From Salinicola acroporae (lineage in GTDB: Bacteria > Pseudomonadota > Gammaproteobacteria > Pseudomonadales > Halomonadaceae): DNA of 64,000 bases. The stretch spans positions 18,713-82,712 of the forward strand of contig NZ_PZJW01000008.1 in assembly GCF_003206615.1 (NCBI RefSeq), read 5' to 3'. Under the pieces are notes generated by a model, which did not search any database, had not been told where the DNA came from, and worked only from the letters and a program-made list of their open reading frames with translations. The number at the start of each line of letters is the position of its first letter. The first letter of the stretch is position 1. Of the stretch, positions 1-64,000 are shown piece after piece. Made by a program: the position numbers and the translations under genes.

Positions 1-35
1 ACGGGGGCTTCTTCGTCTGGTCACCACCCTGGCGG

Positions 36-608
36 CTACTGCCCCAGGACCTGCAGCTGCACGTCGGCGGCACCGTCCTGAATCATGCCGAGTTGCTCAG
101 CAGCCTTTCGCGAGAGGTCGATGATGCGGCCATCGACGAAGGGGCCGCGATCGTTGATACGCACCACCGTGCTTTCGCCGGAATCCAGCGCGGTCACCTT
201 CACCCGGGTGCCGAAGGGCAACGTCTTGTGGGCCGCCGTCATCGCCTGGCTGTCGTAGGGCTCGCCACTGGCCGTCAGCCGCCCTTCGAAGTAGGACGCA
301 TAGAACGTCGCTTCGCCCAGCCGCTTTTTCCCGATCGATTGCACCGAGTGCGCCTGCTCATCACCAGAGACTGCGCCGGGGTCGTTACCCATCGCCTTCT
401 TCGACTTGGCAATGGATTTCGCCCCCGCCTTGGCGCTGGTCGCTGTCGACGCGGGTTGCCTGGATGAGGGGGAGTCCCACCCAGGCGGATGCGGGTTCGT
501 TGCACAGCCCGCCAGCAGGATCGACATCAGCGCGGCAGCGAGAAGCCTCTTTCGGGACTGGAGCCGGCTGGGCGACCCCGGCATGGCGTCGGCGGAATCG
601 GTCGTCAT
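36..608 (-). CDS. rlpA: RlpA-like septal lipoprotein (double-psi beta-barrel)
   Basis: About 190 residues. The N-terminus has a basic stretch, a hydrophobic segment and a lipobox LLAGC (Cys about 35), so it is probably an outer-membrane lipoprotein. The C-terminal half is an RlpA double-psi beta-barrel: [19 protein letters not shown], then [30 protein letters not shown] and ending QLGM. RlpA proteins bind or cleave peptide-stem-free glycan at the division site. Unlike E. coli RlpA there is no C-terminal SPOR domain, so this is a short form and its septal targeting is uncertain. The start at 608 is chosen because it gives a normal lipoprotein signal; an upstream in-frame ATG at 629 is possible. 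The ribosome site is weak for both. The gene stands alone, transcribed in the same direction as the following permease gene. Confidence 0.85.
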
Positions 609-677
609 CGTTCGGATACCTGATGTCATCTGACCATGGCGTAGTGCTGGATTCGACAATCATAATCGAAGATCGGC

Positions 678-2474
678 TCACGATAGCGGCCAAATGAGCA
701 AAATCAAGGGAATTGCCGTTACCATGACGACCAGCGACAGCGGCAGCCCGAGCTTCCAGTAGTCCCGGAAGTGATAACCCCCAGGGCCCATGACCAAGGT
801 ATTCGACTGGTGGCCGATCGGCGTCAGGAAGGCGCACGACGCGCTGACGGCCACCGCCATCAGGAACGGGTCGAGGGAGACTCCGAGGCCACTGGCGAGA
901 CTGGCGGCGATCGGCGCCATCAGCAGTGCCGCGGCGGCGTTGTTGATCACGTTGGAGAGCAGCAGCGTGATCGCGAACAGCGCCACCAGCGTGACAACCG
1001 GCGGCCAGCCGCTGCCCAGCGCCATCATGCCATCCGCCACCATCTGGGCGCCCCCGCTGGTCTCCAGCGCCGTTCCCACCGGCAACATCGCCGCCAGCAG
1101 CACGATCACCGGCCCCTCGATGGCGTCGTAGCCCTCACGCAGCGGCAGCACGCCCAGCGCCAGCGTGACCAGCGCCGCCAGCGCCAGCGCGATCGCCGCC
1201 GGCAGCAGGTCGAACATCATCGCCCCGATGGCGACCGCAAAGATCGCGACCGACAACAGCAGCTGACGCGGACGCCCCAACGACAGCTTGCGGCTGGCCA
1301 GCGGCAGGCACCCCAGCGCCGCCAGGCTCTCGCTGAGCCCATTCTCATCCCCCTGCAGCAGCAATACGTCTCCTGGCTGGAAACGCACCTCCCGTAGCCG
1401 TTGCTTCAGTCGTGTCCCATCCCTCGAGACCGCGACCAGGTGAAGCCCATGCTGATCAAGCAGTCGCAGTTGCGCCACCGTTCGCCGCGTCATCATCGAA
1501 TCGGTGCGCACCACCGCCTCGACCAGTTGCAGGTCTTCCGTGTCCAGCTTGGGCGCCTCGGTGGAGTCGGTTCCGTCGGCGTCCCGATCATGGGCGCCGA
1601 TGGTCAACCCGGCCTTGTCCTCCAGTTGCTTGAGATCGTCGGGATCCGCCTCGAGCAGCACGATGTCGCCGGCCTGCAGGGTGCCGAAGAAGCGGCTGCC
1701 GGCGAGCTGCTCACCGTCCCGGACGACGCCAAGGACCGGTACCGGCTCGTCGCAAACCTCGCGCAGCTGGCGTAGCGTCCAGCCTGCCGCCTTGGACTCC
1801 TCCCCGACCGTCAGCTCGCTCAGGTAGGCCGAGGTCTCGAACAGCTCGTCGGCTGAGGCCTGCCCTTGCCGCCGCGGCGTCAGGCGCCACCCCAGCAGCA
1901 CCATGAACGCCAGACCGGCCAGCGCGACGCCACCGCCCACGGGAGCGAAATCGAACATCCGGAAGGCGCTCTCCCCCTGGCTGGCACGGAAGGCGCTGAT
2001 GATAATGTTGGGCGGCGTACCGATCAGCGTGATCAGTCCACCCAGCAATGAGCCGAAAGCCAGCGGCATCAGCAGCAGCGATGGCGAGGTGCCGTGCTCG
2101 CGGGCGACGCGAACCGCCACCGGCAGCAACAGCGCCAGCGCGCCGACGTTGTTCATGACGGCGGACAGCAGGATGACCGTGGTGGTCAGCACCGCCAGTT
2201 GCCAGATCGGCTGGCTCCCCGCCTTGAGGGTCTTCTCCGCGATCCAGTCGACGACGCCGGAGTGTTCGAAACCGCGGCTGAGCACGAGTACCGCCGCCAC
2301 CGTGATGATCGCCGGATGGCCGAAGCCGGAGAACGCCTCGTCCGCCGGGACGACCCCCAGCAGCACGCAGGCCAGCAGTGCGGCCATGGCCACCAGATCG
2401 TAGCGGAACCGCCCCCAGACAAAGGCCGCCAGCGTCAACGCCAGTATGAGGAAGACCCAATATGCATCCTGCAT
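678..2474 (-). CDS. SLC13/DASS-family anion permease with two RCK_C domains
   Basis: About 598 residues. An N-terminal block of membrane helices (from YWVFLILALTLAAFVWGRFRYD) and a C-terminal block flank a soluble region at roughly residues 200-390. That region contains two TrkA-C (RCK_C) domains, each with the typical run of the kind AGSRFFGTLQAGDIVLLEAD and RFQPGDVLLLQGD. Conserved loops such as LIGTPPNIIISAFR and ALLLPVAVRVAREHG match sodium-coupled dicarboxylate/sulfate permeases. The substrate cannot be read from the sequence; sulfate, carboxylates and other anions all occur in this family. The ATG at 2474 is preferred because AAGGAG lies about 7 bases upstream; an in-frame extension of 10 codons lacks this. 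No operon partner is evident. Confidence 0.88.
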   Translation of the reverse strand: MQDAYWVFLILALTLAAFVWGRFRYDLVAMAALLACVLLGVVPADEAFSGFGHPAIITVAAVLVLSRGFEHSGVVDWIAEKTLKAGSQPIWQLAVLTTTVILLSAVMNNVGALALLLPVAVRVAREHGTSPSLLLMPLAFGSLLGGLITLIGTPPNIIISAFRASQGESAFRMFDFAPVGGGVALAGLAFMVLLGWRLTPRRQGQASADELFETSAYLSELTVGEESKAAGWTLRQLREVCDEPVPVLGVVRDGEQLAGSRFFGTLQAGDIVLLEADPDDLKQLEDKAGLTIGAHDRDADGTDSTEAPKLDTEDLQLVEAVVRTDSMMTRRTVAQLRLLDQHGLHLVAVSRDGTRLKQRLREVRFQPGDVLLLQGDENGLSESLAALGCLPLASRKLSLGRPRQLLLSVAIFAVAIGAMMFDLLPAAIALALAALVTLALGVLPLREGYDAIEGPVIVLLAAMLPVGTALETSGGAQMVADGMMALGSGWPPVVTLVALFAITLLLSNVINNAAAALLMAPIAASLASGLGVSLDPFLMAVAVSASCAFLTPIGHQSNTLVMGPGGYHFRDYWKLGLPLSLVVMVTAIPLILLIWPLS

Positions 2475-2512
2475 CGACACACTCCTTGTGCGAACGAAGG
2501 CCACCCGGACCG

Positions 2513-2546
2513 AAAAAGCCGACGCCGCGTGATCGCGGCGTCGGCT
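2513..2546 (-). terminator. Rho-independent terminator after qorA
   Basis: A perfect 13-bp inverted repeat (arms 2517-2529 and 2534-2546, loop TGAT) rich in GC. Read on the minus strand it is followed by a run of five T. It lies about 30 bases after the qorA stop codon. Confidence 0.88.
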
Positions 2547-2575
2547 TCGATATCATACGACAAAGTGCGCGGGCT

Positions 2576-3553
2576 TTACGGAATCAGAATCGTCGATCCC
2601 GTGGTCCGGCGGGACGCCAGCGCCTCCTGCGCCTTGCCGGCTTCGTCCAGCGTGAAGCGCTGGGCGATATCGACCTTGACCTTGCCGCTTTCGAGCATGT
2701 CGAACAGGTCGAGACACATTTCCTCGAAGCGCTCGCGCGTGTCGGCGTAGCCGTTGAGGCTGGGCCGGGTCAGGTAGAGCGACCCCTTCTGGTTGAGGAT
2801 GCCCACGTTGACGCCGTCGACGGCGCCGGACGCATTGCCGAAGCTGACCATCAGCCCCCGCGGCGCCAGGCAGTCGAGCGAAGTGGTCCAGGTGTCCTTG
2901 CCGACGGAGTCGTACACCACCGGCACCATCGCACCGCCAGTCAGCTCGCGAACGCGTTCGACCACGTTCTCCTCGCGATAATTGATCGTCGCCCAGGCGC
3001 CGTTCTTCTTCGCCAGCTCGGCCTTCTCGGCGGAACCGACCGTGCCGATCACCTTGACGCCCAGCGCCTTCGCCCATTGACAGGCGATCGAACCGACACC
3101 GCCCGCGGCAGCGTGGAAGAGGATGGTCTCGCCCCCTTCCAGCGGGAACGTCTGACGCAACAGATACTGGGTGGTCAGCCCCTTGAGCATGGCGGCCGCG
3201 GCGGTCTCGAAGGGAATGTCCTCCGGCAGTTGGACGACCTTGTCCGCTGGCAGCACGTGGTATTGCGAATAGGCGCCAAGGGGACCCTGGGCATAGGCGA
3301 CACGATCTCCCTCTTCGAGATGGGTCACGCCCTCGCCGACGGCGTCGATCACCCCGGCACCCTCTGTCCCCAGCCCGGACGGCATGGCCGGCGCCGGATA
3401 GAGGCCGGTGCGGAAATAGATATCGATGAAGTTGAGACCGATGGCGTGGTTCTTGACCCTGACTTCTCCCGCCTTGGGTTCGGCCGGCTCGACCTCGACG
3501 GTCTCGAGGACTTCGGGGCCGCCGGTGCGGGCGAACTGAATGCGCTTGGCCAT
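2576..3553 (-). CDS. qorA: NADPH:quinone oxidoreductase
   Basis: 325 residues, the usual length for QorA. It belongs to the zinc-independent medium-chain dehydrogenase/reductase family. It has the GroES-like N-terminal half (INFIDxYxRxGLYP-type stretch NFIDIYFRTGLYPAPA, then PSGLGTEGAGV) and a Rossmann half with the nucleotide-binding segment HAAAGGVGSIACQWAKALG. The C-terminal MVSFGNASGAVDGVN and LNQKGSLYLTRPSL are characteristic of QorA. It would reduce quinones with NADPH in the cytoplasm. The start at 3553 has AAGGAAA about 5 bases upstream; in-frame codons further upstream are not needed. It is followed by its own strong terminator, so it is probably transcribed alone or with the gene upstream of it. 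Confidence 0.93.
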   Translation of the reverse strand: MAKRIQFARTGGPEVLETVEVEPAEPKAGEVRVKNHAIGLNFIDIYFRTGLYPAPAMPSGLGTEGAGVIDAVGEGVTHLEEGDRVAYAQGPLGAYSQYHVLPADKVVQLPEDIPFETAAAAMLKGLTTQYLLRQTFPLEGGETILFHAAAGGVGSIACQWAKALGVKVIGTVGSAEKAELAKKNGAWATINYREENVVERVRELTGGAMVPVVYDSVGKDTWTTSLDCLAPRGLMVSFGNASGAVDGVNVGILNQKGSLYLTRPSLNGYADTRERFEEMCLDLFDMLESGKVKVDIAQRFTLDEAGKAQEALASRRTTGSTILIP

Positions 3554-3654
3554 GACGTTTCCTTGTTGGGCTGGTGACTCTCGGTCTGTCATCCAAGCGC
3601 CATTCCCGGAGCGGGTCAAGTCGCCGGGCGAGCCCACGTCAGGATCGAACGCTG

Positions 3655-4227
3655 TCAGGCGATGTTCGAATAGCGCTCCAGGGCGGCGACGAAGCGTGAC
3701 TTGTAGGCCTCGAACGTCTCCGGCTCCTGCTTGAAGGTGCGCACGATACCATCGCCATTGAAGCGCACCACGCTAGGCAGCACACCGTTCACCGGGGTCG
3801 GGTGGAGCGGGCCCAGACCGATACGCAGGCCCCCCTCGCCGTCGACCCAGCGCTCGATGCCGCAGCGTCGGAAGAACGCCTCGCCCGCCTCGTCGGCGGC
3901 CGTCACGCGTAACGGGGCCTTCTCCGCCAGTGTCTTGACCAGATGCCGACTGTGCCGGGTGTCGCCCTTGCCCTCCGGCGTCGACAGCATGCCCACCTCC
4001 ATGGTCCCGCCGTCGACATCGGACGAGATCAGGGCCAGACACAGCACGGTGCCGTCATCCTCGGTCAACGCGAACAAGCGCGCCGCCTCCTGCTCGAACA
4101 GCACGCCCTGGGTGCCGGCGAAGGTCACCAACGGCGCCAGCCCCGCCTCCTGGCCGTAGACGCTGGCACAGAGTTTGGCGAGGCAGGCTTCGCGGATCTC
4201 GGGATTCTTGACGTGGACGACCTTCAT
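3655..4227 (-). CDS. Conserved protein, possible GNAT-like fold
   Basis: 190 residues, soluble, no signal peptide. I do not recognise the family with confidence. The pattern of a central region (TVLCLALISSDVDGGTMEVGMLSTPEGKGDTRHSR) followed by a helix with AGEAFFRRCGIERW resembles an N-acetyltransferase core, where the last helix commonly ends in a Tyr/Phe-x-x-x-Gly-F type motif. The acetyl-CoA pyrophosphate loop (Q/RxxGxG/A) is not clear, so this is only a suggestion. The start at 4227 has a good AGGAG site. It lies 100 bases upstream of qorA on the same strand and may be co-transcribed with it. Confidence 0.7.
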   Translation of the reverse strand: MKVVHVKNPEIREACLAKLCASVYGQEAGLAPLVTFAGTQGVLFEQEAARLFALTEDDGTVLCLALISSDVDGGTMEVGMLSTPEGKGDTRHSRHLVKTLAEKAPLRVTAADEAGEAFFRRCGIERWVDGEGGLRIGLGPLHPTPVNGVLPSVVRFNGDGIVRTFKQEPETFEAYKSRFVAALERYSNIA

Positions 4228-4260
4228 GATGCTTCTCCTGACTGGTTGCCTCTTGGCGCA

Positions 4261-4313
4261 CTGCCGGTGGCTTCGGCCGGTGTGACGTGCTGCCGGCGGG
4301 TTCGGGCCGGTGT
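4261..4313. repeat. Imperfect tandem duplication, unit about 24 bases
   Basis: Two near-identical GC-rich units (4261-4283 and 4290-4313) begin CTGCCGG and end GGCCGGTGT in the short gap upstream of the 190-residue protein. They may form competing hairpins in the leader. No function is evident. Confidence 0.4.
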
Positions 4314-4388
4314 AGCAAGCCGCGCAGCCTAGCATAATCTCCCCAGGCGGGCCCGCCTTGGCCCCGGGGCGAGGTTCGAGTCAGCAGC

Positions 4389-5171
4389 TCATGCAGGCTC
4401 TCGCGGCTTGATCAGCGGACACGCCTGACAGTATTCCGATGGGCGGGTGGCCTTGAAATAGAGACAACAAGTCCGGCGAAAGCGGACCGAACCGTCGTCG
4501 TCCGATCGGGTGCGCGGGTGGAAAAATCGCGCCAGGGGATTGAAATCGAGTCCGAAAAGCGACGGCTGGGCGGTGAGCAAAAAACCATAATCCGCCTCTC
4601 GGCGCTGTCTCGTGAGAGCATCCCCTACGCCGCTCAGCCGGCGTTCGTAGAGCGAATAGACCCTGACCGCCAGGTTTTCCCACAGGATGCGTTCCGGTAC
4701 GCCCCCCACATCCTGAAGCGTGCGCCATAGCGGTGCGACCGTCTGCGCGAACAGCACATGCAGGATCTCCCGGCGAGCGCGGTGGCGTCGCGAGGCCGCC
4801 AACGCCTCGCTCTCGAGCGTCCACAGTGGCAACGACGACGTCCACAGGCCATCGTCGTGCGAATATTCGATGATGCAATTGGCGGCGGAAAGATCGAGCC
4901 TGCGATCGCAGACCGACAGGGCGTATAGCGGTGCGCCGGTAAGCAGGAAGGCCAAGCGTTTCGACAGCAACGATGCCGTCGTGCGCCGCTCGGGGGATCC
5001 CATCACCGGTCCCAGATGATCGAGCAGTTCGCGACAGCGCCCGGGATCGAGAAAATCGGCTACGTCCAGCGAGCGCGAGTCCGCCCGTTCGGCCGACTTC
5101 AAGCGCAGCGGGCCTGCCAGGTAGCGCCAATCCGCAGGATCGAAACCGTGGGTGCGGGACGCCTCGCTCAT
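4389..5171 (-). CDS. FhuF-like siderophore-iron reductase
   Basis: 260 residues. The C-terminus carries a CC-x11-C-x2-C cluster (Cys235, 236, 248, 251) that matches the unusual [2Fe-2S] site of FhuF-type ferric siderophore reductases. In these proteins it is CC-x10-C-x2-C. The body has the helical FhuF/IucA-C-like fold, with no membrane segments. It would reduce Fe3+ in a hydroxamate-type siderophore after import, releasing iron in the cytoplasm. The start at 5171 overlaps the ATPase stop as ATGA and has GGGAGGGGAC just upstream. It is the last gene of the siderophore operon, so location and cysteine motif agree. The exact siderophore is unknown. Confidence 0.85.
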   Translation of the reverse strand: MSEASRTHGFDPADWRYLAGPLRLKSAERADSRSLDVADFLDPGRCRELLDHLGPVMGSPERRTTASLLSKRLAFLLTGAPLYALSVCDRRLDLSAANCIIEYSHDDGLWTSSLPLWTLESEALAASRRHRARREILHVLFAQTVAPLWRTLQDVGGVPERILWENLAVRVYSLYERRLSGVGDALTRQRREADYGFLLTAQPSLFGLDFNPLARFFHPRTRSDDDGSVRFRRTCCLYFKATRPSEYCQACPLIKPREPA

Positions 5172-5959
5172 GTCCCCTCCCGCCTGGCGAACGGAATGCA
5201 CAGCGGCGTATGGAAATAGGGGTCATCGATCACCTGGCAATCGAGCTGGAAGATCTCCTTGACCCGCTGGCGGGTGATCACTTCGTGGGGCGTGCCCTGC
5301 GCGTGGATCCGGCCATCGCGCAGCGCCACGATATGATCGGCGTAGCGACAGGCCAGGTTGAGATCGTGAAGCACCATGACGATGGTCTTGCCCGACACTT
5401 GGTTGAGACTCGCAAGCAACTCCAGCACCTCCATCTGATGAGCGAGGTCGAGAAAGGATGTCGGCTCGTCGAGCAGCATCAAGGGCGTATCCTGGGCCAC
5501 CGCCATGGCGATCCAGGCACGCTGGCGCTGCCCCCCGGAGAGCGTGTCCACGCTGCGGTGGGCATCCCCCAGCAGGTCGGTGCGTGACAGCGCTCGCTCC
5601 ACCTGCCGCTCATCCTCTTCGGACCATTGGGCGCGCCAGCTCTGATGCGGATGGCGTCCCAGACTCACCAGTTGGCGGACCGTGATCCCTTCCGGGGCCA
5701 CCGGGTGCTGCGGCAACAGCGATAGCGTCCGTGCCACGATCCGGGTTGGCTGGCGATGAATATTCTTGCCATCCAGCGCGACACCGCCCTGCCAAGGCGT
5801 CAACAGTCGGGCCAGAGCTTTCAGCAACGTGCTCTTGCCGCAGCCATTGCTGCCCACCAGCACCGATATCTTGCTCTCAGGCAGTTCCAGCGAGAGATGA
5901 CGCAGAATGGCCTGACGCTGGTAGCCCAGCGTGAGATCGTTCGCGGAGAGCATCGCCAT
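5168..5959 (-). CDS. Siderophore ABC transporter ATP-binding protein
   Basis: 263 residues, FecE/FhuC/FepC family. Walker A GSNGCGKST lies at residues 36-44, the Q-loop at QHPVAPEG, the signature LSGGQ at 140-144, Walker B LMLLDE at 160-165 and an H-loop in VLHDLN. It energises import by the two permeases encoded immediately upstream. It starts 3 bases after the permease gene and overlaps the FhuF-like gene by 4 bases, so translation is probably coupled. The family handles ferric siderophores, haem or B12. The adjacent FhuF-like reductase and the siderophore-type receptor favour a siderophore. Confidence 0.95.
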   Translation of the reverse strand: MAMLSANDLTLGYQRQAILRHLSLELPESKISVLVGSNGCGKSTLLKALARLLTPWQGGVALDGKNIHRQPTRIVARTLSLLPQHPVAPEGITVRQLVSLGRHPHQSWRAQWSEEDERQVERALSRTDLLGDAHRSVDTLSGGQRQRAWIAMAVAQDTPLMLLDEPTSFLDLAHQMEVLELLASLNQVSGKTIVMVLHDLNLACRYADHIVALRDGRIHAQGTPHEVITRQRVKEIFQLDCQVIDDPYFHTPLCIPFARREGT

Positions 5960-5962
5960 GGA

Positions 5963-6991
5963 TCAACGCACCTGTCGGATCAGCAACATCAGAAAGAACG
6001 GCGCGCCAATGGCCGCCACGAAAATCCCCGCCGGTAGATCCAGCGGCAGAAATAGCGTCCGCCCCACCAGGTCCGCCAGCATGACCACGATCGCGCCAGC
6101 AGCGATCGCCATCACGATCTGCGCCGCGCCCGGCACGGGCACCAGACGTCTGGCAAGGTGCGGGGCAATGAGACCCACGAACGCGATTGCCCCGCCCCAG
6201 GCCACGGCCAGTCCGGCAATTACCGCCGCCAGCAGCGTGAGCGCACCCCGCATCCGCTGCACGCGTACCCCGATGCCGACCGCCAGGGCGTCGTCGACCG
6301 CCGCCAGCAACGCGTACCGCACCAGCGGTGCCATCGCGACGAGCGCCAGGGCGAGACCGATAGAGAGACGCGCGACCTCGGACCAGTTGCCGCCGTATAC
6401 GCTCCCGGTCAGCCACACGTAGGCCGACAGCGTGGTCGAAAACGGACTGGAAACCAGCAGAAACGTGGTGGCCGCGGTCAGCAGTGCAGAGAGCCCGATT
6501 CCCATCAGCACCAGCCGTAACGGCGTCACACCCTGCTGCCAGGCCAGCCAGTACACGATGCCGACCGCCATCAAGGCGCCCCCGGCCGCCGCCAACGGAA
6601 GCCAGGCATGGCCCAGGTCGGCGGCCAACAGCGAGAAATAAGCCACGGCGGCGGCGCTGGCACCGCTGGTCACGCCCAGGGTATCCGGCGATGCCAAAGG
6701 GTTGCGCATGACCTGCTGCAACAGCCAGCCGGAAAGCGCCAGCGCCCCGCCCACCAGCGCCGCCAGCAGGGTCCGCGGCAAACGCAGTTGCCAGACGATC
6801 AGTCCCGTGTCGCTGAGCGGCGCCGACAGCGCGGCCAGCAACTCAGGCGGCGTCAACGCTATCTTGCCCAGCGACAGGCAGCCCGCCAGCGCCACACCCA
6901 CCACTCCCCAGGCCATCACCACGCGCCACCATGGACGCCATACGATAGCTCGCGAGAATCGGCCCAACCTCAGCGCCTGGATCTCAGCCAT
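5963..6991 (-). CDS. Siderophore ABC transporter permease (FecD/FepG type)
   Basis: 342 residues with about 9-10 membrane helices and the FecCD hallmark sequences: RLPRTLLAALVGGALALSGWLLQQVMRNPLASPDTLGVTSGASA near the N-terminus and WGGAIAFVGLIAPHLARRLV near the C-terminus. The latter is the coupling region for the ATPase. It forms an inner-membrane heterodimer with the neighbouring permease. Its start overlaps the end of the upstream permease gene by 8 bases. The two permeases are paralogous to each other, as usual for this transporter class. Confidence 0.95.
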   Translation of the reverse strand: MAEIQALRLGRFSRAIVWRPWWRVVMAWGVVGVALAGCLSLGKIALTPPELLAALSAPLSDTGLIVWQLRLPRTLLAALVGGALALSGWLLQQVMRNPLASPDTLGVTSGASAAAVAYFSLLAADLGHAWLPLAAAGGALMAVGIVYWLAWQQGVTPLRLVLMGIGLSALLTAATTFLLVSSPFSTTLSAYVWLTGSVYGGNWSEVARLSIGLALALVAMAPLVRYALLAAVDDALAVGIGVRVQRMRGALTLLAAVIAGLAVAWGGAIAFVGLIAPHLARRLVPVPGAAQIVMAIAAGAIVVMLADLVGRTLFLPLDLPAGIFVAAIGAPFFLMLLIRQVR

Positions 6992-8009
6992 GGCGGACGC
7001 CCTGCCGTCTTACCAGCAGCATGAAAAACGGGGCACCGACCAACGCGGTCATCACACCCAGCGGTACCTCACCGGGCGGGATCAACGTCCGCGCGGCGAT
7101 ATCGGCACACAGCAGCAGGACGGCGCCGATCAATGCGGCCAACGGGAGCCAATGGCGATGATCCGGCGTCGCCAGACGCCGCGCGATGTGAGGCACGATC
7201 AGACCGACGAAGGCAATATTGCCCGCCATGCTGACCGAGGCCCCCGCCAGCAGCACGATCAGCGTGATCGATGCCAACTGCAGACGCCTCACGGATACCC
7301 CGGCGCCCACGGCGACGGCCTCCCCGGCCGCCAGCACGTTCCATTGGCGTAGCCAGGGCACGCAAGCCAGTAGTGCCACCAGCGCCAGTATCAGCATCGG
7401 CCAGGTGTCCGTGAGCGGCCGGCCGGCGACCGAGCCGGCAAGCCAGAAGAGTACCGAATCCAGGCCCTGCTGATCGACCACCAGAAGCGCCTGACTGAAG
7501 GCATGGAACAGCGCTGTCAATGCCGCGCCGGCCAGCAGCAGCCGCAGCGGCCCGGCGGTTGGACCTCGACGCATGGCAAGGCTCCATACCAGCGCGACCG
7601 CCAGCGCCGCACCGACAAACGCTCCCAGGTTGGCCACCGCTGCCGGCAAGCCACCTCCCATCGTGGCAAGGGCGACGACGGCGAACAGCGCGCCGGCGTT
7701 GACCCCCAGCAGGCCGGGTGCGGCCAGGGGGTTGCGTGTCAACGTCTGCATGATGCCACCCGCCACCCCGAGGCTGGCCCCGACCACCGCGGCCAGCAGC
7801 GTCCGCGGCAGCCGTGTGGTACGAATCAGCAGATCATCGACATTGGTCGGCGACGGCGACCAGAGCGCGTGCCATAGCTCGCCGAAGCCAAACCACTGCG
7901 GCCCGGCCGTCAGGCTGACCGACATCACCAGCACGAGCGACAATACGATTAGACCCGGCGCGACCCAGGACCGCGCGCGCGTCGATTCCAGACTGACATC
8001 GCCACTCAT
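6984..8009 (-). CDS. Siderophore ABC transporter permease (FecC/FepD type)
   Basis: 341 residues, a hydrophobic FecCD-family permease. The conserved RLPRTLLAAVVGASLGVAGG and QTLTRNPLAAPGLLGVNAGA are near residues 60-110, and SMAGNIAFVGLIVPHIARRL is near the C-terminus. It pairs with the second permease to make the channel for the iron complex. Its start overlaps the binding-protein gene by 4 bases (ATGA) and its end overlaps the second permease gene by 8 bases. The whole run from receptor to reductase therefore reads as one operon. Confidence 0.95.
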   Translation of the reverse strand: MSGDVSLESTRARSWVAPGLIVLSLVLVMSVSLTAGPQWFGFGELWHALWSPSPTNVDDLLIRTTRLPRTLLAAVVGASLGVAGGIMQTLTRNPLAAPGLLGVNAGALFAVVALATMGGGLPAAVANLGAFVGAALAVALVWSLAMRRGPTAGPLRLLLAGAALTALFHAFSQALLVVDQQGLDSVLFWLAGSVAGRPLTDTWPMLILALVALLACVPWLRQWNVLAAGEAVAVGAGVSVRRLQLASITLIVLLAGASVSMAGNIAFVGLIVPHIARRLATPDHRHWLPLAALIGAVLLLCADIAARTLIPPGEVPLGVMTALVGAPFFMLLVRRQGVRHG

Positions 8010-8968
8010 GTCCGCCCCCGCCGCTCAGCGCCCGTCAACCAGGCGTCGATGTCGTCGAGCATGGCGAAAACGCCCAGGATGCCTCCGGAAAGGCTCCAGT
8101 CGATGGCATCGATTTCCCAGACTTCGCCCTGTCTCGGCGCGGCCATCCGCTGCCATAGCAGGTGGGCCCTCAATCGACGGTAGTGTTCCGCCACGGCGGC
8201 ACCGCGACCGTGACGCATGACGAAGAACACGTCGGCGTCCAGCGCCGGCAGGCCCTCGACGCCGCTCAACTTGAGCGAGACGCCGGAAAGATCACGCTGC
8301 ACATCGTTCCAGCGAAAACCCAATGCGGCCAGAACCGATCCGCCGAAGCTCTCGGCGAGATAGCTGCGCACCTCATTGGCCCGGATGTCGAGCAGGGACA
8401 CCGTCACCGGCCAGCGCGCCCCGAAATGCTCGCGCAGGCGCCGACGCAACCGCGACAGCCGCCGCGTGAGTCGGGTCGACAACGCCGCCGCGTTCGCCTG
8501 CCTGGACAGTGCCTCCCCCATCACCGTCAGCGTCTCCCGATAGCGGTAGATTTCATCGAACATCACCACCGGCGCCAATTGGGAGAGCAGCGGTTCGATG
8601 CGCTGGTGACGAAAGCGCGACGCCACGATCAGGTCGGGCCCGAGCAGCGCGATGTCCTCGAGACTCGGCTGGGTCTCGAGGCCAACCAGGGTGGCCCCCG
8701 ACAGCGCCGAGCGCAGGTAAGGATAGATCGGCTTGTCGAGCCAAGACTCGACGACCCCGACCGGTAACACCCCCAGCGCGACCGCCGTATCCGTAGCGCC
8801 CTGAAATAGCGTCACGATGCGTGGCGCGGACGCGTCGCGCTTGTCGCCTGCGGCGAATGCCACACCGGGCGCCACCCCCAGGGCCAGTGCCATGACCAAT
8901 AACTCGCGCCGCGTCATCGGGCCCTTGCCTGCCATCGATCCCCAGGACCCGGTCGCTTGCCGCGCCAT
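8006..8968 (-). CDS. Periplasmic iron-siderophore binding protein
   Basis: 320 residues at the longest. It contains an RR-bearing signal sequence (MTRRELLVMALALGVAPGVAFA) and a class III binding fold: RIVTLFQGATDTAVALGVLPVGV, then LEDIALLGPDLIVASRFRHQ and the C-terminal lobe LGVFAMLDDIDAWL. It resembles FhuD/FecB-type proteins that deliver ferric complexes to the permeases. The annotated start at 8968 lies 3 bases after the receptor stop codon and lacks a clear ribosome site. ATG codons at 8935 (GGGGA upstream) or 8917 (directly at the signal peptide) are reasonable alternatives. It overlaps the first permease gene. Confidence 0.92.
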   Translation of the reverse strand: MARQATGSWGSMAGKGPMTRRELLVMALALGVAPGVAFAAGDKRDASAPRIVTLFQGATDTAVALGVLPVGVVESWLDKPIYPYLRSALSGATLVGLETQPSLEDIALLGPDLIVASRFRHQRIEPLLSQLAPVVMFDEIYRYRETLTVMGEALSRQANAAALSTRLTRRLSRLRRRLREHFGARWPVTVSLLDIRANEVRSYLAESFGGSVLAALGFRWNDVQRDLSGVSLKLSGVEGLPALDADVFFVMRHGRGAAVAEHYRRLRAHLLWQRMAAPRQGEVWEIDAIDWSLSGGILGVFAMLDDIDAWLTGAERRGRT

Positions 8969-8971
8969 TGA

Positions 8972-11134
8972 TTAAAAGTCGACACTGTAGCCCACGGACA
9001 GCGTCCGTCCGCGCCCCGCGAAATAGCGATCGTTCATGTAGTCGGCATTGGGGCTGTCGAGCGCGCTCTGGGAGTAGTAGGTGATGTACTGCTTGTCGAA
9101 CAGGTTGGCGATGCCGACGTTCAGTTCGCCCACCGGCAACTGGTAACCAACGGCAGCGTCGACCAGGGTGTAGCCATCGAAATCACGATCCCAGCCGTTG
9201 TCGCTGTCGTCGAAGTCCTTGTCGAAGGCGTGGTTGAGCTGCACGAAAGTCGTCCACAGTGGCGACCACTGGGCCGACCAGCTGGCGACGAGACGATCGG
9301 GAGAGACGTTCAGGCCATCCAGCTTGGCATCCAGCGTGCCATTGTTGTCGCTGTCATAGCGGCCCCGCATGTGGGAGTACGCCAGCTTGCCGGAATGCGC
9401 CTCGTTGAACTGGTAGCCCACCGAAGCCTCGATGCCATCGATCCGTGTCTCTTCACGCTGCATGACGAAGGCGTCGCCCTGCGTCGCGATTCGCGAACCG
9501 AAGTCGGAAGAGGAGACGTAGTAGCTCAACTCGGCGTTTAGTCGCCCGTCGTCGTAGCGCACGCCGGTCTCCACGTTGTCGGTCACGATGGGCCGCAGGT
9601 TCGAGAAGTTGTCGACCGACTGCCCGGGCGTGCTGATGCCACGCAGCACGCGCCCCACGTCGGGGATCACGAAGCCTTCGGAATAGTTGGCGAACAGGCT
9701 CCAGTGCTGAATCGGGCGCCATACCACACCGGCGTTGTAGAGCGTCTCCTCGAAGTCGGGCGAACCGCCCTCGACCTCGACACCGTTGTTCGCGGCAACG
9801 GTTCGGTAGCTGTCGATATCGAGCTTGGCATACTCGTAGCGCGCACCGGCTGAGAGCGTCAGCGAATCGATGGGACTGAAATCCACTTGCACGAATGGCG
9901 ACAGATCGGTGTATTTCACCTTGGGTACATAGGTGCGACCCGTGCCCCACAGATACTGCTCGGTATCGTCACGCATGAGATCCAAACCGAGCGTGAGCTT
10001 GATGCGATCGTCCCAGAGGCCATCCTTGGTCAGCGACGTCTTGAGCCCGTATTTCTGCGTCTCCGCCATCGTCTGGTCGTAGAGCGTGCCCACCGGCGCG
10101 ATGGCAGGGTCCTGGAACGACCCGGAATTGGTGGCCCCGAACAGCGATTCGTAGTCCTGGTAGAACGCCAGCACGTTCAGGTGCATGCCGGCCAGATCGT
10201 AGTCGTCCCAAGTGATACCGGTGGTCCAGACCCTGTTGTAGGGAGCGGCCCCTTCCGGCTCGTCACGCTTCGAGGTAGTGGGCACCCCGCTTGCACGATC
10301 GCCCGCGACGCTGACGTAGTGGTTCTGCCCCTCGAGGCGATAGTGATTGACGCTCAACTGCAGCCGCCGGTCATCGTCGAACCAGTAGGCGACCTTGCCG
10401 AACACGTCGTAGGCGTCGGAGTCCATCAGATCGCCCTGGGTATTGTCGACGCCGATGGGATCGCCGTCCCCATCCACGTAGCGCCCCTGGTCCTCGTAGC
10501 TCAGCGAGAAGAGGTAGTCGAGGGCGTCCTTGTTACCACTGAAACCATAGTTGGTGCGATAGCTGGTGGTGTCCCCGTTCAGCTCCGACGTCGGCGTGGT
10601 CACCTCGGCTTCGAAGTGCTGATTGAACGCGCCCGGCTCGGGACGCTTGGTGATCAGGTTGATGACGCCACCGGCCGCACCCAGGCCATTGGTGGCGTTC
10701 GCTCCCTTGATGACCTCGATATGGTCGATCATCGAGAAGTCGATGGTGTGCAGCTCGCGCCCGGTGGGGCGCAACGGGTTGGACTGTGGGATGCCATCGA
10801 TCATGACCAGCGGCGCCCGCCCGCGCAGCGTCTCGCCACTGCCGCTCATCTTCTGGCGCGGGGGCGAATAGTCCGGCAGCAGGTTGCTGAGCATCTCCGA
10901 CGAGTCAGAGGTGATCCGCTGCTGCTGCTCGAGCTCCTCGCGCGTGATCACGCGAATCACCTGCGGCGAGTTCTGTCGCTCGGCACCGGAGCGCGTCGCC
11001 GTGATGACCATCGTTTCGTTCGAGACGTCCGCCGTGGTGGAGGCGGCATCCGCCGCCAGAACCTGCGCAGCCGTGCCCCACCCCGCCGATATCAGCAACG
11101 TTCCCAGTACTACCCTCTCGCCGTTCATCCGCAT
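8972..11134 (-). CDS. TonB-dependent siderophore receptor
   Basis: 720 residues. A cleavable signal peptide is followed by a TonB box-like ETMVITATRS, then a plug domain with RGRAPLVMIDGIPQSN and IEVIKGANATNGLGAAGGVINLITKRP. A 22-strand barrel ends in the aromatic SVGYSVDF. The plug sequence around RGRAPLVMIDG and RELHTIDF recalls the IutA (hydroxamate/aerobactin) class more than FecA, but the ligand is not certain. It is the first gene of the import operon and lies behind a candidate Fur site. It would bind and take up a ferric siderophore across the outer membrane with energy from TonB. No siderophore biosynthesis genes are in the window, so it may use xenosiderophores. Confidence 0.94.
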   Translation of the reverse strand: MRMNGERVVLGTLLISAGWGTAAQVLAADAASTTADVSNETMVITATRSGAERQNSPQVIRVITREELEQQQRITSDSSEMLSNLLPDYSPPRQKMSGSGETLRGRAPLVMIDGIPQSNPLRPTGRELHTIDFSMIDHIEVIKGANATNGLGAAGGVINLITKRPEPGAFNQHFEAEVTTPTSELNGDTTSYRTNYGFSGNKDALDYLFSLSYEDQGRYVDGDGDPIGVDNTQGDLMDSDAYDVFGKVAYWFDDDRRLQLSVNHYRLEGQNHYVSVAGDRASGVPTTSKRDEPEGAAPYNRVWTTGITWDDYDLAGMHLNVLAFYQDYESLFGATNSGSFQDPAIAPVGTLYDQTMAETQKYGLKTSLTKDGLWDDRIKLTLGLDLMRDDTEQYLWGTGRTYVPKVKYTDLSPFVQVDFSPIDSLTLSAGARYEYAKLDIDSYRTVAANNGVEVEGGSPDFEETLYNAGVVWRPIQHWSLFANYSEGFVIPDVGRVLRGISTPGQSVDNFSNLRPIVTDNVETGVRYDDGRLNAELSYYVSSSDFGSRIATQGDAFVMQREETRIDGIEASVGYQFNEAHSGKLAYSHMRGRYDSDNNGTLDAKLDGLNVSPDRLVASWSAQWSPLWTTFVQLNHAFDKDFDDSDNGWDRDFDGYTLVDAAVGYQLPVGELNVGIANLFDKQYITYYSQSALDSPNADYMNDRYFAGRGRTLSVGYSVDF

Positions 11135-11216
11135 GATCCGCCTCTCGCCGATTTTCTCGTCGTTATTTTTTCAACCCTCGCCCCAGGCCACTTCGCCGCG
11201 AGGGGAATGGCGGCGC

Positions 11217-11246
11217 ATTATTGCAAACAATATGCAAAAGCACCAA
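11217..11246 (-). promoter_or_regulatory. Candidate promoter of the siderophore operon
   Basis: Read on the minus strand there is AATAAT (11222-11217), 5 of 6 to the -10 consensus. It lies 18 bases downstream of TTGGTG (11246-11241), which is only 3 of 6 to the -35. The local AT content is clearly higher than the surroundings. It sits just downstream of the candidate Fur site. Confidence 0.4.
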
Positions 11247-11251
11247 CCAAC

Positions 11252-11273
11252 AATAACCATTCTCATATGAGAA
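11252..11273 (-). promoter_or_regulatory. Candidate Fur box
   Basis: TTCTCATATGAGAA (11260-11273) is a perfect 14-base palindrome. On the minus strand it continues into TGAGAATGGTTATTG, which resembles the Fur 7-1-7 motif TGATAATnATTATCA at about 10 of 14 positions. It lies about 120-140 bases upstream of the siderophore receptor gene and next to a candidate -35. Iron-Fur repression of this operon is the expected control, but the match is imperfect. Confidence 0.5.
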
Positions 11274-11565
11274 GCGAGGACGGGATCACGCAATCGTCAT
11301 CTTCATGGGCTAGTTTTCACGCCTGACGCCTCGGCATCGGGACGCTTGAACGTTTGCGGTTCTCGTCCCGACGGTTCACCTTGACGCCAGCCTCCGCGTA
11401 GCCGAAGGTCAACCCCTGGCGCGGCAGCCCATGGCCGCGTCGGTATCTCCCCGACGTGATCTGCAGCGCTTCGATGCGCCAGCGCCGCGGCAGGGGAGTT
11501 CTCTATCACTGGAACATGGATTGTGGCGGGTACCGCAGACGGTAATCGCCGGAGACCTCGACGCA
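11274..11565. other. Gene-free stretch between the siderophore operon and ugpQ
   Basis: About 290 bases of GC-rich sequence. I see no convincing ORF, hairpin terminator or repeat. Open frames crossing it are extensions or shadows. It must carry the ugpQ promoter, which I cannot place. Confidence 0.5.
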
Positions 11566-12366
11566 ATGACTCAGAGTGTGACCGCGCCAGCCAGCAAAGC
11601 CCCCCGTTACATCGCGCATCGCGGCCTATCCGCACGCGCCCCCGAAAATACCCTGGCGGCCGTGCAAGCGGCATACGACGCCGGTTGCGAGTGGGTCGAG
11701 CTGGACGTTCAGCTGCTTGGCGACGGTACCCCCGTGATCTGGCACGACGCAGGGATCAAGCGCTGTTCCGATGGCCGTGGCAAGCTGGTCAAGCTGGATG
11801 CCGAGAGCGCCGCCAAGCTGGATGCCGGCAGTTGGTTCGGCGCACAGTATCGGGGCGAGGCCATGGCGACCCTGGAAGCGATGCTGGCATTGATCCAGCG
11901 ACTCGGCATGGGTCTCAATCTGGAACTCAAGGTCTGTCGCGGCCGCAACGCCATCGAACTGGTGCAAGCCGCCCTGCCTCCGACGCTGGAAGCCCTGCCG
12001 GCGGAGAAGCTGATCGTCTCCTCATTCGATCGTCACGCCCTCACGGCGGCACGGGCACTGGAATCCGATCCCGACCGCCTGCGTCTCGGCGTGCTCGACG
12101 ACAAGGCCCCCAAGCGCTGGTGGCTGGAGACCGAGCGGCTTTCCGCCTACAGCCTGCACCTGGACTGGCGCAAGCTGAAGATCAAGCGGGCCCAGGAGAT
12201 CGCCGACGAGGAGATCAAGCTGTTCTGCTACACCGCCAACGACCCGGTCACCTTCGAAAAGCTCTGGGACTGGGGCGTCGATGGCGTGATCAGCGATGAT
12301 CCCACGCGTTTCGTCGTCCACGCGGGAGAGGCCGCCGCCCGCGCGTCGGAGACAAAAAGCGCCTGA
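11566..12366 (+). CDS. ugpQ: Glycerophosphodiester phosphodiesterase (UgpQ type)
   Basis: 266 residues, cytoplasmic, no signal peptide. It has the GDPD TIM-barrel signatures: IAHRGLSARAPENTLAAVQAAYDAGCEWVELDVQLLGDGTPVIWHDAGI near the N-terminus (catalytic His-Arg, the Glu-Asn pair and the metal-binding Glu-x-Asp), LNLELKV in the middle and DGVISDDPTRF at the end. It hydrolyses glycerophosphodiesters to glycerol-3-phosphate and an alcohol. The lack of a signal peptide fits UgpQ rather than periplasmic GlpQ. The start at 11566 has GGAGA about 10 bases upstream; the frame is open further upstream but shows no homologous sequence. The neighbours are unrelated. Confidence 0.92.
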   Translation: MTQSVTAPASKAPRYIAHRGLSARAPENTLAAVQAAYDAGCEWVELDVQLLGDGTPVIWHDAGIKRCSDGRGKLVKLDAESAAKLDAGSWFGAQYRGEAMATLEAMLALIQRLGMGLNLELKVCRGRNAIELVQAALPPTLEALPAEKLIVSSFDRHALTAARALESDPDRLRLGVLDDKAPKRWWLETERLSAYSLHLDWRKLKIKRAQEIADEEIKLFCYTANDPVTFEKLWDWGVDGVISDDPTRFVVHAGEAAARASETKSA

Positions 12367-12450
12367 TACACCCGTCATTTAGAACCTTTGACGGCGCCTT
12401 CCCGGGCATAAGATGGGCACCATGCCCGTTTTCCAGGTCGCGAGCCGTTC

Positions 12451-13269
12451 ATGAACCCATCCACGCTCATCGGCATCATCGCCAGCGCACTGCTGCTGGC
12501 GACCGTCGTGCTATTCACCGCTCAGGCCCCGAGCAGTTTCTTCAACCTGCCGGGGCTCGCGATCGTGCTCACCGGCACGCTGGCGGCCAGCTTCATCAGC
12601 TACCCGCTTCGGGAGATGCAGCGGCTGTGCCGCCAGATCGCCGTCGTGTTTCGACGCGAGCCCCAGGCCAGCGAGCTGGAGAGCGACCTCGAGCAGTTGA
12701 TCGAAATGTCGCGCCACTGGAGCCGTGGCAATATCCGCGCCATCGAAGGCGCACTGGAGAGCACCACCAACCCTTTCCTGCGGACCGGCATACAGATGGT
12801 GATCGCCAACACCCGGGAGGAGGAGATCCGTGAAATGCTGCGCTGGCGCATGGTGCGGGTGAAGGCCAAGGAGCGCACCGAGGCGCAGATCCTGCGAACC
12901 ATGGCGGTCTATGCGCCGGCATTCGGGATGCTGGGCACGCTGGTCGGACTGATCAACATGCTCGAGGTGATCCAGGCCGGCGACCTGGCGGTGATCGGCC
13001 CGCGTCTGGCGGTGGCACTGATGTCGACCTTCTACGGCATTCTGCTGGCCAACCTGTTGTTCAAGCCGATCGCGGTCAAGCTCGAACGCCGCACCGAGGC
13101 CCGGCTGATGGCCATGGCGCTGCTTCTCGAGGGGATCATGATGGTCAGCAAGCGTCGTCTGCCGGCGTTCATCGAGGAGGCGCTGAACACCTACCGTGCC
13201 GAACATCGCGACGAAATGCGCGACGCGCGACGCCCACAGCCCGCCGACGCCGCGGCCGAATCCGCATGA
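12451..13269 (+). CDS. motA: MotA/PomA-type stator protein
   Basis: 272 residues with four predicted membrane helices: two near the N-terminus (STLIGIIASALLLATVVLF; FNLPGLAIVLTGTLAASFIS) and two at about 150-210 (YAPAFGMLGTLVGLINML; GPRLAVALMSTFYGILLANLLFKPIAVKL). The sequence TLVGLINML...GPRLAVALMSTFYG is diagnostic of MotA/PomA/ExbB-type channel subunits. The cytoplasmic loop between helices 2 and 3 is rich in charged residues, as needed to push on FliG. It overlaps the motB-like gene by 4 bases. The lack of other flagellar genes nearby means it could also drive another process or be a second stator. Confidence 0.88.
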   Translation: MNPSTLIGIIASALLLATVVLFTAQAPSSFFNLPGLAIVLTGTLAASFISYPLREMQRLCRQIAVVFRREPQASELESDLEQLIEMSRHWSRGNIRAIEGALESTTNPFLRTGIQMVIANTREEEIREMLRWRMVRVKAKERTEAQILRTMAVYAPAFGMLGTLVGLINMLEVIQAGDLAVIGPRLAVALMSTFYGILLANLLFKPIAVKLERRTEARLMAMALLLEGIMMVSKRRLPAFIEEALNTYRAEHRDEMRDARRPQPADAAAESA

Positions 13270-14120
13270 GCCTGGCCGCGATCTCCCCCGGCGGCCCCTT
13301 CTCCGACCTGCTGTTCGACGACGGCCCCTTCGACGACGCCGGCCGCAGCAGCGAGAGCGACTCCTGGCTGATGAGCTATCTCGACATGCTCATGCTGCTG
13401 ATCACCTTCTTCGTGCTGATGCTGGCGCTCTACGGCGGCCAGCTCGTCGATCGCGACCTCGAGACGCCCGCGGTCACGGCCCTGCCGCTGCACGTGCCGG
13501 CGGTTCGCCCCCCGGCGCCTCTCCCCGCCGCGACCGTCGGCGACTTCTATCGCCCACCGCGACAGCTCGCCCCGGCGCCGCTGGCAAGTGATGTCGGCTT
13601 CTATTCGCCCGGCCCGGTCGCGGTCCCAGAAGAAAGGGTGGCCGAGGCACCGATGGTGTTCAGCGTGCCGCTGTTCGACCTGCCCGACGCCACGCCCGCA
13701 GCCGCACTGCCGCAGATCGACGGCGTCGAGGTCACCGCGATTCCCCACGGATTCAACCTGCGGATCCAGGATCACCTGCTCTTCGACAGCAGCGCCGTGG
13801 GGCTCAGCGACAGCGGTCGACAACTGGTCGAACGGCTGATCCCGACACTGCAGGCTTTCAACGGCACCATCTCGGTCGAAGGCCATACCGATAGCGTCCC
13901 GATCTCGACCCCGCGCTTCCCCTCCAACTGGGAGCTCTCGGCGGCGCGGGCCTCGGCGGTGGTGCGCGTGCTGCGGTTGGCCGGCATCGACGGCGACCGG
14001 CTACGGGCGATCGGCTACGCCTCGACCCACCCCCTGGCCAGCAACCACACCCCCACCGGTCGCGCCAGCAATCGCCGCGTGGAGCTGGTGCTTCAGGAAG
14101 CGAACTCGCCGACGCCGTGA
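13266..14120 (+). CDS. motB: MotB-type stator protein with OmpA-like domain
   Basis: 284 residues. A short N-terminal cytoplasmic tail is followed by one membrane helix SWLMSYLDMLMLLITFFVLMLALYGG that contains the ion-conducting Asp (LDM). Then comes a Pro/Ala-rich linker and an OmpA-like peptidoglycan-binding domain (ISVEGHTDSVPIS, NWELSAARASAVVRVL, IGYASTHPLASN, RASNRRVELVL). It anchors the MotA channel to peptidoglycan. The gene overlaps motA as ATGA, giving one transcript. The cytoplasmic N-terminal tail is somewhat long (about 35 residues). Proton versus sodium use cannot be decided by eye. Confidence 0.9.
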   Translation: MSLAAISPGGPFSDLLFDDGPFDDAGRSSESDSWLMSYLDMLMLLITFFVLMLALYGGQLVDRDLETPAVTALPLHVPAVRPPAPLPAATVGDFYRPPRQLAPAPLASDVGFYSPGPVAVPEERVAEAPMVFSVPLFDLPDATPAAALPQIDGVEVTAIPHGFNLRIQDHLLFDSSAVGLSDSGRQLVERLIPTLQAFNGTISVEGHTDSVPISTPRFPSNWELSAARASAVVRVLRLAGIDGDRLRAIGYASTHPLASNHTPTGRASNRRVELVLQEANSPTP

Positions 14121-14230
14121 CGACTCGCCCCGAATCGCGGCGCCGCGAGCGCCGCCCCGCGCGGGAATTCCATCGGCCATCCCTGCCGATCCTGAATTCA
14201 CTTGTGGGAAGGAAGCTGCGACAATCCGCC

Positions 14231-14474
14231 CCGTCGAGAGACGTGTGCACGGGAAGCGGGTGAGAACCCCGCACTGCCCCCGCAACGGTAATCGCGTTGG
14301 GAATATTGCATTTCCCTGGATACCACCGGGATGCGCCATCGAGCCATCCAGCCACTGTGATCCACCGGATATCGATTCGAAAGCGTTCGTGTCAAGGGAA
14401 CGTCCGGGGTCATGGGAAGGCGTGTGTATCGGATGACCCGAGGGTCACCCCGCGAGAGTCCGGAGACCGGCGCG
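14231..14474 (+). ncRNA. Cobalamin riboswitch
   Basis: The leader of btuB contains the conserved cobalamin riboswitch elements in order: a GGGAAGCGGGTGAGAACCCC block (14251-14270), CACTGCCCCCGCAACGGTAA (14272-14291; this includes the B12 box), CCACTG at 14352, GGGAAGGCG at 14414 and a final CCGCGAGAGTCCGGAGACCGG (about 14450-14470). The core spans about 240 bases and ends about 190 bases before the btuB start. With bound adenosylcobalamin it should lower btuB expression. The exact P1 boundaries are not fixed by eye. Confidence 0.93.
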
Positions 14475-14509
14475 TTTCTCCTCACTGGTTGATGCGGAGG
14501 GCTCATCCA

Positions 14510-14562
14510 GTGACGACCCCACCTGCCCGAGGGCTCCGACGCCTGGGGCGGGTCTCGTCACG
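14510..14562 (+). promoter_or_regulatory. Possible expression-platform hairpin of the btuB riboswitch
   Basis: After the aptamer, GTGACGACCCC can pair with GGGGCGGGTCTCGTCAC (imperfectly), giving a long GC stem without a following T run. It could be part of a switch that acts on translation rather than on transcription termination. This is a suggestion from visible complementarity only. Confidence 0.35.
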
Positions 14563-14661
14563 TCCGTCCTCCCATTGCGTTCTCGTCAGGATTCAGCCCC
14601 ATCGGCCTCGCCCCACCAGCGGCGGTAGTCGATGGTGCCACGCAGTTGGGGATCACATCAC

Positions 14662-16527
14662 ATGCGTTACAAGAAAAGCGCCGTTACCTCGGGCGTCGCG
14701 CTCGCGGTGGCCATGGCCACGCTGCCGGCCCATGCCCAGCAGGTCTCGGCCCGACAGCAGCAGCTCGACGACGTCCAGGTCACCGCCAATCGCCTGCCGC
14801 AATCGCAGGCCGACGTGCTGGCCAGCACCACCATCATCGACCGCGCCGAGATCGAGCGCAGCCAGGCCGACAGCGTGGTCGAACTGCTTCAGGGTCGCGC
14901 CGGCATCGAGATTGCCCAGACCGGCGCGCCGGGCAGTCTCACCAGCCTGTTCATGCGCGGCAGCGAATCCGACCATAGCGTCGTGCTGGTCGATGGCGTT
15001 CGGATCAACTCGGCGACGAGCGGCGGCGCCAGCCTTGAGTTCCTGCCGCCGGAAGCGATCGACCGCATCGAAATCGTCCGCGGCCCACGAGCGGCGGCCT
15101 ATGGCGCCGATGCCATCGGCGGCGTGATCCAGATATTCACCCGGCGCGGCGGCGATGGCACTCGAGGCGCGCTGAACCTGAGAGTCGGGGAGAACAGCAC
15201 CAACAAGCAGAATCTGTTCGTCTCCACGGGAGACGACGACACCCGCCTTAACGCCACCCTGTTTCGCCGCCACGGCGACGGCTTCAACGCCACCGAGGCC
15301 GACACCAGCGGCGAGCGGGATGGCTTCGAACGCAGCGGTGGTCAATTGGGACTCTCTCACCGTTTCAGCGATCGGGTCGACTTCAGCTTCAATGCCCTGC
15401 GCCAGAATTTCGACACCGATTATGACGACTGTTACCCCGCCAGCGCCCTGGGCGCGTCCCAGGGCTGCCGGACCAAGGGTTACCTGCAGACCTTCGGCGG
15501 TCAGCTCGATGTTGCGCTCGACACCGACTGGGACATGATTCTCACCGCCGGTCATTTCGACGAGCAGCGGGAGGAGCGTTACGCCGGCGAGCGCAACAGC
15601 CGCACCGAGTCACACCGCAACGAGCTGGGCTTGCAGCACCGCTTTACGCGGCAAAATGGCGTCGACGTGCTCGGGGTCGACTATCGCGGGGAGCGCCTCG
15701 ACTACGACGATTACGCCTATGGTTCGCGATATCAAAAGGACAGCCGCGAGAACTACGGCCTCTACGCCATGGTCCAACGCCAATATGGTCCCCACGAGGT
15801 GTCGGGCTCACTGCGCTACGACGATGATTCGCGGTTCGGCGACGAGACGACAGGTAATCTCGGCTATGCCTATCACCTGACCCGGTTCCAGCGGATCGGC
15901 GTCAGCTACGGCACCGCCTTCAAGGCGCCCAACCTGATCGATCTCTACGGACCTTACGGCACCAATCCCGATCTCGACGCCGAGACCTCGAAGACACTGG
16001 AGGCCTTCTGGGCCCTGGACCGCGGCCCTTGGGACGCTCGAGTGTCCGTGTTCGAAAGCCGGATCGACGATCTGATCAGCTATGACCCGACGACCTATAT
16101 TCCCTACAACGTCGATGAAGCGCGCATCCGGGGCGTCGAGTTGAGCGGCGGCTGGCAACGCGGCGGTCTTGCCCTGCGCGCCAGCCTGACTCACCAGGAT
16201 CCGGAGGATCGCGATACCGGCGACCGACTCAAGCGCCGCGCCAGGACGTTCGGCCGCGTCGATGCCGACTACAGCCTCGCTGCCTGGTCCGTTGGCACCA
16301 CCCTGCGCGCCGCGGGCGATCGCCGCGACACCCAGTTCTCCTTTCCCTACGGCGACACCACCACGGCCGGCTACGGCGTGGTCGACCTGCGCACCGCCTG
16401 GCAGGTCACGCCGACCGTCGAACTGTCTGCCAAGCTGGAAAACGCCTTCGACAAGGATTATCAGCTGGTGGATGGCTACAACACCCAGGACCGCTATCTC
16501 GAAGGTGGCGTGAAGCTCAGCTTCTGA
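14662..16527 (+). CDS. btuB: TonB-dependent vitamin B12 receptor
   Basis: 621 residues, the usual BtuB length. The signal peptide ends at AHAQQ. The TonB box region is DDVQVTANRLP, and the plug domain has SLFMRGSESDHSVVLVDGVRIN and IDRIEIVRGPRAAAYGADAIGGVIQIFT. The barrel closes with LKLENAFDKDYQLVDGYNT-like sequence and a terminal Phe. It imports cobalamin across the outer membrane. The start at 14662 (MRYKKSAV) gives a normal signal peptide; GGGGAT lies about 10 bases upstream. The ORF opens further upstream but nothing suggests use. The cobalamin riboswitch directly upstream strongly confirms the substrate. btuF and cobO lie about 10 kb away in the same window. Confidence 0.95.
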   Translation: MRYKKSAVTSGVALAVAMATLPAHAQQVSARQQQLDDVQVTANRLPQSQADVLASTTIIDRAEIERSQADSVVELLQGRAGIEIAQTGAPGSLTSLFMRGSESDHSVVLVDGVRINSATSGGASLEFLPPEAIDRIEIVRGPRAAAYGADAIGGVIQIFTRRGGDGTRGALNLRVGENSTNKQNLFVSTGDDDTRLNATLFRRHGDGFNATEADTSGERDGFERSGGQLGLSHRFSDRVDFSFNALRQNFDTDYDDCYPASALGASQGCRTKGYLQTFGGQLDVALDTDWDMILTAGHFDEQREERYAGERNSRTESHRNELGLQHRFTRQNGVDVLGVDYRGERLDYDDYAYGSRYQKDSRENYGLYAMVQRQYGPHEVSGSLRYDDDSRFGDETTGNLGYAYHLTRFQRIGVSYGTAFKAPNLIDLYGPYGTNPDLDAETSKTLEAFWALDRGPWDARVSVFESRIDDLISYDPTTYIPYNVDEARIRGVELSGGWQRGGLALRASLTHQDPEDRDTGDRLKRRARTFGRVDADYSLAAWSVGTTLRAAGDRRDTQFSFPYGDTTTAGYGVVDLRTAWQVTPTVELSAKLENAFDKDYQLVDGYNTQDRYLEGGVKLSF

Positions 16528-16540
16528 CTGCCTTTCACAT

Positions 16541-16590
16541 GCAGCGGCGCCGACTCCCCGGCGCCGCTGCCTCTTCCCTCTTCCCTCTTT
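16541..16590 (+). terminator. Rho-independent terminator after btuB
   Basis: An 11-bp GC-rich inverted repeat (arms 16541-16551 and 16560-16570, 8-base loop) is followed by a pyrimidine tract ending in TTT, 14 bases after the btuB stop codon. Confidence 0.8.
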
Positions 16591-16620
16591 AAACAGCTTC
16601 TCCCTCTCCGCGCCCGGTGA

Positions 16621-16640
16621 TACTGTATATATGAACAGTC
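16621..16640 (+). promoter_or_regulatory. LexA (SOS) box
   Basis: TACTGTATATATGAACAGTC matches the gammaproteobacterial SOS consensus (CTG-N10-CAG with an AT-rich core) at 17 of 20 positions, including the invariant CTGT and ACAG. It lies 19 bases before the start of the radical SAM gene. At this position it would block transcription when LexA is bound and release on DNA damage. Confidence 0.8.
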
Positions 16641-16658
16641 ACCACAGGAGTCGCTGGC

Positions 16659-17726
16659 ATGACGTCTCCCTCCAGGCCCATGAAAGGCCGCGGCGCGACC
16701 TACAACCCCGACAACCGTTTCCAGCCGACCCACAGCACCCGTGAAGACGACGGCTGGTGGCAGGAGGAGCTGCCGCCGCGAATCGCTACCCAGGTCCAGT
16801 TCGAGGCGCCTCGCACGGCGCTCTCCTGGAATCAGTCGCCGGATCTGGGATTCGATCGCTCGCTCAACCCCTATCGCGGCTGCGAGCACGGCTGCATCTA
16901 CTGCTACGCCCGGCCCAGCCACGCCTATTGGGATCTCTCTCCCGGCATCGATTTCGAGACCCGGCTGATCGCCAAGACCGGCATGGCAGACCGGCTGCGC
17001 GAGGAGCTGTGCAAGCCCGGTTACGTCTGCCGCCCCATCAATCTCTCCGGCAACACCGACTGCTACCAGCCGATCGAGGTCCAACACGGGACGACGCGCT
17101 CGCTGCTGGAACTCCTGCTGGCATGTCGCCACCCGGTTACGCTGGTGACCAAGAGCGCACTGATCCTGCGTGACCGTGAACTGCTGGCCGAGATGGCGCG
17201 ACTGCGTCTGGTCAGGGTCTTCGTCAGTCTCACCTCGCTCGACAACGAGTTGAAACGCACCCTGGAGCCGCGCACGGCCTCTCCGGCGGCGCGTCTCAAG
17301 ATCATCCGGGAGCTGCACCAGGCGGGAATACCGGTCGGCGTGCTGGTGGCGCCGGTGATTCCTGCCATCAACGATAGCGAGATCGAGACCCTCCTGGCCC
17401 GGGCCGCCGACGCCGGCGCCCGGAGCGCCAACTGGACGCTGCTGCGCCTGCCGCGCGAGGTGTCGCCGCTGTTCGAGGCCTGGCTGGAGCAGCACTACCC
17501 GGAGCGCGCGGGCAAGGTGATGAGCCTGATCCGCCAGTCCCGCGGCGGCCACGCCAACGACAGTCGCTTCGGCCATCGCATGCGTGGCGAAGGCCTGTTC
17601 GTGGACATGATCGATCAGCGCTTCCGCCGCGCGGCCAAGCGGTTGGGAATGGGTCGACGGGCGGACATGGATCTCGATACCACCCGCTTCCGTGCGCCTC
17701 ACGCCCAGCAGGACCTGTTCGGCTGA
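16659..17726 (+). CDS. PA0069-family radical SAM protein, SOS-controlled
   Basis: 355 residues. The radical SAM cluster CEHGCIYC (Cx3Cx2C) lies at about residue 77, within the sequence RGCEHGCIYCYARPSH. This Cx3Cx2C spacing followed by YARP/S is typical of the spore photoproduct lyase-like group that includes P. aeruginosa PA0069. The rest of the barrel contains NLSGNTDCYQPIE and LVTKSALILRD. The substrate is unknown; a DNA or nucleotide repair role is possible. The LexA box at 16621-16640 supports a DNA-damage function. I recall PA0069 being part of the P. aeruginosa LexA regulon, which fits. The start at 16659 has an ACAGGAG site about 8 bases upstream. Confidence 0.9.
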   Translation: MTSPSRPMKGRGATYNPDNRFQPTHSTREDDGWWQEELPPRIATQVQFEAPRTALSWNQSPDLGFDRSLNPYRGCEHGCIYCYARPSHAYWDLSPGIDFETRLIAKTGMADRLREELCKPGYVCRPINLSGNTDCYQPIEVQHGTTRSLLELLLACRHPVTLVTKSALILRDRELLAEMARLRLVRVFVSLTSLDNELKRTLEPRTASPAARLKIIRELHQAGIPVGVLVAPVIPAINDSEIETLLARAADAGARSANWTLLRLPREVSPLFEAWLEQHYPERAGKVMSLIRQSRGGHANDSRFGHRMRGEGLFVDMIDQRFRRAAKRLGMGRRADMDLDTTRFRAPHAQQDLFG

Positions 17727-17793
17727 TTCTCGGGAACCAGCCGACACCTGCCGACGACATTCCATGGTAGGAATGTCATTATCGCGTTTGTCG

Positions 17794-17810
17794 CTTAAGC
17801 TTCCTTTAAG
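17794..17810 (+). promoter_or_regulatory. Candidate PmrA-type box (CTTAAG-N5-TTTAAG)
   Basis: CTTAAG (17794-17799), 5 bases, TTTAAG (17805-17810). This matches the YTTAAK-N5-YTTAAK direct repeat bound by PmrA/QseB-type response regulators at every defined position. It sits about 150 bases upstream of the glycosyltransferase operon that the nearby PmrAB-like system would be expected to control. In such promoters the repeat overlaps the -35 region; no good -10 can be chosen by eye. Confidence 0.7.
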
Positions 17811-17958
17811 TCTAGCCCGCGACCATGGCGGCACGCCGCTCGCGCGCTCCGCGACACGATCAATCGAGCCAAACCGAACCGCCTGGGCCATACATTCAGA
17901 GAGGCGGGTTTCATCCATCGCCCAAGCCATCGGTCACCTCGCCAGGAAATTGCCATCA

Positions 17959-18756
17959 ATGCATTCATCCCTTCGCTCCCCGCTGCTCTCGATCCTGATT
18001 CCGGCCAAGGACGAGGCCGGCAACCTGCCAGGCCTGCTCGATGAGATCGAGCGGGCACTGGCGGATATCGATCACGAAGTCATCGTGGTCGACGACGCCT
18101 CGACCGACGGCACCTGGGATCTGCTGGAACGACGGGCCGCGCGGGATCCTCGCCTGCGCCCGATGCGTCACGCCCGGAGTGCGGGGCAAAGCACCTCGGT
18201 CTGGCAGGCGGCCAGGGCCGCGCGAGGTGTCTGGCTCGGGACGCTCGATGGCGACGGCCAGAACGACCCGGCCGATCTTCCCAGGCTGTTCGAACGCGCC
18301 CGGCGTGGGGATGTCGCACTGGTCGCGGGACACCGCACCAATCGCCGTGACGACTGGATCAAACGGTTGTCCTCCAGGGTGGCCAATCGCGTGCGCTCGG
18401 CGCTGCTGAACGACGCCACGCCGGATACCGGTTGCGGGTTGAAGGTGGTGCACCGCGAAGCCTTCATGTCACTCCCCTACTTCGACCACATGCACCGTTT
18501 TCTGCCGGCGCTGATCCGCGCCCAGGGCGGCCAGTGCGTCTCCGTTCCGGTCAACCACCGTCCCCGGGGGACCGGGGCATCGCACTATGGGCTCAACAAT
18601 CGCCTGTGGGTCGGGCTGGTGGATATGGTCGGCGTCATGTGGTTGCGCCGCCGTAGCCGGCTGCCCGCGGCGTGCCTCGAGCCGACTGACGCGATGACGG
18701 CGCCGGACGACGCGGGCGATCACCGGCACCCCGACGGTGAGGAGGTGACATCATGA
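17959..18756 (+). CDS. Family 2 glycosyltransferase (ArnC/DPM1-like polyprenyl-phosphate transferase)
   Basis: 265 residues. It is a GT-A fold with VIVVDDASTDGTWDLL (about residues 41-56), DGDGQNDPADLPRLF (97-111) and the DTGCGLKVVHREAF segment used by dolichyl/undecaprenyl-phosphate sugar synthases. It would charge a polyprenyl phosphate with a sugar (GlcA, GalA, Ara4N or similar) on the cytoplasmic face of the inner membrane. Its C-terminus has only one short hydrophobic segment, fewer than ArnC. It overlaps the LAB_N gene by 4 bases and heads a three-gene operon behind the PmrA-type box. The start at 17959 has AGGAAA about 10 bases upstream; an upstream in-frame extension would include the regulatory box and is rejected. 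Confidence 0.9.
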   Translation: MHSSLRSPLLSILIPAKDEAGNLPGLLDEIERALADIDHEVIVVDDASTDGTWDLLERRAARDPRLRPMRHARSAGQSTSVWQAARAARGVWLGTLDGDGQNDPADLPRLFERARRGDVALVAGHRTNRRDDWIKRLSSRVANRVRSALLNDATPDTGCGLKVVHREAFMSLPYFDHMHRFLPALIRAQGGQCVSVPVNHRPRGTGASHYGLNNRLWVGLVDMVGVMWLRRRSRLPAACLEPTDAMTAPDDAGDHRHPDGEEVTS

Positions 18757-19049
18757 ACCAGGAGTGGATATGGGTGATCATCGGCTTTATCGGCCAGACC
18801 CTGTTTTCTGCCCGTTTCATCATCCAGTGGCTCGCCAGCGAACGCGCCAGGCGCAGCATCATTCCCGTCGCATTCTGGTTCTTCAGCATCGGCGGCGGTG
18901 CCACCCTGCTGGCCTACGCGATCTACCGCCGCGACCCGGTATTCATCGCCGGCCAAGGTGCCGGCCTGGTCATCTACGTTCGCAATCTGATGCTGATCCG
19001 GCGGGAGAAGCACCAGGCTAGCGTCCCGGAAACCCCCTCGAATTCGTGA
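18753..19049 (+). CDS. LAB_N-domain membrane protein
   Basis: 98 residues with three hydrophobic segments (WIWVIIGFIGQTLFSARFIIQWLASE, IIPVAFWFFSIGGGATLLAYAIY, FIAGQGAGLVIYVRNLML). This is the lipid A biosynthesis N-terminal (LAB_N) domain: RFIIQWLASERARRSIIPVAFWFFS and the GQGAGLVIYVRNL end are typical. Such small proteins accompany polyprenyl-phosphate glycosyltransferases and ArnT-like enzymes and may help flip or present the lipid-linked sugar. That role is inference. It overlaps its neighbours on both sides (ATGA and GTGA), so all three products are made together. Confidence 0.9.
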   Translation: MNQEWIWVIIGFIGQTLFSARFIIQWLASERARRSIIPVAFWFFSIGGGATLLAYAIYRRDPVFIAGQGAGLVIYVRNLMLIRREKHQASVPETPSNS

Positions 19050-20809
19050 ACGAGACCTCGCTCATGCGGCGCTTCCTGTCCGATCCCTCACAGGCCCATT
19101 ATCGGCGTGCCTGGCTGCTATTGCTGCTGTTCACTACCGTGCTGCTGGGCATCGGTATCGGCCTGCGGGACCCATGGCCGGCCGACGAACCGCGTTTCGC
19201 CCTCAACGCGCTGGAGATGTTGCGCACCGGCCAGTTCTGGTTTCCGCATCGCGGCGGCGAGCTCTATCCCGACAAGCCGCCGGTGTTCATGTGGGCCTCG
19301 GCGCTGAGCATCTGGCTGACCGGCTCCGTGCGCTGGGGATTCTTGATTCCCACCACGCTTGCGGGTATCGGCACCCTGCTGCTGACGGTGGATCTGTGTC
19401 GCCGCCTTTACGGCCGCCGCATCGCGCTGATGTCGGGGCTGGCGCTGCTGAGCGCGTTCCAGTTCGTGCTGCAGGCCAAGACCGCGCAGATCGACATGAT
19501 GCTGACCTTCTGTACCACGCTCGCCACCTATGGCCTGCTCCGCCACGCCCTGCTGGGCCCGGCCCGGCGCTGGTGGCTGGTGGGCTGGGCAGCGATGGGG
19601 CTGGGCATCATCACCAAAGGTGTCGGCATCCTGCCACTGACGCTGCTTCCGGCCTGGCTATGGATGGCCTACTCCGGGCGTTCTCGCGGACGAATCGCCC
19701 CCATCACGCTCAAGGCTGCCCTCCAGGGGGTAGCCGTCATGGTGGCCTGCATCGCGGCCTGGGCCGTGCCGATGATCGTGATGGCGACCTGGGGAGACGA
19801 TCCCTCGCTGGCAGCCTACCGAGACAACATTCTGTTCAAGCAGACCGGCCAGCGGTATGCCGACTCCTGGACCCACCTCGAACCCTGGTATTACTACCTG
19901 GTCAGCGTGCTGCCCTGGGCATGGATGCCATTGGTCCTGGCCTTTCCGTGGGCACTCCCCGCCTGGTGGCGTCGGCTGAGACGCTCCGATCCGCGAATCC
20001 TGCTGCCGCTCAGTTCGGTGATACTGATCGTGACCTTCTTTTCCCTCTCGCCCGGCAAGCGCGGCGTCTACATGCTGCCGACCTTGCCGTTGCTGGTATT
20101 GGCGATGGCACCGCTGCTGCCGGGACTTGTCACCCGAAAGGGCCTGCAGTGGCTGGGTTTCGGCCTGCTGGCATTGCTGGGCGGGCTGCTGCTGGCCGCG
20201 GGCATTCTCGGCGCTGCCGGTCTGCCCGCGCTGACCAAGGTCGCCGAGCGTCACGCCGTCTCCCCGTGGGCCTGGTGGATCGTGATCGGCGCCATCGCCG
20301 TGGGGCTGCTAGTCATCCTGCGGCCTCGCCGCGGACTCTGGGCACTGGCCAGCTGGCTGGTGGTGTTCTGGGTGAGCTGGTCGACCTGGGGCTACGCGCT
20401 GCAGGATCATGCGCGCTCGCCGCGTGACATGATGGCGCAGGTGCGGTCGATCACTGGCGCCGACACCTGGTTGGCCATGCCGGACTTCGACGAGGAGTTC
20501 CTGCTCCAGTCCCGCCAGCCCAGCATCCAGTTCGGCGACCGCACCCCCGCCAGTGCCCAGTTCCGGCGGGCGTTCGCCTGGCTGCAGCAGGATCGAAGCC
20601 GCTGGATGTTCGCGATGCAGCGCCAGGCCGAGGATTACGACTGCATCGACCGGGACCAGATTCATGACCTGGGCATTCAGAATGGCGACGACTGGTGGCT
20701 CATCCCGGCAACCGCCGTCGATCGGTGCCAGGGCGACGCCAACGCAGCACCGCTGTTCGTGGCACCCACCACGCTGCCGGATCACACCGGCAACGCGCCC
20801 AGGGTCTGA
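19046..20809 (+). CDS. ArnT-family glycosyltransferase (GT83-like), first copy
   Basis: 587 residues with about 12 hydrophobic segments. It is an ArnT/PMT-type GT-C enzyme: the catalytic loop after helix 1 contains PADEPRFALNALEM (Asp47-Glu48), followed by YPDKPPVFMW (about 75-83) and, later, FFSLSPGKRGVYMLPTLPLLVLA. These enzymes move a sugar from a polyprenyl phosphate to lipid A or core on the periplasmic side. The C-terminal about 100 residues are periplasmic. The start is the GTG at 19046, which overlaps the LAB_N stop; ATG at 19064 is an alternative. The aminoarabinose genes arnA, arnB, arnD, arnE and arnF are not present, so the sugar is probably not L-Ara4N. Confidence 0.92.
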   Translation: MNETSLMRRFLSDPSQAHYRRAWLLLLLFTTVLLGIGIGLRDPWPADEPRFALNALEMLRTGQFWFPHRGGELYPDKPPVFMWASALSIWLTGSVRWGFLIPTTLAGIGTLLLTVDLCRRLYGRRIALMSGLALLSAFQFVLQAKTAQIDMMLTFCTTLATYGLLRHALLGPARRWWLVGWAAMGLGIITKGVGILPLTLLPAWLWMAYSGRSRGRIAPITLKAALQGVAVMVACIAAWAVPMIVMATWGDDPSLAAYRDNILFKQTGQRYADSWTHLEPWYYYLVSVLPWAWMPLVLAFPWALPAWWRRLRRSDPRILLPLSSVILIVTFFSLSPGKRGVYMLPTLPLLVLAMAPLLPGLVTRKGLQWLGFGLLALLGGLLLAAGILGAAGLPALTKVAERHAVSPWAWWIVIGAIAVGLLVILRPRRGLWALASWLVVFWVSWSTWGYALQDHARSPRDMMAQVRSITGADTWLAMPDFDEEFLLQSRQPSIQFGDRTPASAQFRRAFAWLQQDRSRWMFAMQRQAEDYDCIDRDQIHDLGIQNGDDWWLIPATAVDRCQGDANAAPLFVAPTTLPDHTGNAPRV

Positions 20810-20920
20810 CGACAGCGAGTTTCTCGCCCCAGGGAGGGCTCCTCTGGGATCCGGGCACCTTGCGAGGCGTTGAATCTGGCGCCCCGAAACCGGGGCCAGA
20901 CTCATGGCTCGAGGCCGGGA

Positions 20921-22321
20921 TCAGGCCACGGCGTCCAGCCAGTCGAGCCGCACCCTCAGTCCGCCGTCGTCGCGGTTGGCGAGAGACAGGCTCAGGCGCT
21001 GGCGCTCGGCGATCTCAACGGCGATCGACAGCCCCAGACCGCTGCCGCTGATGCGCTGGTCGGAAGCCCGCTGGAAGCGTTGGGTCACGGCTTCCAGCAT
21101 CGATTCGGGGATTCCCGGCCCGGAGTCTTCGATGCTCAACCACGGTCGCTGGCCGTCGATCCCCACGGTAACGACGACCCGCCCTCCCGGCGGGGTGTAA
21201 CGCAGCGCGTTGTCCATCAGGTTGCGGATCAGGATCCCCAGCTCGGTGGCGTTGCCCATCACGGTGACGGGCTTGCCCTCGATGATTTCCAGCGCCTGTT
21301 GCTGCGACTCGGCCAGCGGCCATAGATCGGCAGCCAGATCCATGACCAGCGCCGGTAACGCGACCGGTTCGGGAGCCGGTCGCGGCTGATCGATATCGAG
21401 CCGGGCCAGCAGCAGCAGCTGTTCGACCACTCGCTGCAACCGCTCGATGCCGTTGTAGGCCTTGTCCAGCGCACTGGGCTCACCGAAGCGGGCGTTGTCC
21501 AGATGAATCTTCATCGCGGCCAGTGGCGTGCGCAGCTCGTGGGCGGCATCGGCGGTGAAGCGGCGTTCGCGCTCCAGCGTCTGCCCGAGTCGATCGATGA
21601 AGTCATTGAGCGCGCCACGCAGGGTCTGCAACTCCCTAGGTACCGCCACCCGGATCGGGCTGAGGTCTTTTTCGTCCCGTGATCTGACCTGGCGCGACAG
21701 ATGATCGATGGGCCCCAGACCACGTCGGATCAGCCGCGCGATCAGCCAGATCAGAACAGGCAATGCCAGCAGTAACGGCACGAAATTGCCCAGCGCGACC
21801 TTGTTGGAGAGCTCGTCCTGGAAAGACTCCCTCAAACCGACGCTGATCCAGCGACCACCGTCTACCGGCATACTGAAGACCCGCCACCGGTGCCCCTCGT
21901 AGGTGACCCAGCGATGTCCGGTCTTACGTGGGGGAGGAAATCCCTCGTCATTTTCGCCCCAGCGGGAACCCAGCAGGATGGGGCGAAGCGCGTCGTCCCA
22001 GAAGCCCACTGACAGCATCCGCTCCTCGTGATCATAGAGCTTCGGATCGGTATCCGGAGAAAGCTGCGGCTCGGCCTGGCCATACCAGTGGGCGAAATGG
22101 CCCGGCTGAGAGAGCTGCTCCGCGATGGCGGCATAGGCTTGCGGCGTGGTGTCGGTATCGACGAGCCCCGACACCACGCGCGCCTGCAGGCTCAACTGGG
22201 CGTCGAAGATCTCTTCCATCTCATGACGGGTGATCAGGTAGGCGGCGGTCACGGCCAGGGCCATGACCAGAAGCAGAACACCGGCGAGGGTAAAATTGAG
22301 ATAGCGGCGAATCGATGTCAT
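20921..22321 (-). CDS. Sensor histidine kinase, PmrB/QseC type
   Basis: 466 residues. Membrane helix 1 is at about residues 11-31 and helix 2 at about 178-198, enclosing a periplasmic sensor region of about 145 residues. A HAMP-like linker is followed by the H-box RRFTADAAHELRTPLAAMK (phospho-acceptor His261) and a HATPase domain with NLMDNALRYTPPGG, DSGPGIP and GSGLGLSIA. It phosphorylates the response regulator whose gene overlaps its start by 4 bases. The periplasmic region shows acidic patches (EMEE, DHEER, ENDE) that could bind metals. I cannot confirm a PmrB-type iron motif. It lies between two glycosyltransferase operons on the opposite strand. Confidence 0.93.
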   Translation of the reverse strand: MTSIRRYLNFTLAGVLLLVMALAVTAAYLITRHEMEEIFDAQLSLQARVVSGLVDTDTTPQAYAAIAEQLSQPGHFAHWYGQAEPQLSPDTDPKLYDHEERMLSVGFWDDALRPILLGSRWGENDEGFPPPRKTGHRWVTYEGHRWRVFSMPVDGGRWISVGLRESFQDELSNKVALGNFVPLLLALPVLIWLIARLIRRGLGPIDHLSRQVRSRDEKDLSPIRVAVPRELQTLRGALNDFIDRLGQTLERERRFTADAAHELRTPLAAMKIHLDNARFGEPSALDKAYNGIERLQRVVEQLLLLARLDIDQPRPAPEPVALPALVMDLAADLWPLAESQQQALEIIEGKPVTVMGNATELGILIRNLMDNALRYTPPGGRVVVTVGIDGQRPWLSIEDSGPGIPESMLEAVTQRFQRASDQRISGSGLGLSIAVEIAERQRLSLSLANRDDGGLRVRLDWLDAVA

Positions 22322-22980
22322 GCCACGCGGCTATCCAGGCGATAACCGATCCCTCTGACGGTGGTGATCAGGTGCTTGTCGAGCTTGCGCCGCAAGTGAT
22401 GGACATGGACCTCGAGCGCGTTGGAGCCGACCTCCTCGCCCCAGCCATAGAGCAGGCTTTCCAGCTTGGGCCGGGACATCACCTTGTCGCTGTTTCTGGC
22501 CAGTTCCAGCAGCAGCGCGAACTCGCGGCGCCCGAGGGTGATCGTGTCGCCTCGCCAACTGACCACATGCTGCGACTCATCGATCGTCAACTGTCCAATC
22601 GAAAGCAGTTGGGTCGAACGCCCCTCGGCGCGCCGGGTCACCACCCGCATCCGCGCCAGCAGCTCCTGCAGATCGAACGGCTTGAGGACGTAGTCGTCGG
22701 CGCCCGCATCCAACCCCTGGATGCGCTGCTCGACGGCGTCGCGGGCGGTCAGGATCAGGACCGGGATCGAATGCTGCCGACGGATCTCCTTCAATACCAT
22801 CAACCCATCGATATCCGGCAGCCCCAGGTCGAGAATGACCAGCGAGAACGGCTCGACGCGCACCGCTTCCAGTGCGTCGCGACCTTTCAGCAGCCAATCG
22901 ACGACGTAACCCTCTCGGATCAGGGCAGTGCGGATGCCGTCACCCAGCAAGGGATCATCTTCCACCAACAATACGCGCAT
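22318..22980 (-). CDS. OmpR-family response regulator, PmrA/QseB type
   Basis: 220 residues. The receiver domain has the acidic pair EDD at 8-9, the phospho-acceptor Asp51 in VILDLGLPD, the switch Thr in VLILTARD and Lys in YVLKPFD. The C-terminal winged helix (LGRREFALLLELARNSDKVMSRPKLESLLYGW...NALEVHVHHLRRKLDK) is of the PmrA/QseB subgroup. These recognise CTTAA-N5-CTTAA repeats. Three such sites are seen next to this locus, one of them in the divergent promoter region of this very gene. The start at 22980 has GGAAACCGCA upstream. It overlaps the kinase gene as ATGA. Confidence 0.94.
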   Translation of the reverse strand: MRVLLVEDDPLLGDGIRTALIREGYVVDWLLKGRDALEAVRVEPFSLVILDLGLPDIDGLMVLKEIRRQHSIPVLILTARDAVEQRIQGLDAGADDYVLKPFDLQELLARMRVVTRRAEGRSTQLLSIGQLTIDESQHVVSWRGDTITLGRREFALLLELARNSDKVMSRPKLESLLYGWGEEVGSNALEVHVHHLRRKLDKHLITTVRGIGYRLDSRVA

Positions 22981-23052
22981 TGCGGTTTCCGTCTTGGTTT
23001 ACCCGTGGAGATCCGGTGATCTCACTTTTCTCGTACATTGAGGCATACATGT

Positions 23053-23069
23053 CTTAACGATTTCTTATC
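23053..23069 (+). promoter_or_regulatory. Degenerate PmrA-type box on the + strand
   Basis: CTTAACGATTTCTTATC: two CTTA-start half-sites separated by exactly 5 bases, 9 of 12 to YTTAAK-N5-YTTAAK. It lies between the response-regulator gene and the divergent ArnT-like gene and points towards the latter. Confidence 0.5.
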
Positions 23070-23130
23070 GCCTCCTGCCCTCGAGATACCTGTGGGTGAG
23101 CCACCGGGCGCCGACCGTCTTTGCCGGCCG

Positions 23131-23147
23131 GATAATGTTTCGTTAAG
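23131..23147 (-). promoter_or_regulatory. Degenerate PmrA-type box on the - strand
   Basis: Read on the minus strand: CTTAACGAAACATTATC, the same CTTAACGA start and TTATC end as the + strand box at 23053-23069, with the same spacing. It points towards the response-regulator gene and could be an autoregulatory site. Confidence 0.45.
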
Positions 23148-23195
23148 CCAGCAGCGCCACAGTGGCCTCTCGAAGCCACCTCGGGACGTCATCGC

Positions 23196-24818
23196 GTGAT
23201 CAGCATCCAGAAATTTTCGCCCTTATCGTACACGCTACGGTTACAGGCCAGGCATCGAGACGCCCTCGTCATCCTCGTGCTGTGGGCGATGTCGCTGGCC
23301 TGCGCGCTGTTCAGGCCGTTGATGCCGATCGACGAGACGCGCTACGTCTCGGTGGCCTGGGAGATGTGGCACAACCACTCGCTTTTGCTGCCGCTCATGA
23401 ATGGCGAAGCCTACGCCGACAAGCCTCCGCTGCTGTTCTGGCTGATCCAGTCGGGCTGGACGCTGTTCGGCGTCAATGACTGGTGGCCCAAGTCGATCTC
23501 GCCGCTGGCCTCGCTGATCGCGATGATCCATCTCTATCGAATCGCACGGCGACTGGGTTACGCCGGTAGTCAGGCGCGTCTGGCACCGATGGTGCTTGGC
23601 GCCATGCTGATGTGGAATCTCTACGCTGGCGCATTGATGTTCGACATACTGCTGAGTGCCTGCCTGCTGGGCGCCATCTCGCCATTGATAGCGGGTCAGT
23701 TCACCTCACGCAAGGCCATCATCAGTGGACTGTGGCTGGGCTTGGCGCTGCTGGCCAAGGGGCCGGCGGCCTTCGTGACGTTGACGCCGATTGTGCTGTC
23801 GATTCCGCTCTGGCGCGCCTCGCCGTTGGGCGGGCCCGGCCGGCGGCGCCTGGCCTTCGCCTTGGTGCTCGGGATCTCGATGCTATTGACCTGGGCGCTG
23901 TCCGCCGCCTGGCTGGGCGGTGCCGCCTACGCCAGGGACCTGCTCTGGGGTCAGAGTGTCGACCGCCTGCAGCACGCCATGGCCCACGCGCGCCCGGCGT
24001 GGTGGTACCTGCCGTGGCTGCCACTGCTGACCTTCCCGTGGTCGCTGTGGCCCGCCGGGTGGCCACGCCTCCCACGGCAGCGCCATCAGCGACTGGCCTG
24101 GATCTGGCTGATCGCACCGTTACTGGTCTTCTCGTCGATCAGCGGCAAGCAGATCCACTATCTGATGCCGCTGCTACCTGCACTGGCGCTGCTGGTCATG
24201 GACCGCCTGGGTCAGGTCGCCCCGGACAAGCCATTTCGCCTACGGTCGGCGGCAACGGCGATGATGCTGCTGGGCGTGGCGGCGCTCGGCCTGGCGGGGT
24301 TCGGCCGCGCCGAGGTCGTCGGCTCGATGATTTCGCCTTTCGGCGCACTGGTGCTGCTCGCGTTCGCCGCCATCGTATGGCGGCAACGCTGGCGAAGCAG
24401 CGCCCAGGCTACCCGCGGCCTCGCGCTCGGCACGGCTGTCGCCACGCTGATAACGGCTCAGTTGGTGCTGGCCCCGCTCTGGAGCCATTACGACATTGGC
24501 GCGCCGAGCAGACTGTTGGCCAGACTCGAAGCCAGTGGCGTCCCCGTAGCCTTCAATGGCGACAACTATCAGGCCACCTTCCAGTTTGCCGGACGCCTGG
24601 AAAGGCCACTGGTCACGCTCTCCGGCAATCCCGCGGACCTCTGCCGGTTCGGGCAACGGTCTCCAACCGGCTGGATCGTGGGTCGAGAGCGCGACCTGGG
24701 CCCGCTGATCGTCCAGGATGGCGCCGCCCACGTATTCGACTATCGTGGCGGAAAGCTGGACATCGTGCCTGTCACCGCGCTGTCATTTAGTCCCCGACGA
24801 CCTGCTTGCGACTGGTAG
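23196..24818 (+). CDS. ArnT-family glycosyltransferase (GT83-like), second copy
   Basis: 540 residues, a GT-C membrane protein with about 12 helices. Catalytic loop 1 has MPIDETRYVSVAWEM (Asp46-Glu47) followed by YADKPPLLFWLIQ (about 73-85), and a later conserved loop is SSISGKQIHYLMPLLPALALLVMD. These match ArnT, which moves a sugar from undecaprenyl phosphate to lipid A. It is clearly a paralogue of the first copy but divergent from it, suggesting a second acceptor site or a second donor. The start is taken as GTG at 23196; no other start retains helix 1. It is followed after 58 bases by the UDP-glucuronate epimerase gene, and it is divergent from the response-regulator gene. Confidence 0.91.
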   Translation: MISIQKFSPLSYTLRLQARHRDALVILVLWAMSLACALFRPLMPIDETRYVSVAWEMWHNHSLLLPLMNGEAYADKPPLLFWLIQSGWTLFGVNDWWPKSISPLASLIAMIHLYRIARRLGYAGSQARLAPMVLGAMLMWNLYAGALMFDILLSACLLGAISPLIAGQFTSRKAIISGLWLGLALLAKGPAAFVTLTPIVLSIPLWRASPLGGPGRRRLAFALVLGISMLLTWALSAAWLGGAAYARDLLWGQSVDRLQHAMAHARPAWWYLPWLPLLTFPWSLWPAGWPRLPRQRHQRLAWIWLIAPLLVFSSISGKQIHYLMPLLPALALLVMDRLGQVAPDKPFRLRSAATAMMLLGVAALGLAGFGRAEVVGSMISPFGALVLLAFAAIVWRQRWRSSAQATRGLALGTAVATLITAQLVLAPLWSHYDIGAPSRLLARLEASGVPVAFNGDNYQATFQFAGRLERPLVTLSGNPADLCRFGQRSPTGWIVGRERDLGPLIVQDGAAHVFDYRGGKLDIVPVTALSFSPRRPACDW

Positions 24819-24876
24819 AATTCGGTCGCGGCTCACCGGCCCGAGCGGTGAAGATTCTTTCAATACAGGAACCAGC

Positions 24877-25866
24877 ATGAAAATTCTCGTCACCGGCGCG
24901 GCCGGATTCATCGGCTTTCACCTTGCCGACCGCCTCGCTCGCGAGGGCCACAGCGTCGTCGCGCTGGACAATCTCAACGACTACTACGCCGTGTCGCTCA
25001 AGCAGGCACGCAGGGAACGATTGACGGGCATCCCCTTTCATCGCATCGATATCGCGGACCTCGAATCGCTGGAGACGCTTTTCGCGCGCGAACGCTTCAC
25101 CCATGTCGTCAATCTCGCGGCGCAGGCCGGGGTACGCCACTCCGTGGAGCATCCCCACGAGTACGGTCGCAGCAATCTGACGGGGTTTCTCAACCTGCTC
25201 GACGTGTGCAAGCGACACGACATCGAACATCTTCTCTACGCCTCCTCCAGCTCGGTCTACGGGCGCCAGAAGACGCTGCCCTTCCGGGAAACCGACCCGG
25301 TGGACCAGCCTGCGTCGATCTACGCCGCCACCAAGCGCGCCAACGAGATGATGGCCTACAGCTACGCCGACCTGCACCGGCTGCCCGCCACCGGGATGCG
25401 ATTCTTCACGGTCTATGGCCCGTGGGGACGCCCGGACATGGCACCTTGCCTGTTCGCGTCGAGCCTGCTGCGGGGAGAGCCTATCGAGATCTTCAATCAC
25501 GGTCGCATGGCGAGGGACTTTACCTACATCGACGACGTGGTCGAATGCATCGTGCGGCTGCTGCCTCATGCACCACACCCCGATGCTGACCGGCCCGCGC
25601 CCCACGAAATCTACAACCTGGGCCGCGGCAAGCCGGTCGCCCTGCTCGACTTCGTCGACACGCTGGAAAAGCGTCTGGGAGTCGATGCCACGAGACATTT
25701 CAAGCAGATGCAGCCGGGTGATGTCGAGCGAACCTGGGCGGATACTCACAAGCTGCGATCGGTCATCGACTACACCCCTCGCGTCTCCCTCGAGGAAGGC
25801 ATCGATCAGTTCGTCACCTGGCTGCTCGACTACCGCGAGCTGATGCTGGACGCCATGGCCGCTTGA
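24877..25866 (+). CDS. UDP-glucuronate 4-epimerase
   Basis: 329 residues, extended short-chain dehydrogenase family. The NAD motif GAAGFIG lies at residues 7-13, the signature DNLNDYYAVSLKQARRERL at 31-49, LAAQAGVRHSVEHPHEY at 80-96, catalytic YAATK at 149-153 and the hallmark RFFTVYGPWGRPDMA further on. This set is specific for enzymes converting UDP-glucuronate to UDP-galacturonate. The start at 24877 has AGGAA 6 bases upstream. It sits in the same operon as the second ArnT-like gene, so it probably provides the donor sugar for envelope modification. Direct use in capsule or O-antigen is possible, but no such cluster is near. Confidence 0.93.
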   Translation: MKILVTGAAGFIGFHLADRLAREGHSVVALDNLNDYYAVSLKQARRERLTGIPFHRIDIADLESLETLFARERFTHVVNLAAQAGVRHSVEHPHEYGRSNLTGFLNLLDVCKRHDIEHLLYASSSSVYGRQKTLPFRETDPVDQPASIYAATKRANEMMAYSYADLHRLPATGMRFFTVYGPWGRPDMAPCLFASSLLRGEPIEIFNHGRMARDFTYIDDVVECIVRLLPHAPHPDADRPAPHEIYNLGRGKPVALLDFVDTLEKRLGVDATRHFKQMQPGDVERTWADTHKLRSVIDYTPRVSLEEGIDQFVTWLLDYRELMLDAMAA

Positions 25867-25954
25867 TCGCCGCCTCCATCGACAGTTCAACGGTCGTCGA
25901 ACGGGAAGCGTTGGCGTAGCATCTGGCACAACTCCCCGAACGACGAGTCCAAGC

Positions 25955-26263
25955 ATGCCGTTGAGCAAGACCCGAACCAGTTTCTATCGCCGCCTCTACG
26001 TCGCCCACCTGATCGATGCCGGCCTCGCCGCCAGCGTTCCGGCCATCGTCGAGCTCAGTGGCATGCCGCGCCGCACGGCCCAGGACACCCTGGCGGCGCT
26101 CGCGGAACTCGATATCCGCTGCGAGTTCGAGCAGTCCCGCGGCGAACGCCACCAGATCGGCCGCTACGTGATCCGTGATTGGGGCCCCATCTCTTCGAGC
26201 TGGGTGAATGACCATGCCGAGCAGATCGCCGGCGCCCTGGACTACCCGCTGCCCAGGCCGTGA
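25955..26263 (+). CDS. Small winged-helix DNA-binding protein
   Basis: 102 residues. The N-terminal two-thirds (TRTSFYRRLYVAHLIDAG, SVPAIVELSGMPRRTAQDTLAALAELDI) forms a helix-turn-helix with a following wing (GRYVIRDWGPI). It looks like the small MarR/FeoC-like winged-helix proteins of unknown target found in pseudomonads and halomonads. It lies 46 bases before cobO on the same strand and is probably co-transcribed with it. Whether it regulates cobO or anything else in the B12 pathway is unknown. Confidence 0.75.
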   Translation: MPLSKTRTSFYRRLYVAHLIDAGLAASVPAIVELSGMPRRTAQDTLAALAELDIRCEFEQSRGERHQIGRYVIRDWGPISSSWVNDHAEQIAGALDYPLPRP

Positions 26264-26309
26264 GTTCGCCAAGGCCCTCCCTCCCGACCATCAACAATCG
26301 GAGTCGCCC

Positions 26310-26909
26310 ATGAGCGATCGCCAGCAGCGTCATCAGCAAGCCATGCAGAAGCTCAAATCCCATGTCGACGAGAAGGTCGCCGCCGCTACCGAGCAGCGAG
26401 GCCTGCTGCTGGTCTTCACCGGCAACGGCAAGGGCAAGACCACGGCGGCGTGGGGCACGGTGACCCGGGCGCTGGGCTACGGTTACCGTGTCGGCGTGAT
26501 CCAGTTCATCAAGGGACTCTGGGAGTGCGGCGAACGCGAGCGGCTGATCGAGGATCCCCATCTCGAGGTCCACGTCATGGCGACGGGTTTCACCTGGGAT
26601 ACCCAGAACCGCGACAGCGATACCGCCGCCTGCCTCGAGGTCTGGCGCGAAGCCGAGCGGCTGCTCGCCGATCCCGAGGTCTACCTGGTGGTACTCGACG
26701 AGATCACCTATATGCTCAAGTTCGGCTATCTCGACATCGACACGATCAAGCGCGCCATCGACAATCGCCCACCGGAGCAGAGCGTCATCGTCACCGGGCG
26801 CAACGCCCATCGCGGGCTGGTCGAGATGGCGGACACGGTCACCGACATGCACGACACCAAGCACGCCTTCGATGCGGGAGTGCAGGCGCGCCGCGGCATC
26901 GACTACTGA
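26310..26909 (+). CDS. cobO: Cob(I)yrinic acid a,c-diamide adenosyltransferase
   Basis: 199 residues, CobO/CobA/BtuR family. The P-loop VFTGNGKGKTTAAWG follows an N-terminal helix, then RVGVIQFIKGLWECGE, the core EVYLVVLDEITYMLKFGYLD and the C-terminal VIVTGRNAHRGLVEMADTVTDM. It attaches the adenosyl group of ATP to the cobalt of corrinoids, needed for adenosylcobalamin. The start at 26310 has GGAG about 7 bases upstream. Together with btuB and btuF in the same window this gives B12 uptake and activation. Its end overlaps the convergent btuF by 7 bases. Confidence 0.95.
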   Translation: MSDRQQRHQQAMQKLKSHVDEKVAAATEQRGLLLVFTGNGKGKTTAAWGTVTRALGYGYRVGVIQFIKGLWECGERERLIEDPHLEVHVMATGFTWDTQNRDSDTAACLEVWREAERLLADPEVYLVVLDEITYMLKFGYLDIDTIKRAIDNRPPEQSVIVTGRNAHRGLVEMADTVTDMHDTKHAFDAGVQARRGIDY

Positions 26910-27820
26910 GAAAAGCGATCTCCGCCCAATGCCCTGCACACCTCTCGCACCGCCTGGATCATGCGCGGCCCGGGGCGGCTGATCGTATCCGGGTCCAGCG
27001 TGTACAACGCGCCGTTACGCACCGCCGGCAGCTCGTCACGGCCGGCCCAGAACGCTTTCCAGCGGTCGTCGGCACCGGCTGCCAGGATGATCTCCGGCTG
27101 CGCTTCGAGCAGCGATTCCCAGCCAATCTGCGGCACCAGCACCGAGGCCTCTTCGAACAGCGGCACGCCGCCGCAGTGACGAATGACCTGAGTCACGATC
27201 TGCCCGCCGGCCAGCGTGGTCAATGGCGACTGCCCCAACTGGTAGAAGACCCGCGGTGCCGGCGACAGCGTCTGTGAACTGCTTCTCAGCCCTCCCTCGA
27301 ACCGCGAGGCGGCCTGTTCTCCGGCAGTATCATGACCCGTCAGGCGGCCGATATCGCGCAGATCGTCGGCGATCTGCGCGAGGCGCCGCGGTTCGCTGCG
27401 GTAAACGGGGATGCCCAGCCGGTCCAGTTGCTCGATCAGCGATGCCGGGGTGCCACTGCCCCAGGCCAGCACCAGATCCGGCTGCTTGGCGACGATCGCT
27501 TCGAGGGGAATGCCACGGTAGCTGCCGACCCGGTCGATCTCTTTCGCCGCCGATGGATAGTCGCTGCCCTCGATGACGCCGACCAGTTGGCCGCCGGCGC
27601 CGACGGCGTAACTCATCTCCACCAGATGCGGCGCCAGCGCCACGAGCCGCTGGGCGGGCCGGGACAGCGCGACGGTACGCCCGCTGTCATCCACGACGCT
27701 GATGGCGTCGCTCGCCGCCAACGCGTGCAGCGGCAACAACAGCGCGCCGATGGCGGCGAGCGCCGGCCGCCACCGGAAGCACGACATCGCGGCATGCCAC
27801 AATGGGGAAAGAGAGCGCAT
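26903..27820 (-). CDS. btuF: Cobalamin-type ABC transporter binding protein
   Basis: About 305 residues from the ATG at 27820. The signal sequence is MSCFRWRPALAAIGALLLPLHALA (an alternative start at 27787 begins there). The mature part has AQRLVALAPHLVEMSYAVGAGGQLVGVIEGSDYP, QPDLVLAWGSGTPASLIEQLDRLGIPVY and LVPQIGWESLLEAQPEIILAAG. This is a BtuF-like binding fold of class III. Its place next to cobO supports cobalamin, though iron-siderophore use cannot be excluded. No permease or ATPase genes (btuC, btuD) are adjacent. It overlaps cobO tail to tail. Confidence 0.85.
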   Translation of the reverse strand: MRSLSPLWHAAMSCFRWRPALAAIGALLLPLHALAASDAISVVDDSGRTVALSRPAQRLVALAPHLVEMSYAVGAGGQLVGVIEGSDYPSAAKEIDRVGSYRGIPLEAIVAKQPDLVLAWGSGTPASLIEQLDRLGIPVYRSEPRRLAQIADDLRDIGRLTGHDTAGEQAASRFEGGLRSSSQTLSPAPRVFYQLGQSPLTTLAGGQIVTQVIRHCGGVPLFEEASVLVPQIGWESLLEAQPEIILAAGADDRWKAFWAGRDELPAVRNGALYTLDPDTISRPGPRMIQAVREVCRALGGDRFSQ

Positions 27821-27943
27821 CACCGGTTCTGCAAGTTGGGCTGAAGGTGTCGGCGAGCATAGCATGGGAACCGAATGACGCCGGAGGCGTCTATGCAGCG
27901 CCCACATCTTGCACGACATCCGTTTTTCGATAGAGGAAGTTCC

Positions 27944-28762
27944 ATGTCTCGAGACGCTCTGTTCAATCGTTCGGCCCACTCTCACGCCTCATCCCGCCGC
28001 AGTCGCCTGGCCCGTCACCTGGGCCTGGGGCTCGCCGGGATGATGGCGACCGTGGCATTGGCCGCGCCAGCGCTCGCCGACAAGACGCCACACCAGCTCC
28101 ATGTCCAGGCCAACGCCACGATCGATGTCGCGCCGGATCAGGCAACGCTGAATGCGCGGTTGTGGGAGCTGACGCCGGCCCAGGTTCAGGGAGAAGAGTC
28201 CTCGGGCGACAGTGACGCCATCAAGACAGCGCGTGACCGGCTCGAAAGCCGCACCGGCGAGTTGATCCGCACCCTGGAAAACGCCGGCATCGACAGCCAG
28301 CAGATCCGAGCCGGCTCGCTCAGCGTGCGCCCGGACATCGTCCAGGCCGGCACCCGGGGCGACGACGACTCGCCGTCGAAGGTGCGCACCCGGATCGAAC
28401 GGTCGGTGTCGTTGACGCTGAACGACCTCGACCGGCTGCCGCGGGTGCTCGATGCCCTGACCACCGCTGGCGTCGACTCCCTCGACGGTGTCAGCTATGG
28501 CCTACAGGACAGCGACGCGGCCGACGACCGTGCCCTCAAGCAGGCCCTGGAGCGCGCGCGCCAGAAGGCCGAGATGATGGCCGACACCCTGAATGTCGAC
28601 CTGGGCGATGTCGTCAATATCGAAGAGACCACGGCGCCCCGCTATCAACCGCAGATGATGATGCGCGCCGCCGAGGCCGACAGCGCCAGCTCGGCCGAAT
28701 ATCGCAGCGGCGAGATCAGTATCGACGCCGGTGTCAGCGTGACCTGGGAAATCGACGACTGA
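27944..28762 (+). CDS. SIMPL-domain periplasmic protein (YggE-like)
   Basis: 272 residues with a signal peptide (HLGLGLAGMMATVALAAPALA). The SIMPL (DUF541) domain follows: HVQANATIDVAPDQATLNARLWE, GELIRTLENAGIDSQQIRAGSLSVRPD, RSVSLTLNDLDRLPRVLDALTTAGVDSLDGVSYGL and a C-terminal DLGDVVNIEET. YggE/BP26-type proteins form periplasmic ring-like oligomers and affect oxidative-stress tolerance; the molecular role is not settled. The start at 27944 has AGGAAG about 6 bases upstream. The gene is convergent with the NSS transporter. Confidence 0.88.
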   Translation: MSRDALFNRSAHSHASSRRSRLARHLGLGLAGMMATVALAAPALADKTPHQLHVQANATIDVAPDQATLNARLWELTPAQVQGEESSGDSDAIKTARDRLESRTGELIRTLENAGIDSQQIRAGSLSVRPDIVQAGTRGDDDSPSKVRTRIERSVSLTLNDLDRLPRVLDALTTAGVDSLDGVSYGLQDSDAADDRALKQALERARQKAEMMADTLNVDLGDVVNIEETTAPRYQPQMMMRAAEADSASSAEYRSGEISIDAGVSVTWEIDD

Positions 28763-28769
28763 CGATGCC

Positions 28770-28791
28770 GGGCGGGCCGCGCGGCCCGCCC
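28770..28791. terminator. Strong inverted repeat between convergent genes
   Basis: A perfect 11-bp palindrome GGGCGGGCCGC / GCGGCCCGCCC with no loop bases, located between the convergent SIMPL and NSS genes. There is no T run on either side, so it is a possible but unproved bidirectional terminator. Confidence 0.5.
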
Positions 28792-28808
28792 ATGGCGTCA
28801 CACCAGGC

Positions 28809-30254
28809 TCACGCCCGACGTGCCAGTCGGGCGAGGAGCGCCTCCACCGACACTGCAAGCACCAGCACCAGTGCCAGCCAACGCCAGTCGAATCCCGCGT
28901 TCAGCACCCCCAGGGCATCCAGGAACACCATCACGATCGCCACCGGACAGACGTAGCGGACGGTGAACCGCCATAGGGCGTAGAGGGCCGATGGCAGCCC
29001 CAACTCCTCCTCGAGGCTCTCTCGGCGTAGCACGAAGCCGGCCAGCAGCGCCGTTCCCAGGCCGCCCAGCGGCATCAAAAAGCGCGAGGTCAGGAAATCC
29101 AGCCAGTCGAAGAAGTGACGTCCCGCCAGCTTCCAGTCCGCTCCGACATTGAACGACAGCATCGCCAGCGTGCTCACGATCCACAGCAGGACGCCGACGC
29201 CCCAGGCCGCCCTGGCCCGCGACAGGCCATGACTTTCGTTCAGCCACGCGACCGTGGCTTCGATCATCGAGATGGCGGAGGTCAGCGCGGCCACGGTCAG
29301 CATCAAGAAGAAGATCGTCTCGATCACCCCGCCCAGCGGCATCTGTTGGAATGCCAGCGGCAGGCTCATGAAGATGAGGCCGGGGCCGGAAGCCGGGTCC
29401 ATGCCGTTGGCGAAGATCACCGGGAAGATAGCCAGCCCTGCCATCAGCGCCACCAGCGTGTCGCAGAGGGCGACCACCAGCGTGGTGCGGCCGATGGATC
29501 GATCCGCCGGCAGATAGGCGCCGTAGGTGAGAATCGCGCCGGAGGCCAGCGACAAGGTGAAGAAGGCGTGCCCCATCGCCGCCAGAATGGCCTGCCCGGT
29601 GAGCTTGCCGGGGTCGAAGGCGAACAGGAACTGCACGCCGGCACCGAAGCTGCCGGAGAACACCGCGTACACGATCATCACCACCAGCATGACCACCAGG
29701 CCCGGCATCATCCAGCGCACGCTGCGCTCGATGCCCGCCTGGACACCCAGCCCGACGATCGCCATCGTCGCCACGGTAACGAGCGTGCTCCAGAAGCCGA
29801 GATTCCACGGGTTGGCGTTGTTGGCACCGAAGATGGCCGCCATGCCCTCGACGCTGTCGGCTGCCAGTCCGCCACTGAGCGACTTCCACAGGTAGGAGAC
29901 GGCCCAGCCGGCAACCACGACGTAGAACGACAGGATCATGAAACCGCACAGCATCGCCATCCAGCCAAGGCCCGACCACAGCCCGCTGCGCCCGGACTCC
30001 CGCACCACCCGCCGGATTGCATCCACCGGGCTGCCTCGGCCTCTCCGCCCCAATGCGATCTCGGTCATCATCACCGGCACGCCGATGGCCGCGATGCAGA
30101 CCAGGTAAACCATGACGAAGGCGCCGCCACCGTATTCGCCGGTCATGTACGGGAATTTCCAGATATTGCCCAGGCCCACGGACGAGCCAGTCGCCGCCAG
30201 GACGAAGCCCCAGCGTCCCAACCACAGGTTCTTGGGTCGTGCGATTGCGGTCAT
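28809..30254 (-). CDS. Sodium-dependent neurotransmitter:sodium symporter family transporter
   Basis: 481 residues with 11-12 membrane helices. The NSS signature FVLAATGSSVGLGNIWKFPYMTGEYGGGAF is at the N-terminus, and GAILTYGAYLPADRSIGRTT and ALTSAISMIEATVAWL are in the later helices. NSS (LeuT-fold) transporters in bacteria move amino acids or related small molecules with Na+. A sodium coupling fits a halophile. The start at 30254 has AGAGGAAG about 6 bases upstream. The substrate is unknown. It is divergent from ktrA. Confidence 0.92.
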   Translation of the reverse strand: MTAIARPKNLWLGRWGFVLAATGSSVGLGNIWKFPYMTGEYGGGAFVMVYLVCIAAIGVPVMMTEIALGRRGRGSPVDAIRRVVRESGRSGLWSGLGWMAMLCGFMILSFYVVVAGWAVSYLWKSLSGGLAADSVEGMAAIFGANNANPWNLGFWSTLVTVATMAIVGLGVQAGIERSVRWMMPGLVVMLVVMIVYAVFSGSFGAGVQFLFAFDPGKLTGQAILAAMGHAFFTLSLASGAILTYGAYLPADRSIGRTTLVVALCDTLVALMAGLAIFPVIFANGMDPASGPGLIFMSLPLAFQQMPLGGVIETIFFLMLTVAALTSAISMIEATVAWLNESHGLSRARAAWGVGVLLWIVSTLAMLSFNVGADWKLAGRHFFDWLDFLTSRFLMPLGGLGTALLAGFVLRRESLEEELGLPSALYALWRFTVRYVCPVAIVMVFLDALGVLNAGFDWRWLALVLVLAVSVEALLARLARRA

Positions 30255-30493
30255 GCTTCCTCTTTCGTTCCAGTGGACGGCCTGAATGTGCCAGCCCGTA
30301 TCGAAGCCGGGTGCGGCGCAAGGAGTCGCCCGATGGCGGACGATGCGGCGGAGGATTGTAGCGTCGGCGCAGGACATGCGCGACCGGGTCGTGATTGTTA
30401 GGATGCCGGGGCTTGTGCAAAGCTTGGCCCACAGCGATGATCCCGCCCACTCGCCGGTCGGCATTACCGGCATCGATCGACAAGGAGATTCCG

Positions 30494-31150
30494 ATGTCCC
30501 GGCACTTCGCCATTCTGGGGTTGGGCTACTTCGGCAGCACCGTTGCACGCGAACTGAAACGTCATCAGAACCAGGTGCTCGGCGTCGACGCCGACGAGAC
30601 GCGGGTCGACGCGCTGTCGGACACGCTCGACCATGCGGTGATCGCCGACCTCACCGACGAGAAAGCGCTCGGCGAACTCTCGCTGGACGCCTACGACGTC
30701 GTGGTGATCGATGTCGACGACAATGTCGAGGCCAGCGTCACCTGCACGCTCCACGTCAAGGAGCTGGGCGCCAAGGAGATCTGGGCCAAGGCGCACTCCG
30801 ATGCCCACTACAAGTTGCTCAAGCGGCTGGGCGCCGATCGGGTCGTCTACCCGGAATACGACGTCGGCGTGCGGGTCGCGGAGAGCCTCAACTATCATGC
30901 CATGGTCGATTTCATTCGGCTGGGCGAGCGCCAGTTCATCGTCGAGATCGAGACCACCGACCGTCTGGTGGAGAACTGCGCCAGCGTCGCCAACCTGTCG
31001 ATCGACCCCGAGGCACTGTTCCTGGTCGCCATCAAGCGGGGTGAAGAGGTGATTCGCAATCCGGATGACGACACGCCACTACGCTCCGGCGACAGCCTGA
31101 TCCTGATGGGCGACCTGCAGGCGCTGCGCGAAATTGGCAAACAGATATGA
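30494..31150 (+). CDS. ktrA: Potassium uptake regulatory protein KtrA
   Basis: 218 residues. An RCK_N domain with FAILGLGYFGSTVARELKRHQNQVLGVDADE (dinucleotide motif GLGYFG) is followed by an RCK_C domain with NCASVANLSIDPEALFLVAIKRGEEVIRNPDDDTPLRSGDSLILMG. It would form the cytoplasmic octameric ring gating KtrB in response to nucleotides. The start at 30494 has AAGGAG 5 bases upstream. It precedes ktrB by 79 bases. Confidence 0.93.
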   Translation: MSRHFAILGLGYFGSTVARELKRHQNQVLGVDADETRVDALSDTLDHAVIADLTDEKALGELSLDAYDVVVIDVDDNVEASVTCTLHVKELGAKEIWAKAHSDAHYKLLKRLGADRVVYPEYDVGVRVAESLNYHAMVDFIRLGERQFIVEIETTDRLVENCASVANLSIDPEALFLVAIKRGEEVIRNPDDDTPLRSGDSLILMGDLQALREIGKQI

Positions 31151-31229
31151 GCTGGTTGTCTTCATCTGCTGACCGCGACGGTCTCGAGGTGCTCGCAGGC
31201 CGTCCCGATGGGGACGCAGGAGCGCGCAC

Positions 31230-32597
31230 GTGAGACGGTGGCAACGACTCAAGCAGCCCTTTCGCCGCGCCCCGCACGGCGGTGTGATCAGGCTCTCGCC
31301 GCCGGAAATACTGCTGCTCGGCTTCGCCCTGCTCTGCGCCGCCGGCGCCTTGCTGCTGTGGCTCCCGGGCAGTGCGACGCGCCCCCTGGCCTGGCACGAG
31401 GCCCTGTTCACGGCGACTTCCGCGGTCACCGTCACCGGTCTCAGCGTGATCGACGTGGGCAAGGACCTGACATTCATCGGCCAACTGGTGGTCCTGGTCC
31501 TGATCCAGGTCGGCGGCCTGGGTTTCATGACCTTTGCCGCACTGACGGTGCTGCTGCTGGGTACGCGACTGCCGCTGAGCCAGCAGAACCTGGTCCGCGA
31601 AGCGCTGGGAGAGATCGCCTTCAGCGACATCCGCGACCTGGTCAAGCTGGTGATCGCCTTCGCCTTCATCACCGAGACCATCGGCACGCTGCTGCTGGCC
31701 TGCCACTGGGTGCCGGAACAGGGGCTGGCGATGGGCCTGTGGCACAGCCTCTTCCACGCCGTCTCGGCGTTCAACAACGCCGGCTTCTCGACCTTTTCCG
31801 ACAGCCTGATCCAGGAGGTCGGCAACCCGCTCGTCAATGCCACGGTGACGTTGATGTTCATCGTCGGCGGCTTGGGGTTCGTGGTCGTCAGCGATCTCTA
31901 TCGTCATCGTCGCTGGTCGCGCCTGGCGATGCAGACCAAGGTCGTGCTGCTGGCCACGTTCTGGCTCAACGTGATCGCCACCGCGATCCTGCTCGGCCTG
32001 GAGTGGTCCAACCCGGGCACCCTGGGCGGTCTGGAAGATGGCTTCGCCAAGCTGCAGGCAGCCTGGTTCCAGGCCGTCACCCCGCGTACGGCCGGCTTCA
32101 ACACCTTGGAGACCGGTGCGTTGACCGACGCCTCGACACTGCTGGTGATGGTGCTGATGTTCATCGGCGCCGGCTCCAGTTCCACCGCCAGCGGCATCAA
32201 GATCACCACCTTCGTGGTGCTGCTGCTGACGGCCCGCGCGTTCTACCGCAATACCGAGCACCCGACGGCCTTCGGTCGTTCGATCCCCCAGGAGACGGTG
32301 ATCAAGGCGATCACGGTGGCGCTGGCCGGGGTGCTGCTGGTAGTGCTGACGCTGTTCGGGCTCACCATCACCGATGGCGACCAGTCGTTTCTCGATCTGG
32401 CGTTCGAGACCGTATCTGCCTTCGGCACCGTGGGACTCTCCCGGGGCATCACCAGCGATCTCTCGCTGCCGGGACAATTCCTGTTGGGGCTGACCATGCT
32501 GCTGGGCCGAGTGGGCCCGCTCTCCGTCGGCTATTTCCTGGCAACACGGCAGGCAAGAGGCGTGCGCTATGCCAGGGGCGAAATTCAGATTGGCTAG
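31230..32597 (+). CDS. ktrB: Potassium uptake channel subunit KtrB
   Basis: 455 residues, TrkH/KtrB family. It has four M1-P-M2 repeats with pore loops TSAVTVTGLSV, SAFNNAGFST, TPRTAGFNT and SAFGTVGLSR, whose Gly residues line the selectivity filter, plus the intramembrane gating loop GAGSSSTASGIKITT. It mediates K+ uptake with KtrA. This matters in osmotic adaptation, in keeping with a halotolerant host. The start is GTG at 31230 with CAGGAG about 7 bases upstream. It is followed at once by the convergent argO. Confidence 0.94.
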   Translation: MRRWQRLKQPFRRAPHGGVIRLSPPEILLLGFALLCAAGALLLWLPGSATRPLAWHEALFTATSAVTVTGLSVIDVGKDLTFIGQLVVLVLIQVGGLGFMTFAALTVLLLGTRLPLSQQNLVREALGEIAFSDIRDLVKLVIAFAFITETIGTLLLACHWVPEQGLAMGLWHSLFHAVSAFNNAGFSTFSDSLIQEVGNPLVNATVTLMFIVGGLGFVVVSDLYRHRRWSRLAMQTKVVLLATFWLNVIATAILLGLEWSNPGTLGGLEDGFAKLQAAWFQAVTPRTAGFNTLETGALTDASTLLVMVLMFIGAGSSSTASGIKITTFVVLLLTARAFYRNTEHPTAFGRSIPQETVIKAITVALAGVLLVVLTLFGLTITDGDQSFLDLAFETVSAFGTVGLSRGITSDLSLPGQFLLGLTMLLGRVGPLSVGYFLATRQARGVRYARGEIQIG

Positions 32598-32604
32598 CCC
32601 CTGT

Positions 32605-33219
32605 TCACAGCGTGCGAGTCGCGAGCTGCCAGGCGACTAGCAGCATGATCGCGCCGACGGCGATATCGATGCCCTGCCACCATCGCGGGTCCTGAAGTTT
32701 TGGCGACAGCCAGTGAGCCATTCCGACCAGGCCGAAGAACCAGACCAGCGACGCCAGCGAGGCCCCGGCCACGAACCCGGCCGGACTCGGCTGCTGGCCA
32801 CCGATGATGCCCAGCATCACCACCGTGTCCAGGTAGACATGGGGATTGAGCAGCGTGACCGCCAGGGTGGCCAGGATCACCGGCCTAGCCGCCGCCGCGG
32901 AGAGGTCGTTCGCGGTCGTTGCCATCTCCAGGCGCCGAGGGCGCCTTGCACGCCGGAACGCTATCGCCGCCTGCCACACGAGCCAGCCGACGCCACCCCA
33001 CCGCGCCAGTTGCAGCGCGGTAGCGCTCGAAGTGATCAGCGGGGCGAGGCCCGCCACGCCGACGGCTACCAGCGCCAGGTCGCAACCGGCGCAGATCCCG
33101 GCCACCAACCAGCCGTGTTCGCGGCGCAAACCCTGCCTCAGGACGAACGCGTTCTGCGCCCCGATGGCCACGATCAGCGTGAAGCCGACCAGCAAACCCT
33201 GAATAACGGACGTGATCAT
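32605..33219 (-). CDS. argO: LysE/ArgO family amino acid exporter
   Basis: 204 residues with five to six membrane helices. It has the LysE-family features: IQGLLVGFTLIVAIGAQNAFVLRQGLRREHGW near the N-terminus and LLNPHVYLDTVVMLGIIGGQ in the middle. ArgO exports arginine (and lysine analogues) and is activated by ArgP. The divergent gene is of the ArgP type, which supports this assignment. The start at 33219 retains the first helix but has no strong ribosome site. Confidence 0.9.
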   Translation of the reverse strand: MITSVIQGLLVGFTLIVAIGAQNAFVLRQGLRREHGWLVAGICAGCDLALVAVGVAGLAPLITSSATALQLARWGGVGWLVWQAAIAFRRARRPRRLEMATTANDLSAAAARPVILATLAVTLLNPHVYLDTVVMLGIIGGQQPSPAGFVAGASLASLVWFFGLVGMAHWLSPKLQDPRWWQGIDIAVGAIMLLVAWQLATRTL

Positions 33220-33320
33220 GACGGTGTCTCGTATGACGGCGTGGATGCGCGGATTCGCATCATGCGGCGACATCGACTATTAATAAAAATGAATCAGCTA
33301 ATGAGGTATTAGAAAACTTG
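33220..33320. promoter_or_regulatory. argO-argP divergent promoter region
   Basis: The 101 bases between the divergent genes are markedly AT-rich at 33278-33320, with ATTA at 33280 and TAAT at 33299 and imperfect dyads such as ATTAAT. ArgP normally binds here to activate argO. The exact operator cannot be fixed by eye. Confidence 0.4.
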
Positions 33321-34229
33321 ATGCTGGACTACAAACTACTCGAAGCGCTCTCCGCCATCGTCGATCAAGGCGGCTTCGAACGTGGCGCCCAACAGCTCAA
33401 CCTGACCCAATCAGCAGTCTCCCAACGCATCAAGCTGCTTGAAGCGCGTCTGGGCCAGCCGGTGGTCGTCCGCACGCCGCGCTTGCTGCCGACCCCGCTA
33501 GGCCAACGACTTCTCAATCACGCCCAGCAGGTACGGCTGCTGGAGCACGACCTGCTCGACCGGATCCCGGCGCTGGGCGAGGGAACGCAACGGCTCAGGT
33601 TGGCGATCAACGCCGACAGTCTCGCAACCTGGTGGGCGCCAACCCTTGGCGACTTCTGCCACCGTCGCGGGGTGCTGCTGGACCTGGTGGTGGACGATCA
33701 GGAGGTGGCACTGCGCCGCATGCGCGATGGCGAGGTGGCCGGCTGCATCTGCGCCACCGCGCGACCGGTCCAGGGGGCACGGTCGCGCGCCCTCGGTGCC
33801 ATGCGCTACCGCGTCATGGCCAGCCCCGGATTCTCCGAGCGTCATTTCGCGGAGGGTGTCTCCCAGCAGGCGCTGGAGCGGGCCCCGGCGATTCTCTACG
33901 GACCGGAGGATCGTCTGCATCAGCGCTATCTCGATCTGCACGGTTTCAAGGATCCGTTTCCGCACCACCTCTGCCCGTCATCGGAAGGCGTGCTGCACAT
34001 GACGCTCGCCGGTATCGGCTATGCCATGATCCCCGAGTGCCAGGGTAGTGACGGGCTGTCGAGCGGCGACCTGGTCGATCTCGACCCGCAGCGCCCGTTG
34101 GATGTACCGCTCTACTGGCATTTCTGGCGTCACGGCGGCGAGCTGCTCGATGCCCTGACCGCGCACCTGTTGTCTGCCGGCGACACGTGGCTGAGAGCGC
34201 CGGAAGCGACGACGACCGCCCCAGCCTGA
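33321..34229 (+). CDS. argP: LysR-family regulator ArgP
   Basis: 302 residues. The N-terminal LysR HTH is LDYKLLEALSAIVDQGGFERGAQQLNLTQSAVSQRIKLLEARLGQPVVVR; an effector domain of about 200 residues follows. The sequence LDYKLLEAL...GGFERGAQ, rather than the more usual FxAVAE-type, is the ArgP/LysG pattern. It would activate argO in response to arginine. The first in-frame codon 33318 is TTG followed by ATG at 33321, and the ATG is chosen. It is divergent from argO. Confidence 0.92.
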   Translation: MLDYKLLEALSAIVDQGGFERGAQQLNLTQSAVSQRIKLLEARLGQPVVVRTPRLLPTPLGQRLLNHAQQVRLLEHDLLDRIPALGEGTQRLRLAINADSLATWWAPTLGDFCHRRGVLLDLVVDDQEVALRRMRDGEVAGCICATARPVQGARSRALGAMRYRVMASPGFSERHFAEGVSQQALERAPAILYGPEDRLHQRYLDLHGFKDPFPHHLCPSSEGVLHMTLAGIGYAMIPECQGSDGLSSGDLVDLDPQRPLDVPLYWHFWRHGGELLDALTAHLLSAGDTWLRAPEATTTAPA

Positions 34230-34392
34230 TCGGCAGCACGTCGCACAAAGGCGACATTTTCCCTGTGGTAGAAAGACTTACGTCATTCACGGACTTGCGA
34301 ATGGCAGCCCAGATCCTAAACTGAAGCGATCATCGGGCACCGCCGAACATCGGGGCGGGTCGATGGAACACCGTGACACAAGGAGCAGTGAC

Positions 34393-34773
34393 ATGAGCAA
34401 GACGATGGCAACGACACCGATCTGGATGGCATTGGCCGGCCTCCTGACGCTGGGCACTCTCGCGGGTTGCGCCAGCGACAGCAGCTCGGTCGAGAAGGAG
34501 GCGACTCGCTATGTCGTGACCGGACTGGGCGACGACCAGGACGAGGCGATGAGCAACGCCAAGGAGCGCGCCCTGGAACAGTGCGAGGCGCAGGACTACG
34601 ACAAGTTCGTGATCGTGAAACAGCAGACGATGGGACCCGGCGAGGACTCGAGCAAGGCCGCCAGCACCAATGAGCAACTCGAGGGTGCAACGGTAGACGA
34701 GGATACCGAACTCCAGGCCGCCACCCAGGAAGGCGATGGCTACAAGGTGACCTGGACCATCCGCTGCGGCTGA
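34393..34773 (+). CDS. Small lipoprotein of unknown function
   Basis: 126 residues. A signal sequence is followed by the lipobox LAGC (Cys26), so it is probably a lipoprotein. The mature part is hydrophilic and acidic (DDQDEAMSNAKERALEQCEAQDYDKFVIVKQ) and ends in WTIRC. One or two further Cys might form a disulfide. I do not recognise a family. A good AGGAGCAGTGAC ribosome site precedes the start at 34393. It follows argP by 163 bases and may have its own promoter. Confidence 0.7.
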   Translation: MSKTMATTPIWMALAGLLTLGTLAGCASDSSSVEKEATRYVVTGLGDDQDEAMSNAKERALEQCEAQDYDKFVIVKQQTMGPGEDSSKAASTNEQLEGATVDEDTELQAATQEGDGYKVTWTIRCG

Positions 34774-35066
34774 TCCCCTCTCGCCGGCCGTCGAGGCCGG
34801 CGGCTACCTCCCAAGCCTTGATTACCGGTCGACGCGGCTCCGGCTCCATCCGGACAACGGACCCGCGGAGGGAAGACCGGGCCGCGTGGCCAAGCCAGAA
34901 AGCGGCGAAAACGGACCGGCTGGCGAACCGGCCACGCGGTATCAATGGGGCCATGACACGCCTCGCTCGCCCCTTGGAACGTCCAGGGTATCGTTCAGTG
35001 AGCCGGTGTTTGATCCGATATGGGTGAGTGTCGGCGCTCTTCAGGCGGCATTGGTGTCAGACAGCG
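34774..35066. other. Gene-free stretch with two inverted repeats
   Basis: About 290 bases with no credible gene. A short 8-bp stem (34782-34789 / 34795-34802) just after the lipoprotein stop may help end its transcript, although it has no T run. A second 10-bp inverted repeat has arms at 34882-34891 and 34930-34939 enclosing 38 bases. No known RNA is recognised. Confidence 0.45.
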
Positions 35067-35366
35067 TTAGCGGCGCAGCGCCTCGACGCTCTCGACCTTG
35101 TCGTCCATGCGTTGCTCTCGGTCCGTCCGCGTTCCCATCTTCAGCGTCGTGGTGATACGCGGCGCTCCCATCGCATGAACCCCTTCGTGGCATGCCTTGA
35201 CCACGGCCATCACCTCATCCCACGGCCCCTCGATGTTGGTGCCATAGGCATGCATTCGGTGATGGAGACCGGACGCCTCGATGATTCGCTGGCATTCAGC
35301 CACGTGGGTCGACACCGAGACCCCGACCCCCAGCGGCACGACGCATAGATCGACGATGACGTGCAT
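35067..35366 (-). CDS. MTH1187-family thiamine-binding protein
   Basis: 99 residues, a small ferredoxin-like-fold protein (PF01910). It has MHVIVDLCVVPLGVGVSVSTHVAECQRIIEASGLHHRMHAYGTNIEGPWDEVMAVVKACHEGVH, typical of this family, which binds thiamine or related hydroxymethylpyrimidine compounds. The biological role is unclear. The start at 35366 has GAGGAG about 8 bases upstream. It is divergent from cfa across an unusually long spacer. Confidence 0.88.
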   Translation of the reverse strand: MHVIVDLCVVPLGVGVSVSTHVAECQRIIEASGLHHRMHAYGTNIEGPWDEVMAVVKACHEGVHAMGAPRITTTLKMGTRTDREQRMDDKVESVEALRR

Positions 35367-35840
35367 GATTTCGCTCCTCTGATCGGTTTTTTCGTTGCGC
35401 GGTGCTGTGCCGTTTGTATCCGGGCCCCGCCGAACAGTGGATTCGAACGGGCCGATCCAGTGTATCGATGCCACGGATCCTCTGTAAAAAGCGCAATCCG
35501 GTCTGGACTATCGTGACAATAGCGCTAGGCTTATTGACGGCAAAGATGTTAGCACGCAATGTAAATATGGCTAATACCATCATGGCCGGGCCATGTCTGA
35601 CCGTCGGCAAACACGACTGCTTCGGATATCGCATGGCCAGTAGGGAACAGGGACCGTGGCGCACCACGCCCCCGCCGCCATAGCTTGATCCTTCGGGCCG
35701 TTTCAAGCGAGTGGAAAATGACCGAAAAAACGCGTCAGCGCGGTCGAATCCGCAAGTCAGATGGTTATTTTTCGTCGTTCGAACGAAACGATGTTTTCAG
35801 GCGGCCGGGGGACGCATTGCGCCCCTTGCTAGGAAACAAC
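35367..35840. other. Long divergent spacer before cfa
   Basis: 474 bases without a convincing gene. The stretch 35484-35580 is AT-rich compared with the window. It contains a near-perfect 15-base dyad (35508-35522) and a -35-like TTGACG (35534-35539) on the + strand, but no well-placed -10. Both the divergent thiamine-binding gene and cfa must be controlled from here. Confidence 0.45.
35508..35522. promoter_or_regulatory. Operator-like palindrome
   Basis: CTATCGTGACAATAG: 12 of 14 outer positions are self-complementary around a central base. It lies in the AT-rich part of the divergent spacer. It could be an operator for a dimeric regulator; the identity is unknown. Confidence 0.3.
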
Positions 35841-36992
35841 ATGACCAGTAATACGCCTATCGCCCCCGTCGCGTTGCCCGATACCCGCGCCCGCCAGACC
35901 CTCGAGAGAATGCTCGAGGGCTCCGGCGTCACCCTCAATGGCAATCAGCCCTGGGACATCCGCGTCCACCACCCCGATCTTTTCTCGAGAGTCATCCGCC
36001 AAGGTTCCATCGGCTTCGGCGAAGCCTACATGGATGGCTGGTGGGAGTGCGATCGTATCGACGAGATGATTCACCGCCTACTGCGCCACGGGCTCGGCAG
36101 CATCGCGCATACCACGGCCGAGCGCGTCGTCTACAAACTGCAGTCGAGCCTGATGAACCTGCAGAGCAAGGCAAGGGCCTATATCGTCGGCAAGGAGCAC
36201 TACGACTTCGGCAACGATCTCTTCACCCGCATGCTGGACGAGACGCTCTGCTACTCCTGCGGCTACTGGAAGGAAGCCCGCACGTTGCACGAGGCCCAAG
36301 TCGCCAAGCTCGATCTCGCTTGCCGCAAGCTCGATCTCGAGCCCGGCATGCGAGTGCTCGACATCGGCTGCGGCTGGGCCAGCTTCGCCGAGCACGCCGC
36401 CCGCCAGTACGGCGTCGAAGTCACCGGCATCACCATCTCCGAGGAGCAGGCAAAGCTGGGCCGTGAACGCTGCGCCGGGCTGCCGGTGGAGATATTGCTT
36501 GAGGATTATCGCGAGCTCAGCGGCGAATTCGACCGTATCGTGTCGATCGGCATGTTCGAACACGTCGGTCAGCGCAACTACGCCACCTACTTCGATACCG
36601 TCAAACGGCTGTTGAAGCCCGGTGGCCTGTTCGTGCTGCATACGATCGGCTCCAACACCAACGATGTCAGCGTCGACCCCTGGATCAACAAGTACATCTT
36701 CCCCAACGGCATCCTGCCCTCGATCCAACAGGTCGCCGATGCCAGCGAAGGCAAGCTGGTGATGGAGGACTGGCAGAACTTCGGTGCCGACTACGACACC
36801 ACGCTGATGGCATGGCAGGAGAACCTGCTCGCCCACTGGCACGAGATCGCCGACAACTACGGGGAGCGGGTCAAGCGGATGTTCCTCTACTATCTCGGCT
36901 CCTGCGCCGGCGCCTTCCGGGCGCGGGATCTTCAGCTATGGCAGGTGGTCTACTCCAACGGTCGCGGGGGTCGTTACGACTCGCCGCGCTGA
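35841..36992 (+). CDS. cfa: Cyclopropane-fatty-acyl-phospholipid synthase
   Basis: 383 residues, the usual Cfa length. The N-terminal part contains RQGSIGFGEAYMDGWWECDRIDEMIHRLL, then IVGKEHYDFGNDLFTRMLDETLCYSCGYWKEA (with the conserved Cys140), the SAM-binding VLDIGCGWASF (172-182) and SIGMFEHVGQRNYATYF. It converts unsaturated acyl chains in phospholipids to cyclopropane forms, a change linked to stress and salinity. The start at 35841 with AGGAAAC 6 bases upstream gives the standard length; an upstream in-frame ATG at 35718 would add 41 unrelated residues. Confidence 0.95.
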   Translation: MTSNTPIAPVALPDTRARQTLERMLEGSGVTLNGNQPWDIRVHHPDLFSRVIRQGSIGFGEAYMDGWWECDRIDEMIHRLLRHGLGSIAHTTAERVVYKLQSSLMNLQSKARAYIVGKEHYDFGNDLFTRMLDETLCYSCGYWKEARTLHEAQVAKLDLACRKLDLEPGMRVLDIGCGWASFAEHAARQYGVEVTGITISEEQAKLGRERCAGLPVEILLEDYRELSGEFDRIVSIGMFEHVGQRNYATYFDTVKRLLKPGGLFVLHTIGSNTNDVSVDPWINKYIFPNGILPSIQQVADASEGKLVMEDWQNFGADYDTTLMAWQENLLAHWHEIADNYGERVKRMFLYYLGSCAGAFRARDLQLWQVVYSNGRGGRYDSPR

Positions 36993-36993
36993 T

Positions 36994-37032
36994 ACGAGCG
37001 ACGAGCGACGAGCGACGAGCGACGAGCGACGA
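36994..37032. repeat. Heptanucleotide tandem repeat (ACGAGCG)n
   Basis: Five exact copies of the 7-base unit ACGAGCG plus a partial sixth, beginning 2 bases after the cfa stop codon. The copy number could vary by slippage. It lies before the terminator, so it would be in the 3' end of the cfa mRNA. Confidence 0.85.
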
Positions 37033-37061
37033 AGATTATCGAAGGGCGCGACCCACGTGAG

Positions 37062-37095
37062 AAAAAAGGGCCTGCCATAGCAGCAGGCCCTTTTT
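37062..37095. terminator. Bidirectional terminator between cfa and the SMC gene
   Basis: An 8-bp GC stem (37068-37075 / 37083-37090) has A-rich sequence before and TTTTTCTTT after. It can thus end both the + strand cfa transcript and the - strand condensin-like operon. Confidence 0.9.
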
Positions 37096-37250
37096 CTTTG
37101 CCCCACTTCATCGCCGCGAGTCTCCCAAGGGGCTTGCCCCTCGCCATCATGAGCGGAAGGGTCATCAAGGCTCGGCCAGCAGTATGCCGATCCTGGCGAA
37201 TCCAACCCTGAGCCCGTTATCTCCAGGCCCGCCAAAGCGAGCCTGGCCGA

Positions 37251-40200
37251 TCACTCCACCGGAGCCGGGGTCACATGAATCCCGAACAGGCTGGCTTCGC
37301 CGCTGCCCCGACCGGTCTCCTCGGGAGCCACTGCCTGCCCCTCACGCACGATGACGTGACCGCCCTGCCCCTGCTGGCCGCCGATCACGCTGCCGACCAG
37401 GTAGGTGGGAAAGATGCTCGGGTCGTTCTCGTAGTTGGGGTTGTGGATCAGGCCGATCATCTGGAAACGCCCGCGGGTGTTGCGCAACGACTCCAGCGAA
37501 TCCTGGATCAGGCGGCGGTGGGAGAGCTTGGAGAACAGGCCATCGAGCAGGATGACACTCTCGCGGCTGGCACGGGCCCGACGCTTGTGACTGCCGGGTA
37601 GTTCGCGCAGCTCGCGCTCGATGGCGAATTCGGAAAGCTTCACCAGCCACATCAGCGAGACCGCTTCGCGCTGGCCTTCCGACATATCCTCGTTGAGCGA
37701 GAACAGCCGGCCGTGGGGACGGATAGCATCGTGCTTCAGGCGGATGGTGACGTCGCAGAACAGCCCGCGGTAGATGCGTCGGCGAATCTGGCGAGTCAGT
37801 TCGTCGTCGCGGCCGCCCTTGGCCTGCGCACCGTCGCTGGCCTGCTCGAGGCGCCGCCGCTGGACCGCGAGATGGGCGTCGATGTCCGCCAGCAACTGCT
37901 GGATCAGCTCCCGCACCGACTCGTCGGCGATCAGGTCGGCCTTGACCTCAAAGTAGGCGCCGCCCCCGCTGGAGCGTTTCGCGACACGCTTGAGAATCTC
38001 CAGATTGCCGGCCGCGTCGATGATGATCGAACTCAGGCGCTCGACCAGGGTGTCCTCGATCTGCTCGCGAGACGCGTGCAATCGGGCCACGCGCTGGCGA
38101 TGTTCGTCCAGTTGCCCTCCCAGCTGGCGGTGCAGGCCGCGCAGCGACTCCAGCGCCGCGTGGCTGACGCCCTCCAGCGTATCCAGCCGCGCGCGTTCGG
38201 TTTCGTTGAACAATCGGCTGGCACTGGCCGACTCCAGCGACAAGGCCAGCGCCTTCTCCCGGGCCGTCACATCCCGGGCCTGACGCTCCCGATTGCGGGC
38301 ACGCTCGCCGAGGTTGAGCCCGCCCAACCCTTCCAGCAGAGTCTGCTGACAGGTCTCCAGGGCCTCGAGGTCGAGCGCGGCGGCATCCGTCTCTTCGCCG
38401 GGATCATCCAGTGCCGACGCCAGCCACTGGCACCACTCGTCCATGGCCGCGTCGAGCCGTGGCGCGTCGATACCCACCGCCGGCCAGCGGGCCGTGGCAT
38501 CCGCGGCGGCACGTTCCAGCCAGCCCTCGGGCAGTTGACGCAATACCTCCAGCCACGCCACCGCCAGCTGATCCACCACCATCAGCGCCTGCTGGTGACG
38601 GGCCACGCGGGTTTCCACCACGCCCTGCTCGCGGCCATTGGCCTTGCGTCGCTCCCGCGCCTCCTTGAGCGACTGCTTGAGGCGGCCGATGTCGCGTTCC
38701 AGGGTGCGATTCCCCCCCTGATCGTCGCGGACTTCCAGAAATGCCCGGATCCGCGCGAAATCGAAGTCGGCTCGTCGACTGGCCTGGGCCAGGGCGGCCG
38801 CCAGCGCCGTTTCCCGCGCCTCGGCATCGCGCATGAAGCCCGGCCCCTCCTCGGCGACGAATGCCGCCAGGCGGCGCAGACGTTCACGCTCCCCATCCGC
38901 GAAAAGCTGACGCAGCTGCTCGCGACACTCGTCGCGACGGGCGTTCAACTCTTCGCTCTGCAGCGCGATTTCGGCGAACCGTTCCTCGTGCTCGGTCAAG
39001 GTTTCGGTCAGCGCCGCCAGACTGGCATCGATCTCCTCCAACCGCTCGACACCACCGGCCGCAGCGAATCGCTCCGCCGCCAGCCAGAGCTCACCGTGGC
39101 TCTCCAGTTCCCTGGCGGCCTGCTCGCGCTGCGGGCTCAGCGTCTCGATACGAGCCGCGGCGGCCTCGCTCTCCTCGACGGCCGCGTCCAGCGCGGGTTC
39201 ACCGCCCTCCTCGAGGAAACGCTGGAAATCGTCGATCGATTTCATCGCCGCTTCGCTCAAGCGCGGCTCGAGCGCCTGTCGCTCGCTCTCCGCCCGATCG
39301 CGCTGCTCTTCCAGCGCCGCCAGTTGCACTTCGACATCCTGGCTGACCGCTTCGTCGGCCTGGAGCGCAAGATGGAAACGCTCGCCGTGGGGATCGAGGC
39401 GCTGGACCTCGGCTTCCAGCGCCAGCCGGCGTTCACGGTCGACCGCGAGACGCTGCTGGGTCTCCTCTCGCAACGCAGTCAGATAAGCAGGATCGAGCGC
39501 GGCCTTGACCGCCAGCGTCTCCACGCCTTGCACCGCCCCCAGCGGCAACTCGCCACGTGCCAGCGTTGCCTGCAGACGACCGGCCTCGAGCACCGGAACG
39601 CCGCAGCCGGCATCGACCAGACACTGCGACGCTTCGCGGGCGTAGTCCTCACCTTCGACCACCGGCGCGAACAGCTGGCCGGCAGCCTGGGCCAGCCAGT
39701 CGCGGCGCTGACCGTCTTCCGCCTCGATACCGGCCAGCACCTCGTGGAGGGGGCGGAAGGCGATCTCCCGGGCATCGAGACACGCGCGGGCTTCGGCCTC
39801 GGACGCGAGCCGGGCCAGGGGATCGCCACTCAAGCTTTCGAGATACTGCTCGCGCGCGTCGATGGCGGCAGCCAGTGTCTCCTGCTCTCTCAGCAGGCGG
39901 GGATAGCGCGCCTTGGCATCCTTGAGCCAGGCCGACGGCGCCTGTTCGCTCAGCTCCCGGAAGTCGTGCAGCGCCTGCCGCAGGATGCCGAGCTGCTGGG
40001 CCTGCTGGTCGAGTCGATGCAGCCGGTCCTGGGCTTCCCGTGACTGGCGATAGAGCGTGTCTCGCAGGTGTACCGGCGAGGCTTCGCCGTGCCAGTGACG
40101 ATAACGCTCGGCGGCGTCCCTGAGCGGCGCCAGCCGTTCGAGGCGCGCCTTGGCATCGCTTTGGGCTCTCCGGCTCTCGGCCAGCGCCTGTTCGTGTGCT

Positions 40201-42167
40201 GCCAGCGCGTTCTTGCGCTCGCTCCAGAACCCCACCGCCGAATGCTCGGACCAGCGTTCGGCGAAGGTCTGCCAGGCCTGCCGGCCGGAGGCCAGCGGCG
40301 CCAGCTCCCCTTCCAGGCGCTGGCGCTGTTCGCGTCGCGCCTGCAGCGCTTCGCGAACACTCTCGCGCTGGCTATCCAGTGAGTTTGCCTGGGCGTCCCA
40401 ATCGTCAAGCTGCGCTTCCAGGTGCTCCCGCTGCGCTTCCTTGGTCGCCAGCAGTTCGTCGGGTGAGCTATCGGGATGTTCGGCAAGGAACGCTTCGTAC
40501 CACTGCGCCGGCTGCTTGAGCTCGCCCATCCGCCCCAGGTGGTCGGCATGCGCCTTGCGGGCCTCGGCCAGCCTCGCCTGCGCGCTCTCGCGGGTGGCTT
40601 CCGGCGTTTCCAGTTCGGCCTCGGTGAAGAGCCCCTCGGCCAGCGCCTGGGTGTAGACGCTCTGGTTGTCGATGAAGTCGCGCTGGCGCGATTCCAGCTG
40701 CTCGCGCTCGTGCTCCAGCCGCTCCATCTCCTCGTCGAGCTGTTCGGCATCGAGACGCAGCGAACGGCGATACTCGCGGTCGGCGATCACCTCTTCGCGG
40801 AAACGGTTGCCATCCATCGACTCGAACGCCTCGGCGGCGTCGTCGAGCAGGCCGAGGGCACGATAGCGGGAGGCGTCGTCATTGAAGGCGTGGCTGTCCG
40901 CCAGCCAGGCCCGCGCCTGGTCGAACGAAACATGGCCGATGTCGCGGGCCGTGGTCCAGGTCGCCTGCGGCAGGTGGATCAGACGACGATGCGTGTCGAC
41001 TCGCGCGCCGCGCTCGGAGAGCGCCAGCCGCACGTTGCGCTCGGCCTGACGCGACAGCTTGGCCAGCAGCCAGGTGGAGACCCGCGGCCGTTCGGTATCG
41101 CCGGCCACCCACGCAAAGCCAACCGCGTTGTCGGCCACCTCCTTGGCGGGCTCTGCCTGCTCGACGCTGCCGCTGCCTCCCGGCAAGCCCTGCAGCGGCG
41201 CCAGCGCCTGCCCGCCGAGCAGCCGCTCGGCCTCGAGCAGCGAGGCATCGAGCTCGGCCAGCTGGCGGCGCGCCTCGAGCAGGCCCTCGCCCTCTTCGTT
41301 CAGGGTGGCCAGCCGCTCGACCTTGTCGCCGGCGCGCTGCTGGTCGCTTTCGGCTTCCGCAAGCCGATGGCGCAGCTCGGTAATCCGGGTGCCGGAATTG
41401 AGGATCACATCCTCGATCAGTTCCTCTTCCTCGTCGGTCTCGCCGCGAGTCGCCCCGGACAGGATCTGTGGCGCCAGCACCTCGTAGAAGAACGCCTGGT
41501 CGGCCTTCTCGCCGGCCCGCGGCTTGATGGCATTGAATATCTGGCTCTTGTCGGCGCCGCCCTCCTTCTGGAATGCCGCCATCTGCGCCAGCTCACGGCG
41601 TGAGATATGCGCTCCCACCGCTTCCAGCCACTCCTCCCGGTTGTGGGCCCGGGTCACTCCCTGGGCGCGCATCGTGCTCTGGAAGTCGGCATTGGCGTAG
41701 AGCGCCAGCTTGCCATCGCGGGTGATGTGATGCACCGGCACGTCGGCCAGCCTGCCCGGATAGTGGTAGAAAACCAGCCCGCTGCCATCGCTGTAGCCGT
41801 ACATGCCGAACACGAAGGTCTCGCCGGAGACTTCCTCGCCGGCGACGGCCAGCATATCGTCCTGCTGGCTGGCGCTGTCCTGGGCGCGAAACTCGACGCG
41901 CAGGTGTGTCCAGCTGCGGCCCTCGCCGTTGACCTTCGACGGCGAGCACTTGCGCCGAGTCCGGGTCAGGAGCTGGCGATCCCGGGAGAGCATGCCGATC
42001 AAGGCCTCGGCCATGGTGGTCTTGCCGAAGCCGTTCTCCATGCTGATCGCGCTCGACTGCCCGCGCAGGTCGAGCAGCAGATGACGCATCTTGGCTTCCC
42101 AGGGCGAGGCGATGTCACCGTGCTTGTTGAGCAGGTTGGCGATCTCGATACGGTTGATGACACTCAC
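37251..42167 (-). CDS. MukB/MksB/JetC-like SMC ATPase, 1638 residues
   Basis: 1638 residues, very large for this class (MukB is about 1490, MksB and JetC often about 900-1200). The N-terminal ATPase half has a P-loop-like ENGFGKTTMAEAL (residues 44-56), in which the usual first Gly is Met43. The middle (about 240-1400) is mostly charged and coiled-coil-forming, with a possible hinge. The C-terminal half has a signature MSEGQREAVSLMW (about 1495-1507) and a Walker B-like VILLDGLFSKLSHR (Asp1542-Gly1543). There the normal catalytic Glu is Gly. It overlaps the MukE-like gene as ATGA. The combination with a MukF-like and a MukE-like gene points to a condensin or plasmid-defence complex. Whether it hydrolyses ATP is in doubt. 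Confidence 0.82.
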   Translation of the reverse strand: MSVINRIEIANLLNKHGDIASPWEAKMRHLLLDLRGQSSAISMENGFGKTTMAEALIGMLSRDRQLLTRTRRKCSPSKVNGEGRSWTHLRVEFRAQDSASQQDDMLAVAGEEVSGETFVFGMYGYSDGSGLVFYHYPGRLADVPVHHITRDGKLALYANADFQSTMRAQGVTRAHNREEWLEAVGAHISRRELAQMAAFQKEGGADKSQIFNAIKPRAGEKADQAFFYEVLAPQILSGATRGETDEEEELIEDVILNSGTRITELRHRLAEAESDQQRAGDKVERLATLNEEGEGLLEARRQLAELDASLLEAERLLGGQALAPLQGLPGGSGSVEQAEPAKEVADNAVGFAWVAGDTERPRVSTWLLAKLSRQAERNVRLALSERGARVDTHRRLIHLPQATWTTARDIGHVSFDQARAWLADSHAFNDDASRYRALGLLDDAAEAFESMDGNRFREEVIADREYRRSLRLDAEQLDEEMERLEHEREQLESRQRDFIDNQSVYTQALAEGLFTEAELETPEATRESAQARLAEARKAHADHLGRMGELKQPAQWYEAFLAEHPDSSPDELLATKEAQREHLEAQLDDWDAQANSLDSQRESVREALQARREQRQRLEGELAPLASGRQAWQTFAERWSEHSAVGFWSERKNALAAHEQALAESRRAQSDAKARLERLAPLRDAAERYRHWHGEASPVHLRDTLYRQSREAQDRLHRLDQQAQQLGILRQALHDFRELSEQAPSAWLKDAKARYPRLLREQETLAAAIDAREQYLESLSGDPLARLASEAEARACLDAREIAFRPLHEVLAGIEAEDGQRRDWLAQAAGQLFAPVVEGEDYAREASQCLVDAGCGVPVLEAGRLQATLARGELPLGAVQGVETLAVKAALDPAYLTALREETQQRLAVDRERRLALEAEVQRLDPHGERFHLALQADEAVSQDVEVQLAALEEQRDRAESERQALEPRLSEAAMKSIDDFQRFLEEGGEPALDAAVEESEAAAARIETLSPQREQAARELESHGELWLAAERFAAAGGVERLEEIDASLAALTETLTEHEERFAEIALQSEELNARRDECREQLRQLFADGERERLRRLAAFVAEEGPGFMRDAEARETALAAALAQASRRADFDFARIRAFLEVRDDQGGNRTLERDIGRLKQSLKEARERRKANGREQGVVETRVARHQQALMVVDQLAVAWLEVLRQLPEGWLERAAADATARWPAVGIDAPRLDAAMDEWCQWLASALDDPGEETDAAALDLEALETCQQTLLEGLGGLNLGERARNRERQARDVTAREKALALSLESASASRLFNETERARLDTLEGVSHAALESLRGLHRQLGGQLDEHRQRVARLHASREQIEDTLVERLSSIIIDAAGNLEILKRVAKRSSGGGAYFEVKADLIADESVRELIQQLLADIDAHLAVQRRRLEQASDGAQAKGGRDDELTRQIRRRIYRGLFCDVTIRLKHDAIRPHGRLFSLNEDMSEGQREAVSLMWLVKLSEFAIERELRELPGSHKRRARASRESVILLDGLFSKLSHRRLIQDSLESLRNTRGRFQMIGLIHNPNYENDPSIFPTYLVGSVIGGQQGQGGHVIVREGQAVAPEETGRGSGEASLFGIHVTPAPVE

Positions 42168-43105
42168 CGGCGATCCTCCTCGGCGTTCTCGGTCGTCGAT
42201 CCATCCGCCTCTTCCGATGGCTGGTCGAACATGTCGGCGGCGCGTGTTCCGGACTCTTCGCCGTCATCGGGGTCGGCATCTCGAGCACCGACGTCCGCAT
42301 CCTGCACCGGCGCCTCGTCGGCGCGGTCCTGCCCGGCACCCTCGAAGGGCCGGTCCGAGGGCTCGGTGGAAGTCAGCTCGATCAGGTGGGTCAGGTGGTT
42401 GACCCCGATCTGCTCGGCCTCCAGCGCGCCCAGCAGGGTCTGCTGCCAGACGTCCTCGTCGGCGGCTTCGCGGACCGCCTCGAGATGACCGGCACGCACC
42501 AGCAGGTCGATGAACGCCTTGACCCGGCGCGGGATGTCCTCGCCGCGCTCGTCGAGCAGCACCCGGCTGTTCTCCGGTGCCCGATCGCCCAGACCGCGCA
42601 GCGTCTCCAGTTGATCGCGCACCAGTTCGACCAGCTCGCGGGTGACGAACGTGGCCTCCTGATAGCGGCTGACATCGGAGAGCGCGCGGTTCAGCCGGGT
42701 GTAGATCAGGGTGTGCAGCAGCAACCACAGCTGGAGGTACCACAATGCCAGCTCGGCCCGGCTCTCCTGGCGCAGCTTGAGCGCCTCGAATACCGCTTCA
42801 CGGGTATAGAGCGGCGGCTGCTCGAGCTCGGGATCCGGTAGCAGCGCGAAGAAACGCGATCCCGGCGCGATGCCCGGATAGTCGCCAGACTCGAACGCCT
42901 TGAGCCGCAAGCCCTGGCCAGCCAGGAAGTCCCGCAGCGCCTCGCGCTCGTTCTCCTGGGCGTCGTCGATCAGGGCACAGACGTCGCGCTCGGAGAGCTG
43001 GCCCTCACGCGCGGCGCGGCGCTTGCGGCCACCGCTGGGGACCCGTTCCGCGGTTCGGTAGCGCAGCAGATAGGCAACGACTTCACCCATTTCCATCATG
43101 TTCAT
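42164..43105 (-). CDS. MukE/MksE/JetB-like accessory protein
   Basis: 313 residues. The N-terminal about 230 residues are helical with winged-helix-like parts (LSERDVCALIDDAQENEREALRDFLAGQGLRLKAFESG). They include a hydrophobic stretch ELALWYLQLWLLLHTLIYTRLN that is probably a buried helix. The last about 80 residues are very acidic and rich in Asp, Glu, Pro and Ala, probably disordered. Its place between a MukF-like gene and an SMC gene, with ATGA overlap to the latter, is the usual MukE/JetB position. The sequence match alone is weak. The function is inferred mainly from operon position. Confidence 0.65.
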   Translation of the reverse strand: MNMMEMGEVVAYLLRYRTAERVPSGGRKRRAAREGQLSERDVCALIDDAQENEREALRDFLAGQGLRLKAFESGDYPGIAPGSRFFALLPDPELEQPPLYTREAVFEALKLRQESRAELALWYLQLWLLLHTLIYTRLNRALSDVSRYQEATFVTRELVELVRDQLETLRGLGDRAPENSRVLLDERGEDIPRRVKAFIDLLVRAGHLEAVREAADEDVWQQTLLGALEAEQIGVNHLTHLIELTSTEPSDRPFEGAGQDRADEAPVQDADVGARDADPDDGEESGTRAADMFDQPSEEADGSTTENAEEDRR

Positions 43106-43108
43106 CAG

Positions 43109-44557
43109 TCAGACTTCCTGTTCTTTCGTAGGCGCCGGTCGCAGGCGCAGCGAGGGCGTCACCGCGCCCTCGATGCGGCGTCCGTCGGGCAGCGCGATCG
43201 CGAATGGGGTGTCGTCGATACCGACGCTCAGGTGGTCGTCGAGCAGTTGGGTATCGACGAAGGTGTTGAGCAGTTGCGGCAGGCAGTCCAGGGTTTCGGT
43301 GTGCACCGAGTCCGAACCCGTCTCGAAGTGGTGCCAGCCCTCGCTGAGGGCGTCCGGCAGCGACAGCGGCGACTGGCGCAGACGCCGGCGTAGGGCCGGG
43401 CCACGCGCCTTGAGATAGCGCGCCAGCAGCGGATCGGCACTGGGCCTGTCACTGGCCTCGTCGAATACCAACGCCGCCCCGCTGCGCTCGGCGCGACGGG
43501 TTTCCACCAGCGGCAGCAGCGTCTCCACCCGAGGCATCGCCACTTGCGTGCCGAGCGGCATCATCCGCGCGACCACCGCATCCTGCAGACGTTCAGGGGG
43601 CGGAGAGAGCAGCAACTGGTGCGCCAGCCCGGCGAAGTCGATCACGCCCATCGACTGGATCCGCCCTTCGGCGATATCCGACAGCAGCTCGGACAGTCGC
43701 CGGGAAAGGTTCTCGATGGCGTTCAGCACACGGCCGATAGTGGCGGAGAGCATGCGCAGGTCCCACTCCTCCTCCTGGCGCTCGGCCCAGGCCTCGAAAT
43801 GGCCGATCAGGGTTGGAGCCGAGAGCTGCGAGCGCGCGCTGAGCAGCGTGCTCTGGATGGTGCTCAACGCATTGTGGTAGTGACGCTCGTTGTCCAGCAG
43901 CGCGGCCAGCTTGCCCTCGTGGGTCGGATTCTCGCGCACCCGCCGCAGCTCCTGGGTCAGCGCGCGAATCGCCATCAGGATCTGCTGGGTGATGTCGGGC
44001 ACGCGGGCATAGTCCCCACGCGAAAGCGCGGCGATGACCTTGGCGGCGTCGTACTCCGAATAGAGCAGGTCTTCGACCTGGCTGGCCAGGGTGACTGCCT
44101 GGCGACCGCTGGGAGTCAATCGTACCTGGCCGGTCTGGCCCTGCTTCTCGATCAACGCCGTGCGCTTGGTACTGCGGCCACTGCGCGTTCCCGGCGAGGT
44201 TTCACCTTCGTCGGCCCCGCTGTCGGCGGCATCCGGCTGCCACTCCCGATAGTGGATCTCGCTGGGGGTCGCCAGCAGATTGATGACGAAGCTCAGGTCG
44301 TCCGCGGGCAGCTCGGGATAATCCCCTCGCAGGTGTGCCAGGCAGCGACGCTGGGTGACGAAGGCACTATTGGTGGCGAAATCCACCTCGAGCAGGTAGT
44401 CCAGCAGCAGGCAGCCCAGGTCGAGCCAGTAGCCGTCGCGAAGGCCGCGACGCTGCTCCTGGGAGACCTGGACGAAGGGCGAGCCCGGTTCGTGAGCGCT
44501 GTCGTGTAGATCCAGCAGCCGCGTCGTCGCGACCAGCAGCTTGTTCCAGGCGGTCAT
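43109..44557 (-). CDS. MukF/MksF/JetA-like kleisin
   Basis: 482 residues, the length of MksF/JetA. It is predicted to be mostly helical. An N-terminal region (about 1-160) could hold winged helices (VRLTPSGRQAVTLASQVEDLLY). A long helical middle has EELRR/LxxLLDNERHYHNAL-like repeats, and a C-terminal part has LPDALSEGWHHFETG and ends with a small beta-rich winged helix (FAIALPDGRRIEGAVTPSLRLR). It is the first gene of the minus-strand operon, 3 bases before the MukE-like gene. Kleisins bridge the two SMC heads. No family motif was decisive, so this rests on size, helicity and operon order. Confidence 0.65.
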   Translation of the reverse strand: MTAWNKLLVATTRLLDLHDSAHEPGSPFVQVSQEQRRGLRDGYWLDLGCLLLDYLLEVDFATNSAFVTQRRCLAHLRGDYPELPADDLSFVINLLATPSEIHYREWQPDAADSGADEGETSPGTRSGRSTKRTALIEKQGQTGQVRLTPSGRQAVTLASQVEDLLYSEYDAAKVIAALSRGDYARVPDITQQILMAIRALTQELRRVRENPTHEGKLAALLDNERHYHNALSTIQSTLLSARSQLSAPTLIGHFEAWAERQEEEWDLRMLSATIGRVLNAIENLSRRLSELLSDIAEGRIQSMGVIDFAGLAHQLLLSPPPERLQDAVVARMMPLGTQVAMPRVETLLPLVETRRAERSGAALVFDEASDRPSADPLLARYLKARGPALRRRLRQSPLSLPDALSEGWHHFETGSDSVHTETLDCLPQLLNTFVDTQLLDDHLSVGIDDTPFAIALPDGRRIEGAVTPSLRLRPAPTKEQEV

Positions 44558-44702
44558 GTCGACTCCAGACGGGGAACAACGAGAGAAAGCGCAGCATTAT
44601 GCCAAGGATGGCCTGCCGGGTCATGGCGATCCGCGTAACGAAGTCGCCATTGACTGCTATGGTGAGAAGTCCCTTCATCCACGATTCACCGGGAGTTCTC
44701 GC

Positions 44703-45689
44703 ATGGAATACCGTCGTCTCGGCCGCACCGGCCTCAAGGTCTCTCCACTCTGTCTCGGTACCATGACCTACGGCACGCCACAGTGGCGCGACTGGGTGCT
44801 GGATGATGCCGAGAGCCGCCCTTTCATCCAGCAGGCCCTGGCTGCCGGCATCAACTTCTTCGATACCGCCGACATGTACTCCGATGGCGAGTCGGAGCGC
44901 GTCGTCGGCAAGGCACTCAACGATTTCGCCCGGCGCGAGGAGGTCGTCGTGGCGACCAAGGTCTACAACCCCACCGGCAACAAGTCGCCCAATGAGCGCG
45001 GCCTGTCACGCAAGCACATTCACCACGCCATCGACGCCTCGCTCGAGCGCCTGGGGATGGATTACGTCGACCTTTATCAGACCCATCGCTGGGATTACGA
45101 CACGCCCATCGAGGAGACCATGGAGGCGCTCCACGAAGTGGTCAAGGCGGGCAAGGCGCGCTATATCGGCGCCTCCAGCATGCACGCCTGGCAGTTCGCC
45201 AAGGCCCAGCACGTTGCCGAGCGCAACGGTTGGACCCCGTTCGCCACCATGCAACCGATGGTCAACCTGATCTACCGCGAGGAGGAGCGCGAGATGATCC
45301 CCCAGTGCCTGGATCAGGGCGTGGGCGTGATTCCCTGGAGTCCGCTGGCCCGCGGCATTCTCGCTGGCAGCAAGCCGGTGGGCGGCGAGGGTAGTACCAC
45401 CCGCGCCAAGAGCGACGAGCAGATGCGCAACTGGAAGCTGGGGCTCGAGCGTGACGCCCCGGTCATCGAGGCGCTGCAAGGGCTCGCCGAGTCGCGCAAC
45501 GTCTCGCTCGCCCAGATCGCGCTCGCCTGGCTGCTGCAGAAACCCGGCATCACCGCCCCCATCGTCGGCGCCAGCAAGCCGCATCATCTGGATCAGGCCC
45601 TGGGCGCGCTGGATATCACCCTGACAGCGGAGGAAGTCGAGAAACTGGAAGCGCCCTACGTGCCGCACGAGGTCGTCGGGTTCGCCTGA
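44703..45689 (+). CDS. Aldo/keto reductase
   Basis: 328 residues, AKR family. The N-terminal MEYRRLGRTGLKVSPLCLGTMTYG is followed by the catalytic NFFDTADMYSDGESERVVGKAL (Asp and Tyr), ATKVYNP (Lys), the YVDLYQTHRWDYDTPIEETMEAL (His) and the cofactor-binding C-terminal half. It would reduce aldehydes or ketones with NADPH. It resembles the YajO/Tas subgroup. The start at 44703 has GGGAG about 7 bases upstream. It is divergent from the condensin-like operon. Confidence 0.93.
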   Translation: MEYRRLGRTGLKVSPLCLGTMTYGTPQWRDWVLDDAESRPFIQQALAAGINFFDTADMYSDGESERVVGKALNDFARREEVVVATKVYNPTGNKSPNERGLSRKHIHHAIDASLERLGMDYVDLYQTHRWDYDTPIEETMEALHEVVKAGKARYIGASSMHAWQFAKAQHVAERNGWTPFATMQPMVNLIYREEEREMIPQCLDQGVGVIPWSPLARGILAGSKPVGGEGSTTRAKSDEQMRNWKLGLERDAPVIEALQGLAESRNVSLAQIALAWLLQKPGITAPIVGASKPHHLDQALGALDITLTAEEVEKLEAPYVPHEVVGFA

Positions 45690-45759
45690 CGTCCGGCAAC
45701 GGTGTTCCGCGCCATGCTAAAACCGCATGGCGCTTGTCACTCATGCGGGAGATCGAGCC

Positions 45760-46107
45760 ATGCCGAACCTCGCCAAAGAGCACTGCAGCGCCTGCCACCG
45801 GGCCGCAGCGCCACTGACGTCGGAGCAGATCGCCCCCCTGCTTCCGGCCCTGTCCAAGTGGCAGATCGTGGAACGCGGTGGCATTATGCAGTTGCAGCGA
45901 AGCTTCATGTTCCGCAATTTCGCGCAGGCCCTGGATTTCACCCATCGCGTGGGCGAACTCGCCGAGTCGCAAGGCCATCACCCGGCGATCACCACCGAAT
46001 GGGGTCAGGTCACCGTGACCTGGTGGACCCACAAGATCCGCGGCCTGCATCGCAACGATTTCATCATGGCCGCCAGAACCGACGAGGTAGTGCACGCTAA
46101 TGTTTGA
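45760..46107 (+). CDS. phhB: 4a-hydroxytetrahydrobiopterin dehydratase
   Basis: 115 residues, pterin-4a-carbinolamine dehydratase. It has the typical order of [59 protein letters not shown] and [25 protein letters not shown]. The HHP and the WWTH are active-site features. It recycles the pterin cofactor of phenylalanine hydroxylase. It overlaps phhC by 8 bases. The usual neighbour phhA is not adjacent. The start at 45760 has GGGAG 8 bases upstream. Confidence 0.94.
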
Positions 46108-47290
46108 GAAGATCGAGCGCGTCCCGGGAGATGCCATCCTCGGGCTGATCGAAGCATACAATCAGGATGCCAATCCGCAGAAGGTCGATCTCGGCGTCGG
46201 CGTCTACCGGGATCCCAACGGCAACACGCCGATCATGCGCGCCGTGAAACAGGCCGAGGCTCACCTGCTGGAGAGCGAAACGACCAAGAGCTACATCGGC
46301 TCCCATGGCGACCCGCGCTACGGCAAGGCGGTCCTGCCACTGGTACTAGGTTCGGATTCGCCGGTCCTGGCCGCCAACCGGGCCAGCGCCACCCAGTCAC
46401 CCGGCGGCACCGGCGCGCTACGGCTGGCGGCGGACTTCATCAAGTCGAACCTGCCGGGCAAGCGCATCTGGCTCTCCGACCCGACCTGGCCCAACCATCT
46501 GGGCATCTTCGACGCCGCCGGCATCGAGATGCGCAAGTACCCCTATGTCAGCGCCGACAACCGCCTCGACTTCGACGCCATGCTGGCGACGCTCAAGGAG
46601 ATACCGCAGGGTGACGTGGTGCTGCTGCACGCCTGCTGTCACAACCCCTCGGGCTTCGATCTCGACCGCGAGCAGTGGCAGCAGGTGCTGGAAGTGGTCA
46701 AGTCGCGCGGCCTGCTGCCGCTGGTGGACTTCGCCTACCAGGGCTTCGGCGAGGGGCTGGAGGCGGACGCCTACGGCGTGCGGCTGATGGCCGAGAATCT
46801 CGACGAGGTGCTGATCACCAGCTCCTGCTCGAAGAACTTCGGTCTCTACCGCGAACGCACCGGCTGCCTGATCGTGATCGCCAAGAATGCCGAGCAGATG
46901 CAGAACGTGCGCTCGCAGATGGCGATCGTGGCGCGCGAGAACTACTCCAACCCGCCCTCCCACGGTGCCGCCGTGGTCACCGAGATTCTCGAGTCGGCGG
47001 AGCTGGCGCGAGTATGGCGCGAGGAGTTGACCGAGATGTGCGACCGCATCAACGGTCTGCGCAGCGATCTGGTCGCCGCGCTCGAGCCCTACGGTCTCGA
47101 CAAGCGCTTCGCCCACGTCGCGGCCCAGCGCGGCATGTTCTCCTACACCGGGTTGAGCACCGAGCAGGTCAAGCGCCTGCGCGACGAGTTCAGCATCTAC
47201 ATGGTCGGCTCCGGCCGCGCCAACGTCGCCGGTTTCACCAGCGAGAATCTACCCTACGTGGCCAAGGCGATCGCTGCCGTCGTCGACTGA
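46100..47290 (+). CDS. phhC: Aromatic/aspartate aminotransferase
   Basis: 396 residues, class I aminotransferase of the AspC/TyrB/PhhC group. It has [22 protein letters not shown] at the N-terminus, [31 protein letters not shown] and the PLP-binding [15 protein letters not shown]. This subgroup uses aspartate and aromatic amino acids. The overlap with phhB supports an aromatic amino acid role (PhhC). A terminator follows 30 bases after the stop. Confidence 0.92.
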
Positions 47291-47320
47291 ACCCGACATC
47301 GCGCATCCGACTCGCCCACA

Positions 47321-47350
47321 AAAATCCCGGCTCAGGCCGGGATTTTCTTT
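47321..47350. terminator. Terminator after phhC
   Basis: A 10-bp stem AAAATCCCGG / CCGGGATTTT with a 6-base loop, then CTTT. It serves phhC on the + strand and may also stop the convergent EF-hand gene. Confidence 0.88.
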
Positions 47351-47381
47351 GCAGGGATGGATCACGCCGCGGCGTGAGATG

Positions 47382-47828
47382 TCACTCGGGCAACGTATCG
47401 GCGCCCATTGCCTGCTCGAAGCGCTGCCGTGTCACGCCCCCGGCTTGCGGATCGTTGAGCTGCTGAAACAGGGCCTGCTGCTCGGCGCTGACCGCCTCGT
47501 CCTCATCGATCACACCATCGCCATCCACATCCAGTTGATCGAAGCTCAAGGCGTTGGGGCGCTGGTCGACCGGAGTCTGGGCACCACCATCGGTGAAACC
47601 GGCGTTCTCCCGCCCGACGCCGCCGGATTTCTCGATCGACTCGTGGTCGACCTGGGAGGCATTGGCGGGCGCCTGCGGCGCTTCCTCGCTCGCCACGGCA
47701 TTCGGCGCCGAATCCTGCGTCGTCGCCCCCTCTTGGGCCCAGGCCGGTAACGCCAGCATGGCTGCCAGAACGCCCACGCTCAAACCCAGGCCGGAGGTGC
47801 CTCGCTTCGCCATCATCCGTGTACGCAT
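47382..47828 (-). CDS. EF-hand domain periplasmic protein
   Basis: 148 residues with a signal peptide ending AWAQ. The mature part is acidic and Ala/Gln-rich. A canonical EF-hand loop DVDGDGVIDEDE (12 residues, D-x-D-x-D-G-x-I-x-x-x-E) lies near residue 100; a second, degenerate loop is possible. It may bind calcium in the periplasm. Small proteins of this kind are common in halomonads and pseudomonads, with no fixed function. The start at 47828 has GAGGAT 6 bases upstream. Confidence 0.83.
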   Translation of the reverse strand: MRTRMMAKRGTSGLGLSVGVLAAMLALPAWAQEGATTQDSAPNAVASEEAPQAPANASQVDHESIEKSGGVGRENAGFTDGGAQTPVDQRPNALSFDQLDVDGDGVIDEDEAVSAEQQALFQQLNDPQAGGVTRQRFEQAMGADTLPE

Positions 47829-47945
47829 CGCTTATCCTCTTGAAACGGTAACGCTTTGACCCGCGAGCGCGATAAAGATTCGATGTCGGCAAACCTTCGT
47901 CCCACGGCGGCTGTCAGGACGCCACTCGTGCTCGCCGGCCGGGCT

Positions 47946-48758
47946 TCACTCGTCCCACTGCGGCGCGAACGATGGATTGGCCTGCCGATCGCCCCGATCG
48001 AGGTCGTCGATCTGGGCGATCTCGTCGTCGCTGAGCCGAAGCTCCATCGCCTCGAGATTGGACTTCTGATTGGCCGGGTTGGTCGAGGACGGGATCACGA
48101 TGATATCGCGTGCCGCGATCCAGGCCAGGGCGACCTGCGCCGGAGAGGCATCGTGGGCGTTGGCGATCCGTTCGAGCACCGGGTCCTTCATCACCTTGCC
48201 CACCGCCAACGGCATGTAGGCCGTGACATCGAGCCCTTTGGCCTGACAGTGCTCGACCAGCCTGCGGTTGGCGAGAAACGGATGCACCTCGATCTGGTTG
48301 GTGACGATGTTCTCGCCACCTGGCAAGCCGAGCGCCTGGTCGACCTGGGCGATGGTGAAGTTGGAAACCCCGATGTGCCTGGTCAGGCCGCGCGCCCGGG
48401 CCGCATCCAGGGCAGCGATGGTATCCGCCATCGGCACCTCGTCACCGGGCGAAGGCCAATGGATAAGGATCAGGTCGAGCTGCTCGAGACCGAAGTTCTC
48501 GAGACTCTGCTCGACGGCCCGGGTCAGCGCCTCCGGCTCCAGCTTGTCCCACCAGATCTTGGTGGTCACGAACAGCTCGTCGCGCGCGACGCCGCTCTGG
48601 CGGATCGCCTTGCCCACCGCAGCCTCGTTCTCGTACATCTGGGCGCTGTCGAGATGGCGATAGCCGAGTTCGAGTGCGGAGGTCACCGAATCGATCACCG
48701 CCTGCTCCTTGAGGCGATACGTTCCCAGGCCGGGTTGCGGCAGTAGATGACGTGTCAC
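47946..48758 (-). CDS. dkgB: 2,5-diketo-D-gluconate reductase B-like aldo/keto reductase
   Basis: 270 residues. It matches DkgB: PGLGTYRLKEQAVIDSVTSALELGYRHLDSAQMYENEAAVGKAI, FVTTKIWWDKLEPEALTRAVEQSLENF, DLILIHWPSPGDEVPM, NIVTNQIEVHPFL and IPSSTNPANQKSNLEAM. Catalytic Asp/Tyr/Lys/His are present. It reduces methylglyoxal and keto-sugars with NADPH. The start is GTG at 48758, with AAGGAG 9 bases upstream. Confidence 0.92.
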   Translation of the reverse strand: MTRHLLPQPGLGTYRLKEQAVIDSVTSALELGYRHLDSAQMYENEAAVGKAIRQSGVARDELFVTTKIWWDKLEPEALTRAVEQSLENFGLEQLDLILIHWPSPGDEVPMADTIAALDAARARGLTRHIGVSNFTIAQVDQALGLPGGENIVTNQIEVHPFLANRRLVEHCQAKGLDVTAYMPLAVGKVMKDPVLERIANAHDASPAQVALAWIAARDIIVIPSSTNPANQKSNLEAMELRLSDDEIAQIDDLDRGDRQANPSFAPQWDE

Positions 48759-48895
48759 GATGCTTTCTCCTTGACCGGAAAGGTCAGATGAAATCCAAGA
48801 GTGGCTAGAAGGAGACTGTGGGTGAAAAAGACATCTTCAAGCCCCGCTCCCAGCCCATGCTAGACTGAACGCTGATTTTCCGCCCGGATCGAGGC

Positions 48896-50038
48896 ATGCC
48901 AAATACCCAGCCGCGCGCTTCCGACCCTCCACCCGAGGGCCGCCATCTGATACTCGTCGGTAACGGCGACGCCCACCTCCACGTTGCAGCCCATGCAGAG
49001 CGGCTCGCACGACACGGTGCCCGAGTGACGCTGGTTACCCGGCAGGACTTCGCATTCTCGGATTGGCTCGGCGGCATGCTGGGCGGCGAATGGCAGCGCG
49101 ACGACGTTCGTCTTCCTGCCGACCGCATCGCCGTTCACGGCGGTGTCCATGTGGGCGCCGACTTGGCCCAGGTCGATCGACACCAGCGCCGACTCACGCT
49201 CACCGACGGACGCGAGCTCGATTACGACTGGCTATCGCTCGACCTGCCTCCGGTCGTGGATGAACACGCCATCCCCGGTTTCTATACCGCACAGGGCGTT
49301 TTCACGGCTTCCGCCGATGATCTGTGGCAATTGCGCCAACGGCTGGAGAGCCAACTCGCCGGCGCCGCGGCCAGACTGCCCCGTGTCGCGCTCCTCGGCG
49401 GCGGGCCGAATGGCGTCGAGCTTGCCGCCAATCTGCTGGCACTGGGCGAGCGCTACGGACGGCGACTGCCGGTGACGCTGATCGCCAACGACCGCAAGCT
49501 GCTTCCTGGCGCCAGCCACCGTGCCAATCGCTGGCTGGCGCAGCGCCTGCATCGTCGCGGACTGCAACTGGAGCTGGTCGCGAAGGCAACCCGCTACCAC
49601 CGGAGTCAGTTGATCCTGGACGATGGCAGCGGCGTCGACGCCGATCTACTGGTCGTGACCGATCACCTGAAACCCTCGCCCACGCTCGAGATGTTCGGCC
49701 TGACCCGGGACGAGGACAACGCCATCGATGTCGACGCGAAGCTGCGTAGCCGGCAGGACCCGAACCTGTTCCTGGCCAGGGAGAAGCCTGCCGGTCGTAG
49801 CGCGGATCTGACCACACGCGAGCGCAACGCGCTGCTGCTGGCCTCGCTGGAAGAGGCTGTCGGCGGCGAGTCCCGGGCCCTGCATCATGGCCACAACGAG
49901 CACTGGAAGGCGCTCAATCTGGGCGATCTTCGTGACATCGCCTGGCGCGGCCCGCTCTGGTGCCGCGGCCGCTGGGTCCGGCGCTGGAAGCATCGTCGCG
50001 ATCGCCGCGAGGTCGCGCACTACCTGGGCGAGCGCTGA
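48896..50038 (+). CDS. FAD/NAD(P)-binding oxidoreductase
   Basis: 380 residues, pyridine nucleotide-disulfide reductase fold (NDH-2 or SelD-associated-like). The FAD-binding N-terminus is HLILVGNGDAHLHVAAHAERL, with GNGDAH in place of GxGxxG, and a second Rossmann motif LLGGGPNGVELAANLLAL lies at about residue 170. The C-terminus is strongly basic (WCRGRWVRRWKHRRDRR), with no membrane helix. It could be a type II NADH dehydrogenase relative, but the substrate is unknown. It is divergent from dkgB. Confidence 0.82.
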   Translation: MPNTQPRASDPPPEGRHLILVGNGDAHLHVAAHAERLARHGARVTLVTRQDFAFSDWLGGMLGGEWQRDDVRLPADRIAVHGGVHVGADLAQVDRHQRRLTLTDGRELDYDWLSLDLPPVVDEHAIPGFYTAQGVFTASADDLWQLRQRLESQLAGAAARLPRVALLGGGPNGVELAANLLALGERYGRRLPVTLIANDRKLLPGASHRANRWLAQRLHRRGLQLELVAKATRYHRSQLILDDGSGVDADLLVVTDHLKPSPTLEMFGLTRDEDNAIDVDAKLRSRQDPNLFLAREKPAGRSADLTTRERNALLLASLEEAVGGESRALHHGHNEHWKALNLGDLRDIAWRGPLWCRGRWVRRWKHRRDRREVAHYLGER

Positions 50039-50088
50039 CCCCTGCCGCGGCAGGCCAGACGACGCCTTCCGTGCCGGTACCCCATGAC

Positions 50089-50119
50089 GCAAGATCCCGG
50101 CACCTTGGCCGGGATCTTG
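50089..50119. terminator. Inverted repeat between convergent genes
   Basis: A 13-bp perfect stem (50089-50101 / 50108-50120) with a 6-base loop lies between the convergent oxidoreductase and yceI. There are few T bases, so it may act with other signals. Confidence 0.65.
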
Positions 50120-50162
50120 CACCTGGAGGTCGTCAGCGGACGCCCTCCCTGCCCGAAACGTC

Positions 50163-50750
50163 CTACTGGCGAATACCCTCGAGCACGATATAGAGTTCGA
50201 CGCTGTGCATCGGCTCCGGGAACTGGCTCATGTCGATATCGAAATCGGCCAGGTCCAGTGTCGTGGAAGCCTCGAAGCCCTGCCGATAGCCGCCCCACGG
50301 ATCGTCGCCGCCGCCGATGTGATCGACCTCGAAGGTGACCGGTTTGGTCACGCCATGAATGGTAAGGTCGCCAGTCATTTCGGCCTCCTCACCATCATCG
50401 TCGACGTCGAAGCTCGTGGACTGGAACGTGGCTTGGGGAAACTCGCCCGCGTTGAGGAAGTCACCGCTCAGGATGTGCTTGTTACGCTCGGCGTGATTGG
50501 TTTCCAGGCTGTCGAGGTCAACGGTGACGTTGACGCTGGAATCGTCCGGTGACTCGGGATCGTAGCTGAATCCGCCGTCGAACGACTTGAAGTTGCCCAG
50601 AATGTACGAGTAGCCGAGGTGACTGATCTTGAATTGAATGAAGGCGTGCTGGCCCTCGGTGTCGATCTTGTAGTCGGCTGCCTGGGCCTGGGCCAGCGGC
50701 ATGGCCGACGCGGCGGCGATCAGCGTGGCGAGTGCGGTCTTCTTCAACAT
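50163..50750 (-). CDS. yceI: YceI-family periplasmic protein
   Basis: 195 residues. A signal peptide ends AQAQAADYK, and a lipocalin-like YceI barrel follows: [60 protein letters not shown] and [18 protein letters not shown]. Such proteins bind isoprenoids such as polyprenyl quinones. Pairing with cytochrome b561 is common and found here (96 bases upstream, same strand), suggesting a shared redox function. The start at 50750 has GGAG about 8 bases upstream. Confidence 0.94.
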
Positions 50751-50845
50751 CGTCTTGCTCCTCGAAGCGTTTGCGTTCGTATTGTCGAGCGATTCGGCCA
50801 GGGCGACCGGCTCGTATGTCGGTCGCCCTGGCCGGGAAAGCGTGA

Positions 50846-51400
50846 TCAGCGCTGCCTGGCCGCACGGGGCGTCAGCATCCGGACCAGCGTATCCTGGCGA
50901 TCCAGCCAATGATGCTTGCATGCCGCCAGACCGTGGCCGACGGCCAGAACGACCAGCGCCCAGGCCGCGTACCAGTGCACGTCGCCCGCCAGTACGGCCT
51001 GATTCGGCAGGCCCGATACCAGCGCCGGCATGGTGAACCAGCCGAACACGCTGATGCCATCGCCTTCCGCCGTGGAAATCAGGTAACCGGAGATCATCAC
51101 GACGAACATCAGCGCATAGATCAGGCCATGGCCGATGTGCGCCGCACGTCGTTCGAGCCGGGTGCCATGGGCGACCGGCGTCGGCTGCAGCACTCTCCAG
51201 ATCACTCTCAGTACACTTACCAGCAGTACCAGGATGCCTATCGACTTGTGCCACCACGGCGCCAAGTGATACCAGTGATCGTAGTAGCCCAGGCCGGTCA
51301 TCCACCAGCCTAGGGCGAACAGGCCGAAAATCGCCAGCGCGCTCGCCCAGTGAATGGCGATGCTGACCCAGCCCCAACCCGATCGCGTATTACCCCACAC
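50846..51400 (-). CDS. Cytochrome b561
   Basis: 184 residues with four membrane helices and His residues for two b hemes ([90 protein letters not shown]). It is of the bacterial CybB type, which passes electrons between quinol and oxygen or periplasmic acceptors. It is encoded just before yceI and probably co-transcribed. The start is GTG at 51400, with GGGGAGA about 8 bases upstream. Confidence 0.92.
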
Positions 51401-51722
51401 GGCGTCTCTCCCCTTCGTTCCGATTCAGCATACTGCCTCACGGTCAGGATGCTAGACCGGGATCCGTAAAACGATTGGTGACGAGTGGGAAACAATAAGG
51501 CGGAGACACGAGCCGGTTTCCCGCCTCATCTCGACGCCAGCCGACATCCAACGGAGCCTTCCACGGACGCACCGGAGTGCATCACATCGAGGAAAGAACG
51601 AGGGGGGCAACGCGCTGCCGCCCGAACGCGTGGCAGCGCGGGCATCATTGCGTGGCATACCGGTGATGGTGTGATGGAGAGGTATTATCAAAGCCATCGA
51701 AGCATCGATGGCCGCTGCGCTT
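51401..51722. other. Gene-free stretch before the small basic protein
   Basis: About 320 bases. An 8-bp stem (51693-51700 / 51705-51712) followed on the minus strand by TTTGATAAT may terminate the small gene that ends at 51723. Otherwise I see nothing convincing. Confidence 0.45.
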
Positions 51723-51839
51723 TCAATGACTGAATATACTGCTATCGGACTTTTTGGAGGCCTTCGCAGCCTTCTTCTCCTTGGCTGTCAGGAGCGGCTT
51801 CTTCTTGGTGTCCTTCTTGCTGTCTCTTCCTTTGCTCAT
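51723..51839 (-). CDS. 38-residue lysine-rich protein
   Basis: A short ORF starting MSKGRDSKKDTKKKPLL and ending SSIFSH, with 12 Lys in 38 residues. AGGA lies 9-10 bases before the ATG, in a GAGGAAAATGTG context. A stem-loop follows about 10 bases after the stop codon. Short proteins of the pattern MSKGxDxKKxxKKKPxKT are seen in other gammaproteobacteria as hypothetical proteins, to my knowledge. The basic charge suggests nucleic-acid or ribosome binding; that is a guess. Confidence 0.7.
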   Translation of the reverse strand: MSKGRDSKKDTKKKPLLTAKEKKAAKASKKSDSSIFSH

Positions 51840-52000
51840 CACATTTTCCTCGTCCGCATACGACCTAGTTGGTCAACCCGGCGACTGCGACCACGTGATG
51901 ATTTTTTCAGCCAGCCAGGCCGACGTGACCACGTCAGTATGGCCCCACGAACGAACAATAGATAGCACGGGCCAGCCGAAAACCCGTTCGTCAAAACCGA

Positions 52001-52030
52001 CAGGGCTCCAGCGCAACCGCCGGAGCCCTG
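52001..52030 (-). terminator. Terminator after metZ
   Basis: A 9-bp stem (52001-52009 / 52022-52030) with a 12-base loop. On the minus strand it is followed by TCGGTTTTG. It lies about 80 bases after the metZ stop. Confidence 0.65.
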
Positions 52031-52110
52031 TCCCCATCAAGAACATGCCCTACCGCACGCGCCAGGTTAGCGTCCACCAACCTGACACGATAGGTCGCTC
52101 TCCTCGCCGG

Positions 52111-53313
52111 CTAGAGCAATGTCAGCCCTCGCTCGAGATCGGCCTTGAGATCGTCGAGCGTCTCCAGACCGACGGCAATGCGAATCAGGCCGTCCCGGAT
52201 GCCGGCGGAAGCGCGCTGCCCGTCGCTGAGACGGCCATGGGTGGTGGTACCGGGATGGGTGATGGTGGTCTTGACGTCCCCCAGATTGCCGGTGATCGAC
52301 ATCAGGCGAGTGTTGTCGATCACCGTCCACGCCGCCTCCTGGCCGCCCTTCACCTCGAGCCCCATCACCGCGCCGAACCCCCGCTGCTGCTGCCTGGCCA
52401 ATGAATGCTGCGGATGGCTCTCGAGTCCGCTGTAGTGGACACGCTCGATGGCGGGCTGCGACTCCAGCCACTCGGCGAACGCCAGCGCATTGCGGCTATG
52501 CGCCTCCATCCGTAGGCTGAGCGTCTCCAGCCCCTTGAGGAAGATCCAGGCGTTGAACGGGCTCATGCAAGGGCCGCAGGTACGAACGACGCCGTAGAGC
52601 TGCTCGAGCTCCTGATCACGCCCTACGACCGCCCCGCCGATCGCCCGGCCCTGACCGTCGAGATACTTGGTCGCCGAGTGAATGACCAGATCCGCGCCCA
52701 GTTCCAGCGGCCGCTGTAGCGCCGGGGTGAGGAAGCAGTTGTCGATCGCAAGCCAGGCGCCGTGCCGGTGGGCCAGCTCGGCCAACGCCGCGATGTCGAC
52801 CAGCTCGTTGAGAGGGTTCGACGGCGTCTCCGCGAAGAGCAGTCTGGTCCGGGGCGTGATCGCCGCTTCCCACTGCGCCAGATCGTTGAGTTCGACATAG
52901 CGTGGCACCACGCCGAATTTGGCGAGGTACTTGTCGAACAAAGCGATGGTCGAGCCGAACACCGAGCGCGAGACAACGACTTCATCGCCCGCTTCCAGCA
53001 GCGCCAGCACGGTAGAGAGGATCGCGGCCATGCCGGAGCTGGTGGCGACGCAGCGCTCGCCGCCCTCGAGCGCCGCCAGCCGTCGTTCGAAGGTGCGCAC
53101 CGTGGGGTTGGTGAAGCGGGAGTAGACGTTGCCTGGCTCCTCGCCCTTGAACTTGCGCGCCGCCTCCGCCGCGCTGCCGTAGACGAAGCTCGAGGTCGGG
53201 AAGATCGGCTCGCCGTGCTCCTGCTCGTGGGTACGCTCGTGCCCCGCGCGGATCGCCAGCGTCTCCAGACCCAGTGTGTCCAACCCCGGCGAGAGGTGGT
53301 CGTCAAAACTCAT
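52111..53313 (-). CDS. metZ: O-succinylhomoserine sulfhydrylase
   Basis: 400 residues, Cys/Met metabolism PLP enzyme. It has LETLAIRAGHERTHEQEHGEPIFPTSSFVYGSAAEAARKF, VYSRFTNPTVRTFERRLAALEG, the PLP lysine in DLVIHSATKYLDGQGRAIGG and LSDGQRASAGIRDGLIRIAVGLE at the end. It makes homocysteine from O-succinylhomoserine and sulfide. The gene after purF is the usual place in pseudomonads and halomonads. The start at 53313 has GGAG about 8 bases upstream; upstream in-frame codons have no homology. Confidence 0.94.
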   Translation of the reverse strand: MSFDDHLSPGLDTLGLETLAIRAGHERTHEQEHGEPIFPTSSFVYGSAAEAARKFKGEEPGNVYSRFTNPTVRTFERRLAALEGGERCVATSSGMAAILSTVLALLEAGDEVVVSRSVFGSTIALFDKYLAKFGVVPRYVELNDLAQWEAAITPRTRLLFAETPSNPLNELVDIAALAELAHRHGAWLAIDNCFLTPALQRPLELGADLVIHSATKYLDGQGRAIGGAVVGRDQELEQLYGVVRTCGPCMSPFNAWIFLKGLETLSLRMEAHSRNALAFAEWLESQPAIERVHYSGLESHPQHSLARQQQRGFGAVMGLEVKGGQEAAWTVIDNTRLMSITGNLGDVKTTITHPGTTTHGRLSDGQRASAGIRDGLIRIAVGLETLDDLKADLERGLTLL

Positions 53314-53365
53314 CCTGCAGCTCCTGAAAGCAGGACCCGATGAGCGGATCATCGGGTCGGAAGAT

Positions 53366-54877
53366 TCAATCGTCTTCGATATCGTTGTGCAGGTCGACCA
53401 CGGCATTGAGGCTCTCGCGCTGCTTGGCGGCATCGTTGCGCGAAGCCTCCAGCGCAGCGAAATAGGCCTCGTCGACATCGCCAGTCACGTAACTGCCGTC
53501 GAAGACGGAACAATCGAAATCGTCCAGTGCCGGATTGACCTCGCGACAGGCGGCCTTGAGGTCCTCCAGGTCCTGATAGATCAGCTTGTCGGCGCCGATC
53601 AGTTCGCTCACCTCGGCATCGGTGCGACCGTGGGCGACCAGCTCGGTGGCCACCGGCATGTCGATGCCGTAGACGTTGGGATAGCGCACCGCCGGCGCGG
53701 CGGAGGCGAAGTAGACCTTGTTGGCGCCGGCGTCCCGCGCCATCTGGATGATCTGCTTGCAGGTCGTTCCGCGCACGATGGAGTCGTCTACCAGCAGCAC
53801 GTTCTTGCCCTCGAACTCGCTGGCGATGGCGTTGAGCTTCTGGCGAACCGATTTCTTGCGCTGGGTCTGGCCCGGCATGATGAAGGTCCGCCCGATGTAG
53901 CGGTTCTTCATGAATCCTTCACGGAAGGTCACCCCGATGTGCTGGGCCAGTTCCAGTGCCGTGGTCCGAGAGGTATCCGGAATCGGGATCACCACATCGA
54001 TATCGTGATCCGGCCACTCACGCTGGATACGATCGCCAAGCTTGCGGCCCATCTGCATCCGGGTACCGTAGACGTAGGCACCGTCGAGCATCGAGTCGGG
54101 GCGCGCCAGGTAGACGTGCTCGAAGATGCACGGTGTCAGCCGCGGCTTGTCGGCACACTGTTGCGTATGGATGTTCTTGTCCATGTCGACGAAGATCGCT
54201 TCGCCCGGTGCCAGGTCGCGCACCAGTTCGAAGCCGGCGACGTCGAGCGCCACCGACTCGGAAGCGATCATCACCTCCTGGCCCTCGGCGGTCTGGCGTG
54301 TGCCGTAGACCACCGGACGGATGCCATGGGGGTCGCGGAACGCCACCAGGCCGAAGCCGTTGATGATCGCGACCGCGGCGTAACCGCCACTGCAGCGGCG
54401 ATGGACGCGGCGCAGCGCGTCGAAGATGTCTTCCGGCGTCAGGTACAGTCCCTGCTTGCCCAACTCATGGGCGAACACGTTGAGCAGCACCTCGGAATCG
54501 GAGCTGGTATTGATGTGACGCAGGTCGGAGGAGAACAGCTCCTGCTTGAGCTGATCGGAGTTGGTCAGGTTGCCGTTGTGGGCCAAGGTGATGCCGTAGG
54601 GCGAGTTGACGTAGAACGGCTGGGACTCGGCCTCGCTCGCCGACCCCGCGGTGGGATAGCGCACATGACCGATCCCCAGGTGGCCCTGCAGACGCTTCAT
54701 GTGGCGTGTATGAAAGACGTCGCGAACCAGCCCGTTGTTCTTGCGCAGCAGAAAGCGACCTTCATCCCAGGTCATCATGCCGGCGGCGTCCTGTCCGCGG
54801 TGCTGCAAAACCGTCAATGCGTCATAGATCAACTGATTGACCGCTTCATTGGCCATGAGGCCTACGATACCGCACAT
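53366..54877 (-). CDS. purF: Amidophosphoribosyltransferase
   Basis: 503 residues. The mature N-terminal Cys2 (MCGIVGLM) is the glutaminase nucleophile, with [11 protein letters not shown] and LAHNGNLTN in the Ntn domain. The C-terminal phosphoribosyltransferase domain has [37 protein letters not shown]. It catalyses the first committed step of purine synthesis. It lies between cvpA and metZ in the conserved order. A gap of 175 bases to cvpA may hold an extra promoter. Confidence 0.97.
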
Positions 54878-55052
54878 GCCGACTTACCTCGCTTGGTCGC
54901 ACCTACTCGGGAAACAGTGCACGAAAGCCTGCGTGGATGAATCGCGCCGTGACGCGATGCCCGGCATCTTCGCCCGGGTCCCATACATCGGGGGCCCCGG
55001 GCTGCGGATGTCCGGCACTTCAGCCCGCTCGCCTATTCGTTCATCGCCTCCT

Positions 55053-55664
55053 TCAGGGCGCTGGTTTTTCGGTCGGAGCGGGGATCGGAATCGTCACACC
55101 GCGCCCGTTCTGACTGGATGAAGAATTGTCGCTTTGCGGTAATGTCATCGGCAGTTGCCGCATGGCATCCTCCGCAGCCGTCGTATCGACGTCCCAGCTC
55201 TGCAACTGAACCAGTGCCCACTCGCGCAGGGATTCGAACGACGGCCTCAACTGGGCCTGCTGCCACGCCTGCAACTGCGCCAGCGGTGTCAATCCGATGA
55301 CGACCGTGACGATCACCAGGATCGCGGCTCCCCGGGCCAGGCCGAAGACCGCTCCGGCCAGGCGATTGAAGAAGCCCATGCCGACCCACTCCACCGCCGC
55401 ATTGAGCAGCCGGATGACGAAGCCGCAGACCATCACCACCACGAAGATGATCAGCACGAAACCCAGTACCAGCCTTGCGTCGGGATGGGAGATGTACGGT
55501 TCCAGCAGGTCGGCGATCGGTTTGGCGAATACCCGCGCCGCCAGCAACGCCACGATCCAGGCGCCGAGCCCCAGCGCCTCCCGTACCAGGCCACGCATGA
55601 AACCTGCCAGCATCGATATCGTCAACACCAGCAGGAAGGCATAGTCGAGCCAGGTCAATGTCAT
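55053..55664 (-). CDS. cvpA: CvpA family membrane protein
   Basis: 203 residues with four membrane helices (LDYAFLLVLTISMLAGFMRGLVREALGLGAWIVALLAARVF, LVLGFVLIIFVVVMVCGFVIRLLNAAV, ARGAAILVIVTVVIGLTP) and the conserved FNRLAGAVFGLARG. CvpA is linked to colicin V production and to purine operons through its fixed place before purF. It is also linked to envelope homeostasis. It begins in the dedD stop (TGATG). Confidence 0.92.
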   Translation of the reverse strand: MTLTWLDYAFLLVLTISMLAGFMRGLVREALGLGAWIVALLAARVFAKPIADLLEPYISHPDARLVLGFVLIIFVVVMVCGFVIRLLNAAVEWVGMGFFNRLAGAVFGLARGAAILVIVTVVIGLTPLAQLQAWQQAQLRPSFESLREWALVQLQSWDVDTTAAEDAMRQLPMTLPQSDNSSSSQNGRGVTIPIPAPTEKPAP

Positions 55665-56389
55665 CAGCTACCCGGCTTGCGAATCAGCAGCCCCTGGATA
55701 TTGGCGGCCTGCTTGAGCTCGGCGCGAGCTTTCTCGCCTGCGTCCGAGGACGAGAACGGCCCAACGTAGACCGTGGTCAGATTGTTGTCTCTGGGCTGGG
55801 AGTATGCCGCGAAGCCCTGCTCCTTGAGCTTGGCCGCCAATCGCGTGGCGTTGTCGGACTGACCGAAGCTGCCGACCTGAACCACCCAGCCCCCATCGCT
55901 GCTCGCGGGGGTGCGCTCGGGCGTCGATGCCTGCTGCGGCGAGGCGGGCTGGCTGGTAGCCGGCCTGGCTGGTTCTGGCTCCGGTTCCGGCTGGCGTGAA
56001 GTCGACTGCGGCGGCTCGGACTGCGCGATATCGGCAATCGGATCATCGCCGCCGGTGGTGGACGATCCGCCGCCGCCAGCGTTGTTCTGGCCGAATGAGT
56101 CTTCACTGCCGGCACCCAGTTGATCGCGGGTATCCGGCTCGGGCACGGCAGTGTCACCCGCATCGCCCCCCCTGTTGCCATTCTGGGTAGCGACCGACGC
56201 CGGCGGCTGCGGCGACTCGATGATACGCTGACGTGTCTCGCCTCCGTCGATCGGCTGTTCGATCACCATGACCGGCCCCGGCTCCTGCTGGCGCGGTTCG
56301 GGATCGTCGAACAGCATCGGCAGAAAAATGGCCCCCAGCGCGACGAGAATGACCGCGCCGCTGATACGTTCACGCCATCCATACTTCAT
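55664..56389 (-). CDS. dedD: SPOR-domain protein (DedD-like)
   Basis: 241 residues. A short cytoplasmic tail and one membrane helix (ERISGAVILVALGAIFLPMLF) are followed by a Pro/Gln/Ser-rich linker and a C-terminal SPOR domain (GGWVVQVGSFGQSDNATRLAAKLKEQGFAAYS...TVYVGPFSSSDAGEKARAELKQ). SPOR binds denuded peptidoglycan at the septum. Its position between folC and cvpA is conserved. It overlaps cvpA by one base. Confidence 0.93.
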   Translation of the reverse strand: MKYGWRERISGAVILVALGAIFLPMLFDDPEPRQQEPGPVMVIEQPIDGGETRQRIIESPQPPASVATQNGNRGGDAGDTAVPEPDTRDQLGAGSEDSFGQNNAGGGGSSTTGGDDPIADIAQSEPPQSTSRQPEPEPEPARPATSQPASPQQASTPERTPASSDGGWVVQVGSFGQSDNATRLAAKLKEQGFAAYSQPRDNNLTTVYVGPFSSSDAGEKARAELKQAANIQGLLIRKPGS

Positions 56390-56450
56390 AGGACCTGGAC
56401 CTCCTTAGACATGCTTCGACAGCCGCTCGATCATCCCGTGATCGAATTGA

Positions 56451-57734
56451 TTACGCGTCGTCATTCAGCCGGGCCTGGAGCGCCTCGAGCGCGCCGGCCA
56501 CGGTGAGAAACGAACCGCATACTAACACTTCTTCATCGGGCGCAAGACGTGGCGCCAGCCAGGCGACGGCCGCCGACGGCGACGATGCCGCCATCAACGT
56601 CTCTCCGCCCCGCGAGGCAACGACCGTGGCTAGCTCTTCACCGGAACGCCCGCGCGTACCCGGCAAGCCTACTGGCAGCCACACGTCGACGACCGGAGCC
56701 AGTGCCTCGATCAGCGCTTCGGCGTCCTTGTCCTTGAGCACGCCGAGCAGTCCGATACGGCGTGCCGGCCGCGGGCGCCGGGCCAACCGCGACCCCACGT
56801 AACGGGCCGCATGCGGGTTGTGCGCCACGTCGAAGCACCAGTTCCCCAGCCACTGCAACCGGCCCGCCAGCGCCACGTCCGACATTGCCAGGCGAGATTC
56901 GGATTCTCGTGGCGGCACACCGCACAGGCTCAGGGCCTCGAGCGCGACGGCGGCATTGTCCAGCGGCAACCCCGGGTCGGGCAAGCTATCGAGACGATAG
57001 CGATCACCCGCTTCCGACCGGCCCTGCCAGGACCATTCACCCTCGCCCGCTTCGGCGTGATCGAAATCGCCGCCCAGCCAATGATCGAAGACGGCCAGTG
57101 CCTGGATCCGCCGAGAGACGCTCGCCGGCAGTTCACGGCTACCCAATACCGCGGGTCGCCCCTGCCGGAGAATGCCGGCTTTCTCGAAGCCGATGCCCTC
57201 GAGATCGGTACCGAGAAAATCCGCGTGATCCTGGGCGATGGTGGTGATGATCGCGACGTCGCTGTCGACCACGTTGACCGCGTCCAGGCGGCCGCCCAGC
57301 CCCACTTCGAGAATGGCCAGTTGGGGGCGGACATCGGCGATCGTCACCAGCGCCGCCAGGGTTCCCGCTTCAAAATAGGTCAGGCTGACGGGATCGCCGG
57401 CCAGGCGCGCCGCCTCGACGCGCTCGAAACCGGCAACCAGGAGCTCGTCCCCGGCCGCACAACCGTCGAAGCAGAGCCGCTCGTTATAGCGCAGGAGGTG
57501 AGGTGAGGTATAACTGGCCGTCGTCAGACCGTGGGCTCGCGCCAGCCGCTCCAGCATCGCCACCGTGGAACCCTTGCCGTTGGTACCGGCAACGGTCACC
57601 ACACGGTGCGCGATCGGGCCCTGCGTCAGGCCGAGCCGCTCGGCCACGACAGCCACCCGCTCCAGCCCCATGTCGATGGCAACCGGATGCTGGCGCTCAA
57701 GGCGCGCCAGCCAGTCGTCGAGGGTGGCACTCAT
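56451..57734 (-). CDS. folC: Bifunctional folylpolyglutamate synthase / dihydrofolate synthase
   Basis: 427 residues, Mur-ligase fold. The P-loop is VTVAGTNGKGSTVAMLERLA, the folate loop follows in SYTSPHLLRYNERL, then LEVGLGGRLDAVNVVDSDVAIIT and ITTIAQDHADFLGTDLEGIGFEKAGI. The C-terminal part has WCFDVAHNPHAARYVGSRLA. It adds glutamate to folates and makes dihydrofolate from dihydropteroate. It follows accD by 15 bases in the same direction. Confidence 0.95.
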   Translation of the reverse strand: MSATLDDWLARLERQHPVAIDMGLERVAVVAERLGLTQGPIAHRVVTVAGTNGKGSTVAMLERLARAHGLTTASYTSPHLLRYNERLCFDGCAAGDELLVAGFERVEAARLAGDPVSLTYFEAGTLAALVTIADVRPQLAILEVGLGGRLDAVNVVDSDVAIITTIAQDHADFLGTDLEGIGFEKAGILRQGRPAVLGSRELPASVSRRIQALAVFDHWLGGDFDHAEAGEGEWSWQGRSEAGDRYRLDSLPDPGLPLDNAAVALEALSLCGVPPRESESRLAMSDVALAGRLQWLGNWCFDVAHNPHAARYVGSRLARRPRPARRIGLLGVLKDKDAEALIEALAPVVDVWLPVGLPGTRGRSGEELATVVASRGGETLMAASSPSAAVAWLAPRLAPDEEVLVCGSFLTVAGALEALQARLNDDA

Positions 57735-57749
57735 GGCTCGACAGATTCC

Positions 57750-58697
57750 TTAACGTGAGGCTCGGGAAGCGTCCGGCTCGTCCGGTAGTGGAGAAAAATC
57801 CTCGTCCGCTTCGGACGCCTCGTCCGTCGCCACGCCGACGACCGGCTGATGCGTCAGCTTGCGCAGCACGCTGCCCAATCGCTCGCGTAGCTCCGGTCGC
57901 GACACGATCATGTCGACGGTGCCGTGCTCGAGCAGGAACTCGCTGCGCTGGAAGCCTTCCGGCAGGGTCTCGCGTACCGTCTGCTCGATAACGCGCGGGC
58001 CGGCGAAGCCGATCAGGGCGTTGGGTTCGGCCACGTTGAGGTCGCCCAGCATCGCCAGCGACGCCGACACACCGCCGAAGACGGGGTCGGTGAGCACCGA
58101 GATATAGGGCACGCCGGCCAGCTTGAGCTTCTCGAGCGCCGCCGACGTCTTGGCCATCTGCATCAGCGAGAACAGGGCTTCCTGCATGCGCGCGCCACCG
58201 GAGGCGGCAAAGCAGACCAGCGGAATCCGCTCCTCGAGGGCAAGCGTCGCCGCACGCACGAATTTCTCGCCGACGATCGCACCCATGGAGCCGCCCATGA
58301 ACGAGAATTCAAACGCCACCGCCACCACCGGCAGGCCATCGAGCGTTCCGCGCATGGCGATCAGCGCATCGTTCTCGTCGGTCGACTTCTGGGCCGATGC
58401 CAGTCGATCCTTGTACTTCTTGGAGTCGCGGAACTTGAGTCGGTCGCTCGGCTGGAGATCGCCGGCGATCTCCTCGCGCCCTTCCGCGTCGAGGAACCAG
58501 TTGAGCCGCTTGCGAGCGGTCAGCCGCAGATGATGCTGGCACTTGGGGCAGACATTCTGGTGCTTCTCCAGCTCGGGAAGGTAGAGCACCGATTCACAGT
58601 TCGGGCACTTGCGCCACAGGCCGTCCGGCACGCTAGCGCGGCGGTCATTGCGCTGGGTGCGGCTCATCGACGGAACGATCTTGTCTAGCCAGCTCAT
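57750..58697 (-). CDS. accD: Acetyl-CoA carboxylase carboxyltransferase subunit beta
   Basis: 315 residues. The N-terminal zinc ribbon is CPNC-x15-CPKC (residues about 32-54). The carboxyltransferase domain contains [57 protein letters not shown], then [21 protein letters not shown] and [22 protein letters not shown]. It forms the malonyl-CoA-producing complex with AccA. Its C-terminal about 30 residues are acidic and not conserved. Confidence 0.96.
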
Positions 58698-58793
58698 GTC
58701 AGGAAAGCTTCCCTATTTGCCAAAACAGAAAGTGGTGAAAACAGCCATACGAGAAACGGAAACGCTGGATGATACCAAATCGTCGCCCCGGCC

Positions 58794-59624
58794 TCAGCCG
58801 GCCACGTCGCGGTCGAGCGCTTCCCGCATCTCGCCGAGGATCGACTTCAGCTCTGCGGGAATGGCGTCCGGGTCGTCGGCATGCTCGGCGATACGGCCGA
58901 CCAAGGCACTGCCGACGATGACGCCGTCGGCCACCCGGCCGATCGCCGCTGCCGTCTCGCCATCGCGGATGCCGAACCCGACGCAGAGCGGCAGCTCGGT
59001 CACGCGCCGCAGCTTGCCCAGTTGCTCGCCGACGGCGTCGGCGTCGAGCGTTGCCGCCCCGGTCACGCCCTTGAGCGAGACGTAATAGAGATAGCCCTCG
59101 CCGTGGCTGCAGATCTCCCTGGCCCGCGCCTCGGAGGTCGTCGGTGCGAGCAGGAAGATCGACTGCAGGCCGTGGGCCGCGAACAACGCGGCGTTGTCGC
59201 CGGCTTCCTCCGGCGGCATATCGACCACCAGTACCCCGTCGACACCGGACGCCTGCGCCTGGCGCGTGAAGACGTCGTATCCCATCCGCTCGATGGGATT
59301 GAGATACCCCATCAGTACCACCGGCGTTTCGCTGTCCCGCTGGCGAAATTCGGCCACCATCTCCAGCACGTGGCGTAGCCGGGTACCGTGCACCAGCGCC
59401 CGCTCGCAAGCCTTCTGGATCACCGGCCCGTCCGCCATCGGATCGGAGAACGGTACACCGAGCTCGAGGACGTCGGCCCCGGCTTCCACACAGGCGTGCA
59501 TGAAATCGACCGTGTGCGCGGGCGCCGGGTCGCCGGCGGTAATATAGGGGATGAGCGCCGTGCGACCCTGGGCCTTGAGTGCCGCGAAGCGCCGGTCGAT
59601 ACGGTTGGATACGGTTCGATTCAT
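58794..59624 (-). CDS. trpA: Tryptophan synthase alpha subunit
   Basis: 276 residues. It has [54 protein letters not shown], with the catalytic Glu and Asp residues, and [28 protein letters not shown] for phosphate binding. It cleaves indole-3-glycerol phosphate to indole. It follows trpB by 11 bases on the same strand. The start at 59624 is preferred to upstream in-frame codons lacking homology. Confidence 0.96.
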
Positions 59625-59635
59625 GTCGACCCCAG

Positions 59636-60850
59636 TCAAAATTCGATGCCGTCGAGCTTGGCGACGGTGTGAATATCCTTGTCGCCACGGCCGGAAAGGT
59701 TGACGACGATATGCTGATCCGGCGACATCTCCCCCGCCAGCTTCTTGGCGTGGGCCAGCGCGTGAGCGGATTCGAGCGCGGGCATGATGCCCTCGACGAG
59801 CGTCAGTTCGCGAAACGCCGCCAGTACCTCGTCGTCGTCCGCCGCTACGTAACGGACGCGGCCGACATCCTTCCACAGCGCATGCTCGGGGCCGACGCCG
59901 GGATAATCCAGGCCGGCGGAGATCGACTGGGTGTCGGCGACCTGTCCACCCTCGTCGGACATCAGGTAGGTCCGGTTGCCGTGGAGCACGCCACGCGGCG
60001 CATTGGCGGTCAACGGCGCGGCGTGGCGTCCGGTGGCAACGCCTTCACCGCCGGCCTCGACGCCGTACATGGTGACATCGTCATCCTCGACGAACGGGTA
60101 AAACAGCCCCATGGCATTGGAACCGCCGCCGACGCAGGCGACCAGCGCGTCCGGCAGCCGGCCGATCTGTTCCAGCGATTGCCGGCGCGCTTCGCGGCCG
60201 ACGATGGCGCTGAAGTCACGCACCAGCATCGGATACGGATGCGGGCCGGCCACCGTGCCGATGATATAGAAGGTGTCGTCGACGTTGGTCACCCAGTCAC
60301 GCAGCGCTTCGTTCATCGCGTCCTTGAGCGTGCGCGAACCGGACTCCACCGGCACCACCTTGGCGCCCAGCAGATGCATGCGGTAGACGTTGAGCTTCTG
60401 ACGCTCGACGTCTTCGGCGCCCATGTAGATTTCGCACTTCAGCCCCAGCCGCGCGGCGACCGTGGCCGTGGCGACACCGTGCTGGCCGGCGCCGGTCTCT
60501 GCGATCACTCGGGGCTTGCCGGACTTCTTGGCCAGCAGGGCCTGACCGATGGTGTTGTTCACCTTGTGCGCGCCGGTGTGATTCAGATCTTCTCGCTTGA
60601 GCCAGATCTGGGCGCCGCCGATCTCGCGAGACCAGCGCTCGGCATGATAGAGCGGCGACGGCCGGCCGACGTAATGCTTCAGATCACGGTCGAACTCGGC
60701 CTGGAATTCGGGATCGTCCTTGAGGCTCGCGTAGATGGTCTCGAGCTCTTCGAGGGCGAAACTCAGGGTCTCGGAAACGAAGCGGCCACCGTAAGGGCCG
60801 AAGTGGCCGCGAGCGTCCGGCAGTTGCGTCAGGTCGTGGAATCGGCTCAC
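59636..60850 (-). CDS. trpB: Tryptophan synthase beta subunit
   Basis: 404 residues. The PLP Lys is in [17 protein letters not shown], with [18 protein letters not shown], the phosphate loop [15 protein letters not shown] and [15 protein letters not shown]. It condenses indole with serine. The start is taken as GTG at 60850 ([12 protein letters not shown]), with GAGG about 8 bases upstream, giving the standard length. A longer in-frame extension would cover trpF sequence. trpBA lies between trpF and accD, as in halomonads, rather than apart as in Pseudomonas. Confidence 0.96.
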
Positions 60851-60863
60851 GAAGGGACCCTCA

Positions 60864-61541
60864 TCAGTTGGCGGTGGATGATTTGGTGGTGAACGGCGCA
60901 TCGGACAGTGCGGCAATCGTCGCCTGCACCTGCGCGCAGAATGCCCGGACCCGCGACGGATCCTTGATCCCCTTGCCCGACTCGACGCCGCCGGAGACAT
61001 CGACCGCATAGGGTCGCACCTGCAGGATGGCCGCGGCGACATTGTCGGGGGTCAGGCCACCGGCGAGGATCACGGGTTTCGCCAGCGAGTCGGGGATGCG
61101 CTGCCAGTCGAAGGTTTCTCCCGTACCGCCGGGGACGCCCGGGCGAAACGCATCGAGAAGCAGCGCACCGGCTCCCGCATAGGTCTCGGCCGCCGCCACG
61201 AGATCGATCTCGTCGCGCATCCGGATCGCCTTGATCCAGGGCTTGTCGAACCGCGCGCAGAAATCGGCAGGCTCGTCGCCATGGAACTGTAGCAGGTCGA
61301 GATAGGGTAGACACGCCTCGACATCGGCAACGCTCGGATCGACGAACAGACCGACCCGGGTCACGAACGGTGACACCGTGGCACTCAGCGTCGCGAGTCT
61401 ATCGACATCGATGGCGCGAGCACTGCCCGCCCACATCACGAAACCCAGGGCGTCGGCCCCGCAAGCGATGGCGACCCGAATGTCCTCGGCCCGGGTCAGA
61501 CCGCAGATCTTGACTCTGGCCTGATTGATCTCCGTACTCAT
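60864..61541 (-). CDS. trpF: Phosphoribosylanthranilate isomerase
   Basis: 225 residues. It has [26 protein letters not shown] (active Cys in ICG), [33 protein letters not shown] and [15 protein letters not shown]...[20 protein letters not shown]. It makes CdRP from PRA in tryptophan synthesis. It overlaps truA by 4 bases (ATGA) and precedes trpB by 13 bases. The C-terminal about 10 residues are extra. Confidence 0.95.
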
Positions 61542-62515
61542 GGCGAGACCTCCTCACCGGCTTCTATCGCGGCCTGGGGATGCTGGTCGACCACCCGGCC
61601 CTGATCGTCGATCCATTTCGGCCATACCCGACGCCGGCGCATCAGCGGCGTATCCGGGATCATGTCCCGCTCGCCGGTCCAGTCACCGAGAAACGCCATC
61701 AGGCTCGGCCCCACCGGCTCCTCGGGCAACGCGAAGCGTTCGTCGAAACGGACATCGACGAAATGCAGCCCGCAGGCGGGTGCGGTGACATTACCCAGCT
61801 TGCGATCCTTCAGTGCCAACAGCCTGGCGGGATAGGTCTCATCCTCGTCCCCCCGGCCGACCGCCACCAGCACGCCGGCGATGTTGCGGATCATGTGATG
61901 CAAGAAGGCGTTGGCCTGCACATCGATCATGACCAGCGGCCCCAGGCGGCGTACCTCGATGAAATGGAGGTGGCGCACCGGCACCTTCGATTGGCAGCCG
62001 GCGGCCCGGTAGCTGGAGAAGTCATGTTCGCCGACCAGAGCTTGAGCGGCGCGATGCATGCGCCCGGCATCCAGCGGCTCCCGGCACCATGTCACGTTGT
62101 TCCGTTCCATGACCGGGCGCGTCGGCTGATTGAGAATGAGGTAGCGATAGCGGCGGGCCAGCGCCGAGAAGCGGGCATGGAAGTCGTCGGCGACCGGCAT
62201 CAGCCAGCGCACCGCGATATCCCGCGGCAACTGCGCGTTGGCGCCGAACAGCCAGGCCTTCTGGGTGCGCGCGACCGGCGCATCGAAGTGAACGATCTGG
62301 CGTGTGGCGTGGACGCCACTGTCGGTGCGCCCGCTGCAGAGCACGCGCACCGGCGCGGCGGCGATCTTGCTCAACGCCGTCTCGAGCGCGCCCTGCACCG
62401 ATGGAGCCTGGCGCAGGCGTTGCCAGCCGCAGTAATGCGTACCGTCGTACTCGACGCCAAGGGCCAGACGGCCCGTCAGCGGCTGGTTGTCGTCCTGCCG
62501 GGAGAAAAACGCCAT
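61538..62515 (-). CDS. truA: tRNA pseudouridine(38-40) synthase
   Basis: 325 residues, longer than E. coli TruA (270) by a C-terminal tail. It has LALGVEYDGTHYCGWQRL, the catalytic Asp in VLCSGRTDSGVHATRQIVHFD, FSALARRYRYLILN and QANAFLHHMIRNIAGVLVAVGRG. It modifies positions 38-40 in the anticodon arm of many tRNAs. It precedes trpF with ATGA overlap. Confidence 0.96.
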   Translation of the reverse strand: MAFFSRQDDNQPLTGRLALGVEYDGTHYCGWQRLRQAPSVQGALETALSKIAAAPVRVLCSGRTDSGVHATRQIVHFDAPVARTQKAWLFGANAQLPRDIAVRWLMPVADDFHARFSALARRYRYLILNQPTRPVMERNNVTWCREPLDAGRMHRAAQALVGEHDFSSYRAAGCQSKVPVRHLHFIEVRRLGPLVMIDVQANAFLHHMIRNIAGVLVAVGRGDEDETYPARLLALKDRKLGNVTAPACGLHFVDVRFDERFALPEEPVGPSLMAFLGDWTGERDMIPDTPLMRRRRVWPKWIDDQGRVVDQHPQAAIEAGEEVSP

Positions 62516-62539
62516 CGAAACCTGTGCAGCCGAAAGTCG

Positions 62540-64000
62540 TTAGGGGCGCCCATTATCCCGATGCGACGACCGGAATTCCACCTCCTCGACGTCCTGATCG
62601 GCGGGAACTTCGCGGCGGCGGCCAATAGCCTCCTCGCCCAGGATCCTCGACGCGACGCCGGCACCATCGGAATGCCTTGGCGTCCCACTCGCGGGGTCAT
62701 CGATCCTGATGCCGAATTCGCCGTCGTCGAACGACTCCGCGCACGATCCGCGCTCCGGCCCGGCCATGACCCCCAGCGACTGTTCCGTGGGCTCCAGCGA
62801 GAGTGTCGAGAAGTCGACGACAGGCCTGGCCACAGAGGAGGACGTGGCTTTTTCTGGCGGTTCCGTCGCCAACTCCAGCGTCGGCGCTTCGTACTCGATG
62901 CGGGCGACGAGCGACAACCCCTCCGAAGCGTCGGCAGCCACGCTCAAGTCATCCTCGAACAGCGTCGCCACGCCATCGCGCCGCGCTCCCTCGGCTCCGG
63001 CATCCCCCAACGGGGACCGACGGGGAGTGGCATCGATATCGAAACGCGCGTCCCTGCTTCGGGATGAGGCCGCTGGGGAAGTCGCCATGTCGTCGATCCC
63101 CCCCGAAACCGGAACCCCGGAGACGGCGTGCGGAGCCTGGGACTCGAACAGCGCATCGACGTCGTCCACGTCCGCCTGCCACCCGGCTTCCTCCTCCCCC
63201 ACGATGCCGTCGCCTGTCGCCTCCTGCCAGCTCTCCTCGACGTAGCGGGCGCGATAGTCGTCGACCAGGGCCTGACCTGCTCGTCGCTGCTGTGGCGTGG
63301 CGTCCTCGCCAAAACCGGATAGCGCCAATTCCAGCGCATCCATATCCCGGAGCTCGCCCAGCGCTCTCAGCAGGCCCAGCCGAAGCTGGGCGTCCTCCCG
63401 CTCTGCGAGTCGCTGACGCAGCCAATCACGCGCCTCGGCGTAGCGACCGTAGGCCATGTAGATGTCCGCCTGGCTGATCGAAGCGGAGTCGAGATCCAGG
63501 TCGGCACCCGCCGCGCGCCGAAGCGGGGAGGCCCTCGCGGCGCTGTTCGCACCGGTTTCCGTCGTCTCGTCCGGCGAGGGCTCGTCGGCGACCGGCAGCG
63601 CCTCGCCCCTGGCCCGACGCCGCCGCTGAAAGCCCCACAGCGCCAGCAGCACGACCACCAATCCGCCACCGACCCAGTCCAGGTGATCCAGCAGCGACCC
63701 TCTCGCCGGGGTCGTCGGAGTCGGCGTGGTCGAAGCGCGAGCGGCGCTCGGGGCAGACACGGCCAAGGTCGCTGCGCCGGCATCGGAAACGCTCGTGCCC
63801 GCAGCCACCGGCGCTACCGCTATCGCCGCCGTATCGCCCACGACATTGCCCCCGCCGGCGGGAGCCTGATCCGCAGGGGAGCGTTCGGGAGCGGAGTCGT
63901 CATCGTGGTCCATCGTTGCCGACGGAGCACCGACCGCGGGCGCCGCCGCGAGGGTCTCAAGCAGTTCGTCGCGCTCGGCGCTCAAGGCATCGATTGTGGT
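62540..64000 (-). CDS. fimV: FimV-family protein, C-terminal part (cut by window edge)
   Basis: At least 486 residues, open at the right-hand end of the window, so the N-terminal LysM and signal regions are not seen. The visible part begins in a coiled-coil (ERDELLETLAAA) and then has a Pro/Ala/Thr-rich linker. A membrane helix HLDWVGGGLVVVLLALWGF is followed by a cytoplasmic part with TPR-like repeats (ISQADIYMAYGRYAEARDWLRQRLAE; LRLGLLRALGELRDMDALELAL). Acidic low-complexity follows. The typical FimV C-terminal domain is not evident in the last about 100 residues. FimV supports type IV pili and polar organisation. Its place upstream of truA is conserved. Any start codon seen near the edge (TTG at 63985) is internal. 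Confidence 0.88.
   Translation of the reverse strand, partial: TTIDALSAERDELLETLAAAPAVGAPSATMDHDDDSAPERSPADQAPAGGGNVVGDTAAIAVAPVAAGTSVSDAGAATLAVSAPSAARASTTPTPTTPARGSLLDHLDWVGGGLVVVLLALWGFQRRRRARGEALPVADEPSPDETTETGANSAARASPLRRAAGADLDLDSASISQADIYMAYGRYAEARDWLRQRLAEREDAQLRLGLLRALGELRDMDALELALSGFGEDATPQQRRAGQALVDDYRARYVEESWQEATGDGIVGEEEAGWQADVDDVDALFESQAPHAVSGVPVSGGIDDMATSPAASSRSRDARFDIDATPRRSPLGDAGAEGARRDGVATLFEDDLSVAADASEGLSLVARIEYEAPTLELATEPPEKATSSSVARPVVDFSTLSLEPTEQSLGVMAGPERGSCAESFDDGEFGIRIDDPASGTPRHSDGAGVASRILGEEAIGRRREVPADQDVEEVEFRSSHRDNGRP

Follow-up and report, generated by a model that had tools for sequence, protein, structure and literature searches.

Gene content and layout of the locus

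The window, i.e., the whole 64,000-nucleotide stretch of Salinicola acroporae DNA that was analysed, carries a set of seven chromosomal genes. ORF, Pfam, and NCBIfam analysis identified these as a GT2 glycosyltransferase, a LAB_N protein, a first ArnT-family transferase (ArnT1), a divergent histidine kinase and response regulator pair (HK/RR), a second transferase (ArnT2), and an epimerase (Table 1), as the original prediction had described them. The gene overlaps it had listed were also found, the LAB_N start forming an ATGA with the GT2 stop and the ArnT1 start a GTGA with the LAB_N stop. Comparative genomics, proposed as a check of co-occurrence, revealed that all seven genes were kept together in every Salinicola locus compared. 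A second cassette copy adjoins a MobH-type relaxase gene, and a similar gene set is carried on an Ilyobacter plasmid.

The classical arnABDEF set had been described as absent, which held for the three proteins searched genome-wide: ArnA, ArnB, and ArnD gave no match over the cut-off, and ArnD gave no match at all. EptA was likewise absent from this genome.

Table 1. Positions of the cassette genes and of the conserved upstream elements
Feature	Position	Strand	Remarks
PmrA-type box CTTAAG-CTTCC-TTTAAG	17794..17810	+	148 bp upstream of GT2
GT2 polyprenyl-phosphate glycosyltransferase, ArnC/DPM1-like	17959..18756	+	Pfam PF00535 1.4e-25
LAB_N, 98 aa, three-helix membrane protein	18753..19049	+	PF07578 1.4e-32
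ArnT1, GT-C transferase, ArnT family	19046..20809	+	PF13231 1.1e-14
Sensor histidine kinase (HK), QseC/PmrB-like	20921..22321	-	NCBIfam scores
Response regulator (RR), QseB/PmrA-like	22318..22980	-	NCBIfam scores, PDB match
Degenerate box CTTAAC-GATTT-CTTATC	23053..23069	-	between RR and ArnT2, on the RR side; conserved in genus
Second conserved block GATAATGTTTCGTTAAG	23131..23147	+	48 bp upstream of ArnT2; alignment
ArnT2, second GT-C transferase	23196..24818	+	PF13231 7.6e-11
UDP-glucuronate 4-epimerase (UDP-GlcA to UDP-GalA)	24877..25866	+	PDB 5u4q 2.7e-114

The two-component system and the candidate PmrA-type boxes

Boxes of the CTTAA-N5-CTTAA type had been predicted before both operons, of which only the first could be upheld. 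The box at 17794 fits the published PmrA motif, HTTAAD-N5-HTTAAD (PMC9431647), at 12/12 consensus positions, a score reached in 0/200 shuffles, and the pattern CTTAAGN5YTTAAG occurred once in the 4.37-Mb genome, at this box, and not at all in the control. Alignment of 18 Salinicola copies identified it as the conserved element of the GT2 upstream region. In genome G007, the strict 17-mer was present exactly twice, one at each of two cassette copies. The candidate at 23053 scored 9/12, a value that 18.5% of shuffled versions of this stretch also reached, and was rejected as a PmrA box. Alignment of the RR/ArnT2 intergenic region revealed two genus-conserved blocks, this one and the block at 23131–23147, which the original prediction had missed; by score, the sites in this region were below significance.

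The box was conserved across Halomonadaceae, upstream of GT2 or of an operon-leading epimerase, despite differing gene order, and in two Halomonas loci it stood directly before the epimerase. In halomonads lacking LAB_N it stood before PAP2 and EptA, either fused or joined in an operon. It was missing in the non-halomonads scored, and no PmrA-type box was seen at sister-family loci, the latter indicating that this mode of regulation does not belong to the ancient module. Further box targets observed in halomonads were CBS-domain genes and a DsbD-RR-HK arrangement.

The description of the pair as PmrAB/QseBC-type stands as a resemblance, with near-equal scores to both types and every score below its NCBIfam cut-off. 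RR received 233.9 bits for QseB (cut-off 345) and 231.3 for PmrA (cut-off 330), and HK received 231.5 for QseC (cut-off 475) and 188.4 for PmrB (cut-off 314). The best PDB match of RR was BasR/PmrA (1.8e-49), whose recognition-helix region resembles that of RR. The adjacent RR very probably regulates the cassette.

Transferases, epimerase, and the LAB_N protein

The GT2 protein matched ArnC (E 4e-22) and DPMS (1e-13) in the PDB and consisted of the catalytic domain without C-terminal membrane helices or any hydrophobic helix; it fell below the ArnC equivalog cut-off of NCBIfam (82.2 vs 529 bits). Both transferases aligned with the ArnT structure 5ezm, ArnT1 with E 3e-13 over 410 residues and motifs DEPRF and DKPPV, and ArnT2 with E 1.2e-8 and motifs DETRY and DKPPL. 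Their NCBIfam scores (75.8 and 74.3 bits) were far below the ArnT cut-off of 567, and therefore the acceptor could be the core or another glycolipid.

Alignment of the epimerase with the Bacillus cereus UDP-GlcA 4-epimerase (6zl6, 3.4e-45) revealed conservation of Arg185, Tyr149, Lys153, and the Ser/Thr cluster. Together with a motif scan, this gave the UDP-glucuronate 4-epimerase signature, comprising Arg185 with the Ser/Thr carboxylate grip and YxxxK, and 13 of the 14 high-scoring epimerases in the scan carried FFTVYGPWGRPDM. The carboxylate-gripping role of Arg185 and the Ser/Thr residues has been described for UDP-GlcA 4-epimerase (PMC12338863). Linkage of such an epimerase to a polyprenyl-phosphate GT2 and GT-C transferases was found in the window and in other families and phyla, namely as an EPI-GT2-LAB-ArnT operon in the sister family and next to cassette genes in Acidobacteria, Paracoccus, Lysobacter, and Ilyobacter. 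Since the residues that grip the carboxylate are kept and the enzyme is linked to GT2-LAB_N-ArnT operons, galacturonic acid can with good confidence be proposed as the sugar, as read from gene linkage and not from GT2 specificity, and the route is most likely Rgt-like, not Arn-like. The locus had been proposed as a self-contained alternative to aminoarabinose modification; the self-contained gene set stands, while the epimerase linkage points to acidic galacturonic acid in place of a cationic sugar. The suggested polymyxin or salt tolerance received no support from the analysis.

The AF2 model of LAB_N (pLDDT 80) was compared with the PDB, and all 15 best Foldseek matches were SemiSWEETs, the best with probability 1.00, TM 0.70/0.82, and rmsd 1.5, but E 0.015. 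The VIA match gave Z 11.7 over 91 aligned residues with rmsd 2.4. The four best PDB profile matches were also SemiSWEETs, with weak E values of 0.1–0.18; MtN3_slv Pfam matches were weak as well (8/60 LAB_N members, best E 0.0011), and a single-sequence PDB search gave no match. From the AF2 model, LAB_N is predicted to adopt the three-helix SemiSWEET (PQ-loop) fold. Its members share a conserved charged motif comprising R21, QW, SE, DPVF, and RN. A tandem form with 3+1+3 helices occurs in one genus; the best Foldseek match of its model was a SWEET with probability 0.87 and a TM of only 0.4, and VIA placed PnuC first (Z 12.2) with SWEET at Z 7.8. This model is consistent with SWEET and gives no proof, as chance alone can bring helical bundles to such values.

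In an even draw of genomes, GT2 neighboured LAB_N in 27 of 29 loci. DedA-type proteins are polyprenyl-phosphate transporters, and one sat where LAB_N would otherwise lie, flanked by GT2 and GT39, in operons of Alteromonas, Salinimonas, and Glaciecola; among plasmid operons with such a replacement, two also carry EptA. In Azospirillum thermophilum, GT2 adjoins GT39 with no LAB_N between them. Caulobacter, for which RgtE/RgtF homologues have been reported (PMC7663294), gave no LAB_N match, and LAB_N is therefore not universally needed.

Proposed route, rival explanations, and known systems

The locus may be considered a self-contained, regulated uronic-acid modification cassette, a reading that the sequence evidence moderately favours. 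The original proposal, a glyco-modification cassette for the envelope (lipid A/LPS) that has a PmrA-type regulator of its own in a genome lacking the Arn set, gained good support from the conservation of the locus, from its box, and from the occurrence of that box before EptA in related genera. In the proposed route, the epimerase would convert UDP-glucuronate to UDP-galacturonic acid, and the GT2 (DPM1/ArnC-type) would load this sugar onto undecaprenyl phosphate on the cytoplasmic side of the inner membrane. LAB_N, probably as a SemiSWEET-like dimer, would carry or present the product across that membrane. At the periplasmic face, ArnT1 and ArnT2 would hand the sugar on, the most likely acceptors being two sites of lipid A or the inner core. 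HK/RR would switch on GT2-LAB_N-ArnT1 via the PmrA-type box, and probably also itself and ArnT2-epimerase via degenerate sites.

LAB_N had been given no role in the original prediction. The chances are about even that it moves or presents the polyprenyl-phosphate sugar between GT2 and ArnT, which would parallel DPM1-MPDU1-PMT in bacteria. The wider proposal is somewhat more tentative: LAB_N may act in GT2/GT-C pathways of many phyla as a hitherto unrecognised flippase or utilisation factor for polyprenyl-phosphate monosaccharides, and so be the bacterial equivalent of MPDU1 with a SemiSWEET fold; in Salinicola, the cassette would bring both LAB_N and the transfer of galacturonic acid under a PmrA-type switch. 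LAB_N could instead be a membrane anchor or activator for the helix-less GT2, as DPM2/DPM3 are for DPM1, and no flippase, which is rather unlikely. It would suit such a role that the LAB_N-adjacent GT2s were uniformly short and without helices in 70 of 73 cases, that the GT2 and LAB_N genes are translationally coupled, that one of 60 LAB_N members had a very weak DPM3 Pfam match (E 0.14), and that LAB_N matches part of the model of LpxB, a cytoplasmic-side enzyme. However, LAB_N is predicted to fold like a family of transporters, a seven-helix tandem form exists, DedA-type proteins stand in for LAB_N, and in one sister genus the tandem gene lies on the opposite strand, outside the EPI-GT2-ArnT operon.

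Lipid A/LPS is the likely acceptor, and the same box before EptA in related halomonads supports this target. Another periplasmic glycolipid, a polysaccharide, or a protein is an unlikely acceptor; GT-C transferases serve many acceptors and both transferases scored below the ArnT cut-off, but ArnT was the only solved relative found and an ArnT1 relative (39% over its length) shares an operon with EptA and DgkA. Cationic groups are the normal addition by PmrA systems and the box of A. baumannii naxD (GalN) is nearly identical (PMC9431647), so that a different sugar, e.g., galactosamine or one like L-Ara4N, has to be weighed, the epimerase then being a mere neighbour serving capsule or O-antigen. 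This is quite improbable: ArnA, ArnB, and ArnD are missing from the genome, an epimerase of the conserved signature is the first or last gene of this operon across several families and phyla, and the box directly precedes the epimerase in two Halomonas loci.

In bacteria as in humans, the passage of polyprenyl-phosphate-linked monosaccharides through membranes is still to be explained. Should LAB_N turn out to be a PQ-loop carrier for lipid-linked sugars of bacteria, a simple operon encoding a protein of 98 residues would open the question to direct tests. If true, the present reading would also place an LPS modification that is acidic and not cationic under the control of a PmrA-type system, and would show that the cassette has a mobile form. 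In the literature collection searched, one paper mentioned the LAB_N domain by name, and nothing was recognised on PmrA-controlled galacturonic acid, on galacturonic acid in Halomonas lipid A, or joining PQ-loop and undecaprenyl phosphate.

Among transporters, the likeness of LAB_N to SemiSWEET/SWEET and the PQ-loop family including MPDU1 lies in the predicted fold and the 3+1+3 tandem, whereas the charged motif is its own. MPDU1 is needed for all Dol-P-monosaccharide-dependent reactions, and its function was described as unknown in 2012 (PMC3281891). The DedA/VTT transporters, which hold the LAB_N position in the three Alteromonadaceae genera, are a separate protein family. The Arn (L-Ara4N) pathway, with ArnC and ArnT under PmrAB, is alike in its Und-P-sugar made by a GT2, its ArnT-family transfer, and its PmrA-type box; the Salinicola cassette differs in the missing ArnA, ArnB, and ArnD, in the predicted sugar, and in having LAB_N as the presumed substitute for the ArnE/F flippase. 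The Francisella/Acinetobacter GalN route (FlmF2-NaxD-FlmK) shares the PmrA-type box (A. baumannii naxD) and the GT2/ArnT logic, but Salinicola has a uronic-acid epimerase instead of a deacetylase; for A. baumannii GalN, the transport and attachment enzymes were stated as unidentified (PMC9431647). The Rgt system of Rhizobium/Mesorhizobium (RgtE, RgtD, RgtF) is alike in its polyprenyl-phosphate-loading GT2, its GT-C transferases, and its UDP-GlcA 4-epimerase, whereas the Salinicola operon lacks a PAP2 lipid A phosphatase and the cassette has two transferases of the ArnT type and a PmrA-type two-component system of its own. Oligotropha lipid A bears two GalA residues, and the rgtF, lpxE, and rgtE genes of this organism have consecutive locus tags (PMC7663294); the order GT-C, PAP2, GT2, LAB_N at a Bradyrhizobiaceae locus (L094) matches theirs, a likeness to Rgt by gene order alone.

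Gene organization and a second cassette

The cassette lies on the Salinicola chromosome, in a host assembly of 4.37 Mb that is 99.99% complete. Gene coordinates and strands confirmed the predicted layout of two operons around a two-component system, with ATGA/GTGA overlaps in GT2-LAB_N-ArnT1. Genes for a PA0069-type radical SAM protein and for cobalamin adenosyltransferase flanked the cassette. The segments at 14632-16527 and 26208-27985 encode a TonB receptor, the cobalamin adenosyltransferase and a periplasmic binding protein, and this setting looks as if the cassette had been inserted into a cobalamin region.

Coordinates of the cassette genes and of the tandem LAB_N protein (window positions unless a locus is named)
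Feature	Position	Strand	Remark
GT2	17959-18756	+	
LAB_N	18753-19049	+	ATGA overlap with GT2
ArnT1	19046-20809	+	GTGA overlap with LAB_N
HK	20921-22321	-	
RR	22318-22980	-	
ArnT2	23196-24818	+	
Epimerase	24877-25866	+	
Tandem LAB_N-LAB_N	L205:6657-7448; also L226-L229	- (L205)	TTG start

A second full seven-gene cassette, outside the usual locus, was present in genomes G002 (L045), G007 (L046) and G008 (L047). The G002 and G007 copies were 99.9% identical across 16.7 kb, with a G+C of approximately 0.52 against 0.64-0.65, and the G008 copy was related. All three were low in G+C and came with genes for a DedA-PAP2 fusion protein, a heptosyltransferase and a spare RR, and a TraI_2/MobH-type relaxase gene was located nearby in L045 and L046. 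The second cassette resembles cargo carried by an integrative conjugative element.

PmrA-type box and response regulator

The sequence CTTAAG-CTTCC-TTTAAG at 17794 agreed with the published PmrA motif (PMC9431647). Among Salinicola copies, the box scored 12/12 in 14 of 19, and 18 of 19 reached 11/12 or better; a 12/12 box also preceded GT2 in L049, L050, L055, L071 and L077, and none was found in the unrelated lineages scored (e.g., L078, L092, L103, L111). In L072 and L073, the epimerase gene comes first in the operon and is itself preceded by a perfect box. Genome-wide counts of the strict form (CTTAAGN5YTTAAG) gave one occurrence in the own genome and two in G007, at its two cassettes. The box stood upstream of both the RR gene and GT2 in G018 and, in halomonads without LAB_N, upstream of a PAP2-EptA fusion gene (L215) or operon (L216). 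Taken together, these positions suggest that in this family the box probably serves as a switch for lipid A modification.

The original prediction placed boxes before both operons; the one at 17794 is perfect and conserved, whereas the RR/ArnT2 intergenic sites are conserved yet degenerate. The PmrAB/QseBC type it assigned to the regulator is a resemblance: BasR/PmrA was the nearest solved structure to the RR, but the RR fell below both the PmrA and QseB cut-offs. CTTAAGN5CTTAAG boxes were also observed upstream of DsbD and RR-HK genes in halomonads and on a Paracoccus plasmid (L217, L221, L244:1512), perhaps a second regulon of such type, and upstream of small CBS-domain protein genes in several halomonads (L185, L187, L215, L222).

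Predicted sugar and acceptor

A genome-wide search of the own genome did not find ArnA, ArnB, ArnD or EptA, and the expected absence of the classical arn set held for ArnA, ArnB and ArnD. Nucleotide-sugar dehydrogenases were present, four of them above cut-off. Alignment with the Bacillus cereus UDP-glucuronate 4-epimerase revealed that Tyr149, Lys153, the Ser/Thr cluster and Arg185, which grips the product carboxylate in that enzyme (PMC12338863), were kept in the cassette epimerase. Such an activity is known in LPS synthesis from Klebsiella pneumoniae Uge (PMC11282780). In a sister family, the epimerase gene was part of the GT2-LAB-ArnT operon in six of seven single-LAB_N loci (within 3 kb), and likewise in L205 and L237-L241; the linkage recurred in Acidobacteria, Paracoccus, Lysobacter and a Rhizobiaceae MAG. 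The Ilyobacter polytropus plasmid pILYOP01 (L246, Fusobacteriota) carried the same seven gene kinds as HK, RR, GT2, LAB_N, GT39, GT39 and an epimerase with an RPD motif. Galacturonic acid is the best reading of the sugar, as suggested by this linkage, and the cassette is read as a regulated envelope-modification pathway, probably of the galacturonic-acid type. The earlier view of a self-contained glyco-modification locus is retained for the regulated pathway and the missing arn genes, and revised as to the sugar.

ArnT was the nearest solved relative of ArnT1 and ArnT2, both of which kept the DE.R and DKPP motifs. On Alteromonas/Salinimonas plasmids, a GT39 approximately 40% identical to ArnT1 shared an operon with EptA and DgkA. 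The gene order GT-C, PAP2, GT2, LAB_N of a Bradyrhizobiaceae locus resembles that of the consecutively numbered rgtF, lpxE and rgtE homologues of Oligotropha, whose lipid A bears GalA (PMC7663294). The likely acceptor is lipid A or core.

LAB_N and comparison with known systems

The 15 best PDB matches of the predicted LAB_N model (pLDDT 80) were SemiSWEETs, followed by the mitochondrial pyruvate carrier and SWEET; VIA-align gave a Z of 11.7, and sequence profiles concurred weakly. Invariant residues among 60 sequences included R21, Q25-W26, S29-E30, D61 and R77-N78. Five genomes of one genus encoded two LAB_N units in a single protein with a linking helix (3+1+3 helices) beside EPI-GT2-ArnT.

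GT2 stood beside LAB_N in 27 of 29 loci drawn evenly over the phylum, and GT2s adjoining LAB_N had no membrane helix. A plasmid-collection survey gave 19 records with GT2 relatives, 11 of which had a LAB_N match close by; an Aeromonas record had a divergent LAB_N. A DedA/VTT protein occupied the LAB_N position in Salinimonas, Glaciecola and Alteromonas records (one of four Alteromonas records examined), and neither protein was found in the GT2 operon of Azospirillum thermophilum. The divergent subfamily (Aeromonas and others; L209, L210, L249:4684-5061) had a weaker Pfam score (e.g., 68 bits in L210) and adjoined GT2 in L210 and L249.

MPDU1, a PQ-loop protein, is required for dolichol-P-monosaccharide use (PMC3281891). 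By analogy, GT2-LAB_N-ArnT may parallel DPM1-MPDU1-PMT, and a new role for LAB_N is plausible. The cassette would represent a new variation on the Arn/Rgt kind of pathway.

What the first reader, a model, noticed from the sequence alone, without database searches (positions are those of the whole stretch)
37251..44557. MukF-MukE-MukB/JetABC-like operon without JetD
Three overlapping genes encode proteins of 482, 313 and 1638 residues in the order kleisin-like, MukE-like, SMC-like. This is the order of MksBEF and of Wadjet JetABC. No JetD (topoisomerase VI-like nuclease) gene flanks it: one side is cfa, the other an aldo/keto reductase. It may be a divergent chromosomal condensin, or a plasmid-restriction system that uses an unlinked nuclease. 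The small subunits have only weak family resemblance.
Basis: partly seen in the sequence, partly recalled or inferred. Interest (0 to 1): 0.7.

Follow-up and report, generated by a model that had tools for sequence, protein, structure and literature searches.

The report
Condensin-like Wadjet core without its nuclease
A salt-loving bacterium keeps the DNA-reeling motor of an anti-plasmid defence system but lacks the DNA-cutting subunit; relatives have lost and regained the cutter at the same spot, so this may show how a defence machine becomes a chromosome organiser.

Summary
The three genes are real and form one operon, jetA-jetB-jetC (kleisin, KITE, SMC), in Salinicola. Pfam, NCBIfam and PADLOC do not recognise any of the three. 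The jetD question is answered from relatives: an intact jetD lies directly 3' of jetC in 21 of 67 named loci and in two relatives from other families, but not in the window, and no JetD match was found anywhere in this genome. The jetABC core sits at one chromosomal site across Halomonadaceae (44 of 50 non-Salinicola loci share flanking genes). It is intact and under equally strong purifying selection with or without jetD. jetD turns over: remnants show loss in Billgrantia, while the jetC tail points to a gain in one Salinicola salarius strain. All 68 family members examined have Gly where type I JetC and MukB have the catalytic Walker B Glu. Best reading: a JetD-less core of an unclassified Wadjet-like type, kept as a nuclease-independent, chromosome-acting SMC complex. 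Chromosome function is inferred, not shown. JetD-less members of the Wadjet group were already known; the repeated turnover at one fixed locus and the Walker B change are what is new here.

The parts
43109..44557 (-). jetA/mukF-like kleisin gene, 482 aa
   Evidence: ORF; AF2 model (pLDDT 64.3, pTM 0.38) with MukF 3euh_B ranked first by VIA-align (Z 12.5, rmsd 2.4, 127 aligned) and Wadjet-II JetA 9qe0_E third (Z 11.1, rmsd 13.5, 216 aligned); plain Foldseek gave no match at E<=0.001; no Pfam/NCBIfam/PADLOC family
42164..43105 (-). jetB/mukE-like KITE gene, 313 aa
   Evidence: ORF; AF2 model (pLDDT 68.3, pTM 0.55), Foldseek's first 13 PDB rows are all MukE, E 1.6e-3 to 5.2e-2; no sequence family
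37251..42167 (-). jetC/mukB-like SMC gene, 1638 aa, GTG start, overlaps jetB by 4 bp
   Evidence: ORF; head motifs at both ends, coil-like middle; relatives
42015..42044 (-). Walker A SMENGFGKTT (JetC residues 42-51)
   Evidence: MENGFGKTT in 66 of 68 family members by pattern
37668..37694 (-). ABC signature NEDMSEGQR (JetC residues 1492-1500)
37518..37556 (-). Walker B / D-loop VILLDGLFSKLSH (JetC residues 1538-1550), Gly where type I JetC has the catalytic Glu
   Evidence: [VIL]DGLFS in 68 of 68 JetC examined; DE in two type I JetC
39468..39830 (-). central conserved, Pro/Gly-richer island of JetC (residues about 780-900), candidate hinge
   Evidence: profile and invariant columns; assignment is inference
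37061..37096 (-). terminator-like hairpin with A tract before and T tract after, 3' of jetC
   Evidence: read by eye; the consensus scan did not list it
44596..44624 (-). promoter-like site (TG before the -10) about 40 bp upstream of jetA
   Evidence: 9 of 12 matches; 2 found in the region, 0.5 expected

Best explanation
The operon encodes the JetABC core of a divergent, unclassified Wadjet-like SMC system, without the JetD nuclease. Shown: the gene order; the SMC ATPase motifs; MukE- and MukF-like folds (modest models); an intact jetD in the same operon in relatives; conservation of jetABC at one chromosomal site; purifying selection on jetABC with and without jetD. Inferred: in Salinicola the complex is a dimeric SMC motor or clamp that loads on DNA and acts on chromosome structure or segregation alongside Smc-ScpAB, as MksBEF does in P. 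aeruginosa. jetD is an optional effector gene that turns the same motor into an anti-plasmid nuclease where it is present.
For: 18 of 18 Salinicola genomes (own included) and 6 of 19 other same-family genera carry it, none of 21 genomes of other families. jetD directly 3' of jetC in 21 of 67 named loci and in two relatives from other families, L144 and L145. JetD matches Pfam JetD_C and PADLOC JetD1 down to E 2.9e-19, with its Toprim-type E and DxD motifs in 21 of 21 (motif meaning recalled). 21 of 24 operon-bearing genomes lack any JetD match. dN/dS of JetC is 0.058-0.136 in 12 JetD-less pairs against 0.051-0.163 in 8 JetD-bearing pairs. Shared flanking genes, same side and orientation, in 44 of 50 non-Salinicola loci. 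The same kind of jetC tail (IHVT-P/E-A...) in 16 of 16 JetD-less Salinicola loci printed indicates a genus-old JetD-less state. Canonical SMC and ScpA are also present, MukB is not. A review states that P. [quoted passage not shown]
Against: No experiment bears on chromosome function. Profile comparison with two type I JetABC sets was not significant for JetA, JetB or JetC, so homology to JetABC rests on the JetD partner, gene order, motifs and modest fold matches. Walker B lacks the canonical Glu, so motor activity itself is open. Patchy presence outside Salinicola (6 of 19 genera) is unlike an essential condensin.
Confidence: 0.6

Rival explanations
1. Still an anti-plasmid or anti-phage system: without JetD the core compacts, silences or mis-segregates foreign circular DNA, or recruits an unrelated host nuclease.
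For: Family members with jetD look like full Wadjet systems; one relative lies on a P. aeruginosa conjugative plasmid beside jetD. Smc5/6-style silencing without cleavage is described in PMC10586767 (passages).
Against: Fixed chromosomal site and genus-wide retention are unlike mobile defence genes; no JetD elsewhere in 21 of 24 operon-bearing genomes; no common replacement gene 3' of jetC across the JetD-less loci.
Confidence: 0.2
2. An ATP-binding clamp without productive hydrolysis: the Walker B Glu-to-Gly change makes JetC a static DNA tether, not a motor.
For: Gly in 68 of 68, also in relatives that keep jetD. MukB E1407Q is hydrolysis-deficient and abolishes DNA entrapment (PMC7617805, passages).
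Against: Walker A, signature and H-loop region are otherwise strongly conserved, which suggests a working ATPase with another catalytic residue.
Confidence: 0.13
3. A decaying leftover of a Wadjet system after loss of the nuclease.
For: jetD remnants in two JetD-less loci show decay of jetD itself; jetC of S. tamaricis is broken into three frames.
Against: jetABC is otherwise intact across the loci, with unchanged strong purifying selection.
Confidence: 0.03
4. Another SMC-like defence type, such as Lamassu, misread as JetABC.
For: Weak PADLOC LmuB matches (E 0.013 for the window's JetC; 1.7e-9 for L055), over the coiled-coil region.
Against: A kleisin/KITE/SMC three-gene order with a JetD-type nuclease, and MukE/MukF folds; a type I JetC also matches LmuB (E 1.9e-13).
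Confidence: 0.04

Closest known systems
Wadjet type I (JetABCD; MksBEFG/EptABCD)
   Same: Gene order kleisin-KITE-SMC-(nuclease); JetD of the relatives is homologous to the PADLOC JetD1 set.
   Different: The window's JetA, JetB and JetC are not recognised by PADLOC type I-III models; JetC is 1.5-1.67 kaa against about 1.2 kaa in L131 and L132; Walker B is DG, not DE; jetD is missing in the window.
MksBEF of Pseudomonas aeruginosa
   Same: JetD-less, chromosomal, coexists with SMC-ScpAB (the last recalled); PMC10586767 says it likely arose by loss of JetD.
   Different: Different sequence family; here congeners and sister species still carry, or have regained, jetD at the same locus.
MukBEF
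   Same: MukE and MukF are the best fold matches; no nuclease.
   Different: No sequence match to the MukB family (own genome); coexists with SMC and ScpA; Walker B differs.
Wadjet type II (Neobacillus vireti JetABC, 9qe0/9qe1)
   Same: JetA fold match.
   Different: No sequence comparison could be made; JetD2 and JetD3 PADLOC models found nothing in 200 genomes each, and no control rang.

Membership tests
Wadjet (JetABCD) | JetD Toprim nuclease encoded in the operon | tested here: not met
   Absent beside jetC and no match in the genome. Met in 21 of 67 named relatives.
Wadjet (JetABCD) | JetA kleisin of MukF/JetA fold | tested here: inconclusive
   MukF Z 12.5 and Wadjet-II JetA Z 11.1 head the VIA list, but the model is modest (pTM 0.38), Foldseek E>0.001, and helical bundles score high by chance.
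Wadjet (JetABCD) | JetB KITE of MukE/JetB fold | tested here: met
   Foldseek's first 13 rows are all MukE (E 1.6e-3 to 5.2e-2); E. coli Wadjet chain 8as8_C (taken to be JetB) Z 7.7. Moderate strength.
Wadjet (JetABCD) | JetC SMC ATPase with Walker A, signature and Walker B including the catalytic Glu | tested here: not met
   Walker A and signature present; the Glu is Gly in 68 of 68.
Wadjet (JetABCD) | Recognised by type I-III JetA/B/C sequence models | tested here: not met
   PADLOC: no JetA, JetB or JetC model for the window's three proteins, for L144 JetA/B/C or for 37 JetA. Of the other JetC scanned, L056 matched two JetC3 models weakly (best E 7e-5, coiled coil).
Wadjet (JetABCD) | Restriction of small circular plasmids | not testable with these tools
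   Needs experiments.
MksBEF/MukBEF (JetD-less condensins) | Kleisin-KITE-SMC operon without a nuclease gene | tested here: met
MksBEF/MukBEF (JetD-less condensins) | Matches a MukB/MksB sequence family | tested here: not met
   No Pfam or NCBIfam MukB/MukE/MukF/Mks family at E<=1; PF04310 absent in the genome.
MksBEF/MukBEF (JetD-less condensins) | Stable chromosomal locus, vertically inherited | tested here: met
   Shared flanks in 44 of 50 non-Salinicola loci.
MksBEF/MukBEF (JetD-less condensins) | Role in chromosome organisation or segregation | not testable with these tools
   Needs imaging, Hi-C or deletion.

The most novel reading that the evidence does not exclude
A fourth, unclassified Wadjet-like type with an SMC subunit lacking the Walker B catalytic Glu. 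Its jetABC core has become a vertically inherited chromosomal SMC complex in Halomonadaceae, while jetD behaves as a swappable cassette that is lost and re-acquired precisely at the 3' end of jetC, so that the complex switches between condensin-like and plasmid-cutting states.
Probability: 0.35. Interest if true: 0.8.

Novelty: new variant of a known kind. Interest (0 to 1): 0.6.

Why it matters
Reviews propose that chromosome condensins such as MksBEF and MukBEF arose from Wadjet defence systems by losing the nuclease. Here that step can be studied among close relatives: two S. salarius strains, and sister Chromohalobacter, Halomonas and Billgrantia species with and without jetD, at one locus and with the same core. 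Comparing them would test what JetABC does without JetD and whether adding JetD is enough to make it a defence system. An SMC family without the Walker B Glu also tests how far SMC motors need it.

Tried and rejected
Unlinked nuclease: no JetD in the genome by PF09983 or by the family profile A2. Another gene taking jetD's place: the first ORFs after jetC in JetD-less loci fall into many unrelated groups. A 130-aa ORF shared by five of them proved to be a truncated globin that also follows jetD in JetD-bearing loci, so it is a neighbour, not a substitute.

Sequence homology to type I JetABC: hhalign not significant for JetA, JetB, JetC (only two type I sequences per side, so underpowered). PDB sequence searches gave only chance or coiled-coil hits. 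The JetC3 model over 143 genomes of the class gave only partial, weak, coil-like hits. Type II and III comparators were sought through JetD2/JetD3 models, nothing found and no control rang; so whether the DG Walker B also occurs in types II or III is untested.

Loss-only history: rejected as a full account. Equal-cost parsimony needs 13 changes (root with jetD 13, without 14) and loss-only needs 28. jetD dS between L094 and L125 (1.68) far exceeds jetC dS (0.53), and the jetC tail of L103 is unlike the other Salinicola, so gains or replacements occurred too.

Foldseek on the JetA model gave unrelated helical proteins first; the MukF match appears only on realignment.

Full report
OBSERVATION. 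The three minus-strand genes are as described, apart from a 3-bp gap between the first two. The window lies in a 4.37-Mb, 32-contig genome. Named near-copies are Salinicola: JetC is 98% identical to S. lusitanus CR50. None of the three proteins passes a curated cut-off in Pfam or NCBIfam, and none matches a JetA, JetB or JetC model of PADLOC. phmmer against the PDB gives nothing credible.

WHAT THE PROTEINS ARE. JetC (1638 aa) has a P-loop near its start (SMENGFGKTT), a signature (MSEGQR), a Walker B-like strand and an H-loop region near its end, conserved heads and a less conserved, coil-like middle with a more conserved central island. JetB's AF2 model finds MukE in Foldseek's first 13 rows; an E. 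coli Wadjet chain, taken to be JetB, is in the VIA list at Z 7.7 among many winged-helix proteins. JetA's model is modest (pTM 0.38); on realignment MukF ranks first (3euh_B Z 12.5, 127 aligned) and Wadjet-II JetA third (9qe0_E Z 11.1), but Foldseek alone did not rank them and helical bundles score high by chance. I take kleisin-KITE-SMC as well supported by the whole, less so by JetA alone.

JETD BELONGS TO THE FAMILY. In relatives a gene lies directly 3' of jetC, usually with a 4-bp overlap, that matches JetD_C in Pfam over its cut-off and PADLOC JetD1 down to E 2.9e-19. Among 67 named loci from a capped scan (114 relatives found, best 80 kept, 67 distinct), 21 have it. L064 and L065 are identical JetC copies in one assembly, so 67 loci are 66 genomes. 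Outside the group, the C-head profile A8 found 3 of 369 genomes of the class, own included; the other two (L144, L145) carry jetD, jetC and jetA of this type, L144 with jetB as well. A truncated relative on P. aeruginosa plasmid pPUV-6 also sits beside jetD. None of the L144 JetA/B/C proteins matches PADLOC either, while the JetD proteins of L144 and L145 do. I read this as one unclassified Wadjet-like type.

THE WINDOW LACKS JETD. PF09983 finds nothing in the genome (one control genome rang). The family profile A2 finds JetD in 4 of 58 genomes: three beside jetC (G008, G021, G035) and one in another family, where it belongs to a type I Wadjet. So 21 of 24 operon-bearing genomes have no JetD match anywhere.

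A STABLE CORE, A MOVING FOURTH GENE. 18 of 18 Salinicola genomes (own included) have the operon, 6 of 19 other same-family genera, 0 of 21 genomes of other families (the tool's family includes Oceanospirillum sanctuarii, which NCBI puts in Oceanospirillaceae). Neighbours of the window's operon (cfa, lysR, thiamine-binding protein, aminotransferase) flank it, on the same side and strand, in 44 of 50 non-Salinicola loci. jetABC order holds throughout; only S. tamaricis has a broken jetC. JetC dN/dS is 0.058-0.136 in 12 JetD-less pairs and 0.051-0.163 in 8 JetD-bearing pairs; JetD itself is 0.205-0.311 (simple counting method, pairs chosen by me). jetD state changes at least 12 times on the JetC tree, 11 forced by well-supported branches.

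Direction of change: JetD and JetC distances correlate (r 0.77 over 210 non-independent pairs) with the S. salarius JetD mostly inside the range of the rest, which suits shared history. Remnants of jetD in L087 and L105, of 47 JetD-less loci tested (window and L104 included), show loss; a third in L100 is seen by eye only. Against pure loss: the S. salarius DSM 18044 jetC tail is unlike the other 16 Salinicola tails printed, while its JetD-less sister (L102) shares tail and the sequence just after it with the window, so a gain there is likelier; L094 and L125 have mismatched jetD and jetC divergence. Parsimony alone does not settle the root (13 against 14). A truncated globin gene follows jetD closely in 8 JetD-bearing loci and follows jetC equally closely in 6 JetD-less ones, so the change removes or adds almost exactly jetD.

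WALKER B. The strand reads [VIL]DGLFS in 68 of 68 JetC examined, L144 and L145 included (L104 and L077 were left out), and DGLFS in pPUV-6. Two type I JetC read DEAFSKMD and DESFSKMD, so the catalytic Glu position holds Gly. MukB E1407Q is hydrolysis-deficient (PMC7617805, passages). Whether another residue replaces it, or hydrolysis is weak, is open. I could not compare types II and III.

MECHANISM. Most likely the complex loads on DNA and acts in cis on the chromosome, without cutting; that Wadjet cores extrude DNA and activate JetD at completion is taken from PMC12647877 and PMC10586767 (passages). The genome also has SMC and ScpA but no MukB match, the setting of a second condensin.

KNOWN OR NEW. 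[quoted passage not shown] aeruginosa MksBEF from JetABCD by loss. Searches for Wadjet with Halomonas gave one paper (listing only), for Salinicola with condensin none, for 'Wadjet type IV' none, in an open-licence library only. Data S1 of PMC7617805 was not readable, so this clade may already be listed there. What I add is the repeated turnover of jetD at one fixed locus, the persistence of the core, and the Walker B change.

Noticed in passing
L068, L071, L082, L096, L113, L117, L120, L124 (jetD present) and L088, L089, L106, L111, L112, L119 (absent): A truncated haemoglobin gene (PF01152) follows the last jet gene by -3 to 17 bp, as if a fifth operon member in part of the family.
   Followed up: partly
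L028 11142-13909: P. aeruginosa plasmid pPUV-6 holds a truncated relative of JetC with a jetD behind it; a Tn3-family transposase and mercury-resistance genes lie just upstream.
   Followed up: partly
L104 / L057 (S. tamaricis F01): jetC is split into three overlapping frame pieces in a single-contig assembly; sequencing error or a real break cannot be told.
   Followed up: no
L064 and L065: Assembly MFB021 holds two contigs with identical JetC; probably an assembly duplicate.
   Followed up: no
window 36995-37035: Short tandem repeat (gctcgtc...) between jetC and cfa.
   Followed up: no
L067 just 3' of jetC: By eye, a shortened remnant of the globin gene lies where jetD would be.
   Followed up: no
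L131 5130-12329: A typical type I Wadjet operon in another family of the order.
   Followed up: yes
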